Positions 1 to 7,340 of a DNA stretch of 7,340 bases are shown here, in pieces. Under the pieces are notes generated by a model. It was not told the DNA's origin. It ran no database searches and saw only the letters and a list, made by a program, of their open reading frames with translations. The stretch is from NCBI GenBank assembly GCA_945949655.1, contig CAMFFG010000058.1, positions 1 to 7,340 of the forward strand, written 5' to 3'. This stretch comes from an uncultured Peptococcaceae bacterium (GTDB lineage Bacteria > Bacillota > Peptococcia > Peptococcales > Peptococcaceae). The first letter of the stretch is position 1; each line of letters opens with the position of its first letter. A program made the translations under genes and the position numbers.

Positions 1-60
1 GGGTGGTTCTTTGTTTCGCGCCTTCTGCGCTCAACTAGCTAAAGCCACATAAAAATAGAT

Positions 61-93
61 AGTGGGGCAATACCTTTGCGGTATTGCCCCACT
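61..93. terminator. Bidirectional rho-independent terminator
   Basis: A perfect 14-bp stem (61-74 pairing with 80-93) closes a 5-base loop, TTTGC. On the minus strand the stem is followed by ATCTATTTTTATG (60 down to 48), and on the plus strand by ATTTTTAAA. It lies 4 bases past the stop codon of the minus-strand gene ending at 98, so it should end that transcript. On the plus strand it could also end whatever gene enters from the left edge. Confidence 0.9.
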
Positions 94-97
94 ATTT

Positions 98-601
98 TTA
101 AATATCGATTACATCGCCGGTAAAACGAGGATCGATATTGCTCATATAACGCAGTGCGATCTGATAGCATTGCTCTACATGGTTGCGGCCCAGATAGCGC
201 ATGGCGGCATAGCTGATGCCAGCCGACACAGCCTGTCCCATCAGCGGTACCAATCGACTTACCTGTTTGGCGGCCAGACGGCTGCTGACTTTTTTCAGCA
301 GACTGCGCACTACAGTGGCTGATATGTTTCTCCCGGCCAGTTCGTTGCCCACCGAGGAGATGATGACCAGCAGTACTTTTTTGCGTTCCAGATCCATCTG
401 GCTTAACTGTTCCTCTGACAGACCAAATCGCTTGTTGATTTCCGTCAGCAGCTCTACCATGATCGTGATATCAGCAGAAATATCCACGCCGGGCAGCGGG
501 ACGGCGGCGGCAACACCAGACAGCAGTGCCCGTTTCTGCACCAGCTGCATACATTCTGTTTTGATTCGTTCCAGTTCCTCCAGATTTTCTGGGAAATACA
601 C
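98..601 (-). CDS. Small helical protein resembling the DUF697/EcsC/IRG-type C-terminal domain, without a GTPase domain
   Basis: The predicted product has 167 residues. I chose GTG at 601 because AGGAGGGG lies 7 bases upstream (616-609); a longer frame reaches a TTG at 661 but would cover this site and the promoter. After a charged N-terminal helix (residues 1-24), a glycine/alanine-rich segment VAAAVPLPGVDISADI (30-45) leads into LLTEINKRFGLSEEQL (51-66). A second apolar glycine-rich stretch, RLVPLMGQAVSAGISYAAM (116-134), is followed by a Gly-Arg and a C-terminal helix. This pattern (small-residue helix, PxPG-D, then xxFGL) recalls the helical domain that follows the G domain in DUF697 and immunity-related GTPases, and also EcsC-type proteins. 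No P-loop or other nucleotide-binding motif is present. The protein probably associates with a membrane through its amphipathic helices, but its role is unknown. It is transcribed alone, divergently from the PdxT-like gene. The gene call is firm; the family call is from memory of motifs and is moderate. Confidence 0.8.
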   Translation of the reverse strand: MYFPENLEELERIKTECMQLVQKRALLSGVAAAVPLPGVDISADITIMVELLTEINKRFGLSEEQLSQMDLERKKVLLVIISSVGNELAGRNISATVVRSLLKKVSSRLAAKQVSRLVPLMGQAVSAGISYAAMRYLGRNHVEQCYQIALRYMSNIDPRFTGDVIDI

Positions 602-643
602 GGCCTGTCCCCTCCTCTTGTCTGTGTAATGCTTTGCACCAGT

Positions 644-672
644 ATTATACCATATCTGCAATATTTGAAAAC
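644..672 (-). promoter_or_regulatory. Probable sigma-A promoter of the small helical-protein gene
   Basis: On the minus strand a perfect -10 box TATAAT (649-644) is preceded by TGG, giving an extended -10 (TGnTATAAT). A weak -35 candidate, TTTTCA, lies at 671-666 with a 16-base spacer. Transcription starting near 637 would give a leader of about 36 bases carrying the AGGAGGGG site at 616-609. This placement supports GTG 601 as the start rather than the upstream TTG. Confidence 0.65.
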
Positions 673-744
673 ACTATAATCCATGCAAAAATATCTGCGA
701 ACGGAATCCCTTCATCAGGGACAGAGGCGAGGTCTGCCGCATAG

Positions 745-750
745 TATAAA
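745..750 (+). promoter_or_regulatory. Possible -10 box for the PdxT-like gene
   Basis: TATAAA lies 49 bases upstream of the ATG at 799. No good -35 box is seen at the expected spacing, so this is a weak call. The divergent gap 602-798 is AT-rich (including a T7 run near 759-765) and probably holds start signals for both genes. Confidence 0.3.
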
Positions 751-798
751 TACAATTGTTTTTTTGCAATACAGCAATCCGTGATAAGGAGGAGGATT

Positions 799-1359
799 AT
801 GCTGAAAATTGGAATGATTGGTCCTGATTTTCTGCTGCAGCGCAACCAGGAAATTTTTCAGCGGCAGCAGATCAAAACCATTTTCATAACAGATGCGCCA
901 CAGCTGCATCAGATAGATGGCCTGCTGATCAGTGGCTGGAATTATGGCCAGTATCTGCAGCCACTAAAGCGGCTGCGCAATGTCATCCTGGCCCGGCAGG
1001 AGCAACTGGCCCTACTGGGTATTGCCGCCGGGGCTGCAGCATTGGGGAAAAACGGTGTTCTGCCCGTAATGGATTGCCATATCACACAGCAATCGGCACA
1101 ACAGCTTACCACTGCTGTTCTGGAGATCCCCAGTTTCGCCCCAAGCCGATTTACTGCGGCTTTTCTGCCGGAGGTCCGGTTTTCCCATCTGGCGCCTAAT
1201 CTGGGCGTACTATGCCGGGACAGCCGACGAGGGCCGGTGGTTGTGCGGCAGGGCAATGTTCTGGCCTGCAGCTATGCCGCCGAACTGACACCACGGCTCT
1301 GTCTCTATGATTACTGGCTGGAAATGGTGGCGGCGTTGAAAAGTAGTAAGGATTTTTGA
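799..1359 (+). CDS. PdxT-like class I glutaminase-fold protein lacking the catalytic Cys and His
   Basis: The product has 186 residues, close to PdxT length (about 190-200). The start is ATG 799, directly after AAGGAGGAGG (786-795). PdxT is the glutaminase subunit of PLP synthase and feeds ammonia to PdxS. The fold is recognisable throughout: KIGMIGPDF (3-11), the strand IDGLLISG (39-46), GIAAGAAAL (74-82) at the nucleophile elbow, and VVVRQGNVLACSYAAELT (147-164) at the C-terminal catalytic segment. The active site is not preserved. GTCAG has become GIAAG, so the nucleophile Cys is Ala76. SFHPELT has become SYAAELT, so the catalytic His is Ala160; only Glu162 remains. The GGEST oxyanion loop has become GWNYG (46-50). 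The intact frame and strong ribosome site argue for a maintained protein rather than decay. Glutamine hydrolysis is not expected; a structural or regulatory role is inference. serS follows 85 bases downstream, as pdxT-serS do in Bacillus, but no pdxS is present here. Confidence 0.85.
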   Translation: MLKIGMIGPDFLLQRNQEIFQRQQIKTIFITDAPQLHQIDGLLISGWNYGQYLQPLKRLRNVILARQEQLALLGIAAGAAALGKNGVLPVMDCHITQQSAQQLTTAVLEIPSFAPSRFTAAFLPEVRFSHLAPNLGVLCRDSRRGPVVVRQGNVLACSYAAELTPRLCLYDYWLEMVAALKSSKDF

Positions 1360-1379
1360 CAGAAAATCTGGCCTTTGGC

Positions 1380-1409
1380 TTGACATTACCCGCTTTTTGC
1401 CGTTAAATT
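1380..1409 (+). promoter_or_regulatory. Probable sigma-A promoter of serS
   Basis: A consensus -35 box TTGACA lies at 1380-1385. The -10 box is either TTAAAT (1403-1408, spacer 17) or TAAATT (1404-1409, spacer 18), each matching consensus at 4 of 6 bases. It sits between the PdxT-like stop and serS, so serS can be expressed separately. The leader to the start codon would be only about 30 bases, which leaves no room for a T-box of the kind that controls serS in Bacillus. Confidence 0.6.
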
Positions 1410-1444
1410 ATAGTAAGTGAATTTATAAAGGAGAGTCGCAGATT

Positions 1445-2713
1445 ATGTTAGATATCAAGTTTGTCCGTTCCAATCCAGATGCTGTTGTGGCCGGCATGAA
1501 AAAAAGAGGAATGGATCTGGACCTGGCCCCATTCTTAGCTTTAGATGAAAAACGCAGAGCACTGTTAACCGAGGTCGAACAGTTAAAAAATACGAGAAAC
1601 ACCGTTTCTAAAGAAATCGGCAAAATGAAAAAGGCTGGCGAAAACGCCGACGAACTGGTTGCGCAGATGAGTAAAGTAGGCGAAGACATTAAAGCCTTAG
1701 ACCAACAGGTAGCAGATGTGGATGCTAAAATGGAAGAAATCATCCTGAGTATCCCCAATATCCCTCACGAATCCCTGCCAGAAGGCGGCGAAGAAAACTA
1801 CCGTGTAGAACGCACCTGGGGTGAACCAACCAAATTTGATTATGAACCGCTGGCCCACTGGGATATCGGTACCGGTTTAGGCATTCTGGACTTTGAACGG
1901 GCTGGTAAAGTTACTGGCGCCCGCTTCACCTTCTACCGCGGTGCTGGGGCTCGTCTGGAACGGGCTGTCATCAGCTTTTTCCTGGATTTGCACACCCAGA
2001 AACACGGCTATGAAGAACTGATCCCGCCATACATGGCCAATAAAGCCAGCATGATCGGCACCGGCCAGCTACCTAAATTTGCAGAAGATATGTTCAAGCT
2101 GGAAGGCATGGATTATTACCTGATCCCAACCGCCGAAGTACCAGTTACCAACTATTATCGAGATGAAATTTTAAATGTGAAAGATCTACCTATCAAACAT
2201 TGCGCATTCAGCCCATGCTTCCGCGCAGAAGCTGGTTCGGCCGGTCGTGATACCCGCGGTATTATTCGTCAGCACCAGTTCCATAAGGTTGAGATGGTAA
2301 AATTCGCTCATCCGGATCATTCTTTCGAAGAGCTGGAATCGCTGACCCACGATGCCGAAGAAGCGTTGCAGCTGTTAAAACTGCCTTATCGTGTGATTAC
2401 TCTGCCAACTGGTGATATCGGGTTCTCGTCCTGTAAAACCTATGATATCGAAGTATGGCTACCAAGTTACAATGCCTACAAGGAAATCTCCTCCTGTAGC
2501 AACTTTGTAGATTTCCAGGCCAGACGGGCCAATATCCGTTTCCGCGATGAAGAAGGCAAAGTACGGTTTATACACACCTTAAACGGCTCCGGTTTAGCTG
2601 TAGGCCGCACTGTGGCCGCTATTCTGGAAAACTACCAACAGCCTGACGGCAGCGTAGTAGTACCGGAGGCGCTGCGTCCATACATGGGTGGACTAGAAGT
2701 CATTACAAAATAA
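1445..2713 (+). CDS. serS: Seryl-tRNA synthetase (class II)
   Basis: The enzyme activates serine with ATP and charges tRNA-Ser (and tRNA-Sec where present) in the cytoplasm. The 422-residue length is normal for bacterial SerRS. The N-terminal region, about residues 28-100, is rich in Lys, Glu and Leu and fits the long antiparallel coiled-coil arm that grips the tRNA variable arm. The class II core follows: a motif 1 region around 178-197 (ending [10 protein letters not shown]), TGQLPKF (206-212), the serine-pocket TAEVPVTN (229-236), motif 2 with [15 protein letters not shown] (258-272) and HQFHKVE (277-283), [13 protein letters not shown] (349-361), and motif 3 with [18 protein letters not shown] (381-398). 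The ATG at 1445 is preceded by AAGGAG (1428-1433) at a spacing of 11. All key motifs are intact, so this should be the working housekeeping enzyme. A terminator follows 16 bases after the stop. Confidence 0.98.
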
Positions 2714-2729
2714 ATAAGCATTTGTTTCA

Positions 2730-2781
2730 GGAACTGTTTTTCTGGTGTAGTATCACTATCCAGAAGAACAGTTCCTTTTTT
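2730..2781 (+). terminator. Rho-independent terminator of serS
   Basis: A 16-bp stem (2730-2745 with 2760-2775, one G-U pair) is followed by six T (2776-2781). The 14-base loop can fold further through TAGT (2748-2751) with ACTA (2755-2758). The stem starts 16 bases past the serS stop codon. Confidence 0.93.
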
Positions 2782-2850
2782 ATACTGTCAAATAAACAGA
2801 ACCTTTCAACAAAAAATTCTGCACAGCCGTCTTTTTATATGGTATCGACA

Positions 2851-2875
2851 AACAGCTTTGTTAAGCTGTTTTTTT
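2851..2875 (+). terminator. Second plus-strand terminator with no obvious gene of its own
   Basis: AACAGCTT (2851-2858) pairs perfectly with AAGCTGTT (2863-2870) around a TGTT loop, followed by TTTTT (2871-2875). The minus strand has no T tract after the stem, so it works for plus-strand transcripts only. The 69 bases between it and the serS terminator hold no credible gene. It may be a backup terminator for serS or the end of a short RNA. Confidence 0.75.
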
Positions 2876-2882
2876 CGCCCAT

Positions 2883-3033
2883 AGGTCTAATCTATAGCCC
2901 CATATAAAGACCTTCAAATTCCGCAAAGCACATTTTTATTATATGATAATCCCAGATAGAAAAAGTTTATATGACCTATGAAACCAGTACAATATTCTGC
3001 AATTATTCTTTTATTGCGCTTTATGGGTCATAT
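2883..3033 (+). promoter_or_regulatory. Permease upstream region: candidate promoter and inverted GACC/GGTC half-sites
   Basis: Two inverted repeats share a GACC core. AGGTCT (2883-2888) faces AGACCT (2908-2913), and ATATGACC (2969-2976) faces GGTCATAT (3026-3033). Between them lies a candidate promoter: TTCAAA (2913-2918), an 18-base spacer, and TATTAT (2937-2942). An alternative -10, TATGAT, lies at 2942-2947. This arrangement would suit a regulator binding around the promoter, or a long-range leader fold. The promoter call is weak because several AT-rich hexamers compete. Ribosome binding AAAGGAG at 3065-3071 lies 8 bases before the permease ATG. Confidence 0.35.
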
Positions 3034-3079
3034 CAGGACTTTTCGGAAAATTATCACAAAAGAAAAAGGAGTGTTCATT

Positions 3080-4610
3080 ATGTCTAATCAAAATGACAAC
3101 GCAGTTGAATGTAGCCCGAAAAAGAAAAACAAAGACACGATGTACTACGTTCACACCCTGATTGCATTTGCAATCACAGCAATTTTCTGGTTCATGCCAC
3201 CGATTGATCCAATCACCCCGTTAGGGATGAAATGTGTGGGTACATTCATCAGTATGATTTACTTGTGGACCCTGGTTGATGTTATGTGGCCATGCTTATA
3301 TGGTCTGTTTATGTTTGGTATGGCCGGTTATGCAGGCGAAGGCTACGCTGGCATGAAAGCTGTATGGCTGAATGCGGTTGGGGTTGACACTGTACTGATA
3401 ACCCTGTTTGCCATGGTTTTATTTGGCGCCGTATCGGAAGTTGGCGATACCGAATATATTGCAAAATGGTTCCTGACCAAAAAAAATCTTTGCTGGCCGT
3501 CCGTATGTATTCCTGGCTGTATTCTATGCCTGCTGCTTTGTACTGTCCGCACTGGTTAGCCCAATCACTGAATTAATTATTCTGTGGCCAATTGCACTGG
3601 GCTTAATGAAAACACTAGGTATTGAACGCTGTGATAAAATCTGGCCATTCTTCTTTGTAGGGATGTTCCTGGTATCTACACTGGCCCAGCCGTTCTTCCC
3701 ATTTATGGGCGCACAGCTGATTCCAATCAGTGCTTTCGCTGCTATGACCGAATCTATGGGTAACCCGATGAACGTTCCGATCTTGTCCTACATGCTGTTA
3801 GACTTAATCATGACCACTCTGGTTATGGCTGTTTATCTGTTAGCTATGAAGTTTGTTCTTCGCGTGGATGTAAGCAAACTGAAAGCCGTTAACCCGGAAC
3901 AGATTGAAGTACAGATGCCGCTGCCTCCGATGAATTTCCAGCAGAAAGCTTATCTGTATATGATTCCTTGCTATCTGGTTATGTTATTAATCCCGAACTT
4001 TATTAAAGGTAATCCTATTAGTACCTTGTTATCCACAATGGGTACGCTGGGTGTAACTGTATTCTGGGTTCTGGTTTTCGTTATTGTTAAATGGAACGGA
4101 AAACCATTACTGGACTTCAAAGAAGTTGCCTACAAACAGATGAACTGGGGTATCTTCTTCATGATCGCCGCAGCTGTATACGGCGCTAACACACTGGCTA
4201 ACCCGGAAACTGGCGTTGTTAATTTCCTGGTAAAAGTTCTGCAGCCTGTACTGGGCGGCAGACCTGAATGGCTGTTTGTATTGCTGATGTTTACTGTAGC
4301 TCTGGTTATCACCAACTTTGCAAACAATGCCGCAATGGCTGTTACCTTATTGCCTGTTGCTCTGGCTTTCTGCCAACAGCTGAACATTGACCCGATTCCA
4401 GTTGCAATGGGTATCGTCTTAATGGTATTCGTAGCTATGCTGACACCGTCCGCATCTCCACACGGCAGTATGATGCACGGGCGTAAAGATATTTACAGTA
4501 CACAGGAAATTCTGAAGATTGGTTTCCCAATGTGTGTTGTTACCTTACTGTTATACAGCTTTGTTGGATATCCTCTGTGCAAATTCTTACTGGCTGTAAT
4601 CGGTGCATAA
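3080..4610 (+). pseudogene. SLC13/DASS-like (ion transporter superfamily) anion permease, interrupted by a one-base frameshift
   Basis: The start is ATG 3080, with AAAGGAG 8 bases upstream; an in-frame ATG at 2978 has no such site. The first frame runs about 135 codons to a run of eight A (3479-3486), then reads 24 unrelated codons to a stop at 3557-3559. The correct sequence resumes in another frame with IFAGRPYVFLAVF and continues to 4610. Removing one A restores a continuous 509-residue polytopic membrane protein, normal for the family. The 3' part has its first ATG at 3606 without a ribosome site, so it is not a separate gene. The protein has a charged N-terminus (1-20), then helices from about residue 22. 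Family positions occupied by Ser-Asn-Thr in carboxylate transporters read SPITEL (160-165) and NFANNAAMAV (412-421), followed by TPSASPHGSMMHG (455-467). Uptake of an organic anion is likely; substrate and coupling ion are unknown. The frameshift may be a sequence error, a real mutation, or slippage. Confidence 0.85.
3479..3486 (+). other. A8 homopolymer at the permease frame break
   Basis: Eight A follow ACC. Seven would read Thr-Lys-Lys-Ile-Phe-Ala-Gly and keep the permease frame; eight read Thr-Lys-Lys-Asn-Leu-Cys-Trp and run to a stop. The change needed is loss of one A (or gain of two). A run of this length is prone to sequencing miscount, replication slippage and RNA polymerase slippage. 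Confidence 0.9.
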
Positions 4611-4660
4611 TGTCTGCACAATAATATATATATAAGTTTACTACATTCTGCTTATATTCT

Positions 4661-4699
4661 GGAAAAGCGCTGCTATCGCTAAGATGGCAGCGCTTTTCT
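4661..4699 (+). terminator. Terminator hairpin downstream of the permease
   Basis: GAAAAGCGCTGC (4662-4673) pairs with GCAGCGCTTTTC (4687-4698). The stem extends inward by TATC (4674-4677) with GATG (4683-4686, one G-U), giving about 16 bp and a GCTAA loop. The T run lies inside the 3' arm (TTTTCT), with the matching A run in the 5' arm, so it may work on both strands. It starts 51 bases after the permease stop. Confidence 0.8.
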
Positions 4700-4784
4700 G
4701 CATATCCCGGTCTGTTGTTTTAGCCCGAATTTTTGTGTTTTCCTACTGAAACGATACCCGGCTAACGCAAAACAATAAAAAGAA

Positions 4785-4815
4785 AAGAAGCGGACTCGGT
4801 GAAAATCCGCTTCTT
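4785..4815 (-). terminator. Terminator of the RNase-inhibitor-GNAT-EamA operon
   Basis: On the minus strand a 10-bp perfect stem (4815-4806 with 4794-4785) is followed by TTCTTTTTATTG (4784 down to 4773). It lies about 128 bases past the EamA stop codon. On the plus strand the tract after the stem is only CTCTCTC, so the minus direction is favoured. The rest of the gap 4611-4942 shows the permease terminator and a small inverted repeat TAAGCTT (4829-4835) / AAGCTTA (4851-4857), and no gene. Confidence 0.8.
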
Positions 4816-4942
4816 CTCTCTCATTAAATAAGCTTTTCTGTAATGGTTTCAAGCTTACTATTACTTACCCTATTATGCCATAGAATACCTGATTTGTCGC
4901 ATAGCGTTCTTTTATAGCGGCAATATAATATTTTATGGAATA

Positions 4943-5905
4943 TCAGCTGGCTGACAGATTGTGCTGCTGGCCATTGCTGGTGTGCTTCGACTCCGCTGTT
5001 TTATTGACAATATAGATCCCGGCACAGGCCAGCACCAGCGCCAGCAGACTGCGCAAGTTGAAGATTGATTCACCCAGGAACAGTACAGAAAAGGTCGTCC
5101 CAAAAATAGGGATCAGAAAATTATACACAGCAATTTTACTGGCCGGATTATATTTTAACAGCATAGTCCAGCCGGTGAAAGCTGCTGCAGACAGGAACGC
5201 CATATACATCAGCAGCACAATGCCTTTTGCTGTCACTGCAGCAAAATGACCATGCCCTAAAACACCCATCAGAATCAGTACCAGACCACCCAGCGTCAGC
5301 TGGTATCCGGTAACCACCACAGGGTCCTGGCCCTGGGTGACCCGGCGGCTGATAATGGAACCCAGTGCAGACGACAACGTAGAAAGCATAATAAAGCCTT
5401 CCCCGGTCCAGGCAAAGCCGCCACCCAGGCCGGTGCCGTCAAAGGTGATCAATAGCACACCGGCAAAACCGATACAGCAGCCAAGAATTTTTCGCAGATT
5501 CATCTTGTCATCGGGAAACAGAAAGTGGGCAAAAATCACCACAAAAAATGTAGCCAGCGCATACAGAATGGAACCTTTCACCCCAGTGGTATTGGCCAGC
5601 CCCAGATAAAAGAATATATACTGCCCTGTGGTCTGCACCAGTCCCAGCACTGCGATACCACCCCAATACTGCCGTTTGGGAATCACCAGAGTTTTCTGCA
5701 GTACCACACTGACCGCCAGCGTCATCAGACCAGCCATGGTGAAACGCAGGCCGGCAAACAGCAGCTTACCGAAACCATCGGCAGCATCAATGGCGAACAG
5801 CTCATAACCGATTTTTACCGCAGGATAAGCAGTTCCCCACAAAATCGTACAGAAGAGCGCCAGCAGCACGATCACCGGGCCCTTCTGTAAAATGTGTGAA
5901 TCCAT
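4943..5905 (-). CDS. EamA-family (drug/metabolite transporter superfamily) membrane exporter
   Basis: The 320-residue product is almost wholly hydrophobic and fits ten transmembrane helices in two EamA repeats, roughly residues 10-155 and 168-302. Family marks include LFCTILWGTAYPAVKIG (17-33) in the first helix, LRFTMAGL (53-60), GLANTTGVKGSILYALATF (102-120) closing repeat one, and NFLIPIFGTTFSVLFLGES (262-280) in repeat two. The C-terminal tail (301-320) is polar. Members export amino acids, other metabolites or toxic compounds at the cytoplasmic membrane; the substrate cannot be read from sequence. The ATG at 5905 lies 2 bases after the GNAT stop codon, and only a weak GCGAGG lies upstream, so translation is probably coupled to the GNAT gene. 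It is the last gene of the minus-strand operon. Confidence 0.93.
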   Translation of the reverse strand: MDSHILQKGPVIVLLALFCTILWGTAYPAVKIGYELFAIDAADGFGKLLFAGLRFTMAGLMTLAVSVVLQKTLVIPKRQYWGGIAVLGLVQTTGQYIFFYLGLANTTGVKGSILYALATFFVVIFAHFLFPDDKMNLRKILGCCIGFAGVLLITFDGTGLGGGFAWTGEGFIMLSTLSSALGSIISRRVTQGQDPVVVTGYQLTLGGLVLILMGVLGHGHFAAVTAKGIVLLMYMAFLSAAAFTGWTMLLKYNPASKIAVYNFLIPIFGTTFSVLFLGESIFNLRSLLALVLACAGIYIVNKTAESKHTSNGQQHNLSAS

Positions 5906-5907
5906 AA

Positions 5908-6501
5908 TTACTGCGCCTCGCTTTCTGTCAGCCAGATATGAGCATTCGCTGCATAAACCGGCTGCGGAAACAGGGTGTGATAAATGGCGTCCAGCTCCTG
6001 CAGCAGCTGTTCATCGCTGCAATCTGCATTCAGCGGAAAATAATGCAGTACATAAGGCACACCGAACAGCACCGAGTACACCTTGGTGGGTCGCAATCCA
6101 TTGCGCTGATAAAACGCCACCCGACGGGCGCGGGTGTTCCGTTCGTCCTCCGAACTGCTTTTGTCCGGATCCTCCACCTCTGCCAGAATCCCGCTTATAC
6201 CGCTCCACATAGTCTTCATCTGAGCCAGACACTGGCTGCCATAACCATGGCTGCGATATTGGACGCACACTGCAAAATAATCCAGCAGTAATACACGGCC
6301 CTGCTGCGCTTTTACAAAAAATGTGTAGGCTGTCAGATTGCCGTTTTCATCAAACCATCCATAGGGCTCATACAATCCCTGCTCCATCAACTGATACAGC
6401 ACCGCCAGCGGCTTTACCTCTGCCGGCGGAAAATCCTGCTGCATATGCTGATGATAAATGTCTGCCACCTGCTCCGATGACAGCTTCTGATACGTTAACA
6501 T
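5908..6501 (-). CDS. GNAT-family N-acetyltransferase
   Basis: The product has 197 residues from ATG 6501, chosen because AGGAGG (6516-6511) lies 9 bases upstream; a longer frame to 6633 would overlap the barstar gene and has no such site. GNAT enzymes move an acetyl group from acetyl-CoA to an amine. The central strand LLLDYFAVCVQYRSHGYGSQ (71-90) is motif A, with the CoA pyrophosphate-binding R83-S-H-G86-Y-G88. RRVAFYQRNGL (126-136) is motif B. Residues YGWFDENGNLTAYTFF (47-62) fit the preceding beta hairpin. The C-terminal 40 residues extend past the core and may form a further helix. The substrate is unknown. It lies 49 bases downstream of the inhibitor gene, and overlaps no other gene. 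Its link with the next gene suggests a shared process such as modifying and exporting a small amine, but that is only inference. Confidence 0.9.
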   Translation of the reverse strand: MLTYQKLSSEQVADIYHQHMQQDFPPAEVKPLAVLYQLMEQGLYEPYGWFDENGNLTAYTFFVKAQQGRVLLLDYFAVCVQYRSHGYGSQCLAQMKTMWSGISGILAEVEDPDKSSSEDERNTRARRVAFYQRNGLRPTKVYSVLFGVPYVLHYFPLNADCSDEQLLQELDAIYHTLFPQPVYAANAHIWLTESEAQ

Positions 6502-6550
6502 GATGTCGTTCCTCCTGCTTCCTTGCAATTGCGATTTTCTTGCATTGACT

Positions 6551-6820
6551 TTATATTTCAATTTCCACGGAGAGCGCTTTATTTTGCTCTTCCGCCTCCT
6601 GAAACAGCTGCAGCACCATTTCTCCATACCCACCTAACTGGCGCGTTAAAACGTCGCTTTTTTCCACTATGATCTGTAACGGCTGATTCCACTCGGTTAA
6701 GATATCCCACAGTGCGTCCAGATTTTCACCATAATACTCCGGAAGCTGTAGCTGTCGGGCAATCTCTTTATGCAGCTGCTGCCGGTCGGCCAGAATATCG
6801 CCGTTTAACCTTAATTCCAT
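6551..6820 (-). CDS. Barstar-family ribonuclease inhibitor
   Basis: At 89 residues it has barstar length and aligns nearly end to end with the Bacillus amyloliquefaciens protein: LPEYYGENLDALWD (26-39) is identical to it, and VLQLFQEA (69-76) matches the later helix. Barstar binds barnase tightly in the cytoplasm and blocks its active site. The residues known to make the contact are kept at the same numbers: Tyr29, Asp35 (which fills the phosphate pocket), Trp38, Asp39 and Trp44. Glu75 is in the position of barstar Glu76, with a one-residue gap between. The two cysteines of B. amyloliquefaciens barstar are absent. The ATG at 6820 follows AGGAG (6834-6830) at a spacing of 9. The gene starts 25 bases after the stop of the RNase gene, so they form a toxin-immunity pair in RNase-first order. 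Confidence 0.97.
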   Translation of the reverse strand: MELRLNGDILADRQQLHKEIARQLQLPEYYGENLDALWDILTEWNQPLQIIVEKSDVLTRQLGGYGEMVLQLFQEAEEQNKALSVEIEI

Positions 6821-6845
6821 TGCTCCCCACTCCTCATACGGTCAT

Positions 6846-7328
6846 CTAATATAACTGTTCAAAACTCTTATAATGATCCGCAGTATAATAGATCAGCCCA
6901 TCGTCCGAATAGATCAGCCGTTCACCGTCTCGATAGCCGCCTGTATAATTGACATCACACTCATAGTAGGTGCGTCCTTTTTGCACTGGCAGCAATCCTT
7001 CCCGGTTGCCAAACACATCGCCGCCGATACTCATGCCTGGCGCCACTTCATCCAGATTGCCGGCCTGGCTGTCCCAGCCCAGTGCTTTTGCCTCTTTTTT
7101 GGTGATAAAATTATCGGGCAGATGCCCATACGTATGCAGATAATCAGCCACCTCCTGCGGCGCAGTATAATAGCCATCCTCCGCCAGCACAGCGCTTTCA
7201 GTTATATCCGTACCATTCTGAGCAGAATCCCCTGCCGCCGTGCAGCCTGCTATCAGCAAGCCAGTCAGCAGCAACAGCGCCACTAAAAGCCGCAGATATT
7301 TGTTTCTGGCCAAACTGTTCATCCTCAT
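6846..7328 (-). CDS. Barnase-family guanyl-preferring ribonuclease with a lipoprotein signal peptide
   Basis: The product has 160 residues. Residues 58-160 align without gaps to mature barnase with a constant offset of 50. PDNFITKKEAKALGW (71-85), GGDVFGNREGLLP (102-114) and the end TADHYKSF (149-156) are near-identical. All known catalytic or substrate residues are kept: Lys77 (barnase 27), Arg109 (59), Glu123 (73, general base), Arg133 (83), Arg137 (87) and His152 (102, general acid). Barnase cleaves RNA 3' of guanine and is lethal in the cytoplasm without barstar. The N-terminus has Arg/Lys (2-13), an apolar core (14-26) and the lipobox LIAGC (25-29). Cleavage before Cys29 and lipid attachment are expected, with a polar linker (30-52) holding the enzyme off the membrane. 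Start: ATG 7328 or ATG 7322; GGGGGG directly precedes the first. The frame stays open to the window edge, so a start further upstream cannot be excluded, and the promoter lies outside. Confidence 0.95.
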   Translation of the reverse strand: MRMNSLARNKYLRLLVALLLLTGLLIAGCTAAGDSAQNGTDITESAVLAEDGYYTAPQEVADYLHTYGHLPDNFITKKEAKALGWDSQAGNLDEVAPGMSIGGDVFGNREGLLPVQKGRTYYECDVNYTGGYRDGERLIYSDDGLIYYTADHYKSFEQLY

Positions 7329-7340
7329 CCCCCCATATAT

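What the first reader, a model, noticed from the sequence alone, without database searches (positions are those of the whole stretch)
6551..7328. Membrane-tethered barnase with its own barstar
The RNase keeps every catalytic residue of barnase in an ungapped alignment, and the adjacent gene keeps the barstar contact residues. Classical barnase is freely secreted; here a lipobox (LIAGC, residues 25-29) and a polar linker of about 24 residues predict a lipid-anchored enzyme. A surface RNase could act as a contact weapon against neighbours or digest RNA for nutrients, with the inhibitor guarding the cytoplasm during export. In a diderm Firmicute it might reach the outer membrane. The residues are seen directly; the role is inference.
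Basis: partly seen in the sequence, partly recalled or inferred. Interest (0 to 1): 0.75.

Follow-up and report, generated by a model that had tools for sequence, protein, structure and literature searches.

The report
Membrane-tethered barnase with its inhibitor
This bacterium has neighbouring genes for a barnase-type RNA-cutting enzyme, predicted to be fixed to its own membrane by a lipid, and for a matching inhibitor that likely protects the cell before export; among the related genes sampled, forms predicted to be membrane-tethered outnumber those predicted to be freely secreted like the textbook enzyme.

Summary
6846-7328(-) encodes a barnase-family RNase (PF00545) with an intact active site, a lipobox (LIAGC) and a low-confidence linker. 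6551-6820(-) encodes a barstar with the main contact residues, except G43->E and E80->Q. The bare pair is known and widespread. The tether is the less familiar part, and it is not a quirk of this window: of 80 related species-level loci, 64 have a lipobox and 12 more a predicted uncleaved membrane helix. In a phylum-wide sample, 14 of 21 PF00545 copies are predicted tethered and 5 free. Seven of seven two-copy Paenibacillaceae genomes (two genera) pair one predicted-tethered copy with one free copy. RNase and barstar co-vary: of 9,440 column pairs the strongest is barnase 59 x barstar 38, a known contact; the window carries R59/W38/E76. The diderm idea is not supported: no Omp85 or LpxC in 8 of 8 genus genomes, while the window's own genome has Lgt and LspA. 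With a linker of about 27 residues in a predicted monoderm, a contact weapon looks less likely than an envelope RNase that scavenges RNA; that role is inferred. SignalP, lipid labelling and enzyme assays could not be run.

The parts
6846..7328 (-). RNase gene: barnase-family (PF00545) preprotein of 160 aa
   Evidence: model matches solved barnases at rmsd 0.8, 57% identity
7242..7328 (-). Predicted lipoprotein signal peptide with lipobox LIAGC (residues 25-29); Cys29 at 7242-7244 is the predicted lipidation site
   Evidence: sequence; strict motif in 405 of 20,000 shuffles; lipobox in relatives
7161..7241 (-). Polar linker, residues 30-56, predicted disordered at least over 30-44
   Evidence: pLDDT under 50 at 30-44, first domain helix at 57
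6849..7160 (-). Catalytic domain, residues 57-160, with K27, E73, R83, R87, H102 and Y103 (barnase numbers) intact
6551..6820 (-). Barstar gene (PF01337), 89 aa, predicted cytoplasmic inhibitor of the RNase; 25 bases separate it from the RNase stop codon
   Evidence: co-variation with the RNase across 91 pairs
5908..6501 (-). GNAT-like acetyltransferase gene downstream on the same strand; below Pfam's cut-off; not claimed to be part of the system
   Evidence: PF13508 22.1 bits against cut-off 27; same order in L006, L007, L008

Best explanation
The two genes encode a barnase-family RNase that is predicted to be lipid-anchored on the outer face of the cell membrane, and a barstar that likely binds and blocks it in the cytoplasm before export. 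Predicted path: the barstar neutralises RNase that folds early or fails to leave; the preprotein passes through Sec; Lgt lipidates Cys29 and LspA cleaves before it; the enzyme then hangs on a linker of about 27 residues between membrane and wall. There it would cut RNA that diffuses in, probably with barnase's preference for guanine. Most likely use (inferred): holding the products of environmental RNA close to the cell for uptake, without losing the enzyme to the medium. Shown by calls: genes, domains, active-site residues, lipobox, the pair, its conservation and co-variation. Inferred: lipidation, location, activity, inhibition, role.
For: Active site kept: K27, E73, R83, R87, H102, Y103 in 101 of 101 copies. 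Adjacent barstar in 91 of 101, 73 of 80 in the species-level loci. Barnase 59 x barstar 38 ranks first of 9,440 column pairs and 59 x 76 fifth; the maximum over 12 random re-pairings was 0.203 against 0.304 observed; R59 touches W38 and E76 in the known complex (PMC11408511, passages). Predicted tether in 76 of 80 species-level loci (64 lipobox, 12 helix) and 14 of 21 phylum-sample copies. Lgt and LspA in the window's own genome. 7 of 7 two-copy Paenibacillaceae genomes hold one predicted-tethered and one free copy.
Against: No SignalP, labelling or assay. 10 of 101 copies have no adjacent barstar. No recurrent nucleotide-uptake neighbour was seen (a weak test). 5 of 21 phylum-sample copies look freely secreted. 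3 of 8 genus genomes lack the RNase, one of them 96% complete. The co-variation rests on few independent changes: 9 at position 59, and only 2 contrasts on well-supported branches.
Confidence: 0.55

Rival explanations
1. It is a contact or vesicle-borne weapon: the lipid-anchored RNase reaches neighbours by contact or in membrane vesicles, and the barstar also serves as immunity against kin.
For: RNase (66-74% identity) and barstar (65-75%) differ more between close relatives than EamA (83-85%) and serS (95%); RNase-barstar specificity positions vary across the family; barnase domains occur on larger toxins in other systems (PMC3482391, passages), and L108 and L092 show larger fusions.
Against: No delivery domain in the window's protein. 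27 residues span at most about 10 nm (my arithmetic), less than a typical Gram-positive wall (recalled). Same neighbourhood in L006, L007 and L008. The GNAT gene diverges as fast (65-71%). G007's lone barstar-family protein is not a cognate orphan immunity gene by profile (E 0.004).
Confidence: 0.2
2. It is an envelope barrier: the tethered RNase destroys RNA entering the wall space (for example RNA from lysed cells or vesicles) to protect the cell, not to feed it.
For: Same location and linker as the best explanation; no uptake genes recur nearby.
Against: No match for either protein among 5,027 defence models; no neighbour points to a specific threat.
Confidence: 0.12
3. The lipobox is not used: the protein is cleaved by ordinary signal peptidase and freely secreted like barnase.
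For: A strict lipobox arises by chance in 2% of shuffles of this N-terminus (405 of 20,000); true free forms exist in the family (5 of 21).
Against: Lipobox (looser pattern) in 7 of 7 copies of the taxonomic family and in 64 of 80 related loci; Lgt and LspA present.
Confidence: 0.08

Closest known systems
Barnase and barstar of Bacillus amyloliquefaciens
   Same: RNase domain (57% identity over the aligned model), active site, adjacent barstar, R59/W38/E76 contact class
   Different: Barnase is freely secreted (PMC8294519, passages); here lipobox and linker predict a lipid anchor; W71, A74, W94 and S57 differ
Simple barnase-barstar gene pairs and Tox-Barnase/Imm-Barstar of polymorphic toxin systems (PMC3482391, passages)
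   Same: Toxin gene followed by inhibitor gene; the paper calls the simple pairs widely distributed
   Different: No trafficking module or variable toxin tip here; the lipobox passages of that paper seen concern MafA, Amoebophilus effectors and Imm65, not barnase
Binase and balifase (Bacillus pumilus, B. licheniformis; PMC8837141, passages)
   Same: Same RNase family
   Different: Secreted and without an own barstar according to that paper; here the barstar is adjacent
EndA-type membrane-bound nucleases of streptococci (recalled, no call)
   Same: A nuclease held at the cell's own membrane facing outward
   Different: Unrelated protein acting on DNA; comparison from memory only

Membership tests
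Barnase-type RNase (PF00545) | Domain score over the curated cut-off | tested here: met
   71.8 bits against 24
Barnase-type RNase (PF00545) | Catalytic residues K27, E73, R83, R87, H102 | tested here: met
Barnase-type RNase (PF00545) | Barnase fold | tested here: met
   model against PDB: 1brg_A, E 3.1e-16, rmsd 0.8
Barnase-type RNase (PF00545) | RNase activity | not testable with these tools
   needs an assay
Barstar (PF01337) | Domain score over cut-off and D35/D39 kept | tested here: met
   78.3 bits against 23.4
Barstar (PF01337) | Binds and inhibits the adjacent RNase | tested here: inconclusive
   co-variation supports it but independent contrasts are few; no binding assay
Bacterial lipoprotein (Sec/SPII) | Hydrophobic stretch followed by a lipobox Cys | tested here: met
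   IAGC at 26-29 after a hydrophobic helix
Bacterial lipoprotein (Sec/SPII) | Genome encodes Lgt and LspA | tested here: met
   both in G000
Bacterial lipoprotein (Sec/SPII) | Lipid on the Cys, membrane location | not testable with these tools
   needs labelling; SignalP not on hand
Outer-membrane lipoprotein of a diderm Firmicute | Outer-membrane machinery (Omp85, LpxC) | tested here: not met
   0 of 8 genus genomes; controls ring in 7 and 4 of 14
Polymorphic toxin system | N-terminal trafficking module with a variable C-terminal toxin tip | tested here: not met
   160 aa, only PF00545 matched
Known anti-phage defence system | Match to a PADLOC model | tested here: not met
   0 families for either protein

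The most novel reading that the evidence does not exclude
Tethering, not free secretion, is the normal state of barnase across Bacillota: a large family of envelope RNases held by a lipid or, interchangeably, by a membrane helix, each with a co-adapted barstar. The freely secreted Bacillus enzyme is the derived special case, and Paenibacillaceae that keep both forms divide the work between cell surface and medium.
Probability: 0.4. Interest if true: 0.6.

Novelty: new variant of a known kind. Interest (0 to 1): 0.45.

Why it matters
Barnase-barstar is a textbook model of folding and binding, but what cells use it for is unsettled (recalled). If most natural barnases are tethered, the question becomes what an RNase does at the cell's own membrane, and culturable Paenibacillaceae that carry both forms would let it be tested. 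The R59/W38/E76 and Y59/Y38/D76 classes also offer natural, possibly mutually exclusive RNase-inhibitor pairs.

Tried and rejected
Diderm/outer-membrane location: rejected. Orphan immunity in G007: rejected; its barstar-family protein matches the barstar profile made here at only E 0.004, and none of the window's genes was found in the 14 kb around it. Net charge as a mark of tethering (lipobox mean -6.9, helix -6.4, free +3.0): not kept; Paenibacillaceae lipobox copies reach +5 and three free copies are negative, so it mostly follows lineage. Recurrent nucleotide-uptake neighbours: none recognised; the two largest clusters there appear to be overlapping frames of the RNase-barstar region, so it is a weak test. 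PADLOC: no match. Promoter and terminator scan: not used, since the upstream region lies off the contig.

Literature: searches were seen as listings with abstract starts; of five papers only passages were seen: PMC3482391, PMC8294519, PMC8837141, PMC6385678, PMC11408511. In searches I saw no description of a lipid-anchored barnase; the library lacks most subscription journals, and I did not open the other listed papers.

Rows dropped or moved: 7 duplicates and L125 (no N-terminus) from the pooled set; L097, identical to L045; L103 and L104 (weak, internal stops) from the phylum sample; L129 moved from lipobox to free and L092 to fusion after reading; L036 and L042 have unusual lipoboxes (VMGC, LFGC) and were kept as lipobox; four helix rows are doubtful (L047, L054, L058, L078). 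In one search the printed barstar labels between 29 and 44 were one off; one search has the right ones. In one search the transporter's N-terminal piece was translated one base out of frame, so those rows are not used.

Full report
What is there. The window is the whole of contig C58 of an unnamed draft genome (G000, 1.55 Mb, 68% complete). Its nearest named relatives are Peptococcaceae MAGs (UBA7185; RGIG1748 and RGIG7294 from goat and water-buffalo caecum). Two genes on the - strand encode a PF00545 ribonuclease (6846-7328) and a PF01337 barstar (6551-6820). The RNase aligns without gaps to barnase residues 9-108. An AlphaFold2 model from a 39-sequence alignment (mean pLDDT 85) has a helix at 10-27, a stretch under pLDDT 50 at 30-44 and a confident domain from 57 on; it matches solved barnases at rmsd 0.8 and 57% identity. 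G000 has one copy of each gene.

Active site and inhibitor. In 101 non-redundant copies (window, L005, L006-L085 and 19 of the phylum sample) K27, E73, R83, R87, H102 and Y103 never vary; D54 is kept in 92 and E60 in 98. An adjacent barstar is present in 91 of 101; the ten without are L052, L054, L056, L058, L067, L078, L082, L099, L101 and L102. L099's 13-kb neighbourhood holds two barstars beside the other RNase copy. Across the 91 barstars G31 and N33 never vary, D35 is kept in 88, and D39 in 88 with E in the other 3.

Do the pairs fit each other? Position 59 of the RNase is R in 42 and Y in 52 of 101. Of 84 pairs with R or Y, W38 is present in 31 of 39 R59 pairs and 1 of 45 Y59 pairs; E76 in 27 of 39 and 4 of 45. 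By mutual information with background correction over 9,440 column pairs, 59 x 38 ranks first (z 7.1) and 59 x 76 fifth. Several pairs ranked second to fourth are not contacts that I know of. In 12 random re-pairings the highest value of any pair was 0.203 against 0.304 observed. The link holds within lipobox copies alone (22 of 28 against 0 of 36) and in the rest (9 of 11 against 1 of 9). R59 makes cation-pi and ionic contacts with W38 and E76 in the known complex (PMC11408511, passages). Against this: position 59 changes only 9 times on the tree and only 2 contrasts are independent on well-supported branches, too few for a test, so shared ancestry may explain part of it. The window is of the R59/W38/E76 class, like barnase.

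The tether. A strict lipobox at a fitting place appears in 405 of 20,000 shuffles of the window's N-terminus. By a looser pattern, 7 of 7 PF00545 copies in 13 genomes of the family have one. Among the 80 loci kept from the species-level collection (80 of 261 confirmed, so biased to close relatives) I count 64 lipobox, 12 predicted uncleaved helix, 3 ordinary signal and 1 fusion. In a sample not chosen by likeness to the window, 398 genomes of the phylum, 19 have PF00545 with 23 matches; leaving out two weak broken ones, 21 remain: 9 lipobox, 5 helix, 5 ordinary signal, 2 larger fusions; the window's own copy is one of the 21. Over the 120 pooled copies the count is 79, 19, 19 and 3. On the RNase-domain tree tethered versus free needs 2 changes while lipid versus helix needs 11 (8 without four doubtful rows; if those are called free, tethered versus free needs 4). 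The tree is weak (106 columns, 17 of 117 inner branches well supported) and unrooted, so it cannot say which state came first. All these classes are predictions from motif and hydrophobicity, with the non-lipobox ones sorted by eye.

Two copies in one cell. Of 59 Paenibacillaceae-type genomes (family of G073; the family name is inferred from named relatives), 22 have PF00545 and 7 of these have two copies. All seven pair one predicted-tethered copy with one ordinary-signal copy: G073, G382, G436 and G447 with a lipobox copy, G112, G437 and G448 with a helix and polar-linker copy. The seven fall into two genera, so this is at most two independent cases. Of the 15 one-copy genomes, 7 have a lipobox copy, 7 an ordinary signal and 1 (L125) cannot be read. 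This is the best hint that tethered and free forms do different jobs.

Envelope and setting. Omp85 and LpxC are absent from 8 of 8 genus genomes, three of them at least 90% complete, while the same searches ring in 7 and 4 of 14 control genomes. Lgt is found in 7 of 8 and LspA in 6 of 8, including G000. The cell is therefore predicted to be monoderm with lipoprotein processing. RNase, barstar, GNAT and EamA genes keep their order in L006, L007 and L008; in L009, of another genus, only the RNase and barstar were matched. Five of 8 genus genomes have the RNase; of the three without it one is 96% complete.

Mechanism. I commit to an envelope RNase with a cytoplasmic guard: barstar blocks unexported enzyme; Sec, Lgt and LspA place the enzyme on the membrane's outer face; the linker lets it work in the space under or within the wall on RNA that arrives there. 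The role, RNA scavenging, is inference. A contact weapon is less likely because the linker is short, no delivery part was found and the locus is shared with close relatives. Faster divergence of both proteins than of EamA and serS is the main point in the weapon's favour, although the GNAT gene diverges as much.

Known or new. The simple pair is known and called widely distributed (PMC3482391, passages). I saw no description of lipid-anchored barnases in searches. I call it a new variant of a known kind; the breadth of tethering is the part a specialist may not expect.

Noticed in passing
P0002-P0041 and others: Tandem double-barnase proteins of about 270 aa: of the 120 best-listed homologues (of 5,950), 44 have two RNase domains. 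Of these 12 have a lipobox and 32 do not (P0082 of them lacks an N-terminus), while 76 of 76 single-domain ones have a lipobox.
   Followed up: partly
L015:949-2241, L021:4245-5540, L028:5195-6583, L031:4170-5498: Barstar and the queuosine gene queA run in one open frame in four Oscillospiraceae loci (Pfam confirmed for L015). Barstar also runs into an M32 carboxypeptidase in L048 and an FMN reductase in L033.
   Followed up: partly
L059:2244-5345: A barnase domain at the C-terminus of a clostripain-family (C11) peptidase with a predicted membrane helix, followed by a barstar.
   Followed up: partly
window 3080-4610 (+): DASS-type transporter gene split over two frames around 3480-3560; relative L006 has one open frame of 514 aa. 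True break or assembly error not decided; not mended.
   Followed up: partly
window RNase residue 124 (barnase position 74): A Cys directly after the catalytic Glu73 in 81 of 101 copies, Ala in 20; meaning unknown.
   Followed up: no
L052, L054, L058, L067, L078, L082: Six of the seven species-level loci without an adjacent barstar share an upstream gene that looks like RlmH (name recalled from its sequence): a lineage that may have lost or moved the inhibitor.
   Followed up: no
L143, L145: Two Paenibacillaceae-type clusters hold a free and a helix-anchored barnase plus two barstars within 10-13 kb.
   Followed up: partly
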